From contig NZ_JAFMSU010000001.1 in NCBI RefSeq assembly GCF_017916365.1, positions 2,075,028 to 2,139,027 on the forward strand: a stretch of 64,000 nucleotides of DNA. The letters run 5' to 3'. The stretch is from Rufibacter roseolus. Its GTDB lineage: Bacteria; Bacteroidota; Bacteroidia; Cytophagales; Hymenobacteraceae. Of the stretch, positions 1 to 64,000 are shown in pieces; the stretch's first letter is position 1; each line of letters opens with the position of its first letter. Below the pieces are notes generated by a model. The model was not told where the DNA came from. It searched no databases and saw only the letters and a program-made list of their open reading frames with translations. Both the position numbers and the translations under genes were made by a program.

Positions 1-2
1 AC

Positions 3-2606
3 TTCGTTCTGACTTTCAGTGAGCCGGTAGTGGCCGGAACGGGTAAAGTGGGCCTTACCTCTAGTGGAGACCCCATTACAAAATTCACCACTGATGCAGA
101 TGTGGTTTACTCAGGTTCCACGGTGACCATTAAGAACACTGCCCTTCAGTCTAACACAACTTACACGGCTTTCATTGAGAACACGGCCTTCAAAGATGCA
201 GCCGGTAATTTCTACGGCGGGCTGTCTGGGTCTTCCTGGACCTTCACCACGGCCGCAGCCGTTACACCGGTGCTATCCTCTTCCGTTACTTCCATTGTAT
301 TTCCGGGTACGGCCTTAAACAAAGGCATGACCAGATCATATGACCTGTCTGCCTCAAACCTAACTGGTGATGTGACTGTAACGGTAACCGGTCCATTTAC
401 CATCTCTAAGACCGACGGTTCTTTTGCCTCTACACCTTTGGTGTTCACCAAAGAAGAACTGGCTACTACCCAGAAAGTATACGTGCGCTTTACGCCTACC
501 GCTTTAGGAAACAACACTGGCTCTATATCCCAGGCTTCTGCCGGTGCTCAGGCTGTTACCGTAAATCTTTCAGGCTTGGGAGTTGATCCTTACAACCAGA
601 ACTTCAACGACCCGGCTTTCTTAACCAACAGCGGCTGGATGCAATACAGCGTGGCCGGTGCGCAGGTGTGGGCCAGCACCAACTTCGGGCGCGACTGCCT
701 TACCGGTTGCAACGCTTCTACCGTGAACAAGGCTGTCCAGATCAACGGTTTTGTGAGTGGTGCCAGCGTACCAAACGAAGACTGGTTGATTTCTCCGCAA
801 CTGGATCTGGCCTCTTTCACCAATACCCCGGTGCTGGAATTCTGGACCATCTCGGCTTTTGCCGGAAACCAACTGAAACTGGTGTACTCTGCAGATTACA
901 CCGGTACCGGTAACCCGAAAGATGCCACCTGGACTGAAGTGCCGGGCGTGTTCCCTGCCTCCAACAGCAACCTCTGGACCCTGTCGCAGGGAATTGAATT
1001 GCCTAAGACAGCCAAGTACGTGGCTTTTGTCTACACCTCCTCAGAAAGTGGCGCTTCCCGCTGGACCGTTGATGATTTCAAGATCCAAGACGTAAGCAGC
1101 TACAATACTATTCCTTCCAAAGTTCTGGTGTTTGGTGAAACTGAAGTAGGGGCCAAATCTGCTGCGCAGACTGTTAACTTCAGAGCGGTAGGGTACGGTA
1201 ACATCACGGTAACCGCATCGGCTGGCTTTGAGGTGTCTATGGACAATGGCAATGCTTTTGCCGCTTCCGTGACCATCCCAGAAGCAGAGGCTGCGGCCGC
1301 TGCTGGCAAAACCGTACAGGTACGTTTCGCGCCAACCGCCAAACAGCTGAAAGTAGAAGGAACCTTAACCTTTGCGGGTACCGGTTTAGACACTAAGACG
1401 ATCAATCTGTCAGGTTCCTCTTACCTTAAATCTGAGACCTTTGACGTAGCCACCTACAACATGGAGTTCTTCGGGAACGGCACCAAGATCGCGGGCAATT
1501 ACGGTCCTGCCGATGCTGACCTGCAGATTGCCAATGCCACTACCGTAGTACAGACCTTGAACGCAGACATCATCGGGATTGAGGAAATCAGTGATGAGGC
1601 TTCTCTGGAAGAGTTGGTGACCAATTTGCCAGGCACTTACGGCAAGCAGCTTTCGCCGGTGTACTCATACTCTATCAAACCAAATTCTTCTACCACGCCT
1701 TTCCCGGCCCAGAAAATCGGCTTTATCTATAACACCGCTACTACTACCCCGGTTGGTTTCAGGGTGATGTTTGAAGGCCTGTACAGACAAGCCGTAGCCG
1801 GTACTACCACCCTTATTGATGACGATTTCTGGTCATCTGGTAGATTGCCGTACATGGGTACTTTTGATGTGACGGTAAACGGCATCACCAAACGCGTAAG
1901 AGTGATTGATATTCACGCCAAATCCGGCTCAGCCAACACAGACTACAACCGCCGTGTGGCCGACCTGAGAGTGCTGAAAGATTCTTTGGATGCGTACTAT
2001 GCCAATGACAACGTGATCTTGCTAGGAGACTTCAACGACAACGTGGTAGGCTCTATCAATGACGGCGGCGTTTCTTCCTATAACGCTTTCGTGACCGATG
2101 TAGCCCGTTACAAGGCGCTTACCCAGACTCTGGCCCAGAACGGCGGCTTCTCTTTCCCAAGCTCTAACAGCTTCCTGGACCACATCATCATCTCCAATGA
2201 GCTCACCGATGAGTACCTTGAGAACTCTATCACCATTGAAGACCCAAGAAGCTACGTGACCAACTACTCCAACACTACCTCAGACCACTTGCCGGTGTAT
2301 GCCCGTTTCGCCTTCACCACCAGCGATCCGCTGAGCGTGAAAGGTGACGTGAAAGGTAGATTCAACGTGTTCCCGAACCCAACCACCGGAGCGGTAGCCT
2401 TGCGTCTGCCTGAGGGAGTAGCCAAAGAGAAACTATCTGTAACGGTGTACAGCCTGCGCGGCGAGGTTCTCTTGAAAGCGGCTGGTTCTGAGCAAACCCT
2501 CAACAACCTGCTTTCGCAGAAAATAAGCTCGGCCGCGGCCGGCATGTACCTGGTGAAAGTACAGGCGGGTAACCAGGCTTACCAAACCAGAATCATCAAG
2601 AAATAG
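3..2606 (+). CDS. Secreted T9SS endonuclease/exonuclease/phosphatase-family protein (5' end outside window)
   Basis: The reading frame is open from the left edge (it reads FVLTFSEPVV before the first possible start, a GTG at 30), so the true start lies outside. Numbering from that GTG: an SbsA/Ig-like segment at about 1-70, a beta-sandwich at 75-185, a jelly-roll/cleaved-adhesin-like region at 186-355, another sandwich to 465, then an EEP nuclease domain at 470-768. The family's active-site pattern is present: N477 (YNMEF), E518 (GIEE), H629 (DIHAKSG), D667 and N669 (LLGDFND), and D752/H753 (SDHLPV). The end (FPNPTTG ... GMYLVKV ... RIIKK) is a type A T9SS sorting domain, so the protein should be exported and anchored at or released from the cell surface. 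A DNA or phosphodiester substrate is likely but not shown. It is followed by a strong terminator. Confidence 0.88.
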   Translation, partial: FVLTFSEPVVAGTGKVGLTSSGDPITKFTTDADVVYSGSTVTIKNTALQSNTTYTAFIENTAFKDAAGNFYGGLSGSSWTFTTAAAVTPVLSSSVTSIVFPGTALNKGMTRSYDLSASNLTGDVTVTVTGPFTISKTDGSFASTPLVFTKEELATTQKVYVRFTPTALGNNTGSISQASAGAQAVTVNLSGLGVDPYNQNFNDPAFLTNSGWMQYSVAGAQVWASTNFGRDCLTGCNASTVNKAVQINGFVSGASVPNEDWLISPQLDLASFTNTPVLEFWTISAFAGNQLKLVYSADYTGTGNPKDATWTEVPGVFPASNSNLWTLSQGIELPKTAKYVAFVYTSSESGASRWTVDDFKIQDVSSYNTIPSKVLVFGETEVGAKSAAQTVNFRAVGYGNITVTASAGFEVSMDNGNAFAASVTIPEAEAAAAAGKTVQVRFAPTAKQLKVEGTLTFAGTGLDTKTINLSGSSYLKSETFDVATYNMEFFGNGTKIAGNYGPADADLQIANATTVVQTLNADIIGIEEISDEASLEELVTNLPGTYGKQLSPVYSYSIKPNSSTTPFPAQKIGFIYNTATTTPVGFRVMFEGLYRQAVAGTTTLIDDDFWSSGRLPYMGTFDVTVNGITKRVRVIDIHAKSGSANTDYNRRVADLRVLKDSLDAYYANDNVILLGDFNDNVVGSINDGGVSSYNAFVTDVARYKALTQTLAQNGGFSFPSSNSFLDHIIISNELTDEYLENSITIEDPRSYVTNYSNTTSDHLPVYARFAFTTSDPLSVKGDVKGRFNVFPNPTTGAVALRLPEGVAKEKLSVTVYSLRGEVLLKAAGSEQTLNNLLSQKISSAAAGMYLVKVQAGNQAYQTRIIKK

Positions 2607-2624
2607 GCTCCAGAGCCTTCCAGG

Positions 2625-2658
2625 AAAGCCTGCCGGATCTTCTCCGGCAGGCTTTTTT
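2625..2658 (+). terminator. Rho-independent terminator after the T9SS nuclease
   Basis: Perfect 13-bp inverted repeat (2625-2637 with 2643-2655), five-base loop, followed by a run of T. Confidence 0.9.
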
Positions 2659-2738
2659 TATGCCGATATATTTCTTTACTTTTCAATTTGGATTCGTCCG
2701 TTTAGAGGCCCTTTTGGCCAAAACTCCGCTAAAACAAC

Positions 2739-4454
2739 ATGAAAAAAGGCATCTCCTATTCTTTCATCTTCTTATGGATTCTATGGCAGGTAGTGGGCTG
2801 CAAACCCGCTGATAAGCCTGCTTCTTCTTTGCCTCAGCAACAGGGAGCCACCGGCCGGAAAGGCATGGTGGTGAGTGCCCACCCAGAGGCCTCGCGCATT
2901 GGCCTGGAGATTCTGCAAAAGGGCGGCAATGCCTTTGATGCAGCAGTGGCCACCGGCTTTGCCCTGGCCGTGGCGTTCCCGGTGGCGGGCAACATTGGCG
3001 GCGGCGGATTTCTGGTGTACCGGAAACAAGACGGAGAAGTGGGCTCTTTGGACTACCGCGAGAAGGCGCCCCAGGCCGCGTCGCGCGACATGTACCTGGA
3101 TGCCCAAGGCAATGTGGTCCCCGATGCAAGTATCCTGGGGCATTTGGCCGTAGGAGTGCCGGGCGCGGTAGACGGCATGGTGGCCATGCACCAGAAACTA
3201 GGCAGTCTGCCCTGGGTGCAGGTGGTACAGCCCGCCATTGACCTGGCCCACAAAGGCGTGGTCTTGACGGAGCGCGAAGCCCACATGCTCAACGGCGCGA
3301 AGGAAAGCTTTATCAAAGCGAATAAATTCACGCCCATGGTGGTTAGGAACACGCCCTGGCAGAAAGGCGATGTGCTATACCTGCCAGAACTGGCCAGCAC
3401 GCTGGAACGCATCAGGGACAAAGGCCGGGCCGGATTCTATGAAGGCGAAACCGCCGATCTGCTGGTGAAGGAAATGCAAAGGGGAGGAGGCCTTATCTCG
3501 CGCCAGGACCTGAAGGATTACCATTCTGTGTGGCGTGAGGCTATTACGGGTTCTTACCGCGGGTACAAGGTGATCTCTATGCCTCCGCCCTCCAGCGGAG
3601 GTATAGCCCTGCTGCAACTGCTGAAGATGGTGGAGCCCTACAACCTCCAGAAATGGGGTTGGCAGCAGCCGAATACCGTGCACGTCATGACCGAAGCACA
3701 GCGCCGGGTGTACGCTGACCGCGCCACTTACCTGGGCGATCCTGATTTCGTGAAAGTGCCCGTGGCTGATCTACTGAACTCCGCTTACCTCAAGAACCGT
3801 TTGACCAACCTGGACATGGAGCACGCTACGTCCTCTACCCAGATCATGGCGGGTAAACTGCAGCCCCATGAAAGCGACCAGACCACCCATTACTCCATCG
3901 TGGACCAGTGGGGGAATGCTGCCTCCATCACCACCACCCTCAACGGCGGCTACGGCTCCAAAGTAGTGGTGGAAGGCGCCGGCTTCATCCTCAACAACGA
4001 AATGGACGATTTCAGCGCCAAACCCGGCGTACCTAATATGTTCGGGCTCATTGGGGGAGAGGCCAACGCTATTGCCCCAGGTAAGCGCATGTTGAGCTCC
4101 ATGACACCAACCATCCTGGAGAAGGACGGCAAGCTATTCATGGTGGTAGGCACCCCCGGTGGGTCTACCATTATCACATCAGTTTTCCAGGCCATCCTGA
4201 ATGTGGTAGACCACGGCATGGGCATGCAGCATGCCGTAGCCGCTCCGCGATTCCACCACCAATGGCTCCCGGATAGGATAGAGCCAGAGGCTGCGGCTTT
4301 GTCTCCTGAGGTAAGGGAGGAGCTCCTGAAGCGGGGACACACGTTGCAGAACAGATCAAACTATGGCGCAGTGGATGGCATCCTTCGGCTCAGGAGCGGA
4401 ATGTGGGAAGGAGGAGCTGATCCCCGGGGAGATGACACCGCCATGGGGTATTAA
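2739..4454 (+). CDS. ggt: Gamma-glutamyltransferase, lipoprotein form
   Basis: This 571-residue protein is an Ntn-hydrolase that should cleave the gamma-glutamyl bond of glutathione or transfer the glutamyl group, and that matures by self-cleavage. The motif DQTTHYSIVD puts the nucleophile/processing threonine at T382, the same context as in the E. coli enzyme. Further family motifs are AFDAAVATGFAL near the N terminus, PPPSSGG, LNNEMDDF, and the oxyanion region MLSSMTPTI followed by GTPGGSTI. The N terminus is a lipoprotein signal with lipobox VVGC (C21), so the enzyme is probably anchored in the periplasm or outer membrane rather than freely soluble. The ATG at 2739 directly precedes the signal peptide. 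It stands alone between terminators. Confidence 0.95.
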   Translation: MKKGISYSFIFLWILWQVVGCKPADKPASSLPQQQGATGRKGMVVSAHPEASRIGLEILQKGGNAFDAAVATGFALAVAFPVAGNIGGGGFLVYRKQDGEVGSLDYREKAPQAASRDMYLDAQGNVVPDASILGHLAVGVPGAVDGMVAMHQKLGSLPWVQVVQPAIDLAHKGVVLTEREAHMLNGAKESFIKANKFTPMVVRNTPWQKGDVLYLPELASTLERIRDKGRAGFYEGETADLLVKEMQRGGGLISRQDLKDYHSVWREAITGSYRGYKVISMPPPSSGGIALLQLLKMVEPYNLQKWGWQQPNTVHVMTEAQRRVYADRATYLGDPDFVKVPVADLLNSAYLKNRLTNLDMEHATSSTQIMAGKLQPHESDQTTHYSIVDQWGNAASITTTLNGGYGSKVVVEGAGFILNNEMDDFSAKPGVPNMFGLIGGEANAIAPGKRMLSSMTPTILEKDGKLFMVVGTPGGSTIITSVFQAILNVVDHGMGMQHAVAAPRFHHQWLPDRIEPEAAALSPEVREELLKRGHTLQNRSNYGAVDGILRLRSGMWEGGADPRGDDTAMGY

Positions 4455-4477
4455 AGCGAAAGAAATAATTTAGCAGG

Positions 4478-4512
4478 AAAGGGCCATTTACTACCAGGTA
4501 ATTGGCCCTTTT
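4478..4512 (+). terminator. Terminator after ggt
   Basis: Inverted repeat AAAGGGCCA (4478-4486) with TGGCCCTTT (4503-4511), followed by a T-rich tail. Confidence 0.75.
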
Positions 4513-4514
4513 CT

Positions 4515-4615
4515 GTTTTAGGCCCGGTTCTATCAAAACAGGCCTAAAACAAGATCATGCATTCCTGCCAGAAGGGAAAAAAAGGGTTGTTTCAGGCCTG
4601 TTTTCTTGAAAAAGT
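4515..4615. repeat. Two copies of the dispersed GGCCTGTTTT-type palindrome
   Basis: 4515-4550 is an imperfect palindrome with TTTTAGGCCC on one side and GGCCTAAAAC on the other. 4588-4615 carries CAGGCCTGTTTTCTTGAAAA, a second half-copy. Similar pieces recur in many intergenic gaps up to about 46.9 kb. The rest of the gap up to the next gene is AT-rich, and I see no gene in it. Confidence 0.6.
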
Positions 4616-4816
4616 ATCTAATTCTCTTTAGCCCTATGGGGGAGTGTTCTGCATCAATTGTCTTAGGATAATAAAAAGGGTGGGCAATTATTTAGAGTAG
4701 GTAAGACCGAAAATTGAAAATTTTTACAGGCAAAAAATGGGGAATTCTGCTTAAGAAGGCGGTTGAACAATAAATATTAATATGCCTTAATATAGAAGGT
4801 TACCATTTTATGAACT

Positions 4817-4824
4817 TAAATTTG
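4817..4824 (+). promoter_or_regulatory. Candidate -7 element for the PorP/SprF gene
   Basis: TAAATTTG fits the Bacteroidota TAnnTTTG consensus and would give a leader of about 100 nt before the ATG at 4935. No clear TTG at -33 was found, so this is tentative. Confidence 0.3.
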
Positions 4825-4934
4825 CAGGAAGAAGTTGTCTCTACATCAATTGGAAATACACAAAACCAAAATCTCTATTCCTTACTTCTACCTTTTGCAC
4901 AATTAATTTAAGTTTTCTCTATTAACCTTAGACA

Positions 4935-5840
4935 ATGAATCTGAAGCAAATTGTTGTTTTCAGCTTGCTACTGCTGGCTGCTAGCGTTTCTAAGGCCCAG
5001 GTTACTCCGCAACGCATGGTGATCCCGCGCCTTTACCAACAGAATTATTTTTACCTGAACCCGGCCTTTGCGGGCTCTGAGGGAAGAAGAGAGTTTGGCG
5101 TAAACGGGCACCTTAACTCTATCAACAGATCGACTTCCTCGGCTCCTCTTTCCGTGATTGCCCATTACCAGGGATACGTGAGCAAAGAGAATCCTAACGG
5201 GATTGGTGTTGTGGCTGTCTATGACCAGTTCGGGCCTTATTGGTTAGGTAAGTTGGGCTTCAGCTATGCCAAGCGCTTCAGATTAGGGGAGCAAAGCAGT
5301 TTGGCCTTCGGGGCTCAACTGGCCGCTGAGTACTTCAACGTGGACCTGGCGGAGAAAACCCGTAACGAGGAGAAGAAGATGGTAGGCCATGACAACGACC
5401 TCCGGCCCGATGTGGACGCCGGGGTGTGGTTGAACGTGCGCAACTTCTACGCCGGGGCTACTTTTGCCAGTCTGTTGGCGCCAAACTATAACCTGGTAGG
5501 CGATGCAGAGCACGAAGGCATCAGGGAATTACTCGTGACCGCCGGGTACAAAATCGCCTTCGCCCCGGAATTCAGCCTGACGCCATCGTTCTTCATGAAC
5601 CAACCGCTCAAAGACGGCAAGCAGGAGTACCAGTTCGGGACCATGGCTAACATAAAGTTCCTGACTGCCGGCGTGAACTACCGCGGCCAGTTTGACAAAA
5701 CCGCTCCCTGGAACGTGAATGCCGGTATTAACCTCAAAGACAACGTGCAGTTCACCACTTCCTTTGATTTGACCAAGGAAACTACCACAACTGCTAAACC
5801 AGATCCTCAGGTAGAAGCGAACCTGCGCATCCGGTTCTAA
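4935..5840 (+). CDS. PorP/SprF family type IX secretion membrane protein
   Basis: The 301-residue protein has a cleavable signal peptide (about 1-22, ending SKAQ). The conserved opening YFLNPAFAGSEG-like segment (YLNPAFAGSEGRREF) and beta-rich, aromatic strands through to a terminal arginine-phenylalanine (RIRF) are typical of the PorP/SprF outer-membrane beta-barrels. In this phylum, members help particular T9SS cargo reach or attach to the cell surface, and many genomes carry several paralogues, each beside a large adhesin. Here it stands alone between a 480-bp gap and a very strong hairpin, so its cargo cannot be told from context. It could serve the T9SS proteins found elsewhere in the window, but that is inference. 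Confidence 0.88.
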   Translation: MNLKQIVVFSLLLLAASVSKAQVTPQRMVIPRLYQQNYFYLNPAFAGSEGRREFGVNGHLNSINRSTSSAPLSVIAHYQGYVSKENPNGIGVVAVYDQFGPYWLGKLGFSYAKRFRLGEQSSLAFGAQLAAEYFNVDLAEKTRNEEKKMVGHDNDLRPDVDAGVWLNVRNFYAGATFASLLAPNYNLVGDAEHEGIRELLVTAGYKIAFAPEFSLTPSFFMNQPLKDGKQEYQFGTMANIKFLTAGVNYRGQFDKTAPWNVNAGINLKDNVQFTTSFDLTKETTTTAKPDPQVEANLRIRF

Positions 5841-5850
5841 AACAATATAG

Positions 5851-5900
5851 AGCACCAAAGAAAAGGGCTTGCCATTTGGCAAGCCCTTTTCTTTGGTGCT
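5851..5900 (+). terminator. Long perfect hairpin after PorP/SprF gene
   Basis: Perfect 24-bp inverted repeat (5851-5874 with 5877-5900) with a two-base loop. It contains AAAAGGGCTT/AAGCCCTTTT, so it could end transcription on either strand. Confidence 0.85.
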
Positions 5901-5974
5901 CATTTCAAACGTAGTTAAAGCCAACAACCCTTTCCAGAGGCCTGGAGTAGAAGGAGAAACTATCTTTTTCTTGT

Positions 5975-7138
5975 ATGGACCTCTCCTATATCCTGAACGA
6001 ACTTGGCGAAGACCGGGCGGCGTATTTCAACGCTGTGGCCCCACCCATCATCCAGACCAGCAACTTTGCGTGCAGAACCGTGGATGAGATGCGTTACATG
6101 CTGCAGCATGAGTTTGAGGTAGATTTCTACACCCGGGGCAACAACCCCACGGTTGACATGCTGGAGAAGAAGATTGCTGCGCTGGAAGGAACTGAGCACG
6201 CCATCGCCTTTGGGAGCGGCATTGCGGCCGTGGTGGCAGCGGTGCTCTCGCAGGTGAAGGCCGGTGACCATGTGGTCTGCATCAGGAAACCTTACACCTG
6301 GACAAACAAACTCATGCGTAATTTCCTGCCCCGTTTTGGGGTGGAGGTGACCATGGTAGACGGCACCGATGCCCGCAACTTTGCCGAGGCCAGCAAGGAG
6401 AATACCGTCCTGTATTATCTGGAAAGCCCCAACTCTTTCACATTTGAACTGCAGGATATTGCCCAAATAGCGGCGTATGCCAAAGAGCGGAACATCTGCA
6501 CGGTCATTGACAACAGTTTCGCCTCGCCGTTGTTCCAGAACCCGGCGGCCATGGGCGTGGACCTAGTGGTGCATTCCGCTACCAAATACATAGGCGGCCA
6601 CAGCGATGTCATGGGCGGCATAGTCTGTGGTAACCGGGAGCGCATTAATCAGATCTTCAGTACCGAATACATGACCCTGGGAGCCGTTTTGTCGCCGCAC
6701 GATGCCTGGTTGCTGCTGCGCGGGCTTCGTACGCTGCCGCTGCGCATGGACCGCATTGCCAAGACCACCCGACAGGTGGTGGCTTACCTGCAGCAAAGAG
6801 AAGAAGTGGCTGAGATTCTGTGGCCTTTCCTGCCCGAGCATCCGCAGTATAAGCTGGCCAAAAAGCAGATGCGCAACAACACCGGGCAATTCACCATCAA
6901 ACTGAATACCGGCCAGATCAAAGAAGTGGACCGGTTCTGCGATAGTCTGCAGCACTTTCTCATGGCGGCTTCCTGGGGCGGGCATGAGTCGTTGATCTAC
7001 CCTGCGGCAGCGGCACACAATAAGGGAAACTACCGGTCTTCGCTGCCCTTCACCTTGATCAGGTTTTACATTGGCCTGGAAGACCCCGAGTACCTGATTA
7101 AAGACTTGGATCAGGCGTTTTCTAAAATGAAGGGCTAA
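5975..7138 (+). CDS. Cys/Met-metabolism PLP-dependent enzyme (trans-sulfuration family)
   Basis: This 387-residue fold-type I PLP enzyme belongs to the cystathionine gamma-synthase / cystathionine lyase / methionine gamma-lyase group. The PLP lysine is K204 in HSATKYIGGHSD. Other family signatures are YTRGNNPTVDMLEKKIAALEG, the SGIAAV turn, and YLESPNSFTFELQDI followed by VIDNSFASPLFQNP. The sequence does not fix whether it makes or breaks cystathionine or acts on methionine. Being a single gene, without metX, metE or cysK nearby, leaves the reaction open. The ATG at 5975 gives a normal family length, and the gene ends convergently with the C-terminal processing protease, sharing a terminator. 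Confidence 0.88.
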   Translation: MDLSYILNELGEDRAAYFNAVAPPIIQTSNFACRTVDEMRYMLQHEFEVDFYTRGNNPTVDMLEKKIAALEGTEHAIAFGSGIAAVVAAVLSQVKAGDHVVCIRKPYTWTNKLMRNFLPRFGVEVTMVDGTDARNFAEASKENTVLYYLESPNSFTFELQDIAQIAAYAKERNICTVIDNSFASPLFQNPAAMGVDLVVHSATKYIGGHSDVMGGIVCGNRERINQIFSTEYMTLGAVLSPHDAWLLLRGLRTLPLRMDRIAKTTRQVVAYLQQREEVAEILWPFLPEHPQYKLAKKQMRNNTGQFTIKLNTGQIKEVDRFCDSLQHFLMAASWGGHESLIYPAAAAHNKGNYRSSLPFTLIRFYIGLEDPEYLIKDLDQAFSKMKG

Positions 7139-7172
7139 GCTGTTTATAGGCTCCTTTTTGGAAAGGACGTAA

Positions 7173-7203
7173 AAAAGGCCGTTACTTTAGCAACGGCCCT
7201 TCT
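7173..7203. terminator. Shared terminator between convergent genes
   Basis: AAGGCCGTT pairs with AACGGCCCTT (one bulged base), flanked by A-rich and T-rich sides. It lies in the 82-bp gap between two convergent genes. Confidence 0.7.
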
Positions 7204-7220
7204 TAGAAGTTTAGGATCTA

Positions 7221-9329
7221 TTATAACCCATCTTTCAGGATAGAGACTGCTTCCTGAATGTAGAGGTCTTTCTTAGCGTTACGGGTGAATGCCTGGAAGC
7301 GTGCGGAGGCAGCGGTGTCACCGGATAACTTACTCAAGTCTGATTTCAGGCCGGCCACATCTAACTGCGGGATGGTCTTGCGCAGGTTCTCCAGTTTCTT
7401 AGACTCTTCCTGGGTGCGGCGCTCTTCGGCTAAGTACGTGCTCAGCTTGAGGGAGCGGGTAGACACCTCGGTACGGTCTTTCAGGCGCATGGCGCTCTGG
7501 TTGATCAGGGAGAAGGTCGGGCTGGCGGCCACTCTGGCTTTAGAGGAGGCTTTCAGCTTTTCAATGGAGAAGTTAGGGCTGCTCCAGGTGTTGAACTTAG
7601 CCGACTGAATCTCATCAAACGGAAGCGCGTATTCCTGCTCTTTCTCACCGTATTTTAGGTAAGTGTAAGTATCAGGCAGCACGATGTCTGGGGTTACGCC
7701 GCGCAGCTGCACGGTTTTCCCGCTGATGCGGTAGTATTTTTGGGTAGTCAGTTTCAGGTGACCAAGGGGTTTCACCGCGTCAAAAGAGGCTGGCAATACC
7801 TGGTCCAAGTCAAAGAACTGCTGCACGGTGCCTTTACCATAGGTAGAGCTACCCACAATCACCCCGCGCTTGTAGTCCTGGATGGCGGCGGCCATGATCT
7901 CAGACGCCGAGGCGCTGTTCTCGTTCACCAGTACCACCAACGGACCACCAAACTGTACCTGCGGATCTCTGTCCTCCAGCACCGCGGCCGGGCCATTGGC
8001 AGATTTCACTTGTACCACCGGACCAGACTTGATGAAAAGACCCACCATATCTACCACGTCCTGCAGGGAGCCACCACCGTTGTTTCTCAGGTCAAGGATA
8101 ATACCCTGGGCGTTTTCCTGCTTCAGCTTCTGAATTTCCTCGGCTACGTCTTTACCAGAGTTGCGGCCACCGGCGTTTTTGAAGTCGGCGTAGAAGGCAG
8201 GCAGATGGATGTACCCGATAGGCTTAGCTCCTTTGATCATAAGCGATTTGGCGTAGCCTTCTTCGCGTACCACCACGTCCCTGATGATTGGAATCACCTT
8301 CATGGTGCCGTCTACTTTCTTCACGTGCAGGCGAACCTCAGTGCCTTTCTTACCTCTGATGAGGGTCACGGCTTTGTCAATCCGCATGCCGGAGATATCC
8401 ACCGGTTGCTGATTGCCCTGGGCCACTTTCAAGATCACGTCGCCGGGTTTCAGTTCACCTTGCAGGTAAGAAGGGCTACCTGGGGTGATCTCAGAAACCT
8501 TGATCAGACCGTCTTTTTCCTGCAATAAAGCGCCAATGCCTTCCAGACGTCCGGAGAACTCATAGTCAAAGTCCTCTTTCTCTTTGGGGGCATAGTATTC
8601 AGTATGCGGGTCATAGATGTTAGCGAAGGAGTTCAGGTAAGAGGAACGGTAATCTTCGTTCTCCAACTGGCCCATTCGCTTGAACAGGTCGTCATAGTTT
8701 TCTTTGAGCTTTTTACGGGCATCGGCCTCAATCTCGGGCATGGTTTTCTTAGGCTCCTTGGAACCCGCAGAGTCGGCTTTCTGCTGGCTATCCAGCGCAT
8801 CTGCCACTCTGATCAAAGCCTGGTACTTGAGGTATTTGCGCCATTCCTCTTTTAGGGCGGCAGGGGAGGAGGCAAACTTCAGTTTCTCTGGTTTCACCTC
8901 TATCGTCTCCTCTTTGTCAAACTCAAAAGGTTTGTCCAGGATCTCTTTATAGTAGCCTTCGGCCTCTTTGAGCCTTTTCTGGAAAACGCTCATGGAAAGG
9001 TCAAAGAACTTGAAAGAACCGTTCTTGAACTCATCGTCCAGCTGGGTCTGGTAAGCCCGCAATTGGTCTACGTCTGACTGCAGCAAGAACTTTTTGTTAT
9101 AGTCCAGGCGCTCCAGGTAGAGGTTAAAGGCCTTTTTGGAAAATTCATCGTCTAAACGCTCTGGCTTGTAGTGGGCCGAGCTTAAGCCCTGCATCAGCAC
9201 TTTGGTAAGCACTTCGTTCTTCTGGTCACGGGCGGCGCCATCTGTCTCCAGAAGTCGGTATGAGGCAATGCCAAACACCACTGAGGCGGCAGTACCGTAT
9301 GCGACCAGCTTAGTCTTTAATGAAAACAT
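7221..9329 (-). CDS. prc: Carboxy-terminal processing (tail-specific) serine protease
   Basis: A 702-residue protein of the Tsp/Prc (S41A) family. A membrane-anchor or signal segment (about 8-26) leads into a long helical N-terminal region, then a PDZ domain (DGLIKVSEITPGSPSYL ... LKPGDVILKV, about 265-350), then the S41 protease core. The Ser-Lys site is visible: S474 in SASASEIMAAA, D485 in QDYKRG and K499 in STYGKGTVQ, spaced as in E. coli Prc (S430, D441, K455). The C-terminal family region ends in the helical FTRNAKKDLYIQEAV. It should act in the periplasm on proteins with exposed hydrophobic C termini, in envelope quality control or murein hydrolase turnover. The gene is monocistronic. 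Confidence 0.94.
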   Translation of the reverse strand: MFSLKTKLVAYGTAASVVFGIASYRLLETDGAARDQKNEVLTKVLMQGLSSAHYKPERLDDEFSKKAFNLYLERLDYNKKFLLQSDVDQLRAYQTQLDDEFKNGSFKFFDLSMSVFQKRLKEAEGYYKEILDKPFEFDKEETIEVKPEKLKFASSPAALKEEWRKYLKYQALIRVADALDSQQKADSAGSKEPKKTMPEIEADARKKLKENYDDLFKRMGQLENEDYRSSYLNSFANIYDPHTEYYAPKEKEDFDYEFSGRLEGIGALLQEKDGLIKVSEITPGSPSYLQGELKPGDVILKVAQGNQQPVDISGMRIDKAVTLIRGKKGTEVRLHVKKVDGTMKVIPIIRDVVVREEGYAKSLMIKGAKPIGYIHLPAFYADFKNAGGRNSGKDVAEEIQKLKQENAQGIILDLRNNGGGSLQDVVDMVGLFIKSGPVVQVKSANGPAAVLEDRDPQVQFGGPLVVLVNENSASASEIMAAAIQDYKRGVIVGSSTYGKGTVQQFFDLDQVLPASFDAVKPLGHLKLTTQKYYRISGKTVQLRGVTPDIVLPDTYTYLKYGEKEQEYALPFDEIQSAKFNTWSSPNFSIEKLKASSKARVAASPTFSLINQSAMRLKDRTEVSTRSLKLSTYLAEERRTQEESKKLENLRKTIPQLDVAGLKSDLSKLSGDTAASARFQAFTRNAKKDLYIQEAVSILKDGL

Positions 9330-9363
9330 ATTTTGTCTCTAGTAATGTCTGTTAGTGTATAAA

Positions 9364-9371
9364 CAAAAGTA
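9364..9371 (-). promoter_or_regulatory. Candidate -7 element of prc
   Basis: On the minus strand this reads TACTTTTG, an exact TAnnTTTG match about 35 bp before the start codon. The remainder of the gap up to the tonB start at 9671 holds no recognisable gene. Confidence 0.5.
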
Positions 9372-9670
9372 GTGCCTGTTTTGCGGGTGCATTACTTTAC
9401 GTTAAACGTAGGCAAGTGCCAGAAAGGTGTGAACGTTCTGAGATTATTTGCTAAAGAATTGCAAGTAAGCAGAACGTGGCAGTAGTTGTTCTTTTTGGCC
9501 CTCTTTTTTTTAACATCGGGAGCCCCGGATTTGTTTCTCCCTGATTCTCAATCGTGAACAAAATAGGCAATTTTATATATTATTTAAATCTGGCGGCCTT
9601 ATATGGAAACTTGCCGGCGGCGGCATCATGAGGGAAATGACACCCAAACCACCAACAAAACGCCAACCTC

Positions 9671-10513
9671 ATGGAAACGAACCACGCTTACGCCGCCACC
9701 CTGAATGACATGATTTTTGAAGGCCGCAACAAAGCCTACGGCGCCTATGTCTTACGCAAACTCTATAACCAGCACATCAGCCAAGCTGTGCTCTACGCCA
9801 TCGCGCTTTCCCTGGTCTTTTTCTCCGCACCCTTCCTGGCCAACAAGATTTTTGGAAAACAGGCCCCTTATGAGAAAGGGATTGAAACCCCTCCCATTTG
9901 CATGCTTCCGGTAGAATTTCCGCCTGTTGAAGAAGTCAAGGAAGCCAAGCCAGTTGCACCCGCCACTCCTTCAACGCCTGCTGCTCCTACTGTAAAGAAC
10001 ACCACACCCAAAGTAGTGGAGGATACCAAGAAAGTGACCAATGAAATCCCCACCCAGGAACAGCTCCAGACCGCCAACTCTGGGTTGGTGACCTCAGACG
10101 GAGATGGCAGCGGAAACCTGAACAACCCCGAAATAGGTTCGGGTACTGGAACCGGAGTTGGGGATGGTCCCGGTACGGAGGCTCCTCCGGCTGCACCTGA
10201 GGTTTTCGTGCGCGTAGAGCAAATGCCTGAGTTTGCCGGAGGCCTACCTAAACTGATGGAGTTCATTGGCAAGAACCTGCGCTACCCCAGGGCGGCCCAG
10301 GCCAGTGGCATAGAAGGCACCGTGGTAGTAAGTTTTGTGGTGGCCGCCACCGGTGACATCACCGATGTGCAGGTGCTCAAGGGCTTGGGTTACGGCACCG
10401 AGGAAGAAGCCCTGCGGGTGGTGCACAAATTGCCCCGCTGGAAACCCGGTTACCAGAACGGCAGATCGGTACCCGTGCGCATGACTTTGCCCATCAGATT
10501 GGAGCTGAAATAA
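9671..10513 (+). CDS. tonB: Energy transducer TonB
   Basis: This is a 280-residue TonB of the Bacteroidota type. It opens with the typical cytoplasmic stretch LNDMIFEGRNKAYGAY, followed by one membrane helix (about 38-60). A Pro/Thr/Val-rich periplasmic linker (about 80-125) and a Gly/Thr-rich spacer with GTGTGVGDGPG (about 150-170) come next. The TonB C-terminal domain spans about 185-280 (FAGGLPKLMEFIGKNLRYP ... GTVVVSFVV ... WKPGYQNGRSVPVRMTLPI). It passes energy from ExbBD to outer-membrane receptors; the SusC proteins at 31.8-39.2 kb are possible clients. exbB and exbD are not adjacent. Monocistronic, followed by two hairpins. Confidence 0.93.
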   Translation: METNHAYAATLNDMIFEGRNKAYGAYVLRKLYNQHISQAVLYAIALSLVFFSAPFLANKIFGKQAPYEKGIETPPICMLPVEFPPVEEVKEAKPVAPATPSTPAAPTVKNTTPKVVEDTKKVTNEIPTQEQLQTANSGLVTSDGDGSGNLNNPEIGSGTGTGVGDGPGTEAPPAAPEVFVRVEQMPEFAGGLPKLMEFIGKNLRYPRAAQASGIEGTVVVSFVVAATGDITDVQVLKGLGYGTEEEALRVVHKLPRWKPGYQNGRSVPVRMTLPIRLELK

Positions 10514-10539
10514 ATAAAGGAATTATAATTTAAAAACAG

Positions 10540-10587
10540 GTTTCTATTTAAGGGCCATTTCAATGAAAATAGCCCTTAAATAGAAAC
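10540..10587. terminator. Hairpin after tonB
   Basis: Perfect 16-bp inverted repeat (10540-10555 with 10572-10587) enclosing 16 bases that are themselves partly self-complementary. Confidence 0.6.
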
Positions 10588-10625
10588 TTAAATACTTAAT
10601 TGAATTCAAGATGTTATTCAAACAA

Positions 10626-10661
10626 AAAAGCCCCGGCTCTATTTAAGAGTCGGGGCTTTTT
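10626..10661. terminator. Bidirectional terminator between tonB and the stress-protein gene
   Basis: 15-bp stem with one mismatch (AAAAGCCCCGGCTCT with AGAGTCGGGGCTTTT), A-rich on one side and T-rich on the other, between convergent genes. Confidence 0.85.
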
Positions 10662-10680
10662 ATGTGGTTATTTCTACTGA

Positions 10681-11223
10681 TTAACGGTAGATGTGCTCAC
10701 CACGGTTGGTGCGCCAATCGTTCTCAAAATATTCGGCATCCTCAGCAGAGCGAGGAGTTACGCCCATTACAATATTTCCTTCCTTGATGCCTGACTCGTA
10801 CACTTTGGCACGTTCCTCAGGAATACCAGAACCTACCAAGGCACCCAGTAAACCACCTGTTAAGCCACCGGCACCGGCACCAGCCAGACCAGCCGCTAAC
10901 GGACCAGCAATCACCAGGCCAAGTCCTGGAAGTGCAATAGAAGTACCAATTGCGGCAATTGCGCCCACAATTGCACCAAGAGTACCACCAATGGCAGAAC
11001 CAGCACCGGCACCTTCTAAGGCTTTGCTGCCCAGTTCTGTGTTATTGTTATCGTTGTCAGAGAAGTGACGCTTGCGGGCATCATCGCTCATGATCACGTT
11101 GATATCATCTCTGCTGTAGCCACGGTTATGTAAAGAATTGTAAGCGCGCTCGGCACTTTCTCTGTCTCTGAACATACCTGTCAACATTCCAGAATTATGC
11201 GTGTTTCCAGTGCGATTTTCCAT
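10681..11223 (-). CDS. General stress protein with glycine-zipper region
   Basis: The start chosen is the ATG at 11223 (MENRTGNTHNSG), giving 180 residues; an upstream ORF extension looks non-coding. Residues about 14-45 (LTGMFRDRESAERAYNSLHNRGYSRDDINVIMSD) match the general-stress-protein 17M-like domain. Residues 70-135 are a Gly/Ala-rich, mainly hydrophobic stretch (GAGAGSAIGG, LAGAGAGGLTGGLLGALVG) of the glycine-zipper type. The end (KEGNIVMGVTPRSAEDAEYFENDW) resembles a ferredoxin-like ACT/DUF1269 tail. Proteins of this build are often induced by osmotic or oxidative stress, possibly membrane-associated. The exact role is unknown. Confidence 0.75.
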   Translation of the reverse strand: MENRTGNTHNSGMLTGMFRDRESAERAYNSLHNRGYSRDDINVIMSDDARKRHFSDNDNNNTELGSKALEGAGAGSAIGGTLGAIVGAIAAIGTSIALPGLGLVIAGPLAAGLAGAGAGGLTGGLLGALVGSGIPEERAKVYESGIKEGNIVMGVTPRSAEDAEYFENDWRTNRGEHIYR

Positions 11224-11360
11224 AGTCTTTTGCTTAATATTTAGTAGATGTAACATAGTGGTAATTACTTGGCCAGTTACGGAACCGGCAACTGGCAATT
11301 AGATTTAGCTTAACGCAAATCATACGTATTAGTTACATCTACCCACCGGATATAAAACAG

Positions 11361-11387
11361 AAACGCCCGTGCTGGGCACAGGCGTTT
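11361..11387 (-). terminator. Hairpin after the sigma/protease operon
   Basis: AAACGCCCGTGC with GCACAGGCGTTT (one mismatch) around a three-base loop, just downstream of the protease gene on the minus strand. Confidence 0.6.
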
Positions 11388-11433
11388 AAGGGGTGTTTTC
11401 AGAAAATCGGCCTTTAAATAAAAGCTATGGAGC

Positions 11434-12546
11434 TTAATTATAAACTTTCACCATGTACACGAAATCCTGCAGTTTCTTCAGCTGCTGCGGACGTGGGTTG
11501 CCGGCCAGGTTATTCACCTTGGGCAGGGAAATAGGCTTGGGCAGGCGGTGCTCCGGCAGTTGGTCTAGCAGGGTGAGCAGGTAAGCAGACTTCACCGCGA
11601 AGGCCGCGCCGTCTACGCCCAGCATCTTGCCGCTGATCACGCCAATCATGTTGCCGCGGTCATCCAAGAGCGGGCCGCCGCTGTTACCAGGGTTCAACGG
11701 AATAGAGATCTGGTAAGAGGCGGTGTCGCCGTACACCCCTGATTTGGAGCTAAGCGTACCCTCTCCGAATACTACGTCTTCTCTGGGGAAACCCAGGGTG
11801 AACACGCGCTCGCCCAGTTCGCTTTCCTTCTGCTTGAAAGAGTAAGGCAGCTTCCCGAAACCGGTGAACGAGGTATCTGTGACGCGCAGCAGGGCAAGGT
11901 CACGCACCTGGTCTGAGTAGATCTCCTCCACCTTGAGCTTGGTGCCGTTCTTGTTCTCAATCATGAGCGAGTCGGCGCCTTCAATCACGTGGTAGCTGGT
12001 CACGAAATACCCGTCTGAGGTGAGCACGAAACCGGTTCCCGAGAACTGACCCGGATTAAGGGTGCTGGCTTTAGGCGTAACGGCCGGGTTGGTATTCAAT
12101 AAGGCATTCTGTTTCCGCTTGAGGTCATCTACCTCTCGGCGCAGCTCCACGTAGCGGGCCGTTTGCTGCTTCGTGGCTGAGCGCCACATCTCCATACCCA
12201 ACAAACTGCTGAACACTGTGACAATGGCCACGGTGGCGGCTACGCCCATGGTGGCGGCATAACGGCGCATGAAAATCTGCACGGGCGTACGACGCTTGAG
12301 CACCGGAGGGGTGGTCACCTTCTGGTTTTCCTGCTGCCAGGCCTGGTGGTGCTGGTTCAGGCGGTCGCGCAGTGATTTCTGCCGGCCATGGTTCTGCAAG
12401 GCTGCCGTAAACAGCTCCACCTCCCGTACCCGCTGCGCGAATACCGGATCGGCGGCCATGCGTTCCTCCAGTGCGCGGCGCTCAGCGGAGGTCACCTGGT
12501 GCTGGTGGTACCTTTCAATCAATTCCAATAATTCCCTGTCACTCAT
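11434..12546 (-). CDS. Membrane-anchored trypsin-like protease with anti-sigma-like cytoplasmic part
   Basis: 370 residues. Positions 1-75 are cytoplasmic, helical and charged (RELLELIERYHQHQVTSAERRALEERM), much like the N-terminal parts of anti-sigma factors that start after a sigma gene. One membrane helix follows (about 95-115), then a short coiled coil (ARYVELRREVDDLKRKQN). A periplasmic S1C-type domain comes last, with GTGFVLTSDGYFVTSYHVIEG (catalytic His), VRDLALLRV (Asp) and LNPGNSGGPLLDDRG (Ser). There is no PDZ domain. It lies 48 bp downstream of the sigma-factor gene, probably co-transcribed, which suggests a sensor-protease controlling that sigma factor. The anti-sigma role is inference from architecture and position. 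Confidence 0.85.
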   Translation of the reverse strand: MSDRELLELIERYHQHQVTSAERRALEERMAADPVFAQRVREVELFTAALQNHGRQKSLRDRLNQHHQAWQQENQKVTTPPVLKRRTPVQIFMRRYAATMGVAATVAIVTVFSSLLGMEMWRSATKQQTARYVELRREVDDLKRKQNALLNTNPAVTPKASTLNPGQFSGTGFVLTSDGYFVTSYHVIEGADSLMIENKNGTKLKVEEIYSDQVRDLALLRVTDTSFTGFGKLPYSFKQKESELGERVFTLGFPREDVVFGEGTLSSKSGVYGDTASYQISIPLNPGNSGGPLLDDRGNMIGVISGKMLGVDGAAFAVKSAYLLTLLDQLPEHRLPKPISLPKVNNLAGNPRPQQLKKLQDFVYMVKVYN

Positions 12547-12594
12547 ATATAGAAATGCATCCGGTGCCGGATGTCTGTTTTTACGCGTTTCCCT

Positions 12595-13176
12595 TTAAGA
12601 AGGAACCTGATAGTCCAGGAAGAACAGTTTCTTCAGGCGCATCAGGCACTTGTACTTCTGGTTCTTGGCCGAGTCTACGTTAGTATAACCAAACTTCTCG
12701 GTGATCTCGGCCATGCCCATGCTCCTGATGTAGAAATCCTCTAGCAGGGTTTTGCAGGGCTCGCCCAATTGGCCCAAGGCATTGCCCATGGCCTCAAACT
12801 TGAGCTCGTTCTGCTCTGCCTGCTCGGCGTCGGCGTCTACGTGGGGGGCCAGCTCAGATTCGGTGTCTTCAATCATACCATGGCTGAACCGGCTGCTTCT
12901 TGACAGCCTTTTCAGCCAAAGACGGCGGCAGATAGAATACAGGTAGGTTTTTATCTGGCAATTCAGTTCCAGTTGGCCCGCCTTGATCTTTTCATAGAAG
13001 ACAATCACCGCTTCCTGGAAAATGTCCTTGGCGTCATCCTCGGTCCCGCTGTTGCTCTGGACAAAGAACAAGACCATGGAAAAGTGGAGTTTGTATAACC
13101 TACTCAGTGCCGCATCATCGTCTTGAAGAATCCCTTCTATTATGGCCGCATCGGTCACTAGCGCCTTACTAATCAT
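12595..13176 (-). CDS. Sigma-70 family (ECF-like) RNA polymerase sigma factor
   Basis: The ATG at 13176 gives 193 residues; a TTG nine bases upstream is less likely. Region 2 is seen as AALSRLYKLHFSMVLFFVQSNSGTEDDAKDIFQEAVIVFYEKI ... CQIKTYLYSICRRLWLKRL (about 25-95). Region 4 follows (LGEPCKTLLEDFYIRSMGMAEITEKFGYTNVDSAKNQKYKCLMRLKKL, about 135-188) with a helix-turn-helix. An acidic linker (DTESELAPHVDADAEQAEQ) separates them. It should direct RNA polymerase to a small envelope- or stress-related regulon. The next gene is the membrane protease with an anti-sigma-like part, and a small lipoprotein gene is transcribed divergently. Control by proteolysis or sequestration by the downstream protein is inferred. 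Confidence 0.88.
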   Translation of the reverse strand: MISKALVTDAAIIEGILQDDDAALSRLYKLHFSMVLFFVQSNSGTEDDAKDIFQEAVIVFYEKIKAGQLELNCQIKTYLYSICRRLWLKRLSRSSRFSHGMIEDTESELAPHVDADAEQAEQNELKFEAMGNALGQLGEPCKTLLEDFYIRSMGMAEITEKFGYTNVDSAKNQKYKCLMRLKKLFFLDYQVPS

Positions 13177-13207
13177 GCTTGTCAATTAATACAGTTTTAG
13201 TCATTTA

Positions 13208-13253
13208 GTAACCCACAGAAAAAAATAAAAAATTTTTGAAAAAGGTGGGTTAC
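13208..13253. promoter_or_regulatory. Inverted repeat between sigma gene and lipoprotein gene
   Basis: GTAACCCAC (13208-13216) is exactly inverted as GTGGGTTAC (13245-13253), separated by 28 mostly A/T bases, in the divergent 138-bp gap. It could be an operator or two opposing sigma-specific promoter halves. Confidence 0.4.
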
Positions 13254-13314
13254 CTCTCGGGGGGTAGTGGTATTAAGGTTGAAATTAACGCTAAAACCCT
13301 TAAAACCTATTACA

Positions 13315-13551
13315 ATGAAAAAGGTATTTTCTCTTGCCCTGGTAGCTGGTATGTTCGTTTTCGCTTCTTGCGAGTCTAAATCTGCTGAAGGTACTGAAGG
13401 TGCTTCTACTGAAGCTACTTCTACTGATGCTACTGCAACTGAAGGCGACACTACTTCAACTACTACTACCACTGACACTACTGCTGCTGGTACAACTACT
13501 GGTACTACTGCCGGTACTGACACTGCTGCAACTGCAACTACTGCTCAGTAA
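13315..13551 (+). CDS. Small Thr/Ala-rich lipoprotein
   Basis: The ATG at 13315 (MKKVFSLALVAGMFVFASC) starts a 78-residue protein with a lipobox FASC; the longer frame upstream is not needed. After the lipidated cysteine the mature part is almost only Thr, Ala, Gly, Ser, Asp and Glu (runs such as TTSTTTTTDTT), with no hydrophobic core, so it is probably disordered. Such short surface or periplasmic lipoproteins are common in Hymenobacteraceae and have no known function. It is divergent from the sigma-factor operon and could be one of its targets (inference). A hairpin follows directly. Confidence 0.75.
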   Translation: MKKVFSLALVAGMFVFASCESKSAEGTEGASTEATSTDATATEGDTTSTTTTTDTTAAGTTTGTTAGTDTAATATTAQ

Positions 13552-13593
13552 TTAAGCGGTGTGCGTAAGCACACCTCCTGATTAGGACAAGAT

Positions 13594-13630
13594 AAAAGCG
13601 TCTCATACGGTTTGCGTAAGAGACGCTTTT
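13594..13630 (+). terminator. Terminator after the small lipoprotein
   Basis: 16-bp arms with one mismatch (AAAAGCGTCTCATACG and CGTAAGAGACGCTTTT), five-base loop. Confidence 0.8.
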
Positions 13631-13652
13631 ACTTTTTAGGTGAGTTCGTGAA

Positions 13653-13700
13653 AAAAGCGTTTGGGACCTGTTTTCTGGAAAACAGGTCCCAAACGCTTTT
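13653..13700. terminator. Perfect 23-bp hairpin, proline dehydrogenase 3' side
   Basis: Arms 13653-13675 and 13678-13700 are exact inverses around a two-base loop. The core is ACCTGTTTTC/GAAAACAGGT, the dispersed palindrome of this chromosome used here as a terminator just downstream of the minus-strand gene. Confidence 0.8.
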
Positions 13701-13705
13701 CTGTT

Positions 13706-14890
13706 TTAGGCCTTGCGCTTGCGGCGCTCCAGTTCTTTCTTCACTAGGGAGAACTCGCGGCTGCTCTGGCCGGCAATGGCGGTGTTCTCGTCGGCGCGGC
13801 GCAGCAGGTACGGCATCACGGCCTCTACAGGGCCGTAGGGTACGTATTTGGCCACGTTGTAGCCGGCATGCGCCAGGTTGTAAGAGAGATTGTCGCTCAT
13901 ACCCAGCAACTGCGCGAAGTAGATGCGCTCATCATTGGGCTGGATGTTGAACTCGTCCATGAGTTCCATGAGGTGGTAGCAGCTCTGCTCGTTGTGGGTG
14001 CCGGCGCAGATGGCAATGCGGTCAATGTGCTCAAGGCAGAAACGCAGGGATTCATCGTACAGGGCATCGGTGGCTTCTTTGGTAGGGTTGATGGGGTTGT
14101 TGATGCCCCGCTGCTGGGCCACGCGGCCTTCTTTCTCCATGTAGGCACCGCGCACAAGTTTGCCGCCCAGGTAATAACCCTCGCGCTGGGCCCGCTCAAA
14201 GTCGCGCTTGATCACGTCCAGGCGGTCGTGGCGGTAGAGTTGGTAGGTGTTGTAGACAATGGGGCGCTCCTGGTTGTAGAGTTCCATCATCTCGTAGCAG
14301 AGCTGGTCAATGGTTTCCTGCATCCAGCTTTCCTCGGCGTCAATGAACACGCGCACGCCCCGCTCAAACGCCCGCTGGCAGATGGCTTTCACCCGGGCCC
14401 GCACCCGCCCGAAGGCCGCTTTCTCCTGGTTCGTGAGTTCCTGGTCTGTCTGGGCTTTGGCCAGCAGGGCAGAATCGGCTACGCCGGTCACCTTGAACAC
14501 GCTGAAGGGGATGTGGTTGGACTTGGCGGCCATTTCTATGGTAGAGATGATTTCCTGCACCGTGTGGTCAAAGCTGGCCTCGTTGCTCTCGCCTTCCACT
14601 GAGTAGTCCAGGATGGTACCTATGCCTGAACGGCCCAGTTTCTCAATGGTGGGTTTGCATTCCTGGATGGTCTCGCCACCGCAGAACTGCTCAAAAATGC
14701 TTTTCTTAATAAGGAACTTCACCGGCAGGTTCCAGCTCAGCGCCTTTTTCATGAGACCTCCGCCCATCTTCACCATGGAGTTGTTGTTCATGGCCGCAAA
14801 CAGGAGGTAGGTTTTATAGAGTTCTGCATCAGATTTATCAGCGAATGCAATGGCGGTATCTTCAAAAGAAACTTTTAGTGCAGGAGTCAT
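13706..14890 (-). CDS. Proline dehydrogenase (monofunctional, FAD-dependent)
   Basis: This 394-residue protein should oxidise L-proline to pyrroline-5-carboxylate with FAD and hand electrons to quinone. It carries the PutA/ProDH beta-alpha barrel without the P5C dehydrogenase domain of bifunctional PutA. Family motifs include ILDYSVEG, SVFKVTGVA, VFIDAEESWMQETID, YNTYQLYRHDRL, KLVRGAYMEKE, CAGTHNEQS, FAQLLGMSDNLSYNLAHAGYNVAKYVPYGPVEAVMPYLLRRADEN (substrate/FAD site, near residues 330-375). The start ATG is at 14890. The partner P5C dehydrogenase is not in the window. Confidence 0.95.
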   Translation of the reverse strand: MTPALKVSFEDTAIAFADKSDAELYKTYLLFAAMNNNSMVKMGGGLMKKALSWNLPVKFLIKKSIFEQFCGGETIQECKPTIEKLGRSGIGTILDYSVEGESNEASFDHTVQEIISTIEMAAKSNHIPFSVFKVTGVADSALLAKAQTDQELTNQEKAAFGRVRARVKAICQRAFERGVRVFIDAEESWMQETIDQLCYEMMELYNQERPIVYNTYQLYRHDRLDVIKRDFERAQREGYYLGGKLVRGAYMEKEGRVAQQRGINNPINPTKEATDALYDESLRFCLEHIDRIAICAGTHNEQSCYHLMELMDEFNIQPNDERIYFAQLLGMSDNLSYNLAHAGYNVAKYVPYGPVEAVMPYLLRRADENTAIAGQSSREFSLVKKELERRKRKA

Positions 14891-15008
14891 AGATTAAGTG
14901 CTACATTTAAGCTGTACAAAGATAACGTAAAAGCGGTTGTTAGTTGTTTTTTAGGTGATTTGCAAAAGCCGCCTATAGACCGCTACCCTGTAACGCGTGC
15001 ATTTGGCC

Positions 15009-16103
15009 ATGGAACGGAAAAAAGAAAACAATTATTTTCACCAGCTGAGCAAGCTGCGCCGCCGACCATTGGTAATCGCCGGTCCGTGCAGCGCCGAAAC
15101 CCGGGGACAGGTCATGGATACGGCCCGTCAGTTGAAAGACCTGCAGGCAGATATCTTCAGGGCCGGCGTCTGGAAGCCCCGCTCCAAGCCGGGCACCTTT
15201 GAGGGCGTGGGCACCGAGGGCATGAAGTGGCTACACGAGGTGCGGCAGGAATACGGTATTCCTGTGGCCACGGAGGTAGCGCGGCCCCACCACGTTGAAA
15301 CCGCCCTCAAACACAACATTGACGTGCTCTGGATTGGCGCCCGCACCACCGTTAATCCCTTTGCGGTGCAGGAACTCGCCGAGGCCCTACGCGGCACCCA
15401 CGTGCCGATTATGGTCAAGAACCCCGTGAGCCCCGATCTCAGTCTTTGGGCGGGCGCAGTGGAAAGGCTGTGGGCCGTCGGTATTCAGGACGTGGCCGCC
15501 ATCCACCGTGGGTTTTCCTCCTATGAGGTAAGCCAATACCGCAACGTGCCGCTCTGGCAGATTCCCATTCAACTCAAAGGCATGTTTCCGTTTCTGCCCG
15601 TAGTGGTAGACCCCAGCCACATTGGCGGGCAGCCTGATCTGATTCTGCCCATTTCCCAGACAGGGCTGGACCTGAACTTTGACGGGGTCATGATTGAGAC
15701 GCACCCTAACCCTTCAGAAGCCCTCTCAGACGCCGAACAGCAGATCACGCCCGAGGCGTTAGGCGAAATCCTGGATAAGCTGCAGGTGCGCAGCCTCCCC
15801 GATGCCGCTTTTATCAGCCGTACCGAGGAACTGCGTCAGAAGATTGACCGCGCCGACCGTGAGATCATTGAGGCCCTGGCCCGCCGCATGCGCCTGGTAG
15901 AAAAGATAGGTGAGGACAAGAAAGAGAACAACATTGCCGTACTGCAGCCCGAGCGCTGGAAAAGCATCTTCGAGACCCGGAAAGAGTGGGCCCGCCAGAT
16001 GCAGATCAATCCAGATTTCGCCGCCGAGCTGTATGAACTCATTCATCTGGAGTCTATCAGGGTACAGACCGAGATCGTGGAAAAGAATTCTCCGGCTCAG
16101 TAG
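15009..16103 (+). CDS. Bifunctional DAHP synthase / chorismate mutase type II
   Basis: The ATG at 15009 (MERKKENNYF) gives 364 residues; a GTG four codons earlier is possible. The N-terminal two-thirds is a KDO8P/DAHP synthase barrel (RPLVIAGPCSAET, FRAGVWKPRSKPGTFEG, WIGARTTVNPFAVQ, MVKNPVSPDLSLW, VVVDPSHIGG, IETHPNPSEALSDAEQQ). The last about 90 residues are an AroQ chorismate mutase (LRQKIDRADREIIEALARRMRLVEKIGEDK ... LIHLESIRVQTEIV). It carries out the first committed step of aromatic synthesis and the chorismate-to-prephenate step, an arrangement common in Bacteroidota that allows mutual feedback control. aroB and aroA follow on the same strand. Confidence 0.94.
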   Translation: MERKKENNYFHQLSKLRRRPLVIAGPCSAETRGQVMDTARQLKDLQADIFRAGVWKPRSKPGTFEGVGTEGMKWLHEVRQEYGIPVATEVARPHHVETALKHNIDVLWIGARTTVNPFAVQELAEALRGTHVPIMVKNPVSPDLSLWAGAVERLWAVGIQDVAAIHRGFSSYEVSQYRNVPLWQIPIQLKGMFPFLPVVVDPSHIGGQPDLILPISQTGLDLNFDGVMIETHPNPSEALSDAEQQITPEALGEILDKLQVRSLPDAAFISRTEELRQKIDRADREIIEALARRMRLVEKIGEDKKENNIAVLQPERWKSIFETRKEWARQMQINPDFAAELYELIHLESIRVQTEIVEKNSPAQ

Positions 16104-16237
16104 GGTGGTTTCACCAGGCAGGCAGTACCTTGCAAACCAGAGGAACAAGCGCATTCAGCGGGTTTTATTTTGATTCTCCCCAGACATTCCCTTTTTTAGG
16201 GGATTATCCGGTTTAGGGGCCATTTTAGAAAAATTGG

Positions 16238-17305
16238 TTGCTAAACGCATTAAACAGAAATAATTTGACCGAAGAGATTTTCATAGGCCTTGAGGCCGTG
16301 GGGCAACTCAAAGATTTGTTGCAGAACCGGGCTTTCAGGAAGACGGTGGTGCTGGTAGATGAGAACACCCACCGGCACTGCTACCCGCTCCTGAAGTCTT
16401 ATTTGCCGGAAAACCATTACGTGGTGCAGATCCAAAGCGGCGAGGAGCACAAGAACCTGGCCACCTGCGAGCACGTGTGGCGCGAACTCACAAACCAGAA
16501 CCTGGATCGCTGGAGCTTGCTTGTGAACCTGGGCGGCGGCGTGCTCACTGATCTGGGTGGTTTTTGTGCCAGCCTGTACAAGCGTGGCATCCGGTTCGTG
16601 AACGTGCCTACCACGCTCTTGTCTCAGGTAGACGCCAGCGTGGGCGGCAAGACCGGCATTGATTTCATGGGCTTCAAGAACCACATAGGCGTGTTCCAAG
16701 AGCCACTGGCAGTACTGGTGAACCCGGCGTTTCTGCAGACCCTGGACATGCGGCAGATGAAATCCGGCTACGCCGAGATCATCAAGCATTGGTTCATCAT
16801 GGACGCCGACAAGTTCTATGAGCAGCGCTACATTGGCATGTTCACCGAGGATTGGATCGACCTGATCCGGCATTCCATTGACATCAAGTCAAGGGTAGTC
16901 ACCGCCGATCCGCTGGAGAATGGCCTGCGCAAGATCCTTAACTTCGGGCACACCATCGGCCACGCCGTGGAGAGCTTCTACCTGGAGGAGCCCGGCCAGA
17001 CCCTGCTGCATGGTGAGGCGATTGCCGTGGGTATGCTTTGCGAAGCCTGGCTCTCTACCCAGAAAGGGCTTTTGCCGCAGGAAGAGCTGGAGCAGATAGA
17101 GACGTTTATCCTGTCTATCTATGAAAAGGTGACCATTCCGGAGGCCGATGTTCAGGCCATCAGCCACCTGTGCCTGCATGACAAAAAGAACGACGGCGCC
17201 ACCATCAACTGCACTTTGCTGCAGAAGATAGGGGAGGCCGTCTATGACAAACCTATTACATTACCCGAGGTGCAGAGTGCCTTGCGCTATTACCAATTAC
17301 TATGA
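16238..17305 (+). CDS. aroB: 3-dehydroquinate synthase
   Basis: 355 residues if the TTG at 16238 is the start; the next in-frame TTG is at 16262. No ATG occurs in frame near the homologous N terminus, so a non-ATG start is required. The enzyme converts DAHP to 3-dehydroquinate using NAD and a divalent metal. Seen: VNLGGGVLTDLGGFCASLYKRG (NAD-binding glycine motif), PTTLLSQVDASVGGKTGID, and the metal-ligand segments SGYAEIIKHW, LNFGHTIGHAVES and LLHGEAIAVGM. Its stop overlaps the aroA start by four bases (ATGA), so translation is probably coupled. Confidence 0.94.
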   Translation: MLNALNRNNLTEEIFIGLEAVGQLKDLLQNRAFRKTVVLVDENTHRHCYPLLKSYLPENHYVVQIQSGEEHKNLATCEHVWRELTNQNLDRWSLLVNLGGGVLTDLGGFCASLYKRGIRFVNVPTTLLSQVDASVGGKTGIDFMGFKNHIGVFQEPLAVLVNPAFLQTLDMRQMKSGYAEIIKHWFIMDADKFYEQRYIGMFTEDWIDLIRHSIDIKSRVVTADPLENGLRKILNFGHTIGHAVESFYLEEPGQTLLHGEAIAVGMLCEAWLSTQKGLLPQEELEQIETFILSIYEKVTIPEADVQAISHLCLHDKKNDGATINCTLLQKIGEAVYDKPITLPEVQSALRYYQLL

Positions 17306-18543
17306 TTTCAGCTGCTGCCGTGCGCGTATCGCACCCCACGGGCGTGTTGCGCGGACGCGTGACCTTGCCGGCCTCCAAAAGCGAGGCCAACCGTGCCCTC
17401 ATCATCCGGGCTTTGTCCGGGAAAGATTTCCCCATCCATAACCTGTCAGACGCCAACGATACCCAGCTCCTGAACCGGTTGCTCTCCACGCCCGTGGGGC
17501 AGGAGGTGAGCGCCGAGGATGCCGGCACCGTGATGCGTTTCCTGACCGCCTATTACGCCGCCACCGGCCAGCGGCTGACGTTGACCGGAACCCCGCGCAT
17601 GTGCCAGCGGCCTATTGGCGTGTTGGTAGACGCGCTTCGGCAATTGGGGGCGCAGATTGAGTATCTGGGCCAGGAAGGCTACCCGCCGCTGCAGATGAAC
17701 GGGTTTGAGTTCTCGGGCACGAACCAGCTATCAATTCGGGCCGATATCAGCAGCCAGTACATTTCGGCACTGCTCATGATTGCGCCGCTGTTGCCGCAAG
17801 GCCTGGAATTGACATTGGAGGGAAAGATCGGCTCGGAGCCTTACATTAGAATGACCCTGGCCCAGATGGCGCACTTTGGCGTGCAGGCTACCTTTGAAGG
17901 CCAGCAAATATCTGTAGCCAAACAAGAATACCAGGCCAAAGAATATACCGTGGAGTCAGATTGGTCAGCAGCCAGTTACTGGTACAGCATCGCGGCGCTA
18001 GCCGGGGAGGCAGATCTTTTCCTGCCCGCGCTCCGCGCCGATTCCCTTCAGGGCGACAGCGTGCTGCCGTCCTTGATGGCGCCTTTCGGGGTGCGGACCG
18101 CTTTTTCGGCGGAGGGTGTGCAGTTAACCAAGCAGCCGGTTCAGGAGCCTTTGGCCCGCATAGATTTCTTCGCCTGCCCGGACCTGGCCCAAACCGTGGC
18201 CGCCCTGGCCGCTGGCTTGGGCGTGGAAGTGGAGATGACCGGCCTGGAGAGTCTCCGGATAAAGGAAACCGACCGCATTGCGGCCCTGCAGATGGAGCTG
18301 GTGAAATTGGGCGCGGAACTGCGCGAGGTTGCCCCAGACGTTTTCAAGGTGTTTTTCTTGAATCGGCCGCAAAACGAAGCCACCATCCATACCTACGAAG
18401 ACCACCGCATGGCCATGGCCTTCGCACCGCTGGCCCTGAAGGGTCCGCTGGTCATAGAAGAACCACGCGTAGTGCGGAAATCCTACCCGAGGTATTGGGA
18501 CGAACTGCAAAAAGCCGGCTTTTCCGTGGAAGAAGTACGGTAA
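17302..18543 (+). CDS. aroA: 3-phosphoshikimate 1-carboxyvinyltransferase (EPSP synthase)
   Basis: 413 residues; transfers enolpyruvate from PEP to shikimate-3-phosphate. Motifs are those of the family with Bacteroidota variations: LPASKSEANRALIIRAL (for the usual LPGSKS), DAGTVMRFLTAYYA (for NAGTAMR), DISSQYISALLMIAPLL, ESDWSAASYWY, IKETDRIAALQ and YEDHRMAMAFAPL. The alanine in LPASKS sits in the PEP/glyphosate-site loop where most enzymes have glycine, which might lower glyphosate sensitivity (inference). It overlaps aroB by four bases and ends with a clear terminator. Confidence 0.94.
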   Translation: MISAAAVRVSHPTGVLRGRVTLPASKSEANRALIIRALSGKDFPIHNLSDANDTQLLNRLLSTPVGQEVSAEDAGTVMRFLTAYYAATGQRLTLTGTPRMCQRPIGVLVDALRQLGAQIEYLGQEGYPPLQMNGFEFSGTNQLSIRADISSQYISALLMIAPLLPQGLELTLEGKIGSEPYIRMTLAQMAHFGVQATFEGQQISVAKQEYQAKEYTVESDWSAASYWYSIAALAGEADLFLPALRADSLQGDSVLPSLMAPFGVRTAFSAEGVQLTKQPVQEPLARIDFFACPDLAQTVAALAAGLGVEVEMTGLESLRIKETDRIAALQMELVKLGAELREVAPDVFKVFFLNRPQNEATIHTYEDHRMAMAFAPLALKGPLVIEEPRVVRKSYPRYWDELQKAGFSVEEVR

Positions 18544-18562
18544 ATAAGGAAGGAATAAGACA

Positions 18563-18598
18563 AGAAGCCTTTTGCACCCGCAGAAGGCTTCTTTTTTT
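18563..18598 (+). terminator. Terminator of the aro operon
   Basis: AGAAGCCTT with AAGGCTTCT followed by seven T. Confidence 0.85.
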
Positions 18599-18705
18599 GC
18601 CCGCCGGATTGAGAGGATGAGCATGTCAATTAGTGGCTTGTGGGGATGGTAAGGCTGTTTTTGAGTTGTTTTCTGTGAATTACCTCCAAAATTTATACTG
18701 CAAAT

Positions 18706-18713
18706 TATCTTTG
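18706..18713 (+). promoter_or_regulatory. Candidate -7 element of the DUF4142 gene
   Basis: TATCTTTG matches TAnnTTTG; it would give a leader of about 170 nt in an AT-rich 347-bp gap that otherwise shows no gene. Confidence 0.3.
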
Positions 18714-18890
18714 TATTATTGATTATATTATAAATAAAGTATCAAAATTTTAGTTGATTTTACTAGTATTTTTTTAATTTATTAATAGTAAATTAAGAGG
18801 AATGAGCTAGTTGTTTATGAACTTTTACAACATATGGTGTTGATGATCGTTAAAAGGGGATAACAGGTAGAAGTACTAAAATATACGACT

Positions 18891-19448
18891 ATGAAAAATA
18901 TCAATGTTTGGATGCTGGCTTCATTGTTCTCTATGAGCAGTATGACATTGGTTTCTTGCAATAAAGTAGATAAAGAAGCCAGCGCCGCAGACCACCAGAA
19001 AGTAGAACAGTTCCTCAAGCAGGCCGCCACCAATGATAACTTCCAGCTGATGGCCGGTATGATGGCCGAAGACCAAAGCAAAAAAGGAGAAGTAGGCGCC
19101 TTGGGACAGAAAATCTACCATGTGCACTCCCGTACAACTCCCGTGCTGGCAGAAATAGCTAAAAAGAAAGCGGTAGAATTGCCGGCCCAAATGGGAAGCG
19201 AGAAAAAAGCGCTCGTAGATAGCCTGGAGACTAAAAAAGGAGAGGAGTTTGACCAGACCTTCGCGAACCTAGAGGTGGAAGCTCATGAGGAGGCCATCGC
19301 CTTCTATGAGAAAGCCGATAAAGAAGTGACAGACCCAGACGTGCAGCAATTTATTGACCAGATCTTACCGGTCTTGAAAGAGCACCTGGCTGAGGCGCAA
19401 GAGTTGAAAAACGCCGTGGCGCAAGCCGATAAAACCACTAAACCCTAA
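18891..19448 (+). CDS. DUF4142 family lipoprotein
   Basis: 185 residues. A lipoprotein signal (lipobox LVSC, C23) is followed by an all-helical DUF4142 domain: EQFLKQAATNDNFQLMAGMMAEDQSKKGEVGALGQKIYHVHSRTTPVLAEIAKKK, then LETKKGEEFDQTFANLEVEAHEEAIAFYEKADKEVTDPDVQQFIDQILPVLKEHLAEAQEL. The family has a ferritin-like four-helix look and is found in envelopes of many bacteria; its role is unknown. The gene stands alone with its own promoter region and terminator. Confidence 0.85.
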   Translation: MKNINVWMLASLFSMSSMTLVSCNKVDKEASAADHQKVEQFLKQAATNDNFQLMAGMMAEDQSKKGEVGALGQKIYHVHSRTTPVLAEIAKKKAVELPAQMGSEKKALVDSLETKKGEEFDQTFANLEVEAHEEAIAFYEKADKEVTDPDVQQFIDQILPVLKEHLAEAQELKNAVAQADKTTKP

Positions 19449-19468
19449 GTAAATACTTGTCTAGTGAG

Positions 19469-19503
19469 AAAAGGCCCTTTGCATCTTGCAAAGGGCCTTT
19501 TTT
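19469..19503 (+). terminator. Terminator after DUF4142 gene
   Basis: Perfect 15-bp stem (19469-19483 with 19487-19501), three-base loop, T-run. Confidence 0.85.
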
Positions 19504-19540
19504 TATAATCGATTTTTAAGCTTAGAAAATTCTGAGGAGC

Positions 19541-20311
19541 TTAAGAGGAGGAAACTTCTTTTATCAAGCGCTGGAGGTAAGGCGCAGAGTGCAAGAGCCT
19601 GCTCCCGTACCAACTAACTAACTCGCCGTCTACCACCTTCACTAGCGCCTCGGGGCAAATGGCCTGGAACTCCGCAATGTGCTTCTCTTTAAACGGATAA
19701 GGCTCAGAGGAAAGCAGAATCAATTTAGGGTTCGCCTCTTGTAGTTGTGCTGCAGTTACCTCCGGGTATCTGGCCAGGTGCCCCAGTACATTCTCAAAGC
19801 CGCAAAGTGCCAGTATGTGGTCTATGAAATTCTGGTTACCGATGCCCATGTAAGGATTTCGCCAGATGAAATAAGCAGTAGGTATGGCCGGAGCCGTTGG
19901 CGTTAAACCGGCGAATTGTTGCCGTAGTTGCTGCACTAATTCCGTAGCCTGTGTCTCTGTGCCGGTCACCTGCCCAATGCCCCTCATCATCTCAAAAGCG
20001 TCTTCCAGCGTGTAGATATCGCTCATGTAAACCGGGTATTTACCCTGTAGCCGCTCAATTCCCTCCTGGTAGTTTTCCTCTTTGTTCCCGATGATCAGGT
20101 CTGGTTCCAGTCTGTCTATGACCTCAAAGTTGAAGTTCTTGGTTCCGCCAATTTTTTGTTTCTGTTTTAACTGCTCCTGGGGGTGAATACAGAATTTAGT
20201 GACGCCCACCACGCGGTCACCCAAACCCAGGTGAAAAAGCAACTCGGTTTGGGAAGGCACCAGAGACACAATCCGGCGGGGCGGCTGCGGCAACTGGAGG
20301 CGGTGGTTCAT
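19541..20311 (-). CDS. Helical-backbone metal receptor (BtuF/TroA-like), apparently cytoplasmic
   Basis: The ATG at 20311 (MNHRLQLPQPPRRIVSLVPS) gives 256 residues; a GTG six codons upstream adds little. The fold is that of B12/iron-siderophore substrate-binding proteins: IVSLVPSQTELLFHLGLGDRVVGVTKFC, RLEPDLIIGNKEEN, a long backbone helix, then LALCGFENVLGH and LILLSSEPYPF. There is no signal peptide or lipobox, unlike transport receptors, and no permease or ATPase gene is near. Such leaderless members are widespread and often listed as cobalamin-binding proteins; ligand and role are not known here. Confidence 0.75.
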   Translation of the reverse strand: MNHRLQLPQPPRRIVSLVPSQTELLFHLGLGDRVVGVTKFCIHPQEQLKQKQKIGGTKNFNFEVIDRLEPDLIIGNKEENYQEGIERLQGKYPVYMSDIYTLEDAFEMMRGIGQVTGTETQATELVQQLRQQFAGLTPTAPAIPTAYFIWRNPYMGIGNQNFIDHILALCGFENVLGHLARYPEVTAAQLQEANPKLILLSSEPYPFKEKHIAEFQAICPEALVKVVDGELVSWYGSRLLHSAPYLQRLIKEVSSS

Positions 20312-20473
20312 CTGATCAAGGAAAAGCACTTCTGTAGAATTAGGAATTAAGAATTAGGTTCGTCTTGAAAGTAATCTAACCAAGCCTTTCTGGTTGTTGA
20401 ATTTGGCAGATTTCCTTTTTAAGGCTGTTTTTGATAAATCAGGTAGAAAATTAACGGCAATACCCTGCTATTC

Positions 20474-21046
20474 CTAATTCATGATTTTTGATTCCCAATT
20501 GACTTCTCCGTTTTGAGTTCTCCATTCGTGGTCAAGCAGGGCGTAGACGTAAGAATCGCACCAGTGGCCTTTGATGAAGATGTTCTCTCTGAAATGGGCT
20601 TCGCGGCGCATGCCCAGTTTCTCCATGATGCGGTAGGAGCCAACGTTGCGTGGGTCACAGTCGGCCCAGATGCGGTGGAGTTGCAGGTCCTCAAACCCAA
20701 AGTGCATCAGCGCGCCGGCGGCTTCGGTGGTGTAGCCCTTATTCCAATAAGTCTGATTCAGGATGTACCACAGCACCGCCTCCTCGGCGTCGTAGTCTAC
20801 CTTCATGCCCACGCGGCCTATGAGCATATCGGTGGTCCGAAGTACAATGGCCAGGTCAATCAGCGTGCGCGGCTCCTCCCGGGCCTCTTCCAGGCATTGC
20901 CGAATGTACTCCTGGCTTTCTTTGCTGGAGCGCACCTCGCTGGTCTGGTACCGCATGACCTCTTCATTGGATTCATACAGGTTGGTGAAATGCCAGTCAT
21001 CCTCCTTGAATTCGCGCAGCAAAAGCCGGGGGGTATGTATTTTCAT
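20474..21046 (-). CDS. GNAT N-acetyltransferase (RimJ/RimL type)
   Basis: 190 residues with the RimJ/RimL-like pattern: RLLLREFKEDDWHFTNLYES at the start, a central AVLWYILNQTYWNKGYTTEAAGALMHFGFEDLQLHRIWADCDPRNVGSYRIMEKLGMRREAHFRENI covering the acetyl-CoA motif A (about 95-150). It should acetylate an amino group of a protein, amino acid or small molecule; the acceptor cannot be deduced. It is a single gene. Confidence 0.85.
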   Translation of the reverse strand: MKIHTPRLLLREFKEDDWHFTNLYESNEEVMRYQTSEVRSSKESQEYIRQCLEEAREEPRTLIDLAIVLRTTDMLIGRVGMKVDYDAEEAVLWYILNQTYWNKGYTTEAAGALMHFGFEDLQLHRIWADCDPRNVGSYRIMEKLGMRREAHFRENIFIKGHWCDSYVYALLDHEWRTQNGEVNWESKIMN

Positions 21047-21145
21047 GGTGGGGCAAAACAGTATTGCCTGTGAAGATAGATAATAAACAGGATTCTGCCG
21101 TGCTAAAATTTGCCGTGACCTATATGATGGTCACAATAGAATTGT

Positions 21146-21176
21146 TTAAGACCCGTTTTCCTGAAAACGGCCTTAA
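21146..21176. repeat. Dispersed palindrome copy
   Basis: CCGTTTTC and GAAAACGG around two bases (21153-21170), with outer TTAAG/CTTAA pairing; a variant of the chromosome's recurrent intergenic palindrome. Confidence 0.55.
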
Positions 21177-21179
21177 AGC

Positions 21180-21217
21180 AAAAGACCTGTGAGATTTGAA
21201 ACCTCACAGGTCTTTTC
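21180..21217 (-). terminator. Terminator after the M42 peptidase gene
   Basis: AAAAGACCTGTGAG with CTCACAGGTCTTTT around a short loop, downstream of the minus-strand peptidase gene. Confidence 0.75.
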
Positions 21218-21265
21218 CTGTCTATTTGCTTTTAGGCCTTTTATTTGAAAACAAGCCCAAAACGG

Positions 21266-22336
21266 CTATTTCAGGTACCGGAAATCATGGCCGCTTTGCA
21301 GTTGGATCAGGAAATGGTAGAACAGTTTGATGATGCTGTCCACGTCATCTTTGTGCACGGTTTCCACGGTGGTGTGCATGTATTTTAATGGCAAAGAGAT
21401 TAGGGCCGACGCCACACCTTCAGATGAATAGGCGAAGGCATCGGTGTCCGTGCCAGTAGCACGGGTGGCGGCGGCGCGCTGGAACGGAATCTCATTTTTC
21501 TGGGCCACCTCAATAAGCATGTCCAGTACGTTGTTCTGCACCGCTGGACCGTAAGTCAGCACCGGTCCTTTGCCGCAGTGCAGATCTCCGTTGGTTTTCT
21601 TCTCATAACCTTGTGACTGCGTATCATGGGTCACATCGGTGATGATGGCCAGGTTTGGCTTGATGCGGTGCGCAATCATCTCGGCACCTCTCAGGCCAAT
21701 CTCTTCCTGCACCGCGTTTACGATGTATAATCCAAAAGGAAGCTTGTTTCCGTTCTCCTTGAGCATGCGGGCAACTTCGGCAATCATAAATCCCCCGATT
21801 CTGTTGTCTAGAGCGCGGCCCACGTAGAACTTTTCGTTCATGGTCCAGAACTCATCGTCAAAGGTGACCACGCAACCTACGTGAATGCCCATGTCTTCAA
21901 CCTCCTGCTTGTTGGCGGCGCCGCAGTCCAGGAAAATGGTTTCTACGGTTGGGGCTTTGTCCTGGTCTGGTTTGCGCACATGAATGGCCGGATATCCGAA
22001 CACTGCTTTCACCATCCCTTTTCTGGTGTGGATGTTCACCCGCTTAGAAGGCGCGATCACGGCATCAGAACCCCCGTTCCGGCGCACGTAGATGTAGCCC
22101 TCCGGCGTGATATAGTTCACAAACCAGGAAATCTCATCAGCGTGGGCCTCAATGACCACCTTGTATTCTGCCTCCGGATTGATTACCCCCACCACGGTGC
22201 CGTATGTATCCACGAAGTACTCATCAATGTAGGGCTTGATGTAGTCTAACCACAGCTTCTGGCCCGATGACTCAAAGCCGGTAGGGGCAGCGTTGTTGAG
22301 GTAGGTTTGCAGGAATTCAAAGCTTTCTTCTCTCAT
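21266..22336 (-). CDS. M42 family metallopeptidase (TET-like aminopeptidase)
   Basis: 356 residues. M42 enzymes are dinuclear-zinc aminopeptidases of the cytoplasm, often forming large tetrahedral shells that trim peptides. Visible ligand segments: VIEAHADEISWFV (His), VGRALDNRIGGFM (bridging Asp), NAVQEEIGLRGAE (catalytic Glu and ligand Glu), IITDVTHDT (Asp) and LKYMHTTVETVH near the C terminus (His). GTDTDAF fits the family. The start is the ATG at 22336. No neighbour suggests a particular substrate. Confidence 0.92.
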   Translation of the reverse strand: MREESFEFLQTYLNNAAPTGFESSGQKLWLDYIKPYIDEYFVDTYGTVVGVINPEAEYKVVIEAHADEISWFVNYITPEGYIYVRRNGGSDAVIAPSKRVNIHTRKGMVKAVFGYPAIHVRKPDQDKAPTVETIFLDCGAANKQEVEDMGIHVGCVVTFDDEFWTMNEKFYVGRALDNRIGGFMIAEVARMLKENGNKLPFGLYIVNAVQEEIGLRGAEMIAHRIKPNLAIITDVTHDTQSQGYEKKTNGDLHCGKGPVLTYGPAVQNNVLDMLIEVAQKNEIPFQRAAATRATGTDTDAFAYSSEGVASALISLPLKYMHTTVETVHKDDVDSIIKLFYHFLIQLQSGHDFRYLK

Positions 22337-22468
22337 AGCTTTCTGTTTAGGTGGAGCAAAGCACTCTCCGATAGTTGTTTGTCAGTTGAAGTAGTATCTG
22401 GCTGGGGTGCTTTGAGGTCACCAACCAAGGGCGCAATTAAATATTGAATGTTTTTTGGTGTATATCAG

Positions 22469-22536
22469 CCACTGGAGGATGGACTTGAGGTTCATTTGCC
22501 GGCAAAAAGCAGGTTCTTAAATCCATCCTCCAGTGG
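22469..22536 (-). terminator. Long-arm hairpin after the carboxylase gene
   Basis: Perfect 15-bp arms (22469-22483 and 22522-22536) around 38 bases, just past the stop of the minus-strand carboxylase gene. No T-run follows, so it may protect the mRNA end rather than terminate. Confidence 0.5.
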
Positions 22537-22540
22537 TTGT

Positions 22541-24103
22541 TTACAGCGGAATATTTCCGTGTTTTTTCTTTGGTAACTGGTCTACTTTGTTCTCCAGCAT
22601 CTTGAACGCTCTGATCAGTTTAGCGCGCGTCTCTGAAGGATAGATTACTTCGTCTACAAAGCCGCGGTGGGCAGCCCGGTATGGCGTCGCGAATTTCGCT
22701 TGGTACTCGGCCACCTTCTCGGCTAGTTTGGCCTCAGGGTCCTCAGCGGCGGCAATCTCACGTTTGAAGATGATCTCGGCGGCGCCTTTGGCTCCCATCA
22801 CCGCGATTTCAGCGGTAGGCCAGGCGTAGTTCAGGTCAGCGCCTATGTGTTTGGAGTTCATTACGTCATAAGCACCGCCATACGCTTTTCTGGTGATAAC
22901 GGTTACACGGGGAACGGTGGCCTCGCAGAAAGCATACAGTAATTTAGCGCCGTTGGTAATGATGCCGCGCCACTCCTGATCGGTGCCGGGCAGGAAGCCG
23001 GGTACGTCTTCCAGTACCAGCAACGGAATGTTGAAGGAGTCACAGAAGCGCACGAAACGGGCGGCTTTGGTGCTGGCGTTGATGTCCAGTACCCCGGCCA
23101 GAACTGCCGGTTGGTTTCCTACAATGCCTATGCTGCGACCTGCCAATCTGGCAAACCCTACCACAATGTTCTCTCCGAAGTTCTTGTGCACCTCCAGGAA
23201 AGAATCGGTGTCAATGATACCCTCTATCACCTCACGGATGTCATAAGGCTGGTTGGGGTTCTCCGGCACTATGTTGTTCAGTACCTCGCGGGTCTCATCG
23301 GCTTTGGGTTCGTATGGCAGGGCAGGAGGAAGCTCCTCGCAGTTCTGCGGCATGTAACTCAACAGCTGTTTGATGTTCTGGATGCAGACAACCTCATTGG
23401 CGCAGGAGAAATGGGTTACGCCGCTCTTGGTGCTGTGGGTGCTGGCACCGCCCAGTTCTTCTGAGGTCACGGTCTCATGCGTCACGGTTTTCACCACGTT
23501 GGGTCCCGTCACAAACATGTAAGACGTATCCTCCACCATGAGAATAAAGTCAGTGATGGCAGGGGAATAAACGGCTCCGCCGGCGCATGGGCCCATAATG
23601 CCTGAAAGCTGCGGTATTACGCCGGAGGCCAGGGTGTTTTTGTAGAAAATATCGGCGTAGCCGCCCAGGGAAACCACACCTTCCTGGATACGGGCCCCAC
23701 CGGAGTCGTTGAGGCCAATCACGGGAGCGCCGTTTTTCATGGCAAGGTCCATGATCTTCACAATCTTCTCCGCGTGGGTCTCAGAGAGGGAACCCCCGAA
23801 AACGGTGAAGTCCTGGGAGAAAACGTACACCAGGCGGCCATTCACGGTGCCGTAACCCGTTACCACACCATCGCCTAAATAGTATTCTTTATCCAGGCCA
23901 AAGTCCTTGGACCGGTGCATCACAAACTTGCCTATCTCTTCAAAAGAGCCTTCGTCCAGGAGCAGGTCAATGCGCTCACGGGCGGTGAGTTTGCCTTTTT
24001 TATGTTGGGCATCAATGCGCGCCTGGCCACCTCCTAAGAGGGCTTCGGCATTTTTGCGGTCTAATGTCTCAAATTTGCTGTTCAGGTTATTCTGGTCTGA
24101 CAT
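22541..24103 (-). CDS. Acyl-CoA carboxylase beta subunit (propionyl-CoA type)
   Basis: The ATG at 24103 ([15 protein letters not shown]) gives 520 residues; the frame extends to a TTG upstream but without homology-like sequence. It is the carboxyltransferase component that moves CO2 from biotin to propionyl-CoA or a similar acyl-Co[148 protein letters not shown] and [11 protein letters not shown] (the two oxyanion-hole regions). Propionyl-CoA is the likely substrate; the biotin-carboxylase/BCCP partner is not in the window. Confidence 0.92.
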
Positions 24104-24202
24104 TGAAGCACTTTGGTGTTGGTACAAGAAATCAAATTTAGGAAAGAATAGGGCAGTGAAAAATAATTGTTAATATTTTCTCACATCTTGTTAAAAAGCA
24201 AA

Positions 24203-24231
24203 AAAGGCTGACAGTTTGTCTGTCAGCCTTT
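24203..24231 (-). terminator. Terminator after clpC
   Basis: AAAGGCTGACAG with CTGTCAGCCTTT around five bases, just downstream of the minus-strand clpC gene. Confidence 0.8.
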
Positions 24232-24249
24232 CCAATTATGAATAATCAA

Positions 24250-26847
24250 TTAGTCTTTCTTCTTGCCATCAGTAGGCGTGGTTTCTTCCTCAGAAGAAGC
24301 CGGAAGATCGTCAGAGGTATCTGGAGTTGCATCCTCGTTCTTGCGGTTAGAGAATGTAAGCTCTTCTTTGCCTTCTTCGTAGTCAATCACGATGGTGTCT
24401 CCCTGGGCTAATTCAGCTTTCAGGATTTCCTCCGCAATTGGATCTTCCATATACTTGGTGATGGCACGGTTCAACGGACGGGCACCATACTTAGAGTCAT
24501 ATCCTTTCTCGGCCACAAAGTCTTTGGCTTTGTCAGTGATCTCAATGGTATAACCCAGCGTTTTGATGCGGGTCAACAGCTTGGCAAGGGAGATATCAAT
24601 GATTTTATGGATATCTTCTTTCACCAGTGAGTTGAACACGATCACATCATCCAAACGGTTCAGGAACTCAGGAGAGAACGTTTTCTTCAAGGCAGAAGCA
24701 ATGGTGCCTTTCATGATATCGTCCATGTTCTCCTGGCGGGTTTTGGTGGCGAAACCAACCCCAGCCCCGAAGTCCTGCAAGTCACGGGCCCCAATGTTGG
24801 AGGTCATGATGATGATGGTGTTTCTGAAGTCCACCTTACGGCCTAAACCGTCAGTCAACACACCGTCATCCAGCACTTGCAAGAGCAGGTTGTATACGTC
24901 TGGGTGCGCTTTCTCAATCTCATCCAGCAATACCACAGAGTATGGCTTGCGGCGGATTTTCTCCGTTAACTGACCACCTTCTTCGTAACCTACGTAGCCT
25001 GGAGGCGCTCCCACCAAGCGAGATACGCTGAATTTCTCCATGTACTCACTCATGTCAATACGTACCAGGGCGTCTTCTTTGTCAAACAGGTAGGTAGCCA
25101 GCACTTTGGCAAGCTCGGTTTTACCAACCCCTGTAGGGCCTAAGAACACGAATGAACCGATAGGGCGTTTTGGATCTTTCAGACCAACGCGGGTTCTCTG
25201 GATGGCTTTCACCAACTGCTGAATCGCTTTGTCCTGGCCAATCACTTTGCCTTTCAACTCTTCGCCCATGTTCAAAAGCTTGAGGCTTTCTTTCTGCGCG
25301 ATACGTTTCACCGGAATACCCGTCATCATGGCGATTACCTCGGCCACGTTTTCTTCCTTCACGGCGTAACGTTTCTTTCTCGTCTCCTCTTCCCAGCTTT
25401 TCTTAGCCGCTTCAAGTTGATCTAAAAGTTTCTTCTCTTTATCACGCAGTTGAGCAGCTTCTTCGTATTTCTGGCTTTTCACCACGCGGTTTTTCTCGTC
25501 CTTGATATTCTCAATCTGTTGCTCCAGATTCAAGATATCCTCAGGCACCACAATGTTGTTGATGTGCACGCGGGCACCAGCCTCATCCAGAATGTCAATG
25601 GCTTTGTCTGGCAGGAAACGGTCGCTCATGTAGCGGTCGCTCAACTTCACACAAGCCTCAATGGCTTTGTCTGAATAGGTCACGTGGTGGTGATCTTGGT
25701 ACTTGTCTTTGATGTTGTGCAGAATCTCAATGGTTTCCTCTGGCGTGGTTGGGTCAACCATCACAATCTGGAAACGACGAGCCAGGGCACCATCTTTCTC
25801 AATGTACTGACGATATTCATCTAGCGTAGTAGCCCCGATGCATTGGATTTCGCCGCGGGCCAGCGCAGGTTTGAACATGTTGGAGGCATCCAGAGATCCG
25901 GAGGCTCCACCAGCACCTACAATGGTGTGCAGCTCATCAATGAACAGGATCACGTCCGGAGATTTCTCCAGCTCGTTCATCACCGCTTTCATGCGCTCTT
26001 CAAACTGACCGCGGTACTTGGTACCCGCCACCAAAGAGGCCAGGTCCAGGGTTACCACGCGTTTGCCGAACAGTACACGGGATACTTTCTTCTGAATGAT
26101 GCGCAACGCAAGACCCTCGGCGATGGCAGTTTTACCCACACCAGGCTCCCCAATCAGAATTGGGTTGTTTTTCTTACGGCGGCTCAGAACCTGAGCAACA
26201 CGCTCAATTTCTTTTTCCCGACCCACAATAGGATCAAGTTTGCCTTCCTCGGCCAATTTAGTCAGATCACGACCGAAGTTGTCCAGCACCGGAGTGCGGG
26301 ATTTCTCGGCACCCTTCTTGGCGGCTGAGCCAGCACCTCCCTTAGAGGAAGAGCCAAAGAGTTTGTCGTTATCATCGTTGTCATCGGTATCTGAGGAGGC
26401 GAGAGGGTTGTTAGCATGATAGTCTAACGAATCCCGGATAGCTTCATAGTTCACGTTGAATTTGGCTAAGGTTTGCGATGAAATATTATCCTCATCCCGC
26501 AAAATAGACAGCAGCAGGTGTTCTGTACCTATGATGTCAGACTTGAAGATTTTAGCCTCCAAATACGTTATTTTCAGGACCTTCTCCGTCTGTTTAGTAA
26601 GCGGAATACTACCAGTTATATTGGTGTTAGGGCTGGCGGTGTTTTTGGTTGCCTGCTCAAGCGCGTACTTAAGCTCTTCCATTGGTACCCCCAGTTTTTT
26701 AAGCAAAGCGATAGCCGTACCTTCTCCTTCGCGGATCATTCCCAGAAGCAAATGCTCAGTGCCAATATAATCATGCCCCAAGCGGATGGCTTCCTCGCGA
26801 CTGAGAGAGATTACCTCTTTCACTCTATTTGAGAATTTGGCTTCCAT
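24250..26847 (-). CDS. clpC: ATP-dependent Clp protease ATP-binding subunit ClpC
   Basis: 865 residues with the ClpC order: two Clp_N repeats (about 1-145, [32 protein letters not shown]), an acidic linker ([12 protein letters not shown]), AAA-1 with Walker A GEPGVGKT near 235 and Walker [10 protein letters not shown], a UVR-like coiled middle ([25 protein letters not shown]), AAA-2 with GPTGVGKTE and [12 protein letters not shown], and the C-terminal D2-small domain. The loop GAGVGFAT is the likely ClpP-docking VGF tripeptide. It unfolds damaged or tagged proteins for ClpP in the cytoplasm. A Glu/Asp/Thr-rich tail of about 30 residues closes the protein. clpP is not nearby. Single gene. Confidence 0.96.
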
Positions 26848-26944
26848 GTAAGTTCTTGTCTAGTAAATAGTTGTTGTGCGATTACTGCAACTGTGTTGCC
26901 AAGGCTACGCATTAAAAAATTAACAAAATGAGTGGGGCAAATGT

Positions 26945-27562
26945 TCAACAGAAATCCACGGGATTCTGTAAATATATAGATGCCTCGGGGCCAAGGTTAA
27001 ACAACAAATCCAGTATACTCAGGTTTATTGCAAATTGTTTGCCAAACACCTGCCGGTATGGCATAAGGCGCAAATTGTCAGGCTCCTTCTTGGGATGAAG
27101 TTCCCCCCGCCAATCCAACACCGGTGCCTCATAGGTTTTAACATACGTTTGAGTGAGGCCCAGGGGTTTCTTTAGCTTCAGGAATTTAACGAAAAGTTTC
27201 ATCAAATCCATATTCAGCTGGAAAAGCAGAGCCGGCTTCTGGTCATAGATGTCCTTGAGGTAGTCTGCGTAGAACTCAAAGAAGGGCGCATTACCGTAGG
27301 CGCTCTGGATGGTACGCCAGTGGATGTCCATCCAGCGCTGGCTGTAGTCAATCTCCAGTTCTGTTACCAGCGTCTTGCTGTTGCCTTTCACCACGGGCAC
27401 TGACAGCGGCACCACACCCTGCGCTGTGAGAATGTGGCACCGGTTGCGGTAACTCTGTTTCTGGTAATTCTCATGGGCCTCAAACAATAATTCATCGGCT
27501 TCAAAAGCCTTCTGAAAATAGAGGATGCTGGGGTTGTAGTGTAGCTCGGTTAATAACTGCAT
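26945..27562 (-). CDS. WbqC family protein
   Basis: The ATG at 27562 (MQLLTELHYNPSILYFQ) gives 205 residues; the longer frame upstream looks non-coding. It matches the WbqC family: YNPSILYFQKAFEADELLFEAHENYQKQSYRNRCHILTAQGVVPLSVPV, TELEIDYSQRWMDIHWRTIQSAYGNAPFFEFYADYL, and the C-terminal RQVFGKQFAINLSILDLLFNLGPEAS. Members occur in polysaccharide or amino-sugar gene sets and may modify sugar nucleotides, but no reaction is settled. Here there are no glycan genes beside it. Confidence 0.85.
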   Translation of the reverse strand: MQLLTELHYNPSILYFQKAFEADELLFEAHENYQKQSYRNRCHILTAQGVVPLSVPVVKGNSKTLVTELEIDYSQRWMDIHWRTIQSAYGNAPFFEFYADYLKDIYDQKPALLFQLNMDLMKLFVKFLKLKKPLGLTQTYVKTYEAPVLDWRGELHPKKEPDNLRLMPYRQVFGKQFAINLSILDLLFNLGPEASIYLQNPVDFC

Positions 27563-28071
27563 GCAATGGAATATGGAACGGCTGCAAGTAAGGGAAAAAT
27601 CCCAGACTTGTATGGCCACCTACGGTGACTTTGAAGAAACTTCCCTGCTTTTGCCCGGCCTGGCAGTTCAGGACCTGGTTCATATTTTGCCCTGGCTTAT
27701 GTTGGCCTAAGCCAGGAATAGAACTATTGCTGTACTCCCTGGTCTACAATTAGCGGATGAACCCTTATACAAGTAAAGAAACTTGTTTGGTCTTTGTTGC
27801 AGGTTCCCAGTGTTTTGGGACGGTGATAGGCGTTTTATGCCTGACTAAATGTAACAATATGGTGGTAGCGCTTGGTTCCCGGATATTTTCTATTTCTAAG
27901 GTGTTTCGTCTTTTACCTGTTTAAGGCCTGATTTCAGAAAAACAGGGCAGAAACCGATGGGTAGTTTCCTAAAGGTAACGGCCTTGGGCAGGCCCGGCAG
28001 AACTTTCTGCGGGTACATTTGCCTTTTAGAAGATCATTCGTACAAAAGGACTGACTAGATCAGATTACATT
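27563..28071. other. 509-bp gap between WbqC and LLM oxidoreductase genes
   Basis: It contains the divergent promoter areas and one degenerate copy of the dispersed palindrome (about 27924-27950, AAGGCCTGATTTCAGAAAAA). TACATTTG at 28014-28021 is a possible -7 element for the plus-strand gene. No further gene is seen. Confidence 0.5.
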
Positions 28072-29085
28072 ATGCCTACTAAAAAATTATCAGATATATC
28101 CGTTTCCGTGCTGGACCTGGTACCCATTCAGGAAGGTAAAACAGCCGCGGACGCCATCAAGAACGCCGTTGACCTGGCGCAACACGTGGAGAAATGGGGA
28201 TACAGACGCTTCTGGATGGCCGAGCACCATAACTTTCCGGGTATCGCGAGTTCTGCTACCGCCGTTTTGATTGGCCATATTGCCCGGGAGACCTCTTCCA
28301 TTAGGGTGGGTTCTGGCGGTATCATGCTGCCCAACCATGCGCCGCTGGTAGTGGCAGAGCAGTTCGGGACTCTGGCTACGCTTTACCCGGGCCGTATAGA
28401 TTTAGGGCTTGGCCGCGCTCCTGGGACCGATGGCTTAACTGCCATGGCCCTGCGTCGTGACCAGCACCAGTCAGTAGACGAGTTTCCACAGAACGTGGTG
28501 GAAGTGTATAACTACCTGGGCGACCCAGACCCTTCTTCCAAAGTGCGGGCGGTGCCGGGCGAGGGAACCTATGTGCCCATCTGGATTTTGGGGTCTAGTA
28601 CTTTTGGTGCGCAGTTGGCCGGAATGTTAGGGATGCCGTACGCGTTTGCCAGCCACTTTGCACCCACCATGCTGCACCACGCCATTCAGGTGTACCGAGA
28701 CAGTTTCAAGCCGGTGGGTAGCCTGAAGGAGCCATACGTCATGGCAGGCGTGAACGTGATCGCCGCCGACACAGACGAAAAAGCTGACTATCTGGCTACT
28801 TCCATGTACCAGTCTTTCCTGGGTGTGATCAGGGGAACCGCTGGTTTAATGCAACCACCCGTGGAAAGCATGAATGGCCTCTGGGATGCTTCTGAGCAAT
28901 ATGCGGTGCAGAACATGCTGCGTTGCTCTTTTGTAGGCAGTCCCGAGAAAGTGAAAGACGGCTTGCAGAAGTTTGTGGATCAGACGCAGGTAGATGAGGT
29001 GATCGTGGCCAGCAGTATTTATGACCATGCCGCCCGCCTGCATTCTTATGAGCTCACCTCAGATTTTTTCAAGAAGTCTGTCTAA
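28072..29085 (+). CDS. LLM class flavin-dependent oxidoreductase (luciferase-like)
   Basis: 337 residues of the bacterial-luciferase-like group that uses FMNH2 or F420-type chemistry; in this phylum FMN is expected. Signatures: [61 protein letters not shown] (the WMAEHHN signature of this subgroup), [42 protein letters not shown], and [27 protein letters not shown]. The natural substrate is unknown. Monocistronic, followed by a hairpin. Confidence 0.9.
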
Positions 29086-29110
29086 CGTTGCAGATAAAAA
29101 AAGATGAATA

Positions 29111-29159
29111 CGGCTCTCTGCACAGGTTGGCGATAACCAAAGACCTGCGCAGAGAGCCG
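29111..29159 (+). terminator. Hairpin after the LLM oxidoreductase gene
   Basis: CGGCTCTCTGC with GCAGAGAGCCG (29149-29159), extended by partly pairing inner bases. Confidence 0.65.
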
Positions 29160-29280
29160 CTTTGTTTTACAAACAGGTTAGGTAGAATGAATCAGGTTCT
29201 ATCAAGGGAAATCTGCAGGAGGGTATTACCTTTGCAGGCGTTGAAAGCGGCTTGGCTGTTTTCGGCTTGTTTTTCAGAAA

Positions 29281-30207
29281 ATGCAGTTAAAACCAGCCAC
29301 ATCCTCTTTTACCCGCCCCAACCTTAAACCCAGCCAGCTTCCGCTCTGGTGGCTGTTGAAGGGGATTTCCCTTTTGCCGTTTCCGGTGCTGTACGCCTTT
29401 TCCACGTTCCTGTACCTGGTGCTATACCAGCTGATTGGGTACCGGAAGAAAGTGGTGCGGCAGAACCTGGAAAGGTCTTTCCCGGGTAAAAGCCCCGCCG
29501 AGCTCCAGAAAATAGAGAAGCAGTTTTTCCTGAATCTCACTGATCTTATTGTGGAGTCGCTGAAGTTGATTTCCCTTACCCCGGCTCAGTTGAAGGAGCG
29601 GCTCGTGTACAAGGGCCATGAAAAGGTGGAGGCGCAGGTGGCCTCTGGCACCACGGTGCTCATGCTGGGTGCTCACCTGGGCAACTGGGAATACATGTCG
29701 GCAGCGAGCCAGATCATTTTCAAGGCCTCCGTAGACGGCGTGTACAAACCTCTGGCCAGTTCTTTCTTTGATGAGTTCATGAAGTTCATGCGGGGGCGGT
29801 TCGGGATAAATCTAGTGCGCATGAAGGACACCCTGCGACATCTGATCCGGCACAAAGCGGAGCACCGCATCTTTACCCTGCTCTCTGACCAGGTACCGCC
29901 CTATGGCGAAATCCAGTACTGGACCACCTTTCTGCACCAGGATACGCCCTTCTACGTGGGGGCCGAGAAACTCCGTACTTCCTTTAAATTCCCAGCCTAT
30001 TTTGTGGGGATGCGCCACCTCAAGCGCGGTTACTACGAGATAGAATTTCAGGAACTGTTGCCGGCCCCAACCCCCGAGGAACCACAGGACGGATTTCTGC
30101 TTACCGATGCCTTTGCCCAAAAGCTACAAGCCTGGGTAGAGCAGTATCCGGCAGACTACCTGTGGTCACACAAACGTTGGAAGCACAAGAGACCTGCCAC
30201 AGTTTAG
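29281..30207 (+). CDS. Lysophospholipid/lipid A acyltransferase (LpxL/HtrB family)
   Basis: 308 residues. An N-terminal membrane-associated segment (PLWWLLKGISLLPFPVLYAFSTFLYLVLYQLIGY, about 20-55) precedes the acyltransferase domain. GAHLGNWEYMSA carries the H-x4-D/E-type site (His of HLGNWE plus Glu), and VDGVYKPLASSFFDEFMKFMRGRFGINLVRMKD and FTLLSDQVPP follow as in LpxL/LpxM enzymes. It probably adds a secondary acyl chain to lipid A at the inner membrane. In Bacteroidota a related branch also makes other acylated lipids, so the acceptor is not certain. Confidence 0.9.
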   Translation: MQLKPATSSFTRPNLKPSQLPLWWLLKGISLLPFPVLYAFSTFLYLVLYQLIGYRKKVVRQNLERSFPGKSPAELQKIEKQFFLNLTDLIVESLKLISLTPAQLKERLVYKGHEKVEAQVASGTTVLMLGAHLGNWEYMSAASQIIFKASVDGVYKPLASSFFDEFMKFMRGRFGINLVRMKDTLRHLIRHKAEHRIFTLLSDQVPPYGEIQYWTTFLHQDTPFYVGAEKLRTSFKFPAYFVGMRHLKRGYYEIEFQELLPAPTPEEPQDGFLLTDAFAQKLQAWVEQYPADYLWSHKRWKHKRPATV

Positions 30208-30311
30208 CGGCTAATAAAGTGGAAAGTGCCAGAAACTTCCAAATCCTTTTTGGTGCTGTTTTCCCAAAATCAGGCTGTAAATGCCATCAACATTACTGTA
30301 TCTCTCTTTGA

Positions 30312-30347
30312 CAAAAAAGCCCCGGCTGCCAAAACAGCCGGGGCTTT
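30312..30347. terminator. Bidirectional terminator
   Basis: AAAAAGCCCCGGCTG with CAGCCGGGGCTTTTT around a short loop between convergent genes. Confidence 0.88.
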
Positions 30348-30376
30348 TTACACTTGGGTTTAGTTTGTCTCCAAAA

Positions 30377-31828
30377 TCAGTCTACATCCCAGAAAACCCT
30401 GGTAGTAACCACATCACCGCCAATGGCCGCAGCGGCCGCCGTGTAGTTGGCGTTGTTCAGGTTCTGCTCGGTGGCCGGATATGGGAAGCGGAGCGGAATC
30501 TCAGACTGGGCCAAAGGCGGAGCCACCAATTGAGGGTAGTCTAAGCGCCGCCATTCTTTCCAGCCTTCCACGGGTTGGTTATACAGCGCAATCCATTTCT
30601 GCATGCCTATGCTTTGTCTCCAGTTGGTGGTGTTGAGCATAACCTCGGGTTGTTGTAGATAGGCGGAGGCCTCGGCCTGGGTGCCGCCCCAGTCATTCAC
30701 AATAGAGGAAGTGATGGCCGCAGTGTAATGCTCCTCAGGGTTACCGGGTACATTGAAGCCTCTCAAGGCCGCCTCTGCCAGTAGAAACTCCACCTCGGTA
30801 TAAGACAAGAGAATGCCAGGCGCATCTGGCTCCCGCACCAGGTCACTGGGCTGGGCCACATCTACGTAGTTGTTGAGGTCTCCGTAGACACCGCCCACAA
30901 ACTCACCTTCGTTTTCCCCTTCAGGGGCAGGTCTGAAAAACTCATCCAGCCGGGGATCTTGCCAATCAACCAGGACATCAATGAAGGTGTTGGCCGCTAC
31001 GTTGTCGTCCCGTTGGCGCAACTCGTCATAGACGGGGTTGGCGGTTGGCACGTTGGGCGTGTAAGGCAACTCAGCATCATCGTCGCTGGAGGTAAACACG
31101 TTGGGCGCGGCCTCTTCCACTATGGTTCGCGCTTTGGTAGGGTTGGCATCGGCAATGGTAATGCCCATTCTCAGCTTGAGGGAGTTCGCGAATTTAAGCC
31201 ATTTCTCCAGATCTCCGCCGTAGAACAGGTCGGCGTTGCCCAACCCGGCATTGTCTGAGTTCTGGGAGAGGCTGTTGATGGCGGCATCTAACCGGGTGAA
31301 TAAATCATTGTAGATGGCCACATCATCGTCAAACACTGGCTGCACGTTGTTAATGTCCAGGGCCTGGGAATAAGGGATGTCACCGTAGGTGTTCACCAAG
31401 ACGGTCCAGGCATAGACTTCCAGCACCTCAATACAGGCTAGTTGGCTGGCTTTTAGATCAGGGGCCAGTACATTATTGGCCGTGATAAGGGTTTTGGCTT
31501 CCCTTAGGTCAGAAAGAACATCGCGGTAGAGAATGGTCCAGAAGAACCGGTTGATCTCGCGGGTGTTGATGTTGTACTGGCTCTCATCTGGGTACTGGGC
31601 CGCGGCCCAATGTTGCACATAATACCTGAAGACATTGGTATTATAGTCTGGGGTAGTAATGACATTGGTTAAGTTGAACTGCGCATTGCTCACCAGGGTG
31701 CCGGGTGGCACGTCTGTGGCCCGTTTGGGGTCTAAGTTGTAATCGTCGTCCAGGTCGTTTACACAGGAGGTGGCCAGGAACAGAGACGCTAAGCTGTATA
31801 GAAATATCTTTTTCATCGTCTTCATCAT
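30377..31828 (-). CDS. SusD/RagB-type nutrient-binding outer-membrane lipoprotein (SusD-like_2)
   Basis: 483 residues with a lipoprotein signal (MMKTMKKIFLYSLASLFLATSC). After the cysteine comes the TPR-like helical fold of the SusD-like_2 branch: NLDPKRATDVPPGTLVSNAQFNLTN, WTILYRDVLSDLREAKTLI, LEVYAWTVLVNTYGDIPYSQAL, and the late SYTEVEFLLAEAALRGF and QKWIALYNQPVEGWKEWRRLDYPQL. It caps the SusC channel outside the cell and binds the ligand. Its ATG overlaps the susC stop by one base (TAATG), so the pair is translationally coupled. The ligand (glycan or peptide) is unknown; no hydrolase gene is attached to this pair. Confidence 0.92.
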   Translation of the reverse strand: MMKTMKKIFLYSLASLFLATSCVNDLDDDYNLDPKRATDVPPGTLVSNAQFNLTNVITTPDYNTNVFRYYVQHWAAAQYPDESQYNINTREINRFFWTILYRDVLSDLREAKTLITANNVLAPDLKASQLACIEVLEVYAWTVLVNTYGDIPYSQALDINNVQPVFDDDVAIYNDLFTRLDAAINSLSQNSDNAGLGNADLFYGGDLEKWLKFANSLKLRMGITIADANPTKARTIVEEAAPNVFTSSDDDAELPYTPNVPTANPVYDELRQRDDNVAANTFIDVLVDWQDPRLDEFFRPAPEGENEGEFVGGVYGDLNNYVDVAQPSDLVREPDAPGILLSYTEVEFLLAEAALRGFNVPGNPEEHYTAAITSSIVNDWGGTQAEASAYLQQPEVMLNTTNWRQSIGMQKWIALYNQPVEGWKEWRRLDYPQLVAPPLAQSEIPLRFPYPATEQNLNNANYTAAAAAIGGDVVTTRVFWDVD

Positions 31829-34800
31829 TAGAATTGGAACCTTAAGTTGAAGCCTATGTTGCGGGGAGTTGGATAAGCACCGCTCAGGTAGCCCTGGCCT
31901 AAGTTACCAGCTCCAAAGCCTGCTTCCGGATCAGAATATGGTACATCTTTGTCAATGATCCAGAGGTTACGGCCTACCACAGACACATCAATGCCCTTGA
32001 AGACTTTCAGGCGGGAGATGAGCCGCTGGGGTAGGGTGTAGGTCAGAGAGGCCTCGCGCAATTTCACAAAGCCGGCACCGTAAACGTGGAATTCGTTAGG
32101 AGTATAGTACCCCAGCACCCCTTCGGTGTTTTCTACCCTTATGTCATTGGGCGATCCATCTTCCTTCACACCAGGTAAAATGATACCCCCGCCCTCAGAG
32201 ATGGGAAGCCGTGAAGGATTACCCAGATCATTCAGGCCTGCCGTTTCAGGGTAGAGCCCGGTTCCAAACCCATAGTAGGTATCCAGGTTGAACAGTTCGC
32301 CTCCCTTGCGGATGTCAATGAGGAAGTACAGGGAGAGCCCTTTGAAAGAGAAGGTATTGGAGATACCGCCCAGCCAGTCTGGGTTAGGGTTGGCGATTTC
32401 TTTGGTAGGGTCTGACAGCATATAGGCACCATTTTCATCTACCATGCGGCCGCCGTTTTCATGCAGCACAAAGCCTTGGCCCCGGAGAATACCAAATGGC
32501 CGCCCTACCGCGGCGTTGGAAGTGATACCGCTTTGGTAGTTAGCCAGAATCATATTTTCTCCTTCGGCCAGCGCCACCACCTCGTTCCGGTTGTGGGTCC
32601 AGTTAAGGTTCAGGTTCCAGGAGAAGACATCGTTCTTGATGGGTTGGAACCGGAGGGCTGCCTCCACGCCGCGGTTTTCCACTTCCCCGGCATTCACGTA
32701 TTTGAAGGTATACCCCGTAGACGCAGACACAGACACAGGCAGTATCTGGTTAATGGTATTGGACTTGTACACCGTTACCTCAAAACCTAAGCGGTTGTCT
32801 AGGAAAGCCGTTTCCAGCCCTATTTCTGAACTTTTGGTTCTTTCTGGTTTCAGGTCCGGGTTATAGCGGGTATTGGGCACGGAGTACAGCGGAATGCCCC
32901 CGAAGGTGCCAATAGGTTCGTCTATTTCCTCGTCCTGCTTGTTGTAGTACTTGTTGGTGGCGGCAAAAGGCGCGTCATTGCCCACTTCTGCATAGTTGGC
33001 CCGCAGTTTAGCATAAGATAGCCAGTCTTGTTTGAGCACTTCAGAGAAGACAAAGCTCAACGCCACAGAGGGGTAGAAGTAGGAGTTATTGCCTCTTGGC
33101 AGGGTAGAGGACTGGTCTCTTCTGGCAGAAAGATCCAGGAACACCATCTCCCGGTAACCTAAAGTGGCGTTGGCGAAGATGCCATCCACGGCCCGTCTCA
33201 GTTCACTTTCCAGAGGTGGTTGGAGCAGGTTCAATGAGTTGGACAAGGCATATAGCCTGGGCACCACCAAGCCCCCACTGGTAGATGCCCGGATAGAGTT
33301 CAGTCTTGACCTTCTCAGGTTAAGACCTACCAGACCCCTGATGTTGAAAGCCTCCGTGAAGTTGCGGTCAAAGTTGGCGAACAGATCAAAGTTGAACTCC
33401 CTGAAGGTTCTGTTAAACCGGGTGTAGTTAGGGTCCTGGTCATTGGTAGTACTTCCTATGGCAAAACGCTCTTCCTGCAGTTCATCATAGGTGTCCAGAG
33501 AAAAGCGGGCGGTGAGATCCAGCCATTCGGTGAACTTGTAATTGGAAGCTATGTTCCCAAAGGTGCGGTACCGCTCATCGTTCTGGAAGTTTTCATAGCG
33601 GGTCCAGTACACGTTGTCATGGTACGCAGCGGTGAGGTTGGAAGGGCTTCGCCAGTTCCAGGTTATATTCTGCCGGTTCCGGAAATAGGCTTCTTCCTGC
33701 TCTTTAAGGTCAACGTTGGTCTGGAACCATTGCCGGAAACCCAGCATAGGGTTGATGGAGTTGTACCCAGACCCATAGCGTCCCAGGCCTTCCTGTTGGG
33801 TGAAGTTCACTCCGGCGCTGGCAGACAGTTTACTGGTCAGGTTCAGAGAGCCGGCAAAGTTGATCATGTTCTTGGAGATCTCGCTGTTAGGCAGAATCCC
33901 TTTGTCTTCGTTGCGGGTATAACCTAGTTTGAAGTTGGCTTTTTCATTGCCCCCGTCAATAATGATACTGTTGTTGTAGGACACCGCAGTCTCAAAGAAA
34001 TATTCGGGTCCGTTTTCGGCGGCTACCCAGGGGCGGGGCTTTTGGTAGTTTGGCGAGGCGGGATCAAAGGCATCCCACTGGTACACCAGCAGGTTGGGGT
34101 CAAACGGGTAGCCGTAAGAGGCATCATCGCCCATGCGGACCACATTATCCAGGGTGCCGTCTCCGTTCACATCAAACCTGGACCATCTCATGACATAGCC
34201 TGCCCCGTATTCCTTTTGGTATTCCGGGAAGGTCTTTTTGTCAATGGTGCCAATGGTGAGGCCGTTGTTGAGGGTAACCCCCAAACCCCGCTTGCCTTTT
34301 TTAGTGGTGATGAGGATCACCCCGTTGGCAGCCCTGGATCCATATAGGGCGGTGGCCGCGGCGCCTTTCAGCACACTCATAGACTCAATGTCATCTGGGT
34401 TAATGTCAGAGGCAGGGTTACCGTAGTCAAAACCACCCCGTCCGGTGCTCTGGTCAAGCGTGTTGGAGACATCGTTGCTGATAGGAACCCCATCAACCAC
34501 AAACAAGGCCTGGTTATTTCCGGTCAGGGATTTGGTGCCCCTGATCACCACGTTGGCAGAGCCGCCCATGGTATTGGTTTGGGTTACCGCCAGGCCTGCC
34601 ACTTTCCCGGAGAGGGAGTTGACCATGTTGGGGTTGCGGGCCGCCGTAACCGTATTGCCTTCCAGCTGGGTTGCGGCATAGGGGAGGGAGTTGCGGCTTC
34701 TTTCTACACCTAAGGCGGTCACCACCACCTCGGTGAGCTGGGTGGCATCAGAAACCAAGGCTACGTTGATGGTGGTAGCACCGCTCACGGCCCGTTCCAA

Positions 34801-35043
34801 GGCCTTGTAGCCAATAAAGCTGAAGACAAGCGTAGCGTTCTGGTCTGGTACCGTGAGCGAGTAAGTGCCCGTAACGCCGGTGGAGGTTCCAACCTGGGTT
34901 CCTTTTACAACAACTGAAACTCCAGGAAGAGGGGTTCCGTCATCTGCGGAAGTCACCGTACCTGAAACAGTGACGGCTTGTGCCCACACCTGACTCATAA
35001 AGCAGGCAAGGACCAGCAGGGTAAGTAGTAAGCATTTTTTCAT
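31828..35043 (-). CDS. SusC/RagA-type TonB-dependent outer-membrane channel
   Basis: 1071 residues. Signal peptide MKKCLLLTLLVLACFMSQVWAQ, carboxypeptidase-D-like regulatory domain (VSGTVTSADDGTPLPGVSVVVKG, about 25-105), TonB-box-like EVVVTALG, plug domain (about 125-235; NVVIRGTKSLTGNNQALFVVDGVPI, GAAATALYGSRAANGVILITTKKG), then a 22-strand barrel ending FNLRFQF. It imports oligomers across the outer membrane with TonB energy, together with the SusD encoded next. The gene faces away from the second SUS locus, so both are transcribed from the 1-kb gap between them. Confidence 0.95.
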   Translation of the reverse strand: MKKCLLLTLLVLACFMSQVWAQAVTVSGTVTSADDGTPLPGVSVVVKGTQVGTSTGVTGTYSLTVPDQNATLVFSFIGYKALERAVSGATTINVALVSDATQLTEVVVTALGVERSRNSLPYAATQLEGNTVTAARNPNMVNSLSGKVAGLAVTQTNTMGGSANVVIRGTKSLTGNNQALFVVDGVPISNDVSNTLDQSTGRGGFDYGNPASDINPDDIESMSVLKGAAATALYGSRAANGVILITTKKGKRGLGVTLNNGLTIGTIDKKTFPEYQKEYGAGYVMRWSRFDVNGDGTLDNVVRMGDDASYGYPFDPNLLVYQWDAFDPASPNYQKPRPWVAAENGPEYFFETAVSYNNSIIIDGGNEKANFKLGYTRNEDKGILPNSEISKNMINFAGSLNLTSKLSASAGVNFTQQEGLGRYGSGYNSINPMLGFRQWFQTNVDLKEQEEAYFRNRQNITWNWRSPSNLTAAYHDNVYWTRYENFQNDERYRTFGNIASNYKFTEWLDLTARFSLDTYDELQEERFAIGSTTNDQDPNYTRFNRTFREFNFDLFANFDRNFTEAFNIRGLVGLNLRRSRLNSIRASTSGGLVVPRLYALSNSLNLLQPPLESELRRAVDGIFANATLGYREMVFLDLSARRDQSSTLPRGNNSYFYPSVALSFVFSEVLKQDWLSYAKLRANYAEVGNDAPFAATNKYYNKQDEEIDEPIGTFGGIPLYSVPNTRYNPDLKPERTKSSEIGLETAFLDNRLGFEVTVYKSNTINQILPVSVSASTGYTFKYVNAGEVENRGVEAALRFQPIKNDVFSWNLNLNWTHNRNEVVALAEGENMILANYQSGITSNAAVGRPFGILRGQGFVLHENGGRMVDENGAYMLSDPTKEIANPNPDWLGGISNTFSFKGLSLYFLIDIRKGGELFNLDTYYGFGTGLYPETAGLNDLGNPSRLPISEGGGIILPGVKEDGSPNDIRVENTEGVLGYYTPNEFHVYGAGFVKLREASLTYTLPQRLISRLKVFKGIDVSVVGRNLWIIDKDVPYSDPEAGFGAGNLGQGYLSGAYPTPRNIGFNLRFQF

Positions 35044-36057
35044 GGGGGTAAAGAGATTTTGTAAACATTGTGTGTTTTGGTTTGGATGGAAGAGGATTGA
35101 ACAGGTCCCGGTTAGATAGTGCTAACCGGTGGGGAGGAGCCAATGAGAGGATATGGATTTTACATAAAATCCATATCGTTCTTTTTTAAGCCATATAAAT
35201 CTATAGATTTTTTTAATGAGATAAAAGTTGCACGTGTGGATAAATAAAATAAAAAATATATAGTGATTGCTTTGTGTTTTCTAAGCTGGTGGTGGGCTAT
35301 GTGCTTCAAAAACAAACAGTTGTTGTGGCAGCGTGAAGCGTTTTGGTTTGCGGGCTGTTTTTGGAAAATGTCTCTTAAACGAAGTTTATCAGGATGCAGA
35401 ACGGGAAAACAGGCTCTGTGGGTCTTTAGACAATCAAATCTTAGGGCTTAAGAAATTTAACAATTTCTGTGCGTATTCCTTATAACTTTTTTCTGAAAAT
35501 ATGGTAATAGGAGTATAGCTCTAACTATATAAAGCTAAAAGTTTCCAGATCTGGGAAGCTTTAACGGGCAAACAATAACCAACATCAACACTCAGTACAG
35601 TAATAAGTAAAGGCCAGTAAGAAAGCAACTGCGCCAGATAGCCACCAAAAAGCCCGTAAGTTCATATTGGACCTCCGTATTGGTGCCCTCTCTCAAAGGG
35701 GGACGGATGGATAGCTGCGGAAAATAAGTTTCACTACCCCAACTCAAAAATCATGGAACGCCTGGTTTGAAACAGGCCTGCCAATGCCCGGTATGGGCAT
35801 TGTGGCTTCCGTTATCCGGGACCAACCGGGGCAGGTGCCTCTATGGCTTCTGGCCTGCCCATGATGTTCAGGACCGGTACCCTTCTAAACCCGTCATCTG
35901 CTGACCCCGCGTCTATGGCTCGCTGAATCATCTCTGAAAGTAATTCAAAGCAAGGGTACTTGTGTGTGTCTGTAAGTTCTGTCTGTATTCATTGCGGACG
36001 CACGGAAGATGCCGGCACTTCTTACCCAAATCCAACCTATTGAGCAAAGCCTTTATT
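35044..36057. promoter_or_regulatory. 1-kb divergent control region between two SUS loci
   Basis: No gene is seen in 1014 bp. It holds a perfect 12-bp inverted repeat with a two-base gap (35151-35162 with 35165-35176, ATATGGATTTTA arms) and a 14-bp palindrome AAATCTATAGATTT (35198-35211), both near the minus-strand susC start; they look like operator sites. A half-copy of the dispersed palindrome lies near 35357. Long 5' leaders are likely for both susC genes. No sigma/anti-sigma or hybrid two-component regulator gene is adjacent. Confidence 0.55.
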
Positions 36058-39000
36058 ATGAAGAAAATTTTACTCATCCAGTTTGTCTTGATGTTCTGCC
36101 TGATTAGCCAGGTCTGGGCGCAGACACGAACCGTAACGGGCAAAGTCACCACTCCCTCTGGTGAGGCAATGGCAGGCGTTACGGTGCAACTAAAAGGAAC
36201 CACCACCGCATCCCCCACAGACGCAAACGGCAATTACTCCATCACAGTCCCCGCGCAAGGGGGCACGCTGGTGTACACCTTTATTGGTTATGTAAACCGG
36301 GAGGTGGTCATAGGAACCCAGAACACCATTAACGTGACCTTGGCCGAAGACGCTGAGCAGTTGAGCGAGGTGGTGGTGACGGCGGTGGGGATTGAACGCC
36401 AGAGAAGGGAGGTAAACTACGCGGTGCAGGACGTGAAAGGCGACCAAATCGCCCAGAAATCTGAGCCCAACGTGGTGAACGCCCTGCAGGGGAAAGTAGC
36501 CGGGGTGGAGATCATTTCCTCCAGCGGTATGCCCGGGTCCGGAACCCAGGTTTTTATCCGGGGGCTTTCCTCAGCTACGGGTAATAACCAGCCGCTTTTC
36601 GTGGTAGACGGGGTGCCTATCAGCAACAACACGGCGTATTCTTCTAACCCTACCGTAGGCGGGGCTTCCTACTCAAACCGGGCGCTGGATATCCACCCCA
36701 ATGACATTGAGTCCATGACTGTCTTGAAAGGGCCAGCCGCCGCGGCCTTGTACGGGGCCAGGGCCGGGAATGGGGCCGTGATCATCACTACCAAACGGGG
36801 CCGGGCCGGGGATGTGGAGATAACCTTTACCTCTTCCTTTAACCTCCAGGAAGTGTACGGGCTACCCAAATACCAGAACGAATACGGGCAGGGCATCAAC
36901 GGTCGCTACAACCAGTCTTCCACAGACAGCTGGGGCCCTAGGTTCGGGACGCCGGGGCTGGACTCCGTGCCCAACGTGGCCGGGAACCCCATGACCAAGC
37001 TGGCCTACCGGGCTTACCCAGACAACGTGAAAGATTTCTTCCAGACCGGTAAAATCTGGGACAACGGCATCACGCTCTCCAGCGGGAACGAGAAAATGCG
37101 CTATATCTTCAGCGCCAACACTACAAACCAGGAAGGGATTATTCCGGAAAGCGGCCTGGACCGGTACACCCTGCGGGCGGCCGGTAATGCCACGCTGGGG
37201 CACGGCTTCTCCATAGACGCCTCGGTGCTCTATGCCAAGACAAACCAGGAGGGATCCTTGCAGGGTAACTCCGGGTCCAGCCCATGGTTCACGTTGCCCT
37301 TCATCCCCCGGAGCTTTGACATCCAGAACGTACCCTATAAACTGCGGGCCGGGGTGCAGGCGCCTTCCTTGTTCACGCAGCTGAACCGTGACAACCCTAT
37401 GTGGAGCGTGAAAGAGTCTTTCTATGACAGTGAGGTGAACCGCTCCATTGTGAGTGCCACGTTCAACTACAACCCCACTTTCTTCAAAGACTTCACCGCC
37501 ACTTACCGCGTAGGTATTGACCAGTACTCAGATGACCGGCTGCAGGCCTACGGCTACGGCTCCTACAACTCAAACGGGAACACCGCCCTGAACCGCCGTG
37601 GATCCCAGCTCTATGAAGACAACCGGTTTCTGTCTGTGAACCATGATCTGTTTGGGGTGTACCAGAAGGACCTTTCCCCGGATTTCAACGTGAGGGCCCT
37701 GGTGGGAACCCAGGTCAATATGATAGACACCAAGCGCAATTCTATACGCGCAGAGGACCTGTTGGTGCCGGATTTCTACAACCTGGCCAACCATTTGCCT
37801 TCCACCACTTTTGCCACCAACTATCAGACGGAGCGGCGTTTAGTGGGCGTTTATGGGCAATTGGGCCTGAACTTCAAGAACTGGTTGTTTGCCGAGTTCA
37901 CCGCCCGTAATGACTGGTCCTCTACGCTGCCCACTGCCAACAACAGCTATTTCTATCCGTCGGTTAGCTTAGGATTCGTCTTCACAGATGCCCTGCAGCT
38001 TGGCAATGATGTGTTGAGCTACGGTAAACTCCGGGCCAGTTTCGCCCAGGTGGGGAACGACACCGATCCTTACCTGACCAACACCTTCTACATTACCCAA
38101 AGCTTCGGGAACAACGTGGCGGGCCTCAGTTTCCCCTTCAACGGTACCACGGTGGCCTTTACCCGCAACGACCGGCGGGGCAACATGAACCTGAAGCCTG
38201 AGTCAAAGAAATCTTACGAAATAGGAGCGGAGTTCACCTTCTACAACGGCAGGGGAAGCCTGGATGTCAATTACTTCAACAACCGCACCACAGACCAGAT
38301 CCTGAGCTTGACCGTGCCCAGCTCCACCGGGTTCACTGATTTTACCACCAACGCCGGTAGAATAGACAACAAGGGGTGGGAGATTTCTGCCAATGCCACG
38401 CCGCTGGCCATGGAAACCGGACTCCGGTGGGACATAGGCGCTAACTTCACGCAACTGGAGACCGAGGTGGTAGAACTTGCCCCCGGGCTGGACCAATTCA
38501 ACCTTTCCACCGGGTACATTGACCCCAGCTCAGGAAGCAGCGGAGCAGGGTTCTCGGGCCTGAGTCCGTTGCTGCAGCCAGGTCAGCCTTTCGGGGTATT
38601 GCAGGGCACCAAGTTCAGGAGAACCGATGACGGCCAACTCATCATTGACCCCACCAACGGGCTGCCCATTATTGACACCAACCCCCAGATCATAGGAGAC
38701 CCTAACGCCGATTGGTGGGGCAGTCTGACCAACACGTTCTCATTCAAAGGATTCAGTCTGAGTGCCCTGGTGCAATACGTACACGGCGGCGACTTCTATT
38801 CAAGGCAAACCCAGATTGCCCGTTTCAGGGGTGTTTTGGAGGAAACCGCCGAAAACCGGGATCAGCCGTTCATGTTCCAGGGCGTGCTGGCCAACGAGCT
38901 AGGGCAGCCCACTACCACGCCCAACAACATCCAGATCACGGCGCAGCAATATTGGACTACCTTCAACAATGCCTCTGAGTTTGCCGTCTTTGATGCTTCT

Positions 39001-39237
39001 GTGTTGAGGCTGCGGGAGGTGAGCGTGGGCTACACTTTCCCCGCCACACTGCTGGCCAAGACCCCGTTCAAAGCTGCCAGTGTCACTTTAACGGGTCGCA
39101 ACCTGCTGTTCTACGCCCCCAACCTGCAGCACGCCGATCCGGAATCGAACCAACTGGGCGCCAATACCCGGGGGTTTGAGTTCAACTCTCCGCCATCGGT
39201 GCGCAATTACGGGGTTAACCTTCGCTTCACTTTCTAA
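36058..39237 (+). CDS. Second SusC/RagA-type TonB-dependent channel
   Basis: The ATG at 36058 (MKKILLIQFVLMFCLISQVWAQ) begins a signal peptide and gives 1059 residues; the frame runs 32 codons further upstream but without signal-like sequence. Domain order is the same as in the other SusC: CarboxypepD-like (VTGKVTTPSGEAMAGVTVQLKG), EVVVTAVG, plug (QVFIRGLSSATGNNQPLFVVDGVPI, GPAAAALYGARAGNGAVIITTKRG), barrel ending NLRFTF. It is clearly a diverged paralogue, not a recent copy. susD and a small lipoprotein gene follow in an operon closed by a 25-bp hairpin. Confidence 0.95.
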   Translation: MKKILLIQFVLMFCLISQVWAQTRTVTGKVTTPSGEAMAGVTVQLKGTTTASPTDANGNYSITVPAQGGTLVYTFIGYVNREVVIGTQNTINVTLAEDAEQLSEVVVTAVGIERQRREVNYAVQDVKGDQIAQKSEPNVVNALQGKVAGVEIISSSGMPGSGTQVFIRGLSSATGNNQPLFVVDGVPISNNTAYSSNPTVGGASYSNRALDIHPNDIESMTVLKGPAAAALYGARAGNGAVIITTKRGRAGDVEITFTSSFNLQEVYGLPKYQNEYGQGINGRYNQSSTDSWGPRFGTPGLDSVPNVAGNPMTKLAYRAYPDNVKDFFQTGKIWDNGITLSSGNEKMRYIFSANTTNQEGIIPESGLDRYTLRAAGNATLGHGFSIDASVLYAKTNQEGSLQGNSGSSPWFTLPFIPRSFDIQNVPYKLRAGVQAPSLFTQLNRDNPMWSVKESFYDSEVNRSIVSATFNYNPTFFKDFTATYRVGIDQYSDDRLQAYGYGSYNSNGNTALNRRGSQLYEDNRFLSVNHDLFGVYQKDLSPDFNVRALVGTQVNMIDTKRNSIRAEDLLVPDFYNLANHLPSTTFATNYQTERRLVGVYGQLGLNFKNWLFAEFTARNDWSSTLPTANNSYFYPSVSLGFVFTDALQLGNDVLSYGKLRASFAQVGNDTDPYLTNTFYITQSFGNNVAGLSFPFNGTTVAFTRNDRRGNMNLKPESKKSYEIGAEFTFYNGRGSLDVNYFNNRTTDQILSLTVPSSTGFTDFTTNAGRIDNKGWEISANATPLAMETGLRWDIGANFTQLETEVVELAPGLDQFNLSTGYIDPSSGSSGAGFSGLSPLLQPGQPFGVLQGTKFRRTDDGQLIIDPTNGLPIIDTNPQIIGDPNADWWGSLTNTFSFKGFSLSALVQYVHGGDFYSRQTQIARFRGVLEETAENRDQPFMFQGVLANELGQPTTTPNNIQITAQQYWTTFNNASEFAVFDASVLRLREVSVGYTFPATLLAKTPFKAASVTLTGRNLLFYAPNLQHADPESNQLGANTRGFEFNSPPSVRNYGVNLRFTF

Positions 39238-39255
39238 ACCTGGGAGGACAATGTT

Positions 39256-40782
39256 ATGAGACAGTATCTAAAAATATGCAAGACCCTCTGGTTGGCCCTG
39301 GCCCTTGTGGTGGTCAGTTCCTGCGATGATTTCCTGGATGTGAACACCAGCCCCAACAACCTGCCGGCCTCAGATGTGCAGTACATCCTGCCCGGAGCAG
39401 AGCTGGGGATTGGGTTCGTGATGGGGAACACCATTCAGCTCGTGAATTCCCTTTGGGTGCAGCACATGGCCGGCACCGGTACCCAGTCAGACCCCTATGA
39501 CCGCTACAACATAACCCCCGCCGATCTGGACAATGAGTGGGATGTAATGTACGCGACCTTGCTGGATGACCTGCAGCAGGTGAAAGTGCAGGGAAGGGAG
39601 GAAGGCAACTTCATCCATGCCGGCATGGCGGGCGTGCTGCAGGCCTACGTCTGGGCCGTCACCTCTGACATCTGGGGCGATGTGCCCTTCTCCCAGGCGC
39701 TCAACTTTGACCAGTCTGCTACACCCGCCTATGATCCGCAGCAGAATATCTACGCCGGCATCTTCACCATCCTGAATGACGCCATTGCAGATTTGGGCAA
39801 GACCAACGTAATAAGCGCCGGAGATGGCGATTTGATCTACGGCGGAAACGTGGCCAAATGGACCAGGGCCGCCAATTCCATCAAATTGAAACTGTACCTC
39901 CAGAGCCGGAAGAAAAACCCCGCTGAGGCCACCACCGGTATCAATGACCTGATTGCCTCAGGCCAGCTCATCACCTCCAACGCCGATAACCTCAACGTGC
40001 CGTTCTTCGCTTCCTCCGGGGCGCAGAATCCTTTGTATCAGTACAACCATCTCACCCGACCAAACGACATGGTGGCCAGTACCCGGTTCCTGGATTCTTT
40101 GCAGGCTCTGAACGATCCCCGTCTGCCCGCCATCCTCACCCAAGTTGGCGGAACGTATGTAGGCTATGATAACGGCTTGCACACCCTGCAGAACTTCACC
40201 AACCCTAACCGGTCCCGCTGGGGGCTGTACATTGTGGGCAAAGGGCAGAACGCGGCAAATGGAACCATTAACGTGGCCGTGCCCGGTGACCAGGCTCCTT
40301 TCCGGCTGATTACGGCTTACATGGTGCATTTCTGGCTTGCGGAGGCGGCGCTTACCTTAGGCACCACCGGTGATCCGGCGGCCCTGTACCGGCAAGCCCT
40401 GCAGGCGAATTTTGATGATATCTCCTCTTTCCTGGGGGCCACGTATACCCCGGCCAATTTTGCGGCAGACGCCCAGACTTACATTGCTGCCCGGGAGGCC
40501 GCTTTCAATGCCCAACCCACCACCGAAGGAAAGCTGAACGTGCTCATCCGGGACAAGTGGGTGTCTTCTGCGGGAAATGCTTACGAAGCCTATAATGATT
40601 ACCGCCGGACCGGCTATCCCAGATTGGAATTGCCGCAGAATGCCTTGGCGGGCGTGAACCGCATTCCCTCCAGATGGCCTTATGTACAGGGTGAAATACA
40701 GTCTAACAGAGACAACGTTCCCATCCCCAATGATGAGCCTTATCCTGCTGCTTTATTGATACCTGTCTGGTGGATGGAGTAA
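39256..40782 (+). CDS. Second SusD-like_2 lipoprotein
   Basis: 508 residues; lipoprotein signal with VVVSSC (C23). Family features: DVNTSPNNLPASDVQYILPGAELGIGF, WDVMYATLLDDLQQV, GMAGVLQAYVWAVTSDIWGDVPFSQAL, GDGDLIYGGNVAKWTRAANSIKLKLYLQ, HFWLAEAALTLG, and AYEAYNDYRRTGYPRLELP near the end. It starts 18 bp after the susC stop. It should be the surface ligand-binding partner of the preceding channel. The ligand is not evident. Confidence 0.92.
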   Translation: MRQYLKICKTLWLALALVVVSSCDDFLDVNTSPNNLPASDVQYILPGAELGIGFVMGNTIQLVNSLWVQHMAGTGTQSDPYDRYNITPADLDNEWDVMYATLLDDLQQVKVQGREEGNFIHAGMAGVLQAYVWAVTSDIWGDVPFSQALNFDQSATPAYDPQQNIYAGIFTILNDAIADLGKTNVISAGDGDLIYGGNVAKWTRAANSIKLKLYLQSRKKNPAEATTGINDLIASGQLITSNADNLNVPFFASSGAQNPLYQYNHLTRPNDMVASTRFLDSLQALNDPRLPAILTQVGGTYVGYDNGLHTLQNFTNPNRSRWGLYIVGKGQNAANGTINVAVPGDQAPFRLITAYMVHFWLAEAALTLGTTGDPAALYRQALQANFDDISSFLGATYTPANFAADAQTYIAAREAAFNAQPTTEGKLNVLIRDKWVSSAGNAYEAYNDYRRTGYPRLELPQNALAGVNRIPSRWPYVQGEIQSNRDNVPIPNDEPYPAALLIPVWWME

Positions 40783-40809
40783 ATAAAAGACCTAACCCAA
40801 TAGAAAGAT

Positions 40810-41403
40810 ATGAAAACCAGAAAGCTATACCTCAGCCTGCTAAGCATTGTGCTTGTGGCTTTTAGTGCGTGTGAAAACGATGAATATGATGGATTGCTGA
40901 ACACAGATCCCCTGCCCTCGGCCGCCATCACTTTTCCACAGGCAGTAGAGGCTAACGGCGAAGCCCGGATAGAGGACAATGCCTACATCATCAAGCAGAA
41001 CTCCATTGCGCAGGGACAGATCTCGGTGCAGATAAAGGTGCCGGAGGGCCGCACCATTCAGGAACTGACGCGGGTCACCGGCCAGCGCTTCCGGAACGGT
41101 ACGCCGGTGGCACCCAACTACAGCCCTGCGCTTCCCACCGGGTCCACAGCCGCCGCTAACATGGCGCCTAATTCGGCCATCAGCCGAAATACGGCCGGCA
41201 ACCTGCCCAATACCATTACGGGCGGGCCCGGCAACACCGTGACCTACACCATCTCCACCACAGATTTACCAGCCGTCCTGGCCGACGCTGAAATGCCCAC
41301 TATTGCAGTAGGTGACGTGATTCGGTTGTTCTTCAGGGTGATGGTAGACAATTCGCCTCAGGAGCAGCGGGCCATTGAGGTGAGGGTGTACATCACCGGT
41401 TAA
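40810..41403 (+). CDS. SUS-locus accessory lipoprotein
   Basis: 197 residues; signal with lipobox FSAC (C20). The mature part (DEYDGLLNTDPLPSAAITFPQAVEANGEARIEDNAYIIKQNSIAQGQISVQIKVPEG ... DVIRLFFRVMVDNSPQEQRAIEVRVYITG) is beta-rich and asparagine-rich, without catalytic motifs. It follows susD by 27 bp and is the last gene before the terminator, so it is likely a surface-glycan/peptide-binding or structural partner of this channel, as third genes of such loci often are. I do not recognise the family. Confidence 0.75.
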   Translation: MKTRKLYLSLLSIVLVAFSACENDEYDGLLNTDPLPSAAITFPQAVEANGEARIEDNAYIIKQNSIAQGQISVQIKVPEGRTIQELTRVTGQRFRNGTPVAPNYSPALPTGSTAAANMAPNSAISRNTAGNLPNTITGGPGNTVTYTISTTDLPAVLADAEMPTIAVGDVIRLFFRVMVDNSPQEQRAIEVRVYITG

Positions 41404-41421
41404 CCTGGGAGAGGCGTATAA

Positions 41422-41477
41422 TCCGGCCTTAAACAAAAGCCCTGCATAAAACTGCAGGGCTTTTGTTTAAGGCCGGA
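41422..41477 (+). terminator. Terminator of the second SUS operon
   Basis: Perfect 25-bp inverted repeat (41422-41446 with 41453-41477), six-base loop, T-run; contains GGCCTTAAAC as in the dispersed palindromes. Confidence 0.88.
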
Positions 41478-41516
41478 TTTTTATAAATCGGGTCAGAATC
41501 ATAATCACCTCTCTCT

Positions 41517-42446
41517 ATGAATAAAAATTCCTGCTGCGCTTTGCTGCTGTTGTTGCTTGCGCCACTTCAGTCTATGCAAGCGCAGAGTGACACCACGCTT
41601 ATCCGCTCGCACTTCCGCCAGATCCTGCAGACGCCCGGTTTTCGGCACCACGCCAACCCTGCGGCCCTAAACCAGGTAGCCGATTACGTGCATGCTACTT
41701 TCCGGAGACATACTGAGCGGGTAGAGCGGCAGGTGTACCAGGTAGACGGGCAGTCATACCAGAATGTCATCTGCTCCTTCGGGCCGCAGGAGGCGCCGCG
41801 GCTGATTATTGGCGCGCACTATGATGTCTGCGGGGAGCAGGCCGGGGCCGATGATAACGCCAGCGGTACCGTGGGTTTGCTGGAACTGGCCCGTTTGCTC
41901 CAGGGACAATCTTTGCCGTTCAGGATAGACCTGGTGGCGTACACCCTGGAAGAGCCGCCGCATTTCCGGTCCGAGGACATGGGCAGCCACGTGCATGCCA
42001 AATCCCTGGTAGACCAGAAGGTGCTGGTGCTGGGCATGCTGAGCCTGGAGATGCTGGGGTATTTCAAAGACGAGAAGAAGACGCAGGATTACCCAGTAGC
42101 CCCTTTGAAACTGTTCTACGGCAGCCGGGGGAACTACATCACGCTGGTGCGCAAGCCCGGGAACGGCAGTTTTCCCCGGCGGTTCACTCGGCTCTACAAG
42201 AAAAATGCGCTCGTGAGAACCAAGTCTATCGCGGCGCCGGCTTTCATCCCGGGCATTGACTTCTCTGATCACCTCAACTACTGGAAATACAACATGCCGG
42301 CCCTCATGCTCACCGATACCGCTTTCCTGCGCAACAAAAATTACCACGAAAAAACCGATACCCTGGAAACCCTGGACCTCCCCCGTATGGCCCTGGCCCT
42401 GGATGGGGTACTAAAGACGGTTCTGGCACTTGCCGCGGAAAAGTAA
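41517..42446 (+). CDS. Secreted M28 family aminopeptidase
   Basis: 309 residues. A signal peptide (about 1-22, ending MQAQ) precedes an M28 zinc-peptidase domain: IIGAHYDVCGEQAGADDNASGTVGLLELARLL (His and bridging Asp ligands), AYTLEEPPHFRSEDMGSHVHAKS (Glu ligands/catalytic Glu), VLGMLSLEMLGYF (Asp-site region with Glu), and HLNYWKYNMPALMLTDTAFLRNKNYHEKTDT (final His). It should remove N-terminal residues from peptides in the periplasm or outside. It follows the second SUS locus but after a strong terminator, so a link to peptide uptake is only suggestive. Confidence 0.9.
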   Translation: MNKNSCCALLLLLLAPLQSMQAQSDTTLIRSHFRQILQTPGFRHHANPAALNQVADYVHATFRRHTERVERQVYQVDGQSYQNVICSFGPQEAPRLIIGAHYDVCGEQAGADDNASGTVGLLELARLLQGQSLPFRIDLVAYTLEEPPHFRSEDMGSHVHAKSLVDQKVLVLGMLSLEMLGYFKDEKKTQDYPVAPLKLFYGSRGNYITLVRKPGNGSFPRRFTRLYKKNALVRTKSIAAPAFIPGIDFSDHLNYWKYNMPALMLTDTAFLRNKNYHEKTDTLETLDLPRMALALDGVLKTVLALAAEK

Positions 42447-42560
42447 AGTCAGCCCAAATACATCATTCCCGGCAGGCCTGGGGACAAGCACCTACCACAG
42501 GTGAGTTCCCAGAAACGACCGCGTTATGGCTGAATGAAAATCATCACTGCGCATTACAAA

Positions 42561-42600
42561 CAGGAAAGGCTTGCTGATAATTATCCGCAAGCCTTTCCTG
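42561..42600. terminator. Terminator between convergent peptidase and Sua5 genes
   Basis: CAGGAAAGGCTTGC with GCAAGCCTTTCCTG (perfect 14 bp). A half-copy of the dispersed palindrome follows at 42602-42625. Confidence 0.75.
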
Positions 42601-42673
42601 TTTATTTTCCTGAAAACAGGCCCAAAACTGACTCAGAACTCAAGACTCAGAACTCAGGACTTATAGCCTCCGG

Positions 42674-43303
42674 CTATAAAAACTCCTCAATATCGCCGGC
42701 GCCGGCGCGGAGCACCTCAAATTCATCGTTCTCGCAGTTGACCACCGTAGAGGCCACGTTATTCCCGAAACCGCCATCAATGACCAGGTCTACCAGATTG
42801 CGGTATTTCTCATAGATAAGCTCCGGATCAGTGGTGTATTCTACTACCTCGTCCTCGTCATGGATGGAGGTGGACACAATGGGGTTGCCCAGTTCCTGCA
42901 CCAGTTGAAGCGAGATGTTGTTGGCCGGAATCCGGATGCCTACGGTTTCTTTCCGCTTGCCGCCAATCTTGGGTACCTTGCTGCTGGCCTCCAGCACAAA
43001 CGTGTACGGACCGGGCAGCGCTTTTTTCATGACTTTGTAGGTCTGGGTAGAGATGCGGGCGTAGTCTGAGATGTGGGTCAAATCATGGCAGATAAAAGAA
43101 AGATGGGCTTTGGCCGGGTTAATGCCTCTGATCTGGCAAAGCCGCTCCACGGCGCGCGCGTTGTGCAGGTCACAGCCTAAGCCGTAAATAGTATCTGTGG
43201 GATAGATCACCAAACCACCCTTTTTGAGGATATCCACTGCCTGCGCAATGCTTTTGGGTTGGGGGTTGTCTGGGTGAATCCGGAGGAAAGATGCTTGTGC
43301 CAT
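42674..43303 (-). CDS. L-threonylcarbamoyladenylate synthase (Sua5/YciO/YrdC family)
   Basis: 209 residues. It should make threonylcarbamoyl-AMP for the t6A37 modification of tRNAs reading ANN codons. Pattern: KGGLVIYPTDTIYGLGCDLHNARAVERLCQIRG, AHLSFICHDLTHISDYARI, ALPGPYTFVLEASSKVPKI, ETVGIRIPANNISLQLVQELGNPIVSTSIH, and a C-terminal VIDGGFGNNVASTVVNCE ... VLRAGAGD. It is closer to the short YciO type, so tRNA modification is likely but a different nucleotide role is possible. Single gene. Confidence 0.88.
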   Translation of the reverse strand: MAQASFLRIHPDNPQPKSIAQAVDILKKGGLVIYPTDTIYGLGCDLHNARAVERLCQIRGINPAKAHLSFICHDLTHISDYARISTQTYKVMKKALPGPYTFVLEASSKVPKIGGKRKETVGIRIPANNISLQLVQELGNPIVSTSIHDEDEVVEYTTDPELIYEKYRNLVDLVIDGGFGNNVASTVVNCENDEFEVLRAGAGDIEEFL

Positions 43304-43582
43304 GGTTTAATGAATGAGTGATTGAATGAAGGAGTGAATGAATGCAGAAAGTTTAAGGGCCTTTTGGTGCGCAGGTGAACCTATGGTTTCACCTGCAAAA
43401 AAATCTATGCCATGCCTTCCCATACGCTTGAATCAAAAATTGCGTTTTCAGGCCGGATTTCCAAAATTAGGCCCGGAGCGGAATTTGTGTGCCCCAACGC
43501 CTGAACCTCTTGGGCCAATGAGGCAACATTCACTCCTTCACGCAATCTCTCATTCACTCATTAATTTGTACCTTTGTCTCCT

Positions 43583-44671
43583 ATGTCAGAACAAAATATA
43601 CCTGTCACACGTGGTCCAAGAGGGCCGCGTAAGCCTCGCAAGACAAGCAAATGGACCTATGTCCTGGTGGTGCTCATGTTCCTGTTTGTGTGCTTCTCTT
43701 ACTACGCCTACCAGATTGTCTATACTGCCAACGTAGAGAACAAGGGAGAGCCGGTGTATGTGCTTATTCCCAACGGCGCTACCTATGAGCAGGCCATGGA
43801 TTCCATTGACTCCAAGAAGGTGATCATTGATCGGCTTTCTTTCCGGTTTATGGCTAAACTGATGGACTATGATAAGTTGGTGAAACCCGGCCGATATGAG
43901 CTCAAAAACGGCATGACCAACTATAGGCTCATCGCCAAACTGCGCTCCGGCGACCAGGACGCGGTGAAACTGACCTACACCAACGTGCGCCTGAAAAAGG
44001 ATTTGGCCAACAAGCTGAGCACCTTCATCAACTCCACGCCCGCCGAGATAGACTCTCTGCTCAACAGTCCCTCGTTTACCAAGAAATTGGGCTTTGACAC
44101 CACCACCATCCTCACCATGTTCATCCCCAACACCTACGAGATATACTGGACCACCTCGGCCCAGGACATGATGGAGCGCATGAAAAAAGAGTACGACAAC
44201 TTCTGGACCGAGGAACGCAAAGCCAAAGCCAAAGACGTAGGCCTCACCCAGCAAGAGGTGTCCATCCTGGCTTCCATTGTGCAGGCCGAGCAGTCTGTGC
44301 ACGCCGATGAGCGCCCGCGCATTGCCGGCGTATACCTCAACCGTTTAAAGAGAAACATGGCCCTGCAGGCCGATCCGACGGTAGTGTACGCCACCGGCGA
44401 TTTCACCATCCGGCGCGTGCTCAACGTGCACCTAAGAACACCTTCGCCTTATAACACTTACCTGAACAAAGGCTTGCCGCCGGGACCCATCAATTTACCG
44501 GCTATCTCTTCTATCAACGCGGTCCTGAACCCCGAGCACCACGAGTACCTGTACTTCTGCGCGAAGGAAGATTTCTCCGGTTACCACGCCTTCGCTGTGA
44601 CCGAGGCTGAGCACAGACGTAACGCTGCCCGTTTCCACGCGGCGATGAACCAGCGCAACATCATGCAGTAG
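43583..44671 (+). CDS. mltG: Endolytic transglycosylase MltG
   Basis: The ATG at 43583 (MSEQNIPVTRG) gives 362 residues; a TTG three codons earlier is less likely. A basic cytoplasmic N-terminus and one membrane helix (about 25-47, WTYVLVVLMFLFVCFSYYAYQIVY) are followed by a LysM-like part (VYVLIPNGATYEQAMDSI) and the YceG catalytic domain: LTQQEVSILASIVQAEQSVHADERPRIAGVYLNRLKRNMALQADPTVVYA, catalytic Glu in VQAEQ; PYNTYLNKGLPPGPINLPAISSI; EDFSGYHAFAVT. It cuts nascent peptidoglycan strands at the inner membrane and sets glycan-chain length. Confidence 0.94.
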   Translation: MSEQNIPVTRGPRGPRKPRKTSKWTYVLVVLMFLFVCFSYYAYQIVYTANVENKGEPVYVLIPNGATYEQAMDSIDSKKVIIDRLSFRFMAKLMDYDKLVKPGRYELKNGMTNYRLIAKLRSGDQDAVKLTYTNVRLKKDLANKLSTFINSTPAEIDSLLNSPSFTKKLGFDTTTILTMFIPNTYEIYWTTSAQDMMERMKKEYDNFWTEERKAKAKDVGLTQQEVSILASIVQAEQSVHADERPRIAGVYLNRLKRNMALQADPTVVYATGDFTIRRVLNVHLRTPSPYNTYLNKGLPPGPINLPAISSINAVLNPEHHEYLYFCAKEDFSGYHAFAVTEAEHRRNAARFHAAMNQRNIMQ

Positions 44672-44744
44672 CCTGTTTTCGGGCCTTTTTCTTGAAACCG
44701 GCCCGGAAACAGCCAACCGCTTACGCTTGTAAAAACCTCTTTGT

Positions 44745-45392
44745 ATGGGAAAGGCTTTCTCCTTAGTTCTTCTTTTCTTTTGCGTCTTGATGACAGCCTG
44801 CGGGCAGTCTCAACAGAAAGCGCCGGTGCCAGTTCCGTATGATGCACTGCGGGCAGAATTAGAGAAAATACATGACACAGACCAGGCCGTAAGGCAAGGA
44901 TTTGACCAGGTAAAGGAAGAGGACCGGAATGCTTTTTTTACGAAGATGCAGCAGGTAGACTCTGTGAATCAGATTGCGGTTATTAAGATGTTGGAGAAGT
45001 ATGGCTGGTTGCCCCAAAGCAAGATAGGAGGGAAGGCCGCCGATGGTTTATTTCTGGTGGTACAGCATGCTCCGGCCCGGGTCATCAGAAAGTATTTGCC
45101 CTCTTTGAAAAAAATGGCCCAGAAAGGGGAAGCCAGTCCCACCGATGCCGCCATGATGGAAGACCGGCTGCTGATGTTTGAGGGCGAGAAGCAGATCTAC
45201 GGCACGCAGGCTACCTCTATGGGCCGCGAAGACGGAAAGATGTATATCTGGCCTATAGAAGATAGCAAGCACGTGAACGAGCGCCGCAAGGCCGCCGGGT
45301 TCAGAGTCACCGTAGAAGAATACGCCAAACTCATGAACGCCGCCTATAACCCAGAAGAGCCACTGCCAGCGAAAAAGCAGGTGATTCACTAA
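44745..45392 (+). CDS. DUF6624-like lipoprotein
   Basis: 215 residues. Signal with lipobox MTAC (C19), then a helical domain: YDALRAELEKIHDTDQAVRQGFDQV, DSVNQIAVIKMLEKYGWLPQSKIGGKAADGLFLVVQHAPARVIRKYLPSLKKMAQKGEASPTDAAMMEDRLLMFEGEKQIYGTQ and PIEDSKHVNERRKAAGFR. The KYGWL...G..A.....VVQHA and EDR.....G..Q.YG pattern is that of DUF6624 proteins of Bacteroidota, of unknown function. Single gene between mltG and the thioesterase gene. Confidence 0.75.
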   Translation: MGKAFSLVLLFFCVLMTACGQSQQKAPVPVPYDALRAELEKIHDTDQAVRQGFDQVKEEDRNAFFTKMQQVDSVNQIAVIKMLEKYGWLPQSKIGGKAADGLFLVVQHAPARVIRKYLPSLKKMAQKGEASPTDAAMMEDRLLMFEGEKQIYGTQATSMGREDGKMYIWPIEDSKHVNERRKAAGFRVTVEEYAKLMNAAYNPEEPLPAKKQVIH

Positions 45393-45513
45393 CCCAATAC
45401 CTGGTCATGAAAAGACATTGCTTTTCATACCGGGCAAATCACTCCCTCATCCGTTTTAAAGGCAGTTTCTTAAAAGGAGACCCTAAACGGGAAGTACCTA
45501 AAGAAGAAAGACT

Positions 45514-45927
45514 GTGTTTGAATCTAACGTGCAGATACGCGTACGCTACGCCGAGACCGACCAAATGGGATACGTCTACTACGGGAACTACGGGGCCTAC
45601 TATGAGGTAGCCCGTACCGAGACCTTCCGGCAGTTGGGGATCAATTACAAAGAGATGGAAGCCGAGGGCGTGATGATGCCCGTGCTGGAACTGCGGTGCA
45701 AGTACATCAGGCCGGCCCGTTATGATGACCTGCTCACCGTCAAGCTTCTGCTCAAAACCAAACCTCACGGCGCGCGCATCAAGTTTGAGTACGAGGTCTA
45801 CAATGAGGCCCAGGAACTCCTGAACATAGGCGAGACTGTCATGGTGTTTGTGGACATGAAAAGCGGCCGACCTACGGCTATTCCTGCTTATATTCATGCC
45901 AAAATAGATCCGCATTTCACGGCATGA
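45514..45927 (+). CDS. Acyl-CoA thioesterase (YbgC/4HBT hot-dog family)
   Basis: 137 residues starting with GTG at 45514 (FESNVQIRVRYAETDQMGYVYYGNYGAYYEVARTE). The hot-dog motif YAETDQMGYVYYGNY has the Asp of the 4-hydroxybenzoyl-CoA thioesterase group. The rest (RPARYDDLLTVKLLLKTKPHGARIKFEYEVYN) completes the fold. It hydrolyses short- or medium-chain acyl-CoA in the cytoplasm; the physiological substrate is unknown. Its stop overlaps the next start (ATGA), giving a two-gene operon with the BrkB protein. Confidence 0.9.
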   Translation: MFESNVQIRVRYAETDQMGYVYYGNYGAYYEVARTETFRQLGINYKEMEAEGVMMPVLELRCKYIRPARYDDLLTVKLLLKTKPHGARIKFEYEVYNEAQELLNIGETVMVFVDMKSGRPTAIPAYIHAKIDPHFTA

Positions 45928-46853
45928 ACATTTACCAGCGCCTGGCCCAGTACCGGTGGTACCGCAAACTCATTGTCCTCCTGAAGCGGATGCGTTTCGG
46001 GCAGGAGCAGGTGTCTGTGTACCATGTGCTCAAGGTGATGATAGACGAACTGAAGATGGACTCGCTCACCAAGCGGTCTTCTTACATGGCGTTCAACTTT
46101 ACGCTGGCCATTTTCCCCACCATCATCTTCCTGTTCACGCTCATTCCCTACATCCCGGTTGGCCACCTGGACCGCGACATCCTCACCTTGCTAGGCGATG
46201 TGATGCCCGCCGAGATCTACACCGTGGCCGCCGATACCATTGTGGACATCGTAAACAAGCCCCGGGGCGGGTTGCTGTCCTTCGGTTTTCTCTTCGCGCT
46301 GGTGCTATCTACCAATGGGATCATGAGCCTCATGGATGCCTTTGACAAGAAGTACAAGACGTTCAGGAAGCGCACCTACCTGCGCAAGCGCCTCATTGCC
46401 ACTTTGCTCACCATCGCTTTGGCCCTGATCTTGTTTCTGGCCATCGGGGCTATCTTCTTCGGGACGTATATTCTGGATGCGCTGGTGTTCTACGAGGTGG
46501 TGACCGAGGCCTTCACCTACGGTCTGATTGTCTCGGTTAAATACGTGGCCGTGGCCTTGCTCTTCTTCCTGGCTACTTCCATGATCTATTACTACGTGCC
46601 GGCGGTCCATGACAAGTGGCCTTTTGTGAGCGCGGGATCAGTGGTGGCTACAGTGCTCATTTTCCTGGTGTCCTGGCTTTTCTCGCTCTACATCGGCAAG
46701 TTTGATTCCTACAACAAGTTCTACGGCTCTATCGGCGCCCTCATAGGTCTGATGGTCTGGTTGGATTTTGTGTGCATGAGCCTGATTGTAGGCTTTGAGG
46801 TGAACATCAGCATTGACGCCCTCACCAAACGCCTAGTAAGAGGGAAGGTGTAG
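45924..46853 (+). CDS. YihY/BrkB family inner-membrane protein
   Basis: 309 residues with a cytoplasmic N-terminal part (YQRLAQYRWYRKLIVLLKRMRFGQEQ) and about six membrane helices (from about 50 to 290; FTLAIFPTIIFLFTLIPYIPV, LSFGFLFALVLSTNGIMSLMDAF, LIATLLTIALALILFLAIGAI, YVAVALLFFLATSMIYYYVPA, SVVATVLIFLVSWLFSLYI, IGALIGLMVWLDFVCMSLIVGFEVN). The PFVSAGSVVAT and YGSIGALIGLMVWL signatures are typical. The family was once called RNase BN; its role is now thought to be in the envelope or transport. Coupled to the thioesterase gene. Confidence 0.9.
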   Translation: MNIYQRLAQYRWYRKLIVLLKRMRFGQEQVSVYHVLKVMIDELKMDSLTKRSSYMAFNFTLAIFPTIIFLFTLIPYIPVGHLDRDILTLLGDVMPAEIYTVAADTIVDIVNKPRGGLLSFGFLFALVLSTNGIMSLMDAFDKKYKTFRKRTYLRKRLIATLLTIALALILFLAIGAIFFGTYILDALVFYEVVTEAFTYGLIVSVKYVAVALLFFLATSMIYYYVPAVHDKWPFVSAGSVVATVLIFLVSWLFSLYIGKFDSYNKFYGSIGALIGLMVWLDFVCMSLIVGFEVNISIDALTKRLVRGKV

Positions 46854-47031
46854 CCTGTTTAACGCCTGTTTTAGATAAAATACCCTCAAAACAGGATTGG
46901 ACTACAGCAGGAGCAGAAAAAAACGTACTTTCTTAGAAATTTTTTTGTCTTCTAGGGCTTTGACTTTCAAGGGTTAAAATCGGTAGACGTTAGAAATTGC
47001 CCCGAAATTTAGAAAAATACGAGGCTGGCAC

Positions 47032-47062
47032 TTGACAGGTACCTATTAAGCCATTACTTTTG
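47032..47062 (+). promoter_or_regulatory. Promoter of tRNA-Ser
   Basis: TTG at 47032-47034 and TACTTTTG at 47055-47062, 20 bases apart, match the Bacteroidota -33/-7 promoter (TTG ... TAnnTTTG) and end about ten bases before the tRNA. Confidence 0.75.
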
Positions 47063-47072
47063 TATCACATTT

Positions 47073-47157
47073 AGAGAGATGGCAGAGTGGTCGATTGCGG
47101 CGGTCTTGAAAACCGTTGACCTTTGCGGGTCCGGGGGTTCGAATCCCTCTCTCTCTG
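47073..47157 (+). tRNA. tRNA-Ser (anticodon TGA)
   Basis: 85 nt. Acceptor stem AGAGAGA (47073-47079) with TCTCTCT (47150-47156) and discriminator G; anticodon loop CTTGAAA gives TGA; a long variable arm (GTTGACCTTTGCGGGTCC region) is typical of class II tRNA-Ser; T-arm GGGGG-TTCGAAT-CCCTC. CCA is not encoded. The 3' acceptor strand is also the left edge of a long direct repeat repeated at 55826. Confidence 0.96.
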
Positions 47158-47496
47158 CGAGTAAATAGAAAAGCCCTGTAGGTGAAAACTTACAGGGCTT
47201 TTTGTTTTAGTCGGACATATATCGGACCCTTTTGGGTAGCAGATACCTTTGTTACCTGCTTCAATTAACTATGGAAAAGCTTTTAAGTAATTTAAGTGGA
47301 ATAAAAGGGAAGGCACCTTCAAGTTAACAGATGCAGCCTTAGAGAATACATAAAGAGAGGGGCTACGCGGTCACATCGAAATTCAAGAACGCCTGTGTTG
47401 TAAAACATTACAGGTGTTTTTCTTTCAATTCGTACGCATATACGTACAACTTTTGCTTCCCTGCTGCATTTCATCCGTTAGAAAGCCATGTCTTAG
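47149..47496 (+). repeat. Direct repeat copy 1 (tRNA-Ser junction)
   Basis: It starts in the 3' acceptor strand of the tRNA and runs 348 bp. Copy 2 (55826-56175) differs by about 15 substitutions and two single-base indels, roughly 95% identity. It includes the tRNA terminator hairpin (47169-47202), CGGAC-ATATAT-CGGAC, a second hairpin near 47390-47420, and GTACG-CATATA-CGTAC near 47432-47447. It has the look of an attachment site plus the conserved end of an integrated element. Confidence 0.88.
47169..47203 (+). terminator. Terminator of tRNA-Ser
   Basis: AAAAGCCCTGTA with TACAGGGCTTTT around ten bases, then T-rich. The same hairpin is present in repeat copy 2 at 55846-55880. Confidence 0.8.
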
Positions 47497-47698
47497 CTTG
47501 CCTCCTTGATCCCCGAAACCAACCAGTTCCTGTCCTCTCAGGAGGAGTACATAGCTCAATGTATCGTAGCCAACCTCAGGTCAAAGGCCTTCGAAAGGGA
47601 GCAAAGGAAAAAGGAACCAAGAGTCAAGGACACCAAGGCAAGAAGACGAGCAGGAGGCGATGGAAGTCTTGGTAGTTGAGGGTTCAGACAAGCAATAA
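47497..47698 (+). pseudogene. Possible 3' remnant of an unidentified gene
   Basis: Immediately after the repeat a coding-like frame reads LASLIPETNQFLSSQEEYIAQC ... FEREQRKKEPRVKDTKA and then, after a one-base shift, EDEQEAMEVLVVEGSDKQ and a stop at 47698. The composition (charged, helical, few rare codons) suggests the end of a former gene cut at the repeat border. I do not recognise it. Confidence 0.35.
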
Positions 47699-47764
47699 CC
47701 AGGCCTGCCAGACCATTGCTTTATTTGCCTGACTCAATGGGCTGAATTCCGTCGCGCAGCAGGG

Positions 47765-48199
47765 CTAAGCCGGCAGCCCCTCCAACAGGCGCTCTATAGA
47801 TTCCGGGCGGATGGGCTTCACCAGGTACCCGTCGGCCTGCAGCATCCGGGCCCGCTCCCGGTCGATGGGGTTTTCCGAGGAGGTGAGCACCACCACCAGG
47901 GGCTTCGAGGGAAGGGGTAGCCCGCCCATGGCCTCAATCATCTTGAAGCCGCTCATCACCGGCATCTTCAGGTCCACCAGGATGAGTCCGGGGAACTCTT
48001 CCGCCGGCCCTCCGCATGCGGCTTTAACGGCCAGGAACCCCTCCAACCCGTTCACGGCGGTGGCCACGTCCTCGGCGACCTCCATCCTCATCAAGACCTT
48101 TTTGGCCACGAACAGCGCCGAATCGTCATCATCCACCAACAGGACTCTTTTGAATTTTCTCACGTTATACACCTTGTTATTCCTTGGGCAGGTGTCCAT
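47765..48199 (-). CDS. Orphan single-domain response regulator
   Basis: The ATG at 48199 (MDTCPRNNKVYNVRKFKRV) gives 144 residues; a GTG at 48163 (MRKFKRVLLVDDDD) is an alternative. It is a stand-alone CheY-like receiver: acidic pocket LLVDDDDSA, phospho-acceptor Asp in ILVDLKMPVMSGF, Ser/Thr in VVLTSSENP and Lys in GYLVKPIRP. There is no output domain. Such regulators work by protein contact. No histidine kinase gene is adjacent; it is the first complete gene of the island after the tRNA junction. Its leader (48277-48350) is partly repeated at 56231-56305. Confidence 0.88.
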   Translation of the reverse strand: MDTCPRNNKVYNVRKFKRVLLVDDDDSALFVAKKVLMRMEVAEDVATAVNGLEGFLAVKAACGGPAEEFPGLILVDLKMPVMSGFKMIEAMGGLPLPSKPLVVVLTSSENPIDRERARMLQADGYLVKPIRPESIERLLEGLPA

Positions 48200-48627
48200 A
48201 CCTGACCAATACTCCCGACATACCGTTAAATCAAGAGGAAGGTTGCCTGCACCCTGCATAAGGGTATATGCATCCGTAGTTTGTATTTGATGGACGGGGT
48301 ATTTCCGGGATGGAAACGCTTTGGGTTTGACCGGGTAGGTCTGTTTTGACGCTCCTACATTCCTATGACACAAATATGTAAGCCACTCCTAGAGTAGGTT
48401 TTTAAGGAAACAGGACTTTGGCTTCTTTAAAACTCATAGACCTCCATGGTTTGGGCTTAGGGGCTGCCTTATTTAAATTGGATGGGCTCAGTTGCACTCT
48501 CCGTATTTAAGGCAAGTGTTTTATGACTCATATCCAGCATTTTGCATTACAAACGATTTCAATTAACTTGAACGGCCCGGATAGTATCGTCTGTAATCTC
48601 TGCACTGACTATAAACCCAATCACCTG
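48200..48627. other. 428-bp divergent gap
   Basis: Lies between the response-regulator gene (minus) and the PHP-like gene (plus). The part 48277-48350 resembles 56231-56305 beyond repeat copy 2. The plus-strand frame upstream of 48628 does not look coding. No further gene is seen. Confidence 0.5.
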
Positions 48628-50750
48628 ATGATCCTGTTCCAACAATACCTGAGAATCTATTTGCTAAAAGGTTTTAGTACATTTTTTCTAATTTTTGCCT
48701 TCGCCTTAAGCTTGCGGGCGCAGCAGTTGGTGGATGTTTCTCAGTTGGTTAAACGGAATGGGGCCAAGGTGCGGGTGGAGGGCGAGTTGGTGGACATTAC
48801 CTGGCTTACGGGTAGGAACGGGAACGGGAGGTTGGTCCTGGACCTTAATAAGGGCATGCCACTGTTTAAGAGCATAGGTTTAGGGTCCAAAGCCGAGTTT
48901 AAGGAGATCGCAGCTGGGCTTGACCCTGCCTTCATCCTCACGGTAGGCAAAAGGACTCTGGATCCGAAAAGCGGGGGGTGGGACGTGTTCTTTGACCGGG
49001 TTCCCCAAAAGCCCTATAAATCCCATTTGGTTAACTTCCATAAACGTTCTGCAAGCGTGAGCAGCTCTGGCGCCCATACTGTCATCCGTATCCCCGGCAT
49101 GCAGGCGGCCTCCTTCAGGGGAGAACTTGAAATAACACTATACAACGGAAGCCCTCTGTTCAACGTGGCGGCAGTGATGGTTACGGAGGCTGATTCCACC
49201 GCGATCCTCTATGATGCGGGTCTGGTGAGCAAAACCCAGGCTTGGCAGAACATTTCCTGGTCAGATGTGAAGGACGTGCTTCAAACCACAAAGGTGGTAC
49301 ACGAAACTGACGCGGTGAACCAGGAGGTAAAGTACCGCACCATCATCGGACAGGGCAGAGGGGGGAGCCTCGCGCTGTTCCTGCCCCCGCACCAGTATTT
49401 CTATCCCTTGGATGAAGCTTTCAACCTTAAGTTCACCTGGTGGGGGCAGGGCTATGGAGGGCTGATGCCCGGCTACGGGATCGGTATCCGCCAGGACCCG
49501 ATAGGGGGCCGACGTTATGTTCCGTGGTTCAACGCCCCACCGAACACCAGGCAGCGCCTGAATTTCTTCTGCCTGTTGGATCTCGGCAGCCCCGCAAAAG
49601 CCCTGGAGGAGGTAAAGAGATTCACCCACGGCGATTCCTATGTTCCGCTTCATGGTTACAAGACCATGGCCAGCCACTTCCACAACGAGTTCACCATGGA
49701 TGTGGTACTGAAGGGAGTGCCGGTGCCGGAGAAGCCTGAGTTCAAAACGGTCTTCGAGAAGGCCGGAGTGAATATCGTCCATCTTGGGGAGTTCCATGGG
49801 CCAGGCCATCCCAAGGGGCCGGACGAGGAACGGTTGAAGGAACTGCATGCGCTCCATGAGCAGTGCGCCCAGCTTTCAGATGGCTATTTCCTTCTGCTGC
49901 CGGGCGAGGAGCCCAACAACTTCTACGGGGGACATTGGCTCAGCTTTTTCCCAAGGCCCGTTAACTGGATCATGTCAAGGAAGCCAGATATGCCTTTTGT
50001 CTCAGACCATCCTAAATACGGGAAGGTGTACCGTATAGGGGACAAGGAAGAGATGCTGAGACTGCTTGAGCTGGAGAACGGACTAGCCTGGACCGCGCAC
50101 GCTAGGACAAAAGCTTCCACTGGCTATCCTGACGCTTACAAAGGAGAACCGTTCTTCCAATCCGAAACCTTTATGGGCGCGGCCTGGAAAGCTATCCCGG
50201 CGGACCTTTCCCTTCCTACCCTCAGCAAGCGCGTACTAAACCTAATGGACGACATGGCCAACTGGGGCCTGAGGAAGCATGTGATTGCCGAGAAGTGATA
50301 TCTTCACTATTACGGAGCAGAACGAGATGTACGCGCATTTGAACGTGAACTATCTGCAGCTGGATAAGCTGCCCGACTTCAAGGAAGGTTGGCAGCCGGT
50401 GCTGGATGCGATGCGGCAGGGGGAAGTTCTTCGTCTCGACCGGGGAGGTGCTGCTCCCGGGGTTCACCGTGAACGGAAAGGGGGCCTGCGAGACGGCCAA
50501 GGTCCCCCGCTCCGGCAAAGCGAAGATCGCCCTCTCGGCCGCCTGGACCTTCCCCTTGAACTTCGCGGAGATAGTGTCGGGCGACGGAAAAGAAGTGTTC
50601 CGTGAGCGGATAAACCTCAATAATACCCTGGCCTTCGGGAGAAATCAGTTTGAATTTACTGTGGACCTACGCAAGCGGAAATGGGTAAGGCTTGAGCTAT
50701 GGGACATCGCGGCGAACGGTGCCTTCACGCAACAGGTTTGGTTGGAGTAG
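48628..50750 (+). pseudogene. PHP-like metallohydrolase gene interrupted by two +1 frameshifts
   Basis: The ATG at 48628 starts a signal peptide (ending LSLRAQQ) and a frame of 557 codons that stops at 50298. From that ATG, the pattern SHFHNEF (H350, H352), LGEFHG (H390), LLPGEEP (about 426), YGGHWLSFF and TAHARTKASTGYPD (H491) resembles the metal-binding residues of PHP/CehA-like hydrolases. Similarity of coding style then continues in the next frame (SDIFTITEQNEMYAHLNVNY ... DAMRQG) and, from a GGGGG run at about 50418, in the third frame (KFFVSTGEVLLPGFTVNGKG ... FTQQVWLE) to 50750. Removing one base near 50295 and one G at the run restores one protein of about 707 residues. It is either a pseudogene or carries sequencing errors. 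Exported; substrate unknown. Confidence 0.7.
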
Positions 50751-51185
50751 TTTCAAAAATGCCATAGCTTACAATGATACACCTGAATTTTGCTTAAGGT
50801 TGCCTCTGTTGAGGCTGAGACGCGTCTGTATTTACTATACTTTTTTGATACGGCACACAGTACCCAAGTCACTATTCATTACAGCATTTATCAGATAGCC
50901 AAAAGATGCTAACATACCAATTTGCCAATCCTTAAAGGAGCTTTCATCCCTTCCATAGCAAGGTTCAAGGCTACCCCATTAAGCTTTTGGAAAACGCAAG
51001 TAGCCAAGTTTATATAGACTTATTGCCATTCATAAGCAGCATAATACTTACATGTTGGTATTGGTTACAGGTTATTTTAATATAATATTTACAAAATTTA
51101 TTTACAAATTTATATAGTTAAGATTTCTTTATCCTATAATTTCCATAAATATAATTTACCCAAACAAACATAAAACTTATTCTAT
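50751..51185. other. 435-bp AT-rich gap before the beta-helix gene
   Basis: No gene is visible. The last 100 bp are very AT-rich (for example TTACAAATTTATATAG) and probably hold the promoter of the following two-gene unit. Confidence 0.5.
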
Positions 51186-52190
51186 ATGAAAAAAATTATA
51201 CTCCTCATTACAGTTGCCCTATTCCTAGGTGAGTTACAGGCTAAGGTTTTAACCGTCAGCAACAGGGCCGGCAACTCCGCCCAGTATCAAACAGTCCCTG
51301 CAGCCATCACCGCGGCGTCAGCGGGGGACACTATTTATATTCATGGGTCGGAGACCTCATACGGCGACATCACCATCGACAAGAAACTCACCATCATAGG
51401 TTCTGGCCACAACCCAAAAAAGGAACTGGCGCTCGTCTCAACCTTAGGTACGGTTTCGATAGATGCCTTCAATGGAGGGGCGAGCGGCACCTCCCTCATA
51501 GGCCTTAGGATCGCGGCCGTGAACAGCCCCAATTACGGGCAGAAGGATGTCACGATCAAGAGGTGCAGGGTGGATTCTTATATCAGTGCTTTCGGAGCAA
51601 CGGGCGGAATCTCCACAAATTGGGTAATAGAGAACTGCATCTTCCCGTATGTGCAAATTCCCCATGATGTTACCAAGGTCTCGAATTTTCTTATTAGGAA
51701 CAATATCATCACGCAGGGGCTTTTCGGAACCAACTCATGCGTGATCGATAACAATGTCTTCATCGGGTCCAGCGCGGCCTTTTCGGATGTCCACTACGCC
51801 ATTATCCAGAACAACGTCTTCTACGGGGCAACGCCTAAAGGGGCTTCCAACTCGACCTTCAACAACAACATCACCTTCTCGGCTTCGGACTCTGCGCTTC
51901 CCTACGGCAACAACGGCGGTAGCCAGAACAAAGTGAACGTGGACCCCAAGTTCACCAAGTTCACGGCCAACATGGGATTCAGCTACGACCATGATTACCG
52001 GCTGCAAGCATCCTCGCCGGGTAAGAACGCCGGTACTGACAAAACAGACATAGGGATATACGGGGGCATCGGCTTCTCGGAGACCGGGGAGCCCCCCGTG
52101 CCGGTTGTCCGGGTGTTCACCATCCTGAACGGCGTGGTCGCCCCCAACGGCAAACTCAACATAAAGATCAGCGCAGAAGCCAAAAACTAG
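51186..52190 (+). CDS. Secreted right-handed parallel beta-helix protein
   Basis: 334 residues; signal peptide about 1-19 (LGELQA). The next part (YQTVPAAITAASAGDTIYIHGSETSYGDITIDKKLTIIGSG) is the classic opening of parallel beta-helix proteins, and later coils show N-ladders (WVIENCIF, FLIRNNIITQG, CVIDNNVFIG, AIIQNNVFYG, STFNNNITF). The end (VNVDPKFTKF ... DYRLQASSPGKNAGTDKTDIGIYGG) is typical of such surface proteins. It has no sorting domain of its own. It lies 9 bp before the T9SS repeat protein gene, so the two are made together; a glycan- or surface-binding role is inferred. Confidence 0.85.
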   Translation: MKKIILLITVALFLGELQAKVLTVSNRAGNSAQYQTVPAAITAASAGDTIYIHGSETSYGDITIDKKLTIIGSGHNPKKELALVSTLGTVSIDAFNGGASGTSLIGLRIAAVNSPNYGQKDVTIKRCRVDSYISAFGATGGISTNWVIENCIFPYVQIPHDVTKVSNFLIRNNIITQGLFGTNSCVIDNNVFIGSSAAFSDVHYAIIQNNVFYGATPKGASNSTFNNNITFSASDSALPYGNNGGSQNKVNVDPKFTKFTANMGFSYDHDYRLQASSPGKNAGTDKTDIGIYGGIGFSETGEPPVPVVRVFTILNGVVAPNGKLNIKISAEAKN

Positions 52191-52199
52191 GGCGTTGCC

Positions 52200-55100
52200 A
52201 TGAAGCTACTGAAAACTATCGGGGCAATCGGCATCTTGCTGCTTTTCTCTGCTCTCCAAGCCTTAGGCCAGACGGTTGCAAAGGGCGAGTACTTCTTCGA
52301 TACCGACCCGGGTCTGGGCAAGGCAAAGGCACTTGCCGTCTCCCCAGGCGGGCTGGTGGACGTCACAGCCGAGGTGGGCACCGAGGGGCTTACTCCCGGT
52401 TTCCATACCCTCTTCGTGCGCTTCCAGGACCAGAATAGACGCTGGGGGCTGAGCGAGGGCCGTACCTTCCTGGTGGAACAGCGGCTGGCCGCGGCCAACA
52501 GCGCCATCGCTAGGGCCGAGTATTTCTTCGACTCCGATCCGGGTCTGGGCAAGGGCAAGGCGCTGCCAGGAGGCACCGGCGCCGTGGTAGATGTCTCTGC
52601 TGAGGTAGGCACCGAAGGGTTGGCCGACGGCTTCCACACCCTTTTCGTCAGGTTCCAAGACCAGAAGGGACACTGGGGATTGAGCGAGGGCCGCACGTTC
52701 CTGGTGGAGCGCAGGTTGGACCCCGCCAACACCGCTGTTGCGAAGGGAGAGTTTTTCTTTGACTCGGATCCGGGGCTGGGCAAAGGCAATGCGCTGCCAG
52801 TGGGCATGGGCGGGCTGGTGGACATCACGGCGGAAGTGGGCACCGAGGGACTTGCCCCAGGTTTCCACACGCTCTTCGTGCGTTTCCAGGACAAGCAGGG
52901 CCGCTGGGGCCTGAGCGAGGGGCGGGCTGTTCACATCCGGAAAGGTGAGGATGCTTCCGCCACCATCGTCGCCGCCGAGTATTTCTTCGACAATGCCAAC
53001 CCGGAACCTGGCAAGGGAACGCCATTGGTGATAGAGCGGGGTGCCATGCTGGAGACGGAGAGGCAGATAAATACGGCTGGCCTCGCCTTGGGTAAGCATC
53101 GCCTTCAGCTGCGCCTGCGTGACAGCAGGGGCACTTGGGGCCCACCTGAGATCAAAGAATTCACGGTGGCCAATCCGCGGCTTGACAATATTACCCCGGC
53201 ATCAGGGGGCAACCTAGGGGATGTGACCATGAATATCCTAGGGGCCAGCTTCGACCCAGGAACGAAGGTGAGGCTCAAGCGTACCGGGCAACCTGACATT
53301 GCCGTACCGGATTCGATGGTTACAACCTTCAACGGAGACCAAGTACAAGCGGTATTAAATCTTAGGGGGAAGGCCACCGGAGATTACGACGTTGAGCTTA
53401 CCCTGGGAAACGGCACCGTGTTGACCAAGCCGAAGGGATTCACCGTCATAGAGGGTGTTGCTGCCCACCCTTGGGCCGAGATTCTCGGCTTCGACAGGAT
53501 TAGGATCGGCCAATGGCAGACCTATACCCTTTCCTACGGGAACAAGGGAAACGTTGATGCCCATGGGGTGCCGCTGTACTTCGCAGTCTCGGATGAGGCA
53601 GAAATCAAGACTGACTTTGCGTTCGAAAAACCCTCTGAGTCTTTTAATGTCGCCCCGAATGCGATTTATGACTCTATCCCTGATTACATCGTCGTTGATA
53701 CGCTCATGGGGTATACCAAAAAGATGAAGCTGGTGAGCATCTATGTTCCGGCGATTGCAGGTAACTCCACCAACAGCCTCTCCTTCAAGGTGAAGGTGAA
53801 CTCTTCCAAACCTATAGAGGTCTTTGCATGGGCGGGTGAGCCGCTATTCGGTTCTCCCCTGAAAGGGTGGGCCTCTGAGTGCATGGACAACCTTTTCGAT
53901 CTTGCCGCCGGGACGAACCCTATAACCAACTGCTTGAACAATGCATTTAACACAGGGTATGAGGCCGGGAACGTTATCAACAAAGCAATCGAGAAGGAAA
54001 GCTGGGGGCATTTGGCCGCAGGTATTTTTTTGAAGATGCCGGCTGTAATTGTATCAAACACTTTGGATTGTGCCCTGAGTCCAATCAAAGCGACTACCGT
54101 GGCTATGAAAATGATAAAAACGGTTATAAAGGTTGCAGCTGAAAAGACCACCGGGAATTCAGGTATAGGTATTCCTGGGACAGGGGGGCTCAATCTTGAC
54201 ATATTAGAGAGCTGCCTTCCACCGCCGGAGCCACCCAAACCGCCCAAGCCGGTTCAGCCCGTCAACTCCTTCGACCCAAATGACAAGATCGGGCTGGCAG
54301 GGGCCGGGCCCCTCAACTTCATAACGGGCACGGAGGTGTTCCCCTACGTCATTCGGTTCGAGAACAAGGCCTCCGCCACGGCCGCGGCGCAGACCGTCAG
54401 GATTGTGGATACCTTGGACATGAACACACTGGACATCTCCACGCTCCAGCTGGGCTTCTTCAGCTTCGATGATGTGATCGTCAATGTGCCCCCGGGAAGG
54501 AAAAATTACACGGTGGATGTGGACCTGCGCCCGAAAAACAACCTGATCGTGAGAATTGAGGCCAAACTGGATGAGCAGAAGGGGATACTCACCTGGCTGT
54601 ACTCCTCCCTGGACCCGGCCACCCTGCTGCCCACCGAGGACCCAGAGGCTGGGTTCCTTCCGCCAAACAAAACGGCTCCCCAAGGGGAAGGCGGTGTTTT
54701 CTATACGATCAAGCCCAAGGCCGACTTACCTACCGATGCCAAGATCAGGAATAAGGCTTATATCTTTTTCGATAACAATGAGGTGATCCCAACCCCAACT
54801 TGGGCAAACTCCGTTGACAAGACACCGCCTGTGAGCAAGGTGAAAGAACTGGCGCAGACCCAGAGGACAGAAGAGTTCAGGGTTGAGTGGGGTGGCGCAG
54901 ACGAGGGGGCAGGCATCGCCGAGTATTCCGTTTTCGTGGCGGTAAACGGCGCGCCCTACAAGCTTTGGCTGGACGGGGTGACTACTGCGTCAGCCCTGTT
55001 CAAAGGCAAACAGGACTCCACTTACCACTTCTACAGCGTGGCTACGGATAGTGCCGGGTACCGGGAGTCGGCCCCCGTGGTCCCAGACGCCACCACGAAA

Positions 55101-55370
55101 GTCTCACTTGTGACCGGCATGGAGGAGGAGTTCGGCAACCAAATCACTGTTTACCCGAATCCGGCATCGCACACCCTGGTGGTTGAGTTGCCTGAAGAGA
55201 TGCGCAAAAGCAGGTTTGGCATGTTCGACATCTCTGGCAGGCTGAAAGTAGACTTGGCGGCTGAGAGCCTGAGCACGAGCATTTCGGTTTCCCACCTGCC
55301 GAAAGGCATATACCTGCTCCGCATCTCCAACGGAGGCTTGGTGGTTACCCGTAAAGTGGTGCTTAGGTAG
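52200..55370 (+). CDS. Large T9SS surface protein with four 77-residue repeats
   Basis: 1056 residues. Signal peptide (about 1-23, LQALGQ). Then four tandem repeats of 77 residues (about 27-335), each with AEYFFDxDPGLGKG, a VDVTAEVGTEGL-like middle, GFHTLFVRFQDxxGxWGLSEGR; the fourth is diverged. An IPT/TIG-like fold follows (DNITPASGG, about 335-420), then a CARDB/DUF11-like part, a Pro-rich hinge (PPPEPPKPPKPVQPV, near 680), a conserved DUF7619-type domain (SFDPNDKIGLAG ... FENKASATAAAQTVRIVDTLD ... YIFFDNNE), an FN3-like domain and a type A T9SS sorting domain (TVYPNPASHTLVVELP ... GIYLLRISNG). Probably a cell-surface adhesin. The ATG is 9 bp after the beta-helix gene stop. Confidence 0.9.
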   Translation: MKLLKTIGAIGILLLFSALQALGQTVAKGEYFFDTDPGLGKAKALAVSPGGLVDVTAEVGTEGLTPGFHTLFVRFQDQNRRWGLSEGRTFLVEQRLAAANSAIARAEYFFDSDPGLGKGKALPGGTGAVVDVSAEVGTEGLADGFHTLFVRFQDQKGHWGLSEGRTFLVERRLDPANTAVAKGEFFFDSDPGLGKGNALPVGMGGLVDITAEVGTEGLAPGFHTLFVRFQDKQGRWGLSEGRAVHIRKGEDASATIVAAEYFFDNANPEPGKGTPLVIERGAMLETERQINTAGLALGKHRLQLRLRDSRGTWGPPEIKEFTVANPRLDNITPASGGNLGDVTMNILGASFDPGTKVRLKRTGQPDIAVPDSMVTTFNGDQVQAVLNLRGKATGDYDVELTLGNGTVLTKPKGFTVIEGVAAHPWAEILGFDRIRIGQWQTYTLSYGNKGNVDAHGVPLYFAVSDEAEIKTDFAFEKPSESFNVAPNAIYDSIPDYIVVDTLMGYTKKMKLVSIYVPAIAGNSTNSLSFKVKVNSSKPIEVFAWAGEPLFGSPLKGWASECMDNLFDLAAGTNPITNCLNNAFNTGYEAGNVINKAIEKESWGHLAAGIFLKMPAVIVSNTLDCALSPIKATTVAMKMIKTVIKVAAEKTTGNSGIGIPGTGGLNLDILESCLPPPEPPKPPKPVQPVNSFDPNDKIGLAGAGPLNFITGTEVFPYVIRFENKASATAAAQTVRIVDTLDMNTLDISTLQLGFFSFDDVIVNVPPGRKNYTVDVDLRPKNNLIVRIEAKLDEQKGILTWLYSSLDPATLLPTEDPEAGFLPPNKTAPQGEGGVFYTIKPKADLPTDAKIRNKAYIFFDNNEVIPTPTWANSVDKTPPVSKVKELAQTQRTEEFRVEWGGADEGAGIAEYSVFVAVNGAPYKLWLDGVTTASALFKGKQDSTYHFYSVATDSAGYRESAPVVPDATTKVSLVTGMEEEFGNQITVYPNPASHTLVVELPEEMRKSRFGMFDISGRLKVDLAAESLSTSISVSHLPKGIYLLRISNGGLVVTRKVVLR
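52278..53201 (+). repeat. Four 231-bp tandem repeats inside the T9SS surface gene
   Basis: Unit starts at about 52278, 52509, 52740 and 52971, an exact 231-bp period. Units 1-3 are close in sequence (GGCCTGAGCGAGGG-type segments recur); unit 4 is clearly diverged. Confidence 0.85.
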
Positions 55371-55777
55371 ATGCCGTCATTGCAACAGGCTATACTGTTG
55401 GTTTAAGATTAGTCTATACTCTATCTTATGGTCAAGAGCTGTCCTGAACCCGGTGGCTCTTGACCATTCTCTTTTGCGGCTGTACCGCCATCTTGTCTGC
55501 CTCTAGCGGGGATCCCTTTTGGGCACAACCTAGGGGAGCTCAAGGGCCCTTTTAGTATGGGGCGATCAGGCCTTCAGGAATGGATACTCGGCACAGCAAG
55601 CGTATATCTTTGATTGTAAGGGTAGATGGGGTGTTTGGCACCCGGAAATGTCCCTATGATTTCGTGATTTCAAGAATGGGTGTGACTGTTGTACCAAGAG
55701 ATTGTTAATTCTGGGAGCCATACATGTTACTGTTCCAGCAACCTTCCGATCCCATCCTTTTACAACCCCTATATCGC
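55371..55777. other. Gap before the second repeat
   Basis: Apart from the terminator at 55429-55466, no gene is seen. It ends at the ATG of a truncated reading frame. Confidence 0.5.
55429..55466 (+). terminator. Terminator after the T9SS surface gene
   Basis: TGGTCAAGAGC with GCTCTTGACCA, loop of 16 bases, T-rich after. Confidence 0.75.
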
Positions 55778-55858
55778 ATGAACATCCTCATCTCGGACAT
55801 CTCCGGTATCCTGGCCGTGCAGCACCTCTCTCTGCGAGTAAATAGAAAAGCCCTGTAG
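55778..55858 (+). pseudogene. Truncated gene start fused to the second tRNA-Ser repeat
   Basis: ATG at 55778 opens MNILISDISGILAVQH, which runs straight into repeat copy 2 (from 55826) and stops after 26 codons. The first 16 codons look like a genuine gene start; ILIS resembles both response-regulator starts (MNILI) and the start of the STAS-like protein at 59437 (ILISEPHIAIRH). Likely the 5' stub of a gene cut by integration or recombination at the repeat. Confidence 0.4.
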
Positions 55859-56175
55859 GTGAAAACTTACAGGGCTTTTTGTTTTAGTTCGGACATATAT
55901 CGGACCCTTTTGGGTAGCAGATACCTTTGTTACCTACTTCAATTAACAATTGAAAAGCTTTAAAGCAATTTAAGTGGAATAAAAGGGAAGGCACCTTCAA
56001 GTTAACAGATGCATCCTTAGAGAATACATAAAGAGAGGGGCTACGCGACCACATCGAAATTTGAAAACGCCTGTGTTGTAAAACATTACAGGTGTTTTTC
56101 TTTCAATTCGTACGCATATACGTACAACTTTTGCTTCTCTGCCGCATTTCATCTGTTAGAAAGCCATGGCTTAGG
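55826..56175 (+). repeat. Direct repeat copy 2 (tRNA-Ser 3' end and following 340 bp)
   Basis: Second copy of 47149-47496, beginning with CTCTCTCTGCGAG, the 3' acceptor strand of tRNA-Ser. The rest of the tRNA is absent. The repeat would mark the right border of the 8.7-kb unit or the left end of a second, related element. Beyond it, 56231-56305 resembles the leader of the response-regulator gene, but no regulator gene follows. Confidence 0.88.
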
Positions 56176-56758
56176 GTGCGTAATTTTCTTCGCATCTTCC
56201 CTTTTTACGCAGCAACGGACTATGCCCCGGTAGCTTGTATTTGAAGGGGGAATATATTACCCTGATTGAAATGCTTTGGGTCAGACCGGGTGGGCTGGAT
56301 TTAGACAGGTCTCCATAACGTTGTTCCAAGCCAGATTGGAGACCGGGAGCGGTAATGAGCAAAATTACACAAACTTCCTCTTTCGCGCCGTATCCTCAGC
56401 GGATTAGGGTTGAGCGGCGGTTACTTAGCCGTCCGGCCGCCGTGCCGTACCGTAGATCGGGTTATGAATGAGGGCGGACATTCCGGAGAATCCTGGTTGC
56501 CTGTTCCGTTTTTAGGTTTGTTCCGGCCGGTTGGTTGCCTTTCTGAGAGGGATTTCACCAAGCGGTGACGTAAGGGGCCTAATGATTTGAAGGTAGCCCT
56601 TGCTTTAACCCGCCCTTGGCAGGAAGCGTGAAAATATGGAGATATGCGAGCGGCTAATACCGGAAAGCCGTAGATTTCCGCTGAATCACGGGGCATTCCG
56701 AAGCTCCGTTTGTCAACAGCGGGTATCCCAGCAGATGAGCAGATGGAGAAACCACCCT
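56176..56758. other. 583-bp stretch after the second repeat
   Basis: 56231-56305 is a diverged copy of the response-regulator leader (shared TTGTATTTGA and GCTTTGGGT...GACCGGGT). On the minus strand ATGCGAAGAAAATTACGC at 56180-56197 may be a stub of the same gene start. Otherwise no gene is recognisable. Confidence 0.4.
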
Positions 56759-56944
56759 ATGATTCTCCTTGACTACCCAGCCTCGGAAGGCACAGGCAAG
56801 TGGTACCTGCCCAGTCGGGGGCAGTACTCAGTTACCAGGGGGATTGTCACCGTGGATGGTTTCGACTCCTTCTTCGAGGCCTACAGGTACGCCCTGAATC
56901 GGTTCGGCTCAGAGGACTTCCTGGTGAGGAAGAAAGGGTGGTGA
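56759..56944 (+). CDS. Hypothetical small protein
   Basis: ATG at 56759 opens a 61-residue frame (MILLDYPASEGTGKWYLPSRG ... VDGFDSFFEAYRYALNRFGSEDFLVRKKGW). The residue pattern, with an aromatic-rich amphipathic helix (SFFEAYRYALNRF), looks like a real small protein, but no family is recognised and the upstream frame extends further without clear start. Could be a remnant. Confidence 0.4.
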   Translation: MILLDYPASEGTGKWYLPSRGQYSVTRGIVTVDGFDSFFEAYRYALNRFGSEDFLVRKKGW

Positions 56945-57131
56945 GCCTACCACCCTCCAAGGTAGGGAATTCGCTTCGGCTGAAACCTTTTAGGGTGGAG
57001 CCCCAGAGTGATGAACGCCCGTTCGGGGTAGCGAAACCTGGCCACTCTGGAGCCCGTCTAGTGACACGGACTTCCCTGCCGGAATGCAGCCTTTGTATAG
57101 CCAGCATAAATTCAGACTAGAGAGGAAAGGC

Positions 57132-58514
57132 CTAATACCTGATTACCCGCACCGCCGCATGGCCGGCGGCCGTCTCTACCTGTGCGAGGTACATGCCCGG
57201 TGCCTGGCCGGAGAGATCCAGGGCCAGCTCCTGTCCTTCCCCCAAAAGGCGCCTTGAAATCACCCGGCCATTCGCTTGGGAAAGGGTGAGGATGGCCGGT
57301 CCCGCTTGGGGCCTCCCCATGACCAGAATGGCCTTGCCCTGAGTGGGGTTGGGCCGTGCCGAAAGGGAAAGCAGGGCTTCCTTGGCGGCCTTCACCGCCA
57401 CTACCTTCGACAACTCTTCCTTCCCGTCCGTGTCTACCTGCCGGAGGCGGTAATAGGCGGTGCCCGCCAAGGGTGACCTGTCCTCGAAGGCGTAGGTCTG
57501 GGCCACGCTGGAGGTGCCGTGCCCCCTTACCTGTCCCAAGGCTTGGAAAACCTTCCCGTCGGCGCTCCTCTCCACACCGAAGAAGTCGTTGTCTTTCTCC
57601 GAAGCCGTCGCCCAGGAAAGGGTCACCGCTCCAGGGGAAGGTTTGGCGGAGAAGGCGGTCAGCTGCACCGGCAGGGTCGTTGGTTCCGTCACCGGGATGG
57701 AGTAGGTGGCAGGCTCCGAGTACCGGGCGCTCCTCCCGGCAGGCGCCGCCATCCTTGCGGTGGATGAGGCGGCTGCGTCCCTTGCCACGTACGTGAAGGA
57801 GGCTACCCCTGAAAAGGAAGGGTTTGGCGTGAACACCAACTGGCCGGCCTGCCCTATGGTCAAGTCATAGGACCCGGCCTCGCTCACGGGAATATCGGCC
57901 AGGCCGCCCGGCACCCTCAGGCTCAGCTTCCCCTGCGCCGGGGCGGGAAGGGCCGTGACCCTGTATCCTGCGACCTGGCCTCCGCTGGCCTCCAGCGTGA
58001 TCTCAGCCTGCCCACCGATGTTTGGGATTGGCTTGGAGATCTTGCTCACGGCCGAGGGCACGGGCACTGCCCCTATGTATATGCTGTACACGGCCGGAAC
58101 GGCCGACTCCCTGCCGCCGGCGTCGATAACGGCGTAGGCGAAAGTGACAACCGTGCCGCCGGTCTTGCTGCCTACTTTGAAGTATAGCTGTCCGGTGCTC
58201 ACCACCTGGCCTGCCGAGAGTTCGACGGCGGTGCCGTTGCTGCCGGTAGACAGGGCACCGGAGGAGGGCAGTGATAGGATGCGGTACCTGAGCGCCTCGC
58301 CCTCCGCGTCGGTCCCCTCCAAGGGGGAGATCGCCTGCCAGGAACCCCATGCCCGGTCAACGGCGAATGACACGTTGCTGGCCACTGGGGCATTGTTTGC
58401 CTGTGCCAGGGAGGGAGCGGAAAAGGCAAGTGAAAAAAGCAGAGAGGCCGAAAATAGAAGCAGTCTAGCTGATTTGGGTACAAAGGGAAAATTCAAAAAA
58501 GCCAAAAACTCCAT
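57132..58514 (-). CDS. T9SS-exported protein with cadherin-like/Ig domains
   Basis: 460 residues. Signal peptide about 1-37 (ending SLAQA). Residues 40-150 form a cadherin-like/BIg segment (APVASNVSFAVDRAWGSWQAISPLEGTDAEGEALRYRILSLPSSGAL); 160-275 a second such fold (GYRVTALPAPAQGKLSL ... VFTPNPSFSGVASFTYVARD); 285-375 the T9SS-linked stretch LPVQLTAFSAKPSPGAVTLSWATASEKDNDFFGVERSADGKVFQALG ... YYRLRQVDTDGK; and a type A sorting domain (LSARPNPTQGKAILVM ... GMYLAQVE ... VRVIRY). Short surface protein of unknown binding partner; it faces away from the second repeat. Confidence 0.88.
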   Translation of the reverse strand: MEFLAFLNFPFVPKSARLLLFSASLLFSLAFSAPSLAQANNAPVASNVSFAVDRAWGSWQAISPLEGTDAEGEALRYRILSLPSSGALSTGSNGTAVELSAGQVVSTGQLYFKVGSKTGGTVVTFAYAVIDAGGRESAVPAVYSIYIGAVPVPSAVSKISKPIPNIGGQAEITLEASGGQVAGYRVTALPAPAQGKLSLRVPGGLADIPVSEAGSYDLTIGQAGQLVFTPNPSFSGVASFTYVARDAAASSTARMAAPAGRSARYSEPATYSIPVTEPTTLPVQLTAFSAKPSPGAVTLSWATASEKDNDFFGVERSADGKVFQALGQVRGHGTSSVAQTYAFEDRSPLAGTAYYRLRQVDTDGKEELSKVVAVKAAKEALLSLSARPNPTQGKAILVMGRPQAGPAILTLSQANGRVISRRLLGEGQELALDLSGQAPGMYLAQVETAAGHAAVRVIRY

Positions 58515-59038
58515 GGTAAGCTAAACAGGTAAACGCAATTATTGTAATATTCTTTTATCCTCGTTGGACAGTGTAAAGGTATGCCCACCCTCCCCGTAGC
58601 CAACAAGTAAACGACAGAGCCCGGCATATGCGGTGTGAAAGCGGAATTATGTTGGCTGAAGCAGCCTTCTGCGTGCGTAGGGAAGCACTTTACCCTAGCC
58701 AACCGGGTGAGGCCTCCGCTGGGGCAAGCGGTCACTTCTCAGTGGCCAGGCCTTCCCTGACGGAATGCCTCCTCTTGGGAATGTGGGTTTTCTGCAATTC
58801 CGGGGCCGTCTACCAAGCTGGGGAGGCCTTGGAAACTGCCTTCCTTGAAGTGCTCCGTAGCCCGGCCCCTGAAGTGCCGCCCAGCTCAAGGGGATTGCAT
58901 TCTCCCTGCACGGAGTGCGTGGATGGACATAGCCGCCCCGGCGTGACCGGGCCGGGAGGGCGGGTAAAGCCGCTTCACCCGCCCTCCTTCAGCAGGTTGG
59001 AGAGGATGATGTTAGCGTTATAGAGCGCCACCAACGGG
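58515..59038. other. 524-bp gap upstream of the T9SS gene
   Basis: No convincing gene. On the minus strand 58977-59042 reads DPLVALYNANIILSNLLKEGG and a stop, in a shifted frame just behind the STAS-like gene; it could be a coding remnant or a lost C-terminal extension of that protein. Confidence 0.4.
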
Positions 59039-59437
59039 TCACACCGCCCGAAGCCACTCCTCGGCGGCCTCCTTACCTTGGAAGGTGGTCACCATCACTC
59101 CCCTGACCCCGAACCCGAGCGCTTTGTCGGCCGAGAGCCTGGCGTACACGTCAGGGGAGTAGACGTGGGCCAGAAAACGGCACCCTGCCCGGTGCATCCG
59201 CGGGATCCAGTCCAGAGCCACCCACTCGGCCGCGTCCGACCACATGCCTGTGACGCGGGTGTTGTCGTTGAGGAGCTTGTGGCACTGGTGGAAGGCCAGT
59301 ACCTTCAGTATCCTCTCGCAGCCGTCCCTGACAGTTGCTTCCGTCTGTTCCCCGACCCAATCGGCGTAGAGGAGGTCACCCGCCATGCTGTGGCGGATGG
59401 CGATGTGGGGTTCGGAGATGAGTATTCTTCCGTCCAT
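59039..59437 (-). CDS. STAS/SEC14-like small protein, paralogue A
   Basis: 132 residues, one of three related proteins in this cluster. Shared frame: an early beta-strand pair (RHSMAGDLLYADWVG), helix with TEATVRDGCERILKVLAFH, strand plus turn KLLNDNTRVTGMWSDAAEWVALDWIPRMHRAGCRFLAHVYSPDVYARLSAD, and a final TTFQGKEAAEEWLRAV. The fold pattern (alternating strands and helices, conserved LLND and W....A..W...W.P) resembles STAS/SpoIIAA-like domains used as protein switches. Ligand, partner and phosphorylation site are not evident. It follows the GAF gene by 27 bp and is last in the minus-strand cluster. Confidence 0.75.
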   Translation of the reverse strand: MDGRILISEPHIAIRHSMAGDLLYADWVGEQTEATVRDGCERILKVLAFHQCHKLLNDNTRVTGMWSDAAEWVALDWIPRMHRAGCRFLAHVYSPDVYARLSADKALGFGVRGVMVTTFQGKEAAEEWLRAV

Positions 59438-59464
59438 TCTTGAGGTCTCTTCGTTGTCAATGTC

Positions 59465-59977
59465 TTAGGTTGTACCCCGCTCGATGCTCTCCATCACCAC
59501 GGAGGCGAGGCTCTCCAGCGCCCGCCGGTCGTCTTCGGAGAACTCCCTCGGCTCCCTGTCCACGAGGCAGAGAGCGCCGATGTTGAAGCCGTCCATGGTG
59601 GTCAGCGGCGCTGCCGCGTAGAAGCGGAGGCCGAGGCCGCCCGTCACCAGGGGGTTCGCCAGCAGGCAGGGTTCAGCGAGGGCGTTCTCGAAAACGGTGG
59701 TATCCGATCGGAGCACGGCCAGCGAGCAGAGGCTGGTGCCCCGGGGTACGGACGAAAGAGGCTCGGGCATGCCAGAGCTGCCCTTTGCGTGCACGTACTC
59801 GCGGTCCACCAGGTTCACTAGGGCAATGGGTACCTTGAACACGCGCGCCGCCATGGCCGCGATGTGCTTGAAGGTGCCTTCCTCCCGGTGGGTGTCCAGG
59901 AGGTGCAGGCTGCGCAGCTTGGCCAGCCTCTCCTCTTCGTTGTCGGGAATGAGGGGTATTCCAAAGGTATTCTCCAT
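59465..59977 (-). CDS. GAF domain protein
   Basis: 170 residues made almost entirely of one GAF domain: NEEERLAKLRSLHLLDTHREEGTFKHIAAMAARVFKVPIALVNLVDREYVHAKGSSG, SSVPRGTSLCSLAVLRSDTTVFENALAEP, GLRFYAAAPLTTMDGFNIGALCLVDREPREFSEDDRRALESLASVVMESIE. This subgroup often heads histidine kinases or diguanylate cyclases, but no output domain is attached here. A Cys sits in SLCSLAV, where some members bind a chromophore or sense redox; no more can be said. It belongs to the kinase-less sensory set. Confidence 0.88.
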   Translation of the reverse strand: MENTFGIPLIPDNEEERLAKLRSLHLLDTHREEGTFKHIAAMAARVFKVPIALVNLVDREYVHAKGSSGMPEPLSSVPRGTSLCSLAVLRSDTTVFENALAEPCLLANPLVTGGLGLRFYAAAPLTTMDGFNIGALCLVDREPREFSEDDRRALESLASVVMESIERGTT

Positions 59978-60497
59978 TAATTGCTGTTAGGGTAAGGGAC
60001 CGTGGCCGGTTTGCCCGCGGGTGTTCCTTCTAACCTGTTTCCGGGGGGGTGGGTTACAAAAATAAACATGGGTACGATTTCCTCCGCGGGTTTTAGTGCG
60101 TGATCTTCCCCCAAGCGCCGTAATCAGCATGCCCCCGGGCCCTCTGTCCTGCAACCCACATAGGGGGATTCTGCCGGCCTACCGCCAGTAAAGGGAGAAC
60201 CGAAGCATGGTGGCGCCAATTCCCCTTCCTTTTATTGGACAGCCGACAAGTGACGTATGAAAGGCACTCCTAAGCCATAGAGGCAAAAAGCCTTATTGTA
60301 TTCTTCCGATCTTTTTATTTTCTCTTACGTGAAAAGAGGTGATCGGCGGCAAGGCGTGACCAATACCCTCTTTTACACCAAACTCCGTAAACTTATGGGT
60401 TGTCTTCCTGGGCTCTTTCCCTCTTGTCGTGCCCTTGGTGTTTCGGTTTCCCGGAACTGTTGTGACCAAGCCTCCAGAATGGGGAAGCGCATCCCCC
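59978..60497. other. 520-bp gap inside the sensory cluster
   Basis: No coding frame with sensible residue composition on either strand; no hairpin or tRNA noticed. It probably holds the promoter of the GAF/STAS-like gene pair. Confidence 0.45.
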
Positions 60498-60920
60498 TCA
60501 GGTACCGACGGACTGAAGCCACGCCTCGGCCTTCCGCCGGTCGTCGAACGTTCTGATCTCGAACTCATCGCCGATCCGCTGTATCAGCGACTCCACCGTC
60601 ATGGTGGCGTAGATGCTGGTCGGCACGACATAGGCAAGGTATCGCAGGCCCGCCTTCCGCATCTGGGGCGCCCATTCTTTCTCGGCCCACTCCAAGGCCA
60701 TGTCCCAGGACCCGATCACGTGCTCGTTGCTGTTGAGGAGCTTGGTGAACGGCTCCTCCCTGATCATTTCCAGGTACTTGTGGCCGCCGCCCTTCACAGT
60801 TTCCTCTGACTGCGCCCCGTACCAGTGGCCGTAGACGATGGCGCCGAAGGTGGCCCTCCTGGCTCGAAAGTACACCTCCCCGAAAACTCTCTTCAATTCC
60901 ACCTGCCATACCTGGTCCAT
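60498..60920 (-). CDS. STAS/SEC14-like small protein, paralogue B
   Basis: The ATG at 60920 (MDQVWQVELKRVFGEVYFRA) lies 5 bp after the stop of the upstream paralogue, with AGGGGGA just before it, and gives 140 residues; an ATG at 60935 would overlap that gene. It shares the family frame: ATFGAIVYGHWYGAQSEETVKGGGHKYLEMI, FTKLLNSNEHVIGSWDMALEWAEKEWAPQMRKAGLRYLAYVVPTSIYATMTVESLIQRI, FDDRRKAEAWLQSV. Closest in the window to paralogue C, which precedes it in the same operon. Function unknown; probably a non-enzymatic switch or adaptor. Confidence 0.75.
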   Translation of the reverse strand: MDQVWQVELKRVFGEVYFRARRATFGAIVYGHWYGAQSEETVKGGGHKYLEMIREEPFTKLLNSNEHVIGSWDMALEWAEKEWAPQMRKAGLRYLAYVVPTSIYATMTVESLIQRIGDEFEIRTFDDRRKAEAWLQSVGT

Positions 60921-60925
60921 TCCCC

Positions 60926-61354
60926 CTAGGCCCATCTATTTGTGTTTTGGATTGAAAACTGCCGCAGCCATTGGCGGGCGGCGCTTATATTGTCGAACAC
61001 CCTCGCCTCGAAGGCCTTCAGGTTGGAGTAGAAGGCGGAGGCGGAGGACTCGGCGAAGGTCTGCGGGGTGGTCACCATCGCGAAGTGCCGCAGCCCGGCC
61101 CGGGCGGCCTGCGGCGCCCACTCTTTCACGACCCACTCCACGGAGTGGTCCCAACTCCCGATCACCTTGCTGGTGTCATTCAGCACGCAGTTGAACCCTG
61201 CTTTCCGCAGGGCGTCGGTGTAGGCCAGGGCGCCTGCCTTGAGGCTCTCCTCCGTCAGGTAGCCCATCCAGTCGGTGTGTACCCATTTGTTCTCGCGGTC
61301 CACCGTCACCGTTAGGTAGACATTGCCGAACGCGTTCCTGTACTCTTGTGTCAT
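60926..61354 (-). CDS. STAS/SEC14-like small protein, paralogue C
   Basis: 142 residues. VYLTVTVDRENKWVHTDWMGYLTEESLKAGALAYTDALRKAGFNCVLNDTSKVIGSWDHSVEWVVKEWAPQAARAGLRHFAMVTTPQTFAESSASAFYSNLKAFEARVFDNISAARQWLRQF aligns along its whole length with paralogues A and B, especially LND/LN-N, V-G-W/SW, EW, W-P and the end W-L. The order C-B with five bases between suggests duplication in place. It sits downstream of the CZB-like and PAS genes on the same strand. Confidence 0.75.
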   Translation of the reverse strand: MTQEYRNAFGNVYLTVTVDRENKWVHTDWMGYLTEESLKAGALAYTDALRKAGFNCVLNDTSKVIGSWDHSVEWVVKEWAPQAARAGLRHFAMVTTPQTFAESSASAFYSNLKAFEARVFDNISAARQWLRQFSIQNTNRWA

Positions 61355-61642
61355 AATGCGTACCTAGACGTAGGCTGTCGGCAAAGGTTGCGGGGAATAT
61401 TGATAAGTAATATTGATAACACGCCTTCTGCAATCACCTGGGTAAGAATTGACATTCATGGGATCCGAAATCCCTTACTTAGGGGCTGGCCGGCATTCCC
61501 CGATACTCTTCTCTGTAAAATACCGGGCTGCTGTTTATGGAGTAAGTCCATTTGCCAAGGGCGCCTCAATCGGCTGCCGTTTGAAAGGAGTCGGTGACGC
61601 CAGTTGCCCACTGATATCTCGCAGGTACTTGCAGGCATGTCC
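61355..61642. other. 288-bp gap between STAS-like and CZB-like genes
   Basis: Probable promoter area for the STAS-like pair; no gene seen. Confidence 0.4.
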
Positions 61643-62005
61643 TCAGGCATTGCTTTCGATCTCCGTCAGCAGCCTGATCAGTTCTTTTTCGCAGCCGTCA
61701 AGGTGGGATAACCCCGTTCGGGCCTCCTCTATCTTGCCTCCCTTATATAGGTTGACCAAACCCTTGGCGATGCTGGTGATGGACAGGTTTATTTTCTCGA
61801 TCTCCCTTATCTGGGGAAGGTGACCGTAGTTCTGCAGGGCGGAGCTGTACAGCCACTGCCCCAGGGAGTTCTCCCGCGCAGAGAGGACTGAGCCGTCTGA
61901 AGGGCTCCCGTACAGGATAGACCGAAGCTTTGATTTGAACAGGATGAACTTCACCCTAGCCTGCCGTATGTCCATACTCTGAAGATTATCCTGGCTGCCT
62001 AACAT
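61643..62005 (-). CDS. CZB-like domain protein lacking the usual zinc ligands
   Basis: 120 residues. ARVKFILFKSKLRSILYGSPSDGSVLSARENSLGQWLYSSALQNYGHLPQIREIEKINLSITSIAKGLVNLY has the length, spacing and the SLGQWLYSxxxxxYGxLP signature of CZB (chemoreceptor zinc-binding) domains. However, my alignment by eye puts Phe where the first ligand His stands, Asn at the Cys before LGxW, and Asn and Thr at the last two His. Helical coiled segment follows (GGKIEEARTGLSHLDGCEKELIRLLTEIE). In this phylum CZB proteins accompany PAS sensors; this one directly follows the PAS gene. Zinc sensing in the normal way seems unlikely. Confidence 0.65.
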   Translation of the reverse strand: MLGSQDNLQSMDIRQARVKFILFKSKLRSILYGSPSDGSVLSARENSLGQWLYSSALQNYGHLPQIREIEKINLSITSIAKGLVNLYKGGKIEEARTGLSHLDGCEKELIRLLTEIESNA

Positions 62006-62057
62006 GGTGGTGGGATGGTGAAGTGGGAACGCAAGCTGGACTGGTTTGTTCTTTACT

Positions 62058-63353
62058 TTATGGTTTTCCCTGGATGGCCTGCTTGGCCAGAACTAAATCC
62101 GTCACCTCAAACCCGAAGGTCACGATACCGGCTATTCTCCCGTCTTCCTCGAATGCCTGGTACACGAAGTTATAGTAGGTGTCGGCCATCTGCCCATCGC
62201 CAAGGCGGTCGATCTGGGCGAGCATCTCGTTGCCTACGAACGGTTCGCCGGTTTGGTACACATGGTCCAATAAGCTGAAAAAGCCCTGCCCCTCAAGTTC
62301 CGGCCAGGCCTGCGCGACCGTTCTCCCCAGGAACCCCCTTCCGGGGGCCAGCCTCTGGTAGTTGGGGTTCACCAGTTCATACACATGCTCAGGGCCCCTT
62401 TGTATGGCCACCAGCGCGGGCGCCTGCATGAACAGGCCATGCAGCATCCGGCGCTGGGAGTCGGCTTTCCGGGTGGCCTCCACCTCGCGGTCGAAGGAGG
62501 CCGCCAGTTCCTCGTTGGTCGCCACTAGCTCCTCCACCAGGCTTTTCTGCTCATGGTAGTCGGTGGTGCTGCCCACCCACATCACCACTTCCCCGTTCTG
62601 ATCCACACGGGGCAAGCCCTTGGTCAGGTGCCAGCGGTAGACGCCATCGTGCCGGCGCACCCGGTACTCCACCTGGTAGGGGGCCTTAGTGTCCACCGCT
62701 TTGCTCCAGGCACTACTGGCTTTCTGGGCATCCTCCGGGTGTACGACCTGTAACCACCCGTAGCCATAAAGCCGCTCCAGGGGGATCCCGGTGAACTCAG
62801 CCCACCTCTGGTTGTAGTAGTCGCAGTAACCGTCCGGCCGGGTGGTCCAGAACATCTGGGGCATGGACTCGGCCATAAACCTAAACTTCTCCTCGCTATC
62901 CCGCAGCGCCTTCTCGGCCGCCTTCTCCTCCGTAAGGTCCTTCACCTCGATGACCGTGGCCACGGGCAACCCGTTCTCGAAGATGGGGCTGGCCGCGCAG
63001 CTCACAGGGAAAAACGTGCCGTCCTTCCTGATGAACACATCCTGGTGGGCCCGAATACTGTTGTTTGTGGGGAGAGCCCGGTCGATGGGGCAGTCAGCCA
63101 TAGGGTAAGGGGTGCCGTCCGGGTGATGGTGGTGGATGATATCATGCAGTGGCCTGTCCTGTACCTCAGCGAAGGTGAATCCCGTCATCTTCTCGGCCGC
63201 CGGGTTCATGAACGTGCAGTAGCCCCTGTCATTCATCATGAACATGGCCACCGTGGCATTGTCGGTGATGGTGTTGGTGATCTTCAGCTGTTTCTCCAGC
63301 GCCGATTCAGATTCAATCAGGTTGGTCGTCTGCCCAGACATTATATTTTCCAT
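62058..63353 (-). CDS. Triple-PAS sensor protein without kinase core
   Basis: 431 residues. PAS-1 about 25-150 (TITDNATVAMFMMNDRGYCTFMNPAAEKMTGFTFAEVQDRPLHDIIHHHHPDGTPYPMADCPI ... VIEVKDLTEEKAAEKAL), PAS-2 about 155-275 (FMAESMPQMFWTTRPDGYCDYYNQRWAEFTGIPLERLYGYGWLQVVHPEDAQKA ... GSTTDYHEQK), a coiled linker (LVEELVATNEELAASFDREVEATRKADSQRR), PAS-3 about 305-425 (FMQAPALVAIQRGPEHVYELVNPNYQRL ... GIVTFGFEVTDLVLAKQAI). Relatives normally go on into HisKA/HATPase; here the protein stops eight residues after the last PAS, and no kinase domain is found downstream in any frame. It is a sensor with no visible output, first gene of the cluster. Confidence 0.88.
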   Translation of the reverse strand: MENIMSGQTTNLIESESALEKQLKITNTITDNATVAMFMMNDRGYCTFMNPAAEKMTGFTFAEVQDRPLHDIIHHHHPDGTPYPMADCPIDRALPTNNSIRAHQDVFIRKDGTFFPVSCAASPIFENGLPVATVIEVKDLTEEKAAEKALRDSEEKFRFMAESMPQMFWTTRPDGYCDYYNQRWAEFTGIPLERLYGYGWLQVVHPEDAQKASSAWSKAVDTKAPYQVEYRVRRHDGVYRWHLTKGLPRVDQNGEVVMWVGSTTDYHEQKSLVEELVATNEELAASFDREVEATRKADSQRRMLHGLFMQAPALVAIQRGPEHVYELVNPNYQRLAPGRGFLGRTVAQAWPELEGQGFFSLLDHVYQTGEPFVGNEMLAQIDRLGDGQMADTYYNFVYQAFEEDGRIAGIVTFGFEVTDLVLAKQAIQGKP

Positions 63354-63529
63354 TAGGCACGGGATAAATGGTCAACCGATTTTTTATCGGGGAGGCAATA
63401 TAAACATATTACGCATAGGCGTCCTTTAAAATCTTTCCGAATGGAATAGTCAGCATATAGGTTTCGGTGGATTGTATCCTATGGCTTCAACTTAAAGAGA
63501 ATATGACTGGCCGGTCGGCGGGGTTATAT

Positions 63530-63754
63530 TTATATATAAGTGGTGCAATCACCTTCACTCTGTTTAGGCCCATTCTGCTGGCAACATTGGCGGATGTAAT
63601 CTTTAGGGTGCCTAATATTCTTGGAGTTTATTCCAGTTCCATCTGAACCAACTTTATCTACATACAGACATCTTTTGAAAATTTCTTCTGCCTGTACTAT
63701 TTCCTCTGTTGTAGGTGTAAAGCTATTTAATCCACCTTCTACCGACTTATCCAT
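63530..63754 (-). CDS. Hypothetical small protein
   Basis: ATG at 63754 gives 74 residues (MDKSVEGGLNSFTPTTEEIVQAEEIFKRCLYVDKVGSDGTG ... HPKDYIRQCCQQ). The open frame runs eleven or more codons further upstream without a start. The FTPTTEEIVQAEEI and NIRHPKDYIRQ segments look like a true protein of unknown family. It lies in sequence of much lower GC than the genes before it, which may mark the end of the accessory segment. Confidence 0.5.
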   Translation of the reverse strand: MDKSVEGGLNSFTPTTEEIVQAEEIFKRCLYVDKVGSDGTGINSKNIRHPKDYIRQCCQQNGPKQSEGDCTTYI

Positions 63755-64000
63755 TAAGACACCACCTGTAAATTCCTTTGAATAAATTAGAATATTTTTA
63801 AGTTATCTGTTGGTGTTATAGGTAAGTTTTCTTTTGCTGTTAATTATATTTTCTTGGTTTTAGTGTCACAAGAAGATAGAAGAAATAATAAAATGAATCT
63901 TACAATTAAGTTATTTATGGTTTATCTAATGAAATGTTGAATCTTTATGATAATGCTATAAACTCATTAATTCCACAAAATTATTTATAATCTGACTCTA

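Follow-up and report, generated by a model that had tools for sequence, protein, structure and literature searches.

Two related integrase-less islands probably accreted in tandem behind tRNA-Ser(TGA) in Rufibacter roseolus

The review PMC5704250 describes, as CIMEs and tandem accretion of integrative elements (ICESt1-type), decayed units without an integrase that line up one after another at a conserved gene's 3' end and whose own ends are att-like. In Dehalococcoides, many ssrA-specific islands lie in tandem downstream of one RNA gene; an integration module is present in 16 of 31 islands, and among its genes is one for a small serine recombinase, encoded next to attL on the reverse strand (PMC3146451). 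The locus reported here lies in a 64,000-nucleotide stretch of the R. roseolus contig NZ_JAFMSU010000001.1, the whole of which is called the window. Like the CIMEs of PMC5704250, its two putative units appear integrase-less, decayed and arranged in tandem at a conserved gene's 3' end; unlike the short att core given there, the repeated end is about 350 bp long and contains two tRNA ends, and its role as att is putative. It resembles the Dehalococcoides ssrA islands in its putative tandem stack behind one RNA gene, and some copies of its S80 repeat elsewhere in the genus likewise have a small serine recombinase on the opposite strand, whereas the 20-bp ssrA repeats as bounds and a large serine integrase, DsiB, in the module are found on the Dehalococcoides side alone, and a composite tRNA end, present in the window, is not among the features described for those islands in the available text of PMC3146451.

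Further comparisons come from within the genus. Elements with a tyrosine integrase occupy tRNA-Ser or tRNA-Arg in R. sediminis and in three further genomes (G006, G012 and G014), with the same target genes and the same downstream side as in the window, and the end of the R. sediminis element likewise carries a near-copy of the host terminator. They differ from the window in their att repeats of 17-46 nt and in an integrase gene placed no more than about 1 kb from one of the att ends; the four repeats measured are mostly tRNA sequence, and the tRNA part of the downstream repeat copy in the window is 10 nt. The features of the locus are as follows.

47073-47158, plus strand: tRNA-Ser(TGA), intact, the proposed integration site (ARAGORN; Rfam tRNA 47073-47157)
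47149-47496, plus strand: S1, repeat copy whose left end adjoins tRNA-Ser (repeat search, alignment)
47168-47203, plus strand: terminator-like hairpin 1 of S1 (RNA fold z -6.9)
47363-47376, plus strand: tRNA-Arg(ACG) 3'-end remnant in S1, with two changes relative to S2 (shuffle test 0/500)
47385-47425, plus strand: terminator-like hairpin 2 of S1 (RNA fold z -5.2)
47765-48259, minus strand: response-regulator gene between S1 and its S80 (Pfam PF00072)
48276-48348, plus strand: S80 copy 1 (E 2.6e-17)
48523-50750, plus strand: gene resembling a metallohydrolase, broken into ORFs 48523-50298 and 50406-50750, which are in different frames
51186-52190, plus strand: cargo gene of 334 aa, without a match in Pfam or NCBIfam
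52200-55370, plus strand: cargo gene, 1056 aa, with tandem repeats of about 77 aa at its start and a T9SS C-terminal sorting domain
55778-55825, plus strand: wHTH, first 16 codons of a 131-aa gene, truncated where S2 starts (sequence comparison)
55826-56174, plus strand: S2, repeat copy (repeat search, alignment)
56041-56054, plus strand: tRNA-Arg(ACG) 3'-end remnant in S2, CTACGCGACCACAT (shuffle test 0/500)
56229-56305, plus strand: S80 copy 2, 55 bp behind S2 (E 1.7e-18)
56636-56944, plus strand: ORF102; in R. latericius (G003:C19) a homologue is flanked by S80 and wHTH
59465-61354, minus strand: three-gene block of the older neighbourhood, rearranged, with homologues close behind tRNA-Ser in G009

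S1 and S2 are direct repeats whose starts lie 8677 bp apart. The first-pass annotation had described direct repeats of about 95% identity beginning at the 3' end of tRNA-Ser, and global alignment agreed: of 349 columns, 333 are identical, 15 are mismatches and one is a 1-nt gap, and the first 63 nt are exactly the same. The repeat search returned the pair as two blocks (47149-47211/55826-55888, 100%; 47199-47498/55877-56176, 93%). It had also been proposed to align the repeats and to look for additional copies; when S1 was searched against the whole 5.5-Mb assembly, S2 was matched at E 4e-158 and no third full-length copy was found. Partial copies elsewhere in the genome are 81-84% identical, against 95% between S1 and S2, and the longer ones, from the second half of the repeat, lie behind tRNA-Arg(ACG) and tRNA-Ser(GGA). 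Because S1 and S2 differ and share one 2.3-Mb contig, an assembly duplicate is unlikely. The first 10 nt of both copies, CTCTCTCTGC, are the end of tRNA-Ser(TGA) and are all the tRNA-Ser sequence that S2 contains, so that the interval is bounded, as a CIME is, by copies of the 3' end of its target gene, with a tRNA share of only 10 nt. Hairpin 1 recurs with identical sequence in S2 (55845-55880), and hairpin 2 has its counterpart at 56063-56103. The tRNA was the sole known RNA in an Rfam scan of 46900-57200. No ORF of at least 60 aa lies inside S1 or S2, where an IS composite transposon would have transposase-encoding flanks.

A second tRNA end is contained in the repeat. From 56041, S2 matches the DNA behind the intact tRNA-Arg(ACG) gene (56041-56309, 81.6%), and the tRNA-Arg remnant outscored all 500 shuffles in S1 as well as in S2. 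The repeat is therefore a composite island end, in which the tRNA-Ser 3' end and a terminator are followed by the tRNA-Arg(ACG) remnant, a terminator and downstream DNA, and this composition accounts for its length; its earlier description as a tRNA-Ser end was correct as far as it went and lacked the tRNA-Arg part. The two ends look like they carry the scar of an earlier home at a tRNA-Arg gene, an apparent record of island movement between tRNA genes. Among other modules, the remnant was recovered at tRNA-Ser(GGA) of the same genome (0/500 shuffles), where only ACCACA equals tRNA sequence, was weak at tRNA-Ser(TGA) of G012 (23/500) and was absent at tRNA-Ser(TGA) of R. psychrotolerans (G002; 366/500). 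At the tRNA-Ser sites of relatives, blastn matches of S2 ended after nt 54-90, and the middle of the repeat was unmatched. CGGACATATATCGGAC was considered as a dispersed site and rejected: GTTCGGACATATATCGGAC, with up to 3 mismatches, occurred at 3 genome places, all of them known modules, and a control pattern also occurred at 3. Events of this kind are already known; the new detail lies in the Ser/Arg composite end and in S80.

S80 is a discrete repeat of about 85 bp, found 0.78 kb behind S1 and 55 bp behind S2. In total 42 copies were found in 10 of 16 genus genomes, six of them in the genome of the window. For 19 copies the distance to one of three tRNA genes is at most 15 kb (0.63 expected), and all 19 are on the downstream side, 18 of them in tRNA orientation; the other 23 lie outside 15 kb of the three listed tRNAs, and the copy at G003:C20 is about 6.4 kb behind tRNA-Val in opposite orientation. 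As judged from this distribution, S80 is a marker of islands in the genus Rufibacter. The 131-aa wHTH gene was found at eight places in 5 of 16 genomes, at seven of which S80 precedes it by 1.1-7.4 kb on the same strand; the eighth (G004:C1:1652290) is a 26-aa fragment with no nearby S80 among the listed copies. The window keeps this family order, with S80 (48276) and the cut wHTH (55778) 7.4 kb apart. Behind S80, at six places, the opposite strand encodes a 219-aa serine recombinase or a relative, with 114-155 bp between S80 and the aligned part. Two homologues of ORF102 lie left of S80 at G003:C4, and ORF102 is not a strict family member. Tandem accretion is recognised by related units with the same end and direction at one RNA gene; here the ends S1 and S2 are shared, the S80 copies at 48276 and 56229 are co-oriented, and the cut wHTH closes the inner unit. 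S80 together with wHTH offers a simple marker for a Rufibacter island family that an integrase search would overlook in this genome. S80 as a conserved RNA structure was rejected (five weak pairs, -0.2 kcal/mol), as was S80 as an invertible switch, no inverted pair being common to the four loci examined; one 25-nt inverted pair of 76% was seen in G011, formed by the S80 edge and DNA on its left side.

In 15 other genus genomes, 9.8-60 kb were read behind tRNA-Ser in each, and no second copy of the S1/S2 repeat was found there. R. sediminis alone has a second tRNA-Ser end in this range: an integrase gene lies behind the same tRNA-Ser, and an exact 30-nt att repeat follows 23.3 kb away. At tRNA-Arg, integrase-bearing elements push away the downstream DNA that S2 also matches; the shift is 21 kb in G012 and 42 kb in G014, and the att repeats are 17 and 19 nt long. 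An empty-site comparison had been suggested by the first-pass annotation. Neither G009 nor R. psychrotolerans has the pair; in the latter a single tRNA-Ser end runs directly into an S80 module, and in G009 about 300 bp separate tRNA-Ser from homologues of the genes at 60926-61354, 60498-60935 and 59465-59977 of the window. The G009 block, however, is inverted and reordered relative to the window and is not a clean empty site. The region downstream of tRNA-Ser(TGA) is best read as an island hot spot.

An integrase had been reported missing from the window, and searches bore this out. Phage_integrase (PF00589) gave four matches in the genome, the sole one on this contig lying 93 kb left of the window. 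Four Rufibacter tyrosine integrases, searched by tblastn at E up to 1, revealed no remnant in the window or in 60 kb behind the tRNA (weak matches elsewhere, E 0.5-0.7, were set aside), and the 219-aa serine recombinase had no tblastn match in the same range. Pfam and NCBIfam scans detected no recombination or transfer family among the larger ORFs of the unit. The integrase gene that an ICE, IME or prophage would have was not found in it.

The observed anatomy, family signature, directionality and relatives without the interval are probably accounted for by a CIME-like tandem accretion of two related integrase-less islands at tRNA-Ser. The first-pass annotation had already suggested a tandem of related elements sharing their left end; the island site, an element end that is more than a bare att core, the S80-to-wHTH order in the interval and the second S80 with ORF102 after S2 support the suggestion. 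An old tandem duplication, running from the tRNA-Ser 3' end to wHTH by illegitimate recombination and reduced by later deletions and insertions to ends of about 350 bp, would give the same junction. It would fit a junction that leaves 16 codons of wHTH and the final 10 nt of the tRNA and that joins coding sequence to a tRNA end without visible homology, and the fact that S1 and S2 are each other's closest match in the genome. We consider it unlikely, since no further direct repeat of at least 25 nt links 47.5-55.8 kb with 56.2-64 kb, and a random junction would not be expected to fall within a tRNA 3' end beside island signatures.

Tandem islands must also be reconciled with the failure to find any recombinase in the unit, with a tRNA part of S2 shorter than the att repeats of integrase-bearing elements, and with the finding that no third exact CTCTCTCTGC, as the right edge of an older island, occurs in the approximately 179 kb from S2 to the contig end. 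The missing recombinase would suit a circular molecule integrated Campbell style, by RecA-type homologous recombination without a site-specific recombinase, and a single crossover in a common 350-bp end yields the same topology; alone, this leaves unexplained why identity starts in the tRNA 3' end, where the integrase-bearing elements of the genus also start, and we regard it as distinctly improbable. That the repeat is ordinary interspersed DNA flanking these genes by chance is hardly credible. The adjoining S80 is indeed dispersed in the genome, but its copies show a strong association with the DNA downstream of tRNAs, and copy counts disfavour this reading, with two full repeat copies and longer partial copies placed behind two tRNA genes.

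For the preferred reading, tandem accretion, we infer that the joining was a site-specific integration of formerly mobile units, in the following order. An island of the Rufibacter family, whose order elsewhere in the genus is S80, often a small serine recombinase, cargo and wHTH, would first have come to rest behind tRNA-Ser(TGA). A second, related island would later have used this tRNA 3' end for its own entry, regenerating the tRNA and displacing the first 8.7 kb downstream. The direct repeat would be long because each island supplied the same left end of about 350 bp with its own terminator. In that end an older tRNA-Arg(ACG) end with its downstream DNA appears nested in a newer tRNA-Ser end, which suggests that the end, or a forerunner, was at tRNA-Arg before tRNA-Ser. 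The inner island is decaying, with a response regulator and 0.78 kb between S1 and its S80, a split metallohydrolase and a wHTH cut to 16 codons, and neither island keeps a recognisable recombinase.

A more specific mechanism, which we think quite unlikely, is that the small serine recombinase behind S80 uses this repeat as its crossover site and builds directional stacks of islands behind tRNA genes; ends would collect tRNA ends while moving, and S1 and S2 would be two fossils of this. An island that had changed tRNA would then carry landing sites for the integrases of both tRNAs. If the link between S80 and the recombinase is functional, it would constitute a tRNA-linked accretion system in Bacteroidota (the literature search covered integrons, tandem integrative elements and CIMEs).

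The cargo of the unit is sporadic: the metallohydrolase occurs in 3 of 16 genomes, has an uninterrupted frame in two relatives (718 and 706 aa), and in one genome lies about 2 kb behind tRNA-Arg(ACG). PADLOC, run on 8 proteins, identified no defence system, and base composition does not set the S1-S2 unit apart. With 7992 of its 8677 bases as query, no phage record was matched, and in the plasmid comparison a single Hymenobacter plasmid matched the metallohydrolase region (66.5%, covering 17% of the query). The unit was rejected as an integron array, as GGCCGNCGGCC, the attC-like core of this genus and the sole type sought, is absent from the S1-S2 interval; one such core lies outside it at 57161, inside a coding gene. 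An integron-like cassette array was observed elsewhere in the genome.

The genome under study comprises 5.5 Mb in seven contigs, with the window in contig C1 (2075028-2139027), and is one of the 16 genomes searched as the genus sample. The protein encoded immediately to the left of tRNA-Ser(TGA) shows 98% identity to that of Rufibacter hautae and 85–95% identity to those of nine further Rufibacter/Sabulibacter species, which marks the bacterium as Rufibacter-like. The direct repeats that the first-pass annotation had described at this tRNA were borne out by alignment: the two copies are identical in 333 of 349 columns, and their initial 63 nt match exactly.

47073-47158, tRNA-Ser(TGA)
47149-47496, S1, the repeat copy adjoining the tRNA
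55826-56174, S2, the repeat copy that closes the 8.7-kb unit

The whole repeat occurs twice in the genome. Diverged copies of its second half (81–84%) lie downstream of tRNA-Arg(ACG) and tRNA-Ser(GGA) in the same genome, and short matches are present at tRNA-Asp and at another tRNA-Ser.

The S1/S2 repeat is composite. Its left edge is the final 10 nt of tRNA-Ser, followed by a strong, terminator-like hairpin (fold z -6.9), by CGGACATATATCGGAC, and by about 140 nt leading to the 3' end of tRNA-Arg(ACG), which reads CTACGCGACCACAT in S2 and carries two changes in S1. This Arg remnant scored above 500 of 500 shuffles in S1 and likewise in S2. A second hairpin (fold z -5.2) and CGTACGCATATACGTAC come after it, and the stretch from 56041 in S2 to 56309 is an 81.6% match to DNA downstream of the intact tRNA-Arg(ACG) of the same genome. 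The approximately 140 nt between the Ser and Arg ends gave no blastn match at the tRNA-Ser of relatives, where matches to S2 end after nt 54–90.

In relatives, tRNA-Arg 3' ends with the same downstream DNA are also present without a tRNA. Such an end lies 21 kb behind tRNA-Arg in Sabulibacter ruber (att repeat of 17 nt) and 42 kb behind it in relative G014 (19 nt), and in both an integrase gene is no more than 1 kb away; in relative G006 an att repeat of 46 nt, adjoined by an integrase gene, lies 42 kb behind tRNA-Arg. In R. glacialis a 47-nt fragment lies about 24.5 kb behind tRNA-Arg; no left partner for it was found in the fetched stretch. Further copies in R. hautae, S. ruber (contig C189), R. 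latericius (contig C19) and G006 are either 0.5–1 Mb away from tRNA-Arg or on a different contig. These displaced and stand-alone ends indicate that Arg-end DNA has moved, S1/S2 being one destination. Two species have an Arg-end module interrupted at the identical point by an insertion of ~18.4 kb with similar ends, part of which, as read from the sequences without a family search, looks like a SusC/SusD-type gene pair.

R. hautae, contig C1, 1120064-1138713 (stretches L183/L284), insertion in Arg-end module
R. latericius, contig C19, 369337-387993 (stretches L185/L186), insertion in Arg-end module

A discrete repeat of ~85 bp, S80, lies downstream of each copy, at a distance of some 55 bp from S2 and 0.78 kb from S1. 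Across 28 copies filtered as not joined to the module (the composite post-tRNA end), at least two of which are missed module copies, left flanks drop at once to 24–30% identity and right flanks to ~26% beyond 100 nt. A sequence model (E up to 0.01) found copies of it in 10 of 16 genomes, at least 42 in all and at least six in the genome under study; these counts are lower bounds, the best 150 candidates per genome having been scored. Nineteen of the 42 lie within 15 kb of tRNA-Ser(TGA), tRNA-Arg(ACG) or tRNA-Ser(GGA), against 0.63 expected, an association to be read with caution, as the seed copies of the model had been identified through homology to the S1/S2 locus and tRNA-Ser(GGA) places were entered for only five genomes, chosen as carrying the module or a match to it. 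All 19 are downstream of the tRNA and 18 share its orientation; without the six copies at most 525 bp from the tRNA, the figures are 13 of 13 and 12 of 13. In the genome under study one more copy shares the strand of tmRNA and lies about 18.6 kb downstream of it. Counting against the association, an R. latericius copy (contig C20) stands behind tRNA-Val in the opposite orientation, and most other copies inspected had no tRNA within the fetched stretches.

S80 is part of an island family. A serine recombinase of 219 aa (Pfam Resolvase, 5e-31), or a relative that is 54–100% identical to it and in some cases broken, follows S80 on the opposite strand at six places, with 114–155 bp between S80 and the aligned part; a recombinase remnant also lies about 40 bp past the tRNA-Ser(GGA) module of the genome under study, whose own S80 has degenerated too far to be counted in the 42. 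A 131-aa gene, called wHTH from its appearance alone and without a match in Pfam or NCBIfam, occurs at eight places in five of 16 genomes. Seven of these copies, of which five are open and two contain one stop, follow an S80 on the same strand at a distance of 1.1–7.4 kb; the remaining one is a fragment of 26 aa without an S80 nearby. On R. latericius contig C19 the order is S80, recombinase, histidine kinase, a homologue of the small gene ORF102, and wHTH; on contig C4 ORF102 homologues lie left of S80. A 369-aa gene of unknown family ends ~320–340 bp from S80 in three genomes.

L276, 14429-15538; L279, 6250-7359; L195, 7603-8712 (fetched stretches): 369-aa gene; the tRNA upstream is tRNA-Ser(GGA) in two genomes and tRNA-Arg(ACG) in one

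Within the 8.7-kb unit S80 (48276) is followed by cargo and then by a wHTH start (55778), truncated after 16 codons precisely where S2 opens with its tRNA-Ser end. Behind S2 come a second S80 (56229) and ORF102 (56636); no wHTH was found in this outer island. The case for two related islands in tandem rests chiefly on this arrangement. Islands were probably stacked at tRNA-Ser by CIME-like accretion and decayed to integrase-less units, our confidence being slightly lowered because ORF102 did not hold up as a strict member of the family. Accretion of CIMEs is the known process (PMC5704250) in which islands stack up by successive integration at the end of one gene and decay in this way. Recombination could have been by a tyrosine integrase at the tRNA end (the R. 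sediminis case) or by a serine recombinase at S80. The Dehalococcoides ssrA islands described in PMC3146451 are closely comparable: beside attL they have a reverse-strand module that includes a small serine recombinase.

An origin of the repeat pair by tandem duplication and subsequent loss is unlikely, and integration of the RecA type is likewise improbable.

As a comparison for size, the element at the same tRNA-Ser in R. sediminis looks intact: its tyrosine recombinase of 409 aa begins the element 0.2 kb behind the tRNA, and another att copy, exact over 30 nt, is 23.3 kb away. The hairpins following the two att copies are nearly the same, so element ends in the genus can include terminator copies; the 350-bp end of S1/S2 exceeds these in length, yet could be similar in kind.

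In relative G009, homologues of 60926-61354 (62%), 60498-60935 (75%) and 59465-59977 (68%) come ~300 nt after tRNA-Ser, and R. roseus has the last at 1.6 kb; in the window these genes begin 12 kb behind the tRNA, with order and orientation changed relative to G009. The stretch 59039-61354 holds a 170-aa gene surrounded by three small paralogues (132, 145 and 142 aa; 32–36% identical) of unknown family, and part of this row has its homologues near tRNA-Ser in G009. Synteny with R. hautae restarts at 64997 in window coordinates; the intervening 19 kb of R. hautae show no DNA similarity. In R. psychrotolerans a single tRNA-Ser end leads into a module with S80, with no duplication, and in the 15 other genomes no second copy of the repeat was found within the 9.8–60 kb read behind tRNA-Ser.

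The cargo of the 8.7-kb unit is decayed and sporadic. A metallohydrolase-like gene (48523-50750) is split between two frames, through decay or sequencing error, and is open as 718 aa in R. sediminis and 706 aa in R. roseus. It occurs in three of 16 genomes, about 2 kb behind tRNA-Arg(ACG) in R. sediminis, and its 77% nucleotide identity is too low for a recent exchange. Also in the cargo are genes for a response regulator, for a protein of 334 aa and for a repeat protein of 1056 aa that has a T9SS sorting tail. The cargo gave no indication of a defence role. The start of the 1056-aa gene (52273-52991) holds tandem 231-bp (77-aa) repeats, three whole copies 70–74% alike and the start of a fourth.

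The genus also carries an integron-like array, in which small same-strand genes, many of them separated by attC-like sites, are lined up 3' of a tyrosine recombinase of ~490 aa.

Genome under study, contig C2, 1466001-1477844 (stretch L275, 1-11844), integron-like array, recombinase and cassettes in the same direction

Here the recombinase has 489 aa with an N-terminal extension of ~200 aa, and 17 same-strand ORFs (70–301 aa) are listed 3' of it, with 11 attC-like cores of the strict form GGCCGNCGGCC. The stretch behind the recombinase, common to R. hautae, could be attI. The recombinase scored 206 bits against the NCBIfam integron integrase model (cut-off 265) and 210 against the XerA/integron integrase model (cut-off 220), and is therefore not a member by these models; its best solved relatives are a XerC-like recombinase, XerA and IntI4. 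Integrons in Bacteroidota are named in part of a review (PMC8618304), and no paper on integrons in Rufibacter was found in the literature searched. Four attC-like strings folded as DNA gave z of -1.6 to -3.5 (one string with a sequence error). The R. hautae array (L276, 2546-14110; eight strict cores) lies behind tRNA-Ser(GGA), with the module on one side and a further S80 on the other, and single strict cores were also found in islands at tRNA-Ser(TGA), one in R. hautae and two in Sabulibacter.
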